From Candidatus Hydrogenedentes bacterium CG07_land_8_20_14_0_80_42_17 (GTDB lineage Bacteria > UBA8481), in contig PEWQ01000128.1 of assembly GCA_002780065.1 (NCBI GenBank), positions 1-5,011 on the forward strand: a stretch of DNA of 5,011 bases, read 5' to 3'. A program made the translations under genes and the position numbers. Below the pieces are notes generated by a model, which made no database searches, was not told where the DNA came from, and was given only the letters and a program-made list of their open reading frames with translations. The first letter of the stretch is position 1, and each line of letters opens with the position of its first letter. Shown piece after piece: positions 1 through 5,011 of this stretch.

Positions 1-1158
1 GATTTTGCCACTCCATAATTCAGCTAAAAATATTCGCCATGGTAAAACACAAATATTCCCTTTTATACGGGGATATTTTTCATTACATACGATTATCGCC
101 TTACTTGGAGCATTATCATCTATGAATGCATTGAGAGGTCTCATTTCAGATGAGTCCACACTATCTGAACTTTTTACTTCAATAGCTATTTTACCTCCGC
201 CGAGAATAAAATCAACTTCCAGACCGGATTTAGTTCTCCAGTAATTGATCTCAAACCTTTTATTTCTGTAGCTTCTATACGCATATATCTCATTAAAAAT
301 AAAGTGCTCGAAGGCCTTTCCAAATTGTTCTCCTCGCGTTTCTTCAATATGCCTTTTCGTAAGATAGCCGCTTACTCCTGTATCAAAAAGATAAAATTTG
401 GGCGCTTTGCTTATAACCTGTCTACATTGTCTTTTCTTAAAAGGTTCTATCAAAGTTGCAAGCAAAGTATCGGAAAGTATTTGAAAATATTCTTTGACGG
501 TTTTGGCATCAATGGATGAATCTCTGGCAATATTTGCATAATTAATCATTTCGCAATGAGAATAAGCCATAGCATCAAAAAATCTTGAAAAAGCCGGAAT
601 ATTTCTGACTAGTCCCTCTTCAAATACTTCTTCCTTCAAATAATCTTCTACATATGCTTGAAGAGATCTTGCTGAGGAAACTTTATCCTGTTGATAATGT
701 ACAGGTATTGTTCCTTGGTTCAATACTTTTAGCAAATCAATATTTTTTATCTCTTGAGATACCAAAGGATGCATTTGGTAACGCCATGCTCTTCCGCCCA
801 GCATATTTGTATGATTACGCTTTAATTTACGTGCGCTCGAACCGCATAGGATAAAATTTATTTTTTTATTCTCAATAAGCCAATGAATTTCATCAAATAT
901 TTGAGGAACCTTTTGTACTTCATCGAGAATAATTGGTCTTTTGAGTTCTTCTTTTTTTTTGGCAGAAAGAATTTCTCTTAATAAAAAAGGTTTTTTGGAA
1001 AATTCTAGATAAAGGTCCGTTTTTAGAAAGTCAAAATAAATACTGTTCGGAAATTTACTTTTTATATATGTAGATTTACCTGTTTTTCGCGGTCCCCATA
1101 GAAAAGCGGATTGTCCGATAGGAAGTTTTATATCCAATATTCTTCTATACTTTACCAT
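1..1158 (-). CDS. AAA ATPase with C-terminal DUF4143 domain (AAA_14 family), 3' end cut by window edge
   Basis: The frame is open from the ATG to base 1 with no stop, 386 codons, and no frameshift is needed. Numbered from the ATG at 1158, a Walker A motif GPRKTGKS lies at residues 22-29, a Walker B PIILDE at 75-80, a sensor-like FILCGSSARKL at 102-112 and GGRAW just after. The C-terminal part is of DUF4143 type: KFYLFDTGV near 254-262 and EVDFIL then AIEVKSS near 314-331, a D-x10-E-x-K arrangement like that of PD-(D/E)XK nucleases. Family members are usually about 380-400 residues, so only the last few codons are probably missing. Biological roles in this family are poorly known, and a restriction-like or regulatory ATPase role is only a guess. 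Two starts are possible. The ATG at 1170 abuts AAAAAGGA with no spacing, while the ATG at 1158 has that site 12 nt upstream and gives a typical N-terminus (MVKYRRILDIKLP), so 1158 is preferred. The gene looks clearly more AT-rich than the operon to its right (19 G+C in 541-600 against 34 in 4141-4200), consistent with acquisition by transfer. Confidence 0.9.
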   Translation of the reverse strand, partial: MVKYRRILDIKLPIGQSAFLWGPRKTGKSTYIKSKFPNSIYFDFLKTDLYLEFSKKPFLLREILSAKKKEELKRPIILDEVQKVPQIFDEIHWLIENKKINFILCGSSARKLKRNHTNMLGGRAWRYQMHPLVSQEIKNIDLLKVLNQGTIPVHYQQDKVSSARSLQAYVEDYLKEEVFEEGLVRNIPAFSRFFDAMAYSHCEMINYANIARDSSIDAKTVKEYFQILSDTLLATLIEPFKKRQCRQVISKAPKFYLFDTGVSGYLTKRHIEETRGEQFGKAFEHFIFNEIYAYRSYRNKRFEINYWRTKSGLEVDFILGGGKIAIEVKSSDSVDSSEMRPLNAFIDDNAPSKAIIVCNEKYPRIKGNICVLPWRIFLAELWSGKI

Positions 1159-1170
1159 ATAGTAATGCAT

Positions 1171-1178
1171 TCCTTTTT
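1171..1178 (-). promoter_or_regulatory. Shine-Dalgarno-like AAAAAGGA of the ATPase gene
   Basis: On the minus strand AAAAAGGA ends directly before the ATG at 1170 and 12 nt before the ATG at 1158. The zero spacing for the first ATG makes the second the better start, though 12 nt is longer than the usual optimum. Confidence 0.4.
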
Positions 1179-1192
1179 AGTTAAACTAATAT

Positions 1193-1204
1193 GGAGTATA
1201 CTCC
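1193..1204. promoter_or_regulatory. Perfect 12-bp palindrome over the -10 box (candidate operator)
   Basis: GGAGTATACTCC is a perfect palindrome that contains the predicted -10 hexamer of the ATPase gene. A second near-palindrome TTAGTT-A-AACTAA lies at 1177-1189, between the promoter and the start codon. Such symmetry at a promoter suggests binding of a dimeric repressor, perhaps the gene product itself or a linked regulator. No regulator is encoded in the window, so the operator role is inference. Confidence 0.4.
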
Positions 1205-1222
1205 TTTTTAGTAAAAGGTCAA
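1195..1222 (-). promoter_or_regulatory. Promoter of the ATPase gene
   Basis: The minus strand reads TTGACC (1217-1222), 16 bp spacer, TATACT (1195-1200). Each hexamer matches the sigma-70 consensus at five of six positions. It starts only 7 bp after the scpA stop codon (1229-1231) and predicts a transcript start near 1188 and a leader of about 20-30 nt. The ATPase gene therefore probably has its own transcript rather than relying on the operon. The -10 box lies inside the palindrome at 1193-1204. Confidence 0.6.
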
Positions 1223-1228
1223 AAACTT

Positions 1229-2053
1229 TCATTTAGTAATTAACGATATTCGTATCTCTCCTAAAGAATTGTCCTGATAGACAGATACTTCTCCAGATTT
1301 CATTATCTCCAATAGAGCTAGAAAAGCTGCAATTAATCTGTCCCGAGTAAAAAACGGCGGAAATAACTCAAAGAAAAGGCATGAACCTGTTTCTTCAAGT
1401 TTACTCATTATCAACTTCACCATCTCTTCGATAGGGATCGGTTCTCGCGCCATCTTTTGAACCTCTTCTTTGGGCGCTTTTCTTAGAACTGTGCGGAATG
1501 CGTCAAGTAATTTTGTTAGATCAACTTTTAATATTTCGTTCTCTTTTTGATCTGTGATTGAATTTGATCTCAAAAATATTTTAGCCCTTTCCTTCATCAT
1601 GGACTGCAAACTGCCGGCCGCGGCTTTGAAACGTTCATACTCTTCAAGAAGTCTTATCAACTCTTCTTTGGACATTCCTACTTCTTCTTCTTCAATCTTT
1701 TCGCTCTGAGGAAGAAGTTCATGAATTTTAATTTGAATCAGAACAGCAGCCATAACCAGAAAATCGCCGATTGAGTCGAGTTTTTCAGGGGAAGAGCTAA
1801 TCCACTCTTCCTGCATTCTCTTCAGCTCTTCGAGAAACTGATCAGTTATTTCCGAAATATTGACGTCAGAGATGTTTACCTTTTTTTCTCGGACAAGAAA
1901 AAGAAGAAGATCCAGCGGCCCTTCGAATTTTTCCAGCTTAATGTGATGGCCTTCCCACTTTGTGCCGTCAGGAAGTTTAATTCCGTCAGGAAGTTTAATT
2001 CCGTCAGGAAGTTTAATTCCGTCAGGAACTCTAATCTGTTTCTCTTCGTCCAT
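1229..2053 (-). CDS. scpA: Segregation and condensation protein A (ScpA), with repeat-bearing N-terminal extension
   Basis: ScpA is the kleisin that bridges the SMC heads and, with ScpB, forms the bacterial condensin-like complex on the nucleoid. Its hallmark N-terminal motif FEGPLDLLLFLV is at residues 43-54, followed by a helical region (ISEITDQFLEEL, 67-77; GDFLVMAAVLIQIKIHELLPQ, 96-116) that in the family contacts the SMC neck. A charged coiled stretch (119-160) leads to a C-terminal winged-helix part (TRDRLIAAFLALLEIMKSGEVSV, 236-258) that contacts the SMC cap. Length 274 residues is slightly long for the family. The excess is the first 36 residues or so: most ScpA proteins start only a few residues before FEGPLDLLL, while this one adds four tandem hexapeptides. 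No other ATG lies between codon 1 and that motif. The start overlaps the trpS stop by one base (TAATG), indicating translational coupling, and only a weak GCAGAG stands upstream. The stop is TGA. Confidence 0.95.
   Translation of the reverse strand: MDEEKQIRVPDGIKLPDGIKLPDGIKLPDGTKWEGHHIKLEKFEGPLDLLLFLVREKKVNISDVNISEITDQFLEELKRMQEEWISSSPEKLDSIGDFLVMAAVLIQIKIHELLPQSEKIEEEEVGMSKEELIRLLEEYERFKAAAGSLQSMMKERAKIFLRSNSITDQKENEILKVDLTKLLDAFRTVLRKAPKEEVQKMAREPIPIEEMVKLIMSKLEETGSCLFFELFPPFFTRDRLIAAFLALLEIMKSGEVSVYQDNSLGEIRISLITK
1965..2036 (-). repeat. Tandem 18-bp repeat inside scpA (four units, in frame)
   Basis: Three identical 18-bp units (1965-1982, 1983-2000, 2001-2018; plus-strand unit CCGTCAGGAAGTTTAATT) are followed by a fourth, 2019-2036, matching at 15 of 18 positions. 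They encode IRVPDG and then three IKLPDG at ScpA residues 7-30. The unit is a multiple of three, so gain or loss of copies keeps the reading frame. The near-identity at DNA level indicates recent expansion by slippage rather than conserved protein structure. Confidence 0.97.
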
Positions 2054-3039
2054 TACTCTGCTTTTTCTGCAGGAAGCATTTTTATGGCGTTTCTGATTCG
2101 GACCATAACTGCCTCAGCCGCCATTCTAGCGCGCTCTGCTCCACATTTGATGATTTCAATAACTTCTTCATCTGATAATTGATTTCGCTTTTTTCGATAC
2201 TCTTCAAAATGAGAAACTAAATTTTCAAAGAGTATTTTTTTACAATCCACACATCCTAGTGCTGCACTTCTGCAACCTGACTGGATCTCATCTGTCTTGT
2301 CCGGCGAATATATCTCGTGATATGGATAAAGATTGCATCTCGAAGGCTCCCCAGGATCTGCTCGAAGTTTTCTCGCCTCATCTGTTTTCATTCCGCGAAT
2401 CCGTTTTGATGTAGCTTCTACGGCGGCGGAGAGTTCTAATGTATTGCCGTAAGATTTTGACATTTTGCGGCCGTCTGTGCCCATTAGCTTTGACGCTTTT
2501 GTTAGAAGCGGCTGAGGCTCGACTAAATTTGAGCCGGGATAGTGCGAGTTGAAACGGCGAATAATTTCTCGAGCGAGTTCGAGGTGCACGACTTGATCTT
2601 CGCCGACCGGAACTTTATCAGCGCCGTAAACGGCAATATCTGCCGACATGAGAACCGGATACGACAGGAGCCCGAGATTTTCTGATCCTTCTCCAAGTTG
2701 TAGTGTTCTGTCTTTGTAAGTCGGACATCGTTCCAACCACGATACAGGCGTTACCATCCCGAATAGAGCTGACAATTCAGCATGTGCCGGAACATGCGAC
2801 TGCACGAAAATGGTTGCGCGGTTTGGATCGATCCCAAGCGCCAGCCAATCTTTGACCATCTCGATCGACCACTTGCCAATCTCGTCATTCTTGGTGCGGT
2901 CGGTCAATGCGTGAAGATCGGCAACGAAAAAAAAGCATTTTTCCGTCTTCTGCAGTTCAAGCCAGTTTCGAATAACGCCCTCGTAATGCCCAAGGTGCAG
3001 AAGTCCTGTAGGCCTCATTCCTGACAGTACTGTTCCCAT
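2053..3039 (-). CDS. trpS: Tryptophanyl-tRNA synthetase, iron-sulfur-type cysteine motif
   Basis: Class Ic cytoplasmic synthetase that activates tryptophan with ATP and charges tRNA-Trp. The 328 residues match the usual bacterial length. The N-terminus MGTVLSGMRPTG leads into the HIGH motif as HLGH (15-18); further family landmarks are MSADI (131-135), GEDQVVHLELAREI (146-159) and an intact KMSKS loop (192-196). In the anticodon-binding region four cysteines at 235, 256, 263 and 266 form C-x20-C-x6-C-x2-C. The segment GC..A.LGCVDCKK closely resembles the Thermotoga maritima enzyme, which binds a [4Fe-4S] cluster through C-x22-C-x6-C-x2-C. Cluster binding here is inferred from the motif; zinc is an alternative. 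The start overlaps the stop of the upstream biotin protein gene by one base (TAATG), with GGAG at 3051-3054, 11 nt upstream, as a modest ribosome site. The end overlaps scpA in the same way. Confidence 0.97.
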   Translation of the reverse strand: MGTVLSGMRPTGLLHLGHYEGVIRNWLELQKTEKCFFFVADLHALTDRTKNDEIGKWSIEMVKDWLALGIDPNRATIFVQSHVPAHAELSALFGMVTPVSWLERCPTYKDRTLQLGEGSENLGLLSYPVLMSADIAVYGADKVPVGEDQVVHLELAREIIRRFNSHYPGSNLVEPQPLLTKASKLMGTDGRKMSKSYGNTLELSAAVEATSKRIRGMKTDEARKLRADPGEPSRCNLYPYHEIYSPDKTDEIQSGCRSAALGCVDCKKILFENLVSHFEEYRKKRNQLSDEEVIEIIKCGAERARMAAEAVMVRIRNAIKMLPAEKAE

Positions 3040-4829
3040 TATGGCAAAGACTCCATATACGCCAGAACGCCGTTTTGCTCTGCGGTTTCTCCATTCTCAA
3101 CTGCAAATTTTCTAATTATGCCTTTGCGTTCAGCTTTCACTTCGTGAAAAAGCTTCATTGCTTCCACAAGTCCTATGACTGTATTTTCATCGACTTCGGT
3201 TCCTTCCGTTACAAAAGGAGGATCGGATGGTGAAGAAGCCCGATAGAATGTTCCGGTAAGAGGGGAAATAATTTTTTCGAGTTTAAGGAAATCAGATTCA
3301 ATAGATTTTTTTTCGGAATCTTTTGAGTCTTCAAACTCTGAATCAGAATTAATATTCTGAGTTTGCTGTTTCGTGAATCCTTTGACTAGTTTAATGCGAA
3401 AATCTTTTGAACTTATCTCCAGCCTTTTTATTCCGCGCCGCTTCATGAATGAAGTTAAAAGTTCTAAACGGTTGTCGACTGACTGCAGAATTTGCGGCTG
3501 ATAGCTCGGATCATTTCTCTTTTTAAAATAGAGAAGAGCTGTTTGGCCGAATAGAGCGTAAGTTATGACATCTTCGTATCGCTCGAATACTCCTTCATGT
3601 CTCAATTCGTTTTCGAGTTTCTTCATCATCGGTTCCATTAATAATGATGCTCTGCCTGAAACTCGTTCTATTCCTTTGAAAAGCTCCGGATTTATTTCGC
3701 CGGGCGGTGAGCCATACATACCTTTCAGATAATTGATAACCTCGCGCGATTTTAATTCGTAACGTTTTCCGGAAATGACGTTGTAGATGGCCTGCGCCGC
3801 TACGAGCTGTGATATTGGAGTAGTCAAAGGCGGCCATCCAAAATCTTCTCTGATTCTTGTTACTTCGCTCAGAACTTCAGCAAGCTTTTGCTGAGCGGAA
3901 ATTGCGGCGAGCTCGGAAGAAATGCCGACCAACATGCCTACGGGAATTTTATGTATGGAAATAAGATTTTGAGAAAGATTGGAATCTTCATTGTCTGTTG
4001 CAAATTTCATTGCTACATACTCCGCCGCCTTTGAATAGGCTCTAAGCGTTCTTTGGTCAAGTCCCGTATCAAGTCCTAGGTCGGAGGCGGAATGAATCAT
4101 CGATTCTATAGTCGGTTGAGCCGCAGAGACTGCAAATGGTCCTATAGTGCAGTCAATGCCTTCAGCTCCTGCTTCGAGCGCCGCCGTATAAGTCAACGCG
4201 CCCATGCCGCTTATCGAACGAGTATGAAAAAAAGTTGGAGCTAGTTTCGATAATGAGGTTGCTAATTTCCGCGCTTCTGCAGGAGTTAGCATTCCTGCAA
4301 CGTCGTTTACGCATAAACTTTTGCACCCCATCGCAAGCAATTGACTGCCGAATTCCGTAAATCCTTCGTTTGAATGAACCGGGCTTTGCGAATAAATAAT
4401 TGTTCCTTCAACATCTACGCCCGCCGCAATAAATGTGGATATTACATGCTCTAAATTTCCTATGTCGTTCAGCGGGTCGAATATTCGAGCATACTTAATT
4501 CCGTTCTTCGCTATCTCTTCGGCAAATGCTTTTATTACATCCATAGAGAGAGGATTGTAACCGAGCAAATTCTGACCGCGGACAATAATGCGCATAGGAG
4601 TGTTCTTAAGTTTTCTGCTGAAGATGCGGAGCCGCTCCCATGGGTTTTCATTCAGATATCTGAGACAGGTATCGAAGGTCGAACCGCCCCAGACTTCTGC
4701 AGAGTAGAATCCTGCAACATCCATTGCTTCCGCAAGAGGAATAAGCTCTTCAATGGAGAGTGGCATGCGGCGCAGAGTATGAGACGAATCGCTCAACGTC
4801 GTATCACTTATTTTAATTTTTCGAGTCAT
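3039..4829 (-). CDS. OadA/PycB-like carboxyltransferase (possibly inactive) fused to AccB-type biotin carrier domain
   Basis: The 596 residues resemble the alpha subunit of oxaloacetate decarboxylase or pyruvate carboxylase subunit B, which move CO2 between biotin and pyruvate/oxaloacetate. The order is: HMGL-like TIM barrel (about 1-275; EVWGGSTFD 45-53, RGQNLLGY 84-91, ARIFDPLND 114-122), PYC/OADA conserved domain (about 290-445), a BCCP-like N-terminal helix/strand (LLTSFMKRRGIKRLEI, 457-472), a Ser/Asp/Glu/Lys-rich linker (about 485-515) and a biotinyl domain (519-594) with EAMKL, biotin lysine K559. The biotinyl part is of acetyl-CoA carboxylase type: GTFYR and the 'thumb' SPSDPPFV are typical of AccB, not OadA. 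Aligned by eye to OadA/PC, D14, R84, Y91 and H202 are kept. The carbamylated lysine is N175, the first metal histidine F200, the catalytic threonine V301, and the RDAHQ arginine and glutamine are S13 and H17. Metal-dependent carboxyl transfer is therefore doubtful, so no gene symbol is given. First gene of the operon; no clear Shine-Dalgarno site. Confidence 0.85.
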   Translation of the reverse strand: MTRKIKISDTTLSDSSHTLRRMPLSIEELIPLAEAMDVAGFYSAEVWGGSTFDTCLRYLNENPWERLRIFSRKLKNTPMRIIVRGQNLLGYNPLSMDVIKAFAEEIAKNGIKYARIFDPLNDIGNLEHVISTFIAAGVDVEGTIIYSQSPVHSNEGFTEFGSQLLAMGCKSLCVNDVAGMLTPAEARKLATSLSKLAPTFFHTRSISGMGALTYTAALEAGAEGIDCTIGPFAVSAAQPTIESMIHSASDLGLDTGLDQRTLRAYSKAAEYVAMKFATDNEDSNLSQNLISIHKIPVGMLVGISSELAAISAQQKLAEVLSEVTRIREDFGWPPLTTPISQLVAAQAIYNVISGKRYELKSREVINYLKGMYGSPPGEINPELFKGIERVSGRASLLMEPMMKKLENELRHEGVFERYEDVITYALFGQTALLYFKKRNDPSYQPQILQSVDNRLELLTSFMKRRGIKRLEISSKDFRIKLVKGFTKQQTQNINSDSEFEDSKDSEKKSIESDFLKLEKIISPLTGTFYRASSPSDPPFVTEGTEVDENTVIGLVEAMKLFHEVKAERKGIIRKFAVENGETAEQNGVLAYMESLP

Positions 4830-4855
4830 TTAAATAAATGGTATAAAGCGAGTGA

Positions 4856-4885
4856 ATAAAAGTCAAATCTATACCCGTTTGTCAA
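4856..4885 (-). promoter_or_regulatory. Candidate operon promoter
   Basis: The minus strand has a perfect -35 box TTGACA (4880-4885), an 18-bp spacer and a weak -10 TTTTAT (4856-4861, four of six). This predicts a leader of about 20 nt before the ATG at 4829. An alternative is TTGACT (4861-4866), 17-bp spacer, TACCAT (4838-4843), which would start transcription almost at the ATG and give a leaderless message. That is not excluded, since no Shine-Dalgarno site is visible upstream of the start codon. Confidence 0.4.
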
Positions 4886-4910
4886 AAAACTATTCCTTGA
4901 AGTCACAGGC

Positions 4911-4939
4911 GCCTCGCGTCAATGGATGCCTCGCGTCAA
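4911..4939. repeat. 12-bp direct repeat upstream of the operon promoter
   Basis: GCCTCGCGTCAA occurs at 4911-4922 and 4928-4939, 17 bp apart start to start. It is GC-rich within an otherwise AT-rich intergenic stretch and lies just upstream of the candidate -35 box at 4880-4885. It could be a pair of activator sites or a fragment of a dispersed repeat. Confidence 0.55.
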
Positions 4940-4954
4940 AGAACATGCGAAATA

Positions 4955-5010
4955 ATTGAAAAATGAAAATTGGAAAAATAAAATTTTCAATTTGCACTTT
5001 CCAATTTGCA
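4955..5010. repeat. AT-rich cluster of short inverted and direct repeats
   Basis: ATTGAAAA (4955-4962) is complementary to TTTTCAAT (4984-4991), and AATTGGAAA (4968-4976) to TTTCCAATT (4998-5006). The two pairs interleave rather than nest, so only one hairpin can form at a time. CAATTTGCA is also repeated directly at 4988-4996 and 5002-5010. The stretch has no coding potential and continues past the window edge, so its full extent is unknown. A terminator for a gene further right is possible but not shown. Confidence 0.4.
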
Positions 5011-5011
5011 A

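Follow-up and report, generated by a model that had tools for sequence, protein, structure and literature searches.

A degenerate carboxyltransferase fused to an AccB-type biotin carrier, a candidate acetyl-CoA carboxylase subunit of Candidatus Hydrogenedentes

The locus and its carboxyltransferase domain

The window, by which we mean the whole 5,011-nucleotide stretch of DNA analysed here, carries on its reverse strand a gene for a protein of 596 residues (3039..4829 (-)) in which a degenerate carboxyltransferase (CT) domain precedes an AccB-type biotin carrier. It is the first gene of a run. Its stop overlaps the start of a trpS-like gene (2053..3039 (-)), the stop of which overlaps in turn the start of an scpA-like gene (1229..2053 (-)), both times in the sequence TAATG; the two neighbours were named by eye from the sequence. 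The same gene order is found in G001, the second genome of the phylum, where the orthologue of the fusion is 46% identical. Our sample of the phylum consists of these two drafts, the window's own genome G000 (87% complete, 207 contigs) and G001 (94% complete).

Is such a gene merely decaying? The frame is intact, the orthologue is equally modified, and identity between the window gene and the G001 gene at the three codon positions is 0.55/0.70/0.28. This rules out a decaying pseudogene and indicates that the fusion protein is under strong coding constraint, as the preliminary description had proposed.

Some minor features of the window were also recorded. Close to the N-terminus of ScpA (window 1966-2030 (-)) is an in-frame tandem repeat in which GIKLPD is repeated (KLPDGIKLPDGIKLPDGTKW), with fewer copies in the ScpA of G001. 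A gene that runs off the contig (window 1-1170 (-)) looks by eye like an AAA/DUF4143-type ATPase (GPRKTGKST). At the contig end, the repeat TTGCAAATTGGAAAGTGCAAATTG (window 4987-5011) is found again at the start of contig C12 (L063:38-61). Another intergenic motif, GCGTCAATGGA.GCC, lies near 4917-4935 and is similar to the end of contig C125. The breaks in the assembly are probably due to dispersed repeats.

Residues 1-445 (3495..4829 (-)) constitute a catalytically degenerate CT domain of the OadA/PycB/5S type. It matches PF02436 (E 3.8e-27) and, above cut-off, PF00682; its phmmer matches include the beta chain of a two-subunit pyruvate carboxylase (5ks8, 2e-93), Vibrio OadA (2nx9) and transcarboxylase 5S. 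The AlphaFold model (mean pLDDT 86) superposes on the OadA CT domain 2nx9 with a Z of 50.4 and an rmsd of 1.9 over 437 residues, and the Z for the three relatives 5ks8, 2nx9 and 1rqb lies at 48-50 with about 33% identity. Judged by this model, the OadA/PycB-type fold is intact. PycB and OadA also resemble the window protein in having a C-terminal biotin carrier.

If the fold persists, what has become of the active site? The domain was aligned with 107 distinct relatives, drawn from 80 named loci and from the top-scoring matches in 386 genomes. Ten positions (in the pyruvate carboxylase numbering of the preliminary description) are invariant in 107 of 107, namely R548, D549, Q552, R621, Y628, K718, H747, H749, the first Gly of PGG, and N883; the T882 column holds Ser in 103 relatives and Thr in four. 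At the ten positions the window protein has S, D, H, R, Y, N, H, R, V and G, and V301 at T882. The G001 orthologue has R, D, H, R, Y, I, H, R, F and G, and Ser at T882.

The replacements fall within four motifs. SDSSHT (residues 13-18; 4776..4793 (-)) stands in place of RDAHQS; it keeps D14, a metal ligand equivalent to D549, and lacks the residues corresponding to R548 and Q552. In VNDVAG (174-179) the carbamylated metal-ligand lysine K718 is replaced by N175 (4305..4307 (-)), a position occupied by Ile in G001. In FFHTR (200-204), H202 (4224..4226 (-)) preserves the metal ligand H747, and R204 (4218..4220 (-)), also Arg in G001, takes the place of the second metal-ligand His, H749. Finally, within PVGMLVG (296-302), the segment VGMLVG (297-302; 3924..3941 (-)) replaces GGMxSN, with Val at the T882 position and, in both genomes, Gly at N883. 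All four motifs, and K559 of the carrier, had been quoted correctly in the preliminary description, and its count of five losses among nine named catalytic residues is correct; given the invariance in the 107 relatives, such losses are not chance.

One of its assignments requires exchange. H747 had been read as F and H749 as kept, a register one step of HxHxH out of place. Column 200 is variable (Q/H/F/D/V/E/N); the two invariant His of HxH occupy columns 202 and 204, opposite positions 215 and 217 of transcarboxylase 5S, which we take to be the metal ligands of that enzyme. H747 is therefore retained as H202 and H749 is lost as R204, and the earlier register for HLHxH is ruled out.

Which of the losses belong to the lineage, and which to the window alone? 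Those of K718, H749, Q552, the first Gly of PGG and N883 are common to both genomes, as is that of T22 (Ala in G001); K718 and Q552, described as lost in the window, are Ile and His in G001. The described changes of R548 to Ser and of T882 to Val are true of the window but are not fixed, for G001 keeps the Arg and has Ser at T882. The four residues that the window keeps, D549 (D14), H747 (H202), R621 (R84) and Y628 (Y91), are all kept in G001, in agreement with the earlier reading of D549, R621 and Y628. More broadly, 61 of 89 near-invariant CT columns are conserved in both genomes, eight in one, and 20 in neither; the last include Q17, S18, A21, T22, R23, K175, M177, H204, G297 and N302. No other pseudo-CT was found among the 107 aligned relatives, a set limited to 80 named loci and the highest-scoring matches in 386 genomes.

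Compared with PycB, OadA and transcarboxylase 5S, then, the window protein has lost Gln552, PGG, N883 and two of the four metal ligands, the Lys and the second His giving way to N175 and R204 while D14 and H202 remain. Because this is not the metal site of an active OadA/PycB/5S enzyme, we do not class the protein as an OadA/PycB enzyme. By its sequence it is a pseudo-CT, most likely dead with respect to carboxyl transfer.

The carrier module and the acetyl-CoA carboxylase gene set

What follows the CT domain is a module that the preliminary description had not recognized in full. Residues 451-484 (3378..3479 (-)), conserved in G001, match TIGR00531 from model position 15 and form in the AlphaFold model the helix and hairpin (451-483) of an AccB-type N-terminal domain. 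A low-confidence linker leads to an AccB-type biotinyl domain with a thumb (residues 518-594; 3048..3278 (-)), which bears the EAMK biotin attachment motif (3153..3164 (-)). The attachment lysine, K559, is intact, as had been described, and is probably biotinylated. NCBIfam and Pfam both place AccB-type matches on the biotin domain. The thumb GTFYRASSPSDPPFV and the motif VEAMKLFHEV, present in both the window protein and its G001 orthologue, are of the AccB type; OadA and pyruvate carboxylase have EAMKMEN instead. An OadA-type biotin domain is ruled out by the AccB-type thumb and N-terminal domain.

From sequence and model together we conclude that the C-terminus is a complete AccB (N-terminal domain, thumb and EAMKLF). 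The TIGR00531 match spans model positions 15-152 and scores 81.5 bits, below the curated cut-off of 115.2 bits, and for that reason our claim is limited to a protein that probably works like AccB and does not extend to formal membership of that family. It shares with the AccB of bacterial acetyl-CoA carboxylase (ACC) the N-terminal domain, the thumb and the EAMK motif; it differs in lying behind a CT domain, in its score and in not being encoded beside accC.

Which carboxylase might such a carrier serve? ACC is a core enzyme that commits carbon to fatty acids. The genes accA, accD and accC are present in both genomes, the first two as a check proposed in the preliminary description; the fusion gene of the window does not lie next to any of them. 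A PF01039 search of both genomes gave no carboxyltransferase beyond AccA/AccD. A second, canonical OadA or pyruvate carboxylase, which had also been proposed as a check, was not found in G000, where no other OadA/PC-type CT was detected; G001 has a full-length pyruvate carboxylase on contig C138.

A check for accB had been proposed as well. An AccB-like gene lies directly upstream of accC, but its product has Asp at the biotin lysine. It is the sole other AccB-like ORF in G000 and, besides pyruvate carboxylase, the sole one in G001. The two proteins (128 and 132 residues, 53% identical between the genomes) have no thumb, and both read RVMDVKY, ungapped, for EAMKLxN; the preliminary description did not mention them. 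A contig break interrupts this gene pair in G000: C92 carries the start of accC and C50 the remainder, and the ends of the two contigs overlap. Outside the fusion no AccB-type biotin lysine was found in either draft (87% and 94% complete). With the biotin lysine gone from the accC-linked AccB, no AccB-type carrier other than the fusion was found. A further accB in undetected parts is possible, because there are only two genomes and G000 is 87% complete in 207 contigs.

Intact fusions and biotin-less AccB proteins in other bacteria

Relatives with an intact CT and an AccB C-terminus occur in records of Bacillota, Actinomycetota, Myxococcota, Bacteroidota and Kiritimatiellota. Among them are fusions from Desulfosporosinus (L086), Pelotomaculum (L084), Coriobacteriia (L087), Myxococcota (L067) and Kiritimatiellae (L079) with the domain order of the window protein: OadA/PycB-type CT, AccB N-terminal domain, linker, thumb-bearing biotinyl domain. 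These have a complete CT active site and lie beside accC or accA/accD; the window fusion has a dead CT and lies with trpS and scpA. At the intact loci accC adjoins in 18 of 24 and accA and/or accD in four, 22 of 24 together, the remaining two being short or ending at a contig edge. Like the window protein, such a fusion is often the only AccB of its genome: leaving aside G000 and G001, 24 genomes with a fusion were checked, and 13 of them have no other TIGR00531 match. In one more (G394) the TIGR00531 search reported the fusion as two pieces of one frame. An intact CT with a full AccB inside an ACC cluster was noted at L067-L077, L079, L082, L084, L086, L087, L090, L099, L103, L104, L149 and L150. 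In these bacteria one carrier may serve both pyruvate and acetyl-CoA carboxylation.

Does the dead pair descend from such proteins? In the tree the fusions form two clades and the dead pair sits on long branches. Uniting the pair with one clade, with the other, or with both is not rejected (p-AU 0.78, 0.78 and 0.75), and the free tree search missed trees 11-14 log units better. These data are compatible with an ancestry through a shared carrier. Probably, we infer, the ancestor of the dead pair was a CT-AccB fusion with an intact CT, whose single carrier was shared by both carboxylations, and the pyruvate half subsequently died; the intact fusions of other phyla offer a plausible evolutionary path of this kind.

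The loss of the biotin lysine from an accC-linked AccB is not confined to this phylum. With the accC-linked pseudo-AccB as query, we found AccB homologues with a replaced lysine in another seven genomes, which belong to five families (G005, G030, G170, G177, G235, G292 and G312), with motifs such as SMEITTK, AMDVTTK, SMDILNE, TMGIENE and ALGISSD. All seven lie directly or closely upstream of accC, and in five of the seven genomes a second gene encodes an AccB that retains its lysine. No separate intact-lysine AccB was found in G177 (81% complete), and in G235 the only carrier found was of the PC type. Loci of biotin-less AccB were recorded in nine genomes (L059:90-473 (-), L061:6410-6805 (+), L217, L218, L224, L232, L233, L234 and L241). 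At two other loci, L214 (G284) and L215 (G147), the AccB upstream of accC is thumbless and has its lysine (EAMKVENK and EAMKHKNE), and a second, normal AccB is present; these are possible intermediates towards the biotin-less form.

Plants have BADC proteins, BCCP homologues without the biotin motif that aid assembly of BC and BCCP (PMC11926652). In both cases a BCCP homologue lacks the biotinylation motif and a separate biotin-bearing BCCP coexists with it; the pseudo-AccB differs in being bacterial, in being encoded just upstream of accC and in having no thumb. By analogy, the bacterial biotin-less AccBs may work like BADC, and we make no claim of common descent. Their recurrence upstream of accC suggests that a BADC-like subunit is not peculiar to plants.

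The role of the fusion protein

How might a biotin carrier behind a dead enzyme be used? We consider it rather likely that the fusion is the ACC biotin carrier (AccB) of this phylum, that its dead CT acts as a scaffold, and that its ancestor was a CT-AccB fusion. The presence of separate AccA/AccD, with no other AccB-type biotin lysine found, leads us to this reading. AccC would load a carboxyl group onto the biotin at K559, and AccA/AccD would take it from there to form malonyl-CoA. The dead CT, which keeps its fold and about half its pocket, would most likely hold carriers together. The preliminary description had imagined a scaffold bringing a carrier to a separate CT; AccA/AccD do exist and the evidence points that way, the scaffold itself being the conjectural part. 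In a parallel loss, the AccB-like protein without a biotin lysine upstream of accC would probably have become a structural, BADC-like partner of AccC. Function and scaffold would thus have been swapped twice over: the biotin of ACC appears to have moved onto a protein with a dead enzyme domain, and the biotin site has disappeared from the canonical carrier gene. The library searched yielded no paper that describes a pseudo-CT, treats a CT-AccB fusion as an ACC subunit or reports a BADC in bacteria.

The retained half of the pocket might have another use. R84 and Y91 could bind pyruvate or oxaloacetate. The dead CT would then control whether the carrier reaches AccC or AccA/AccD, and ACC activity would track the keto-acid pool. 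The equivalents of R621, Y628, D549 and H747 are indeed kept in both genomes while the residues for proton transfer and for the metal carbamate are lost. There is a precedent at another carbon node, malic enzyme, whose degenerate PTA-like domain is dispensable for activity (PMC8100219). However, the kept residues may be structural. The metal of pyruvate carboxylase binds pyruvate, and with two of its ligands gone the pocket may not hold such a metal. We think this use of the domain unlikely. In its fuller form, with the retained Arg, Tyr, Asp and His sensing the keto acid and controlling delivery of carboxybiotin, and the biotin-less AccB beside AccC, it is more doubtful still; if true, it would give a bacterial ACC made from two pseudo-subunits and coupled directly to the pyruvate node.

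Could the fusion instead be a relic, or accessory to some other carboxylase, with a normal AccB hidden in the unassembled parts of both genomes? The drafts are incomplete (87% and 94%), and G001 does have a full-length pyruvate carboxylase. Against this, the same absence is seen in both genomes, no other acyl-CoA carboxyltransferase was found with PF01039, the fusion shows strong coding constraint, and its carrier is of the AccB and not the PC type. We regard this reading as improbable.

Least probable of all is that the CT pocket has been remodelled, not disabled, for another carboxyl-transfer or aldol reaction. The fold is intact, and in 10 of the 20 replaced near-invariant columns the two genomes agree on the replacement (for example Q17H, H204R and N302G). 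Such a proportion, however, matches the background identity between the two CT domains (47%) and so reflects constraint without special selection on the pocket. A shared new site would be expected to be fixed, but the two genomes differ at the position of the carbamylated lysine (Asn and Ile) and at that of T882 (Val and Ser).
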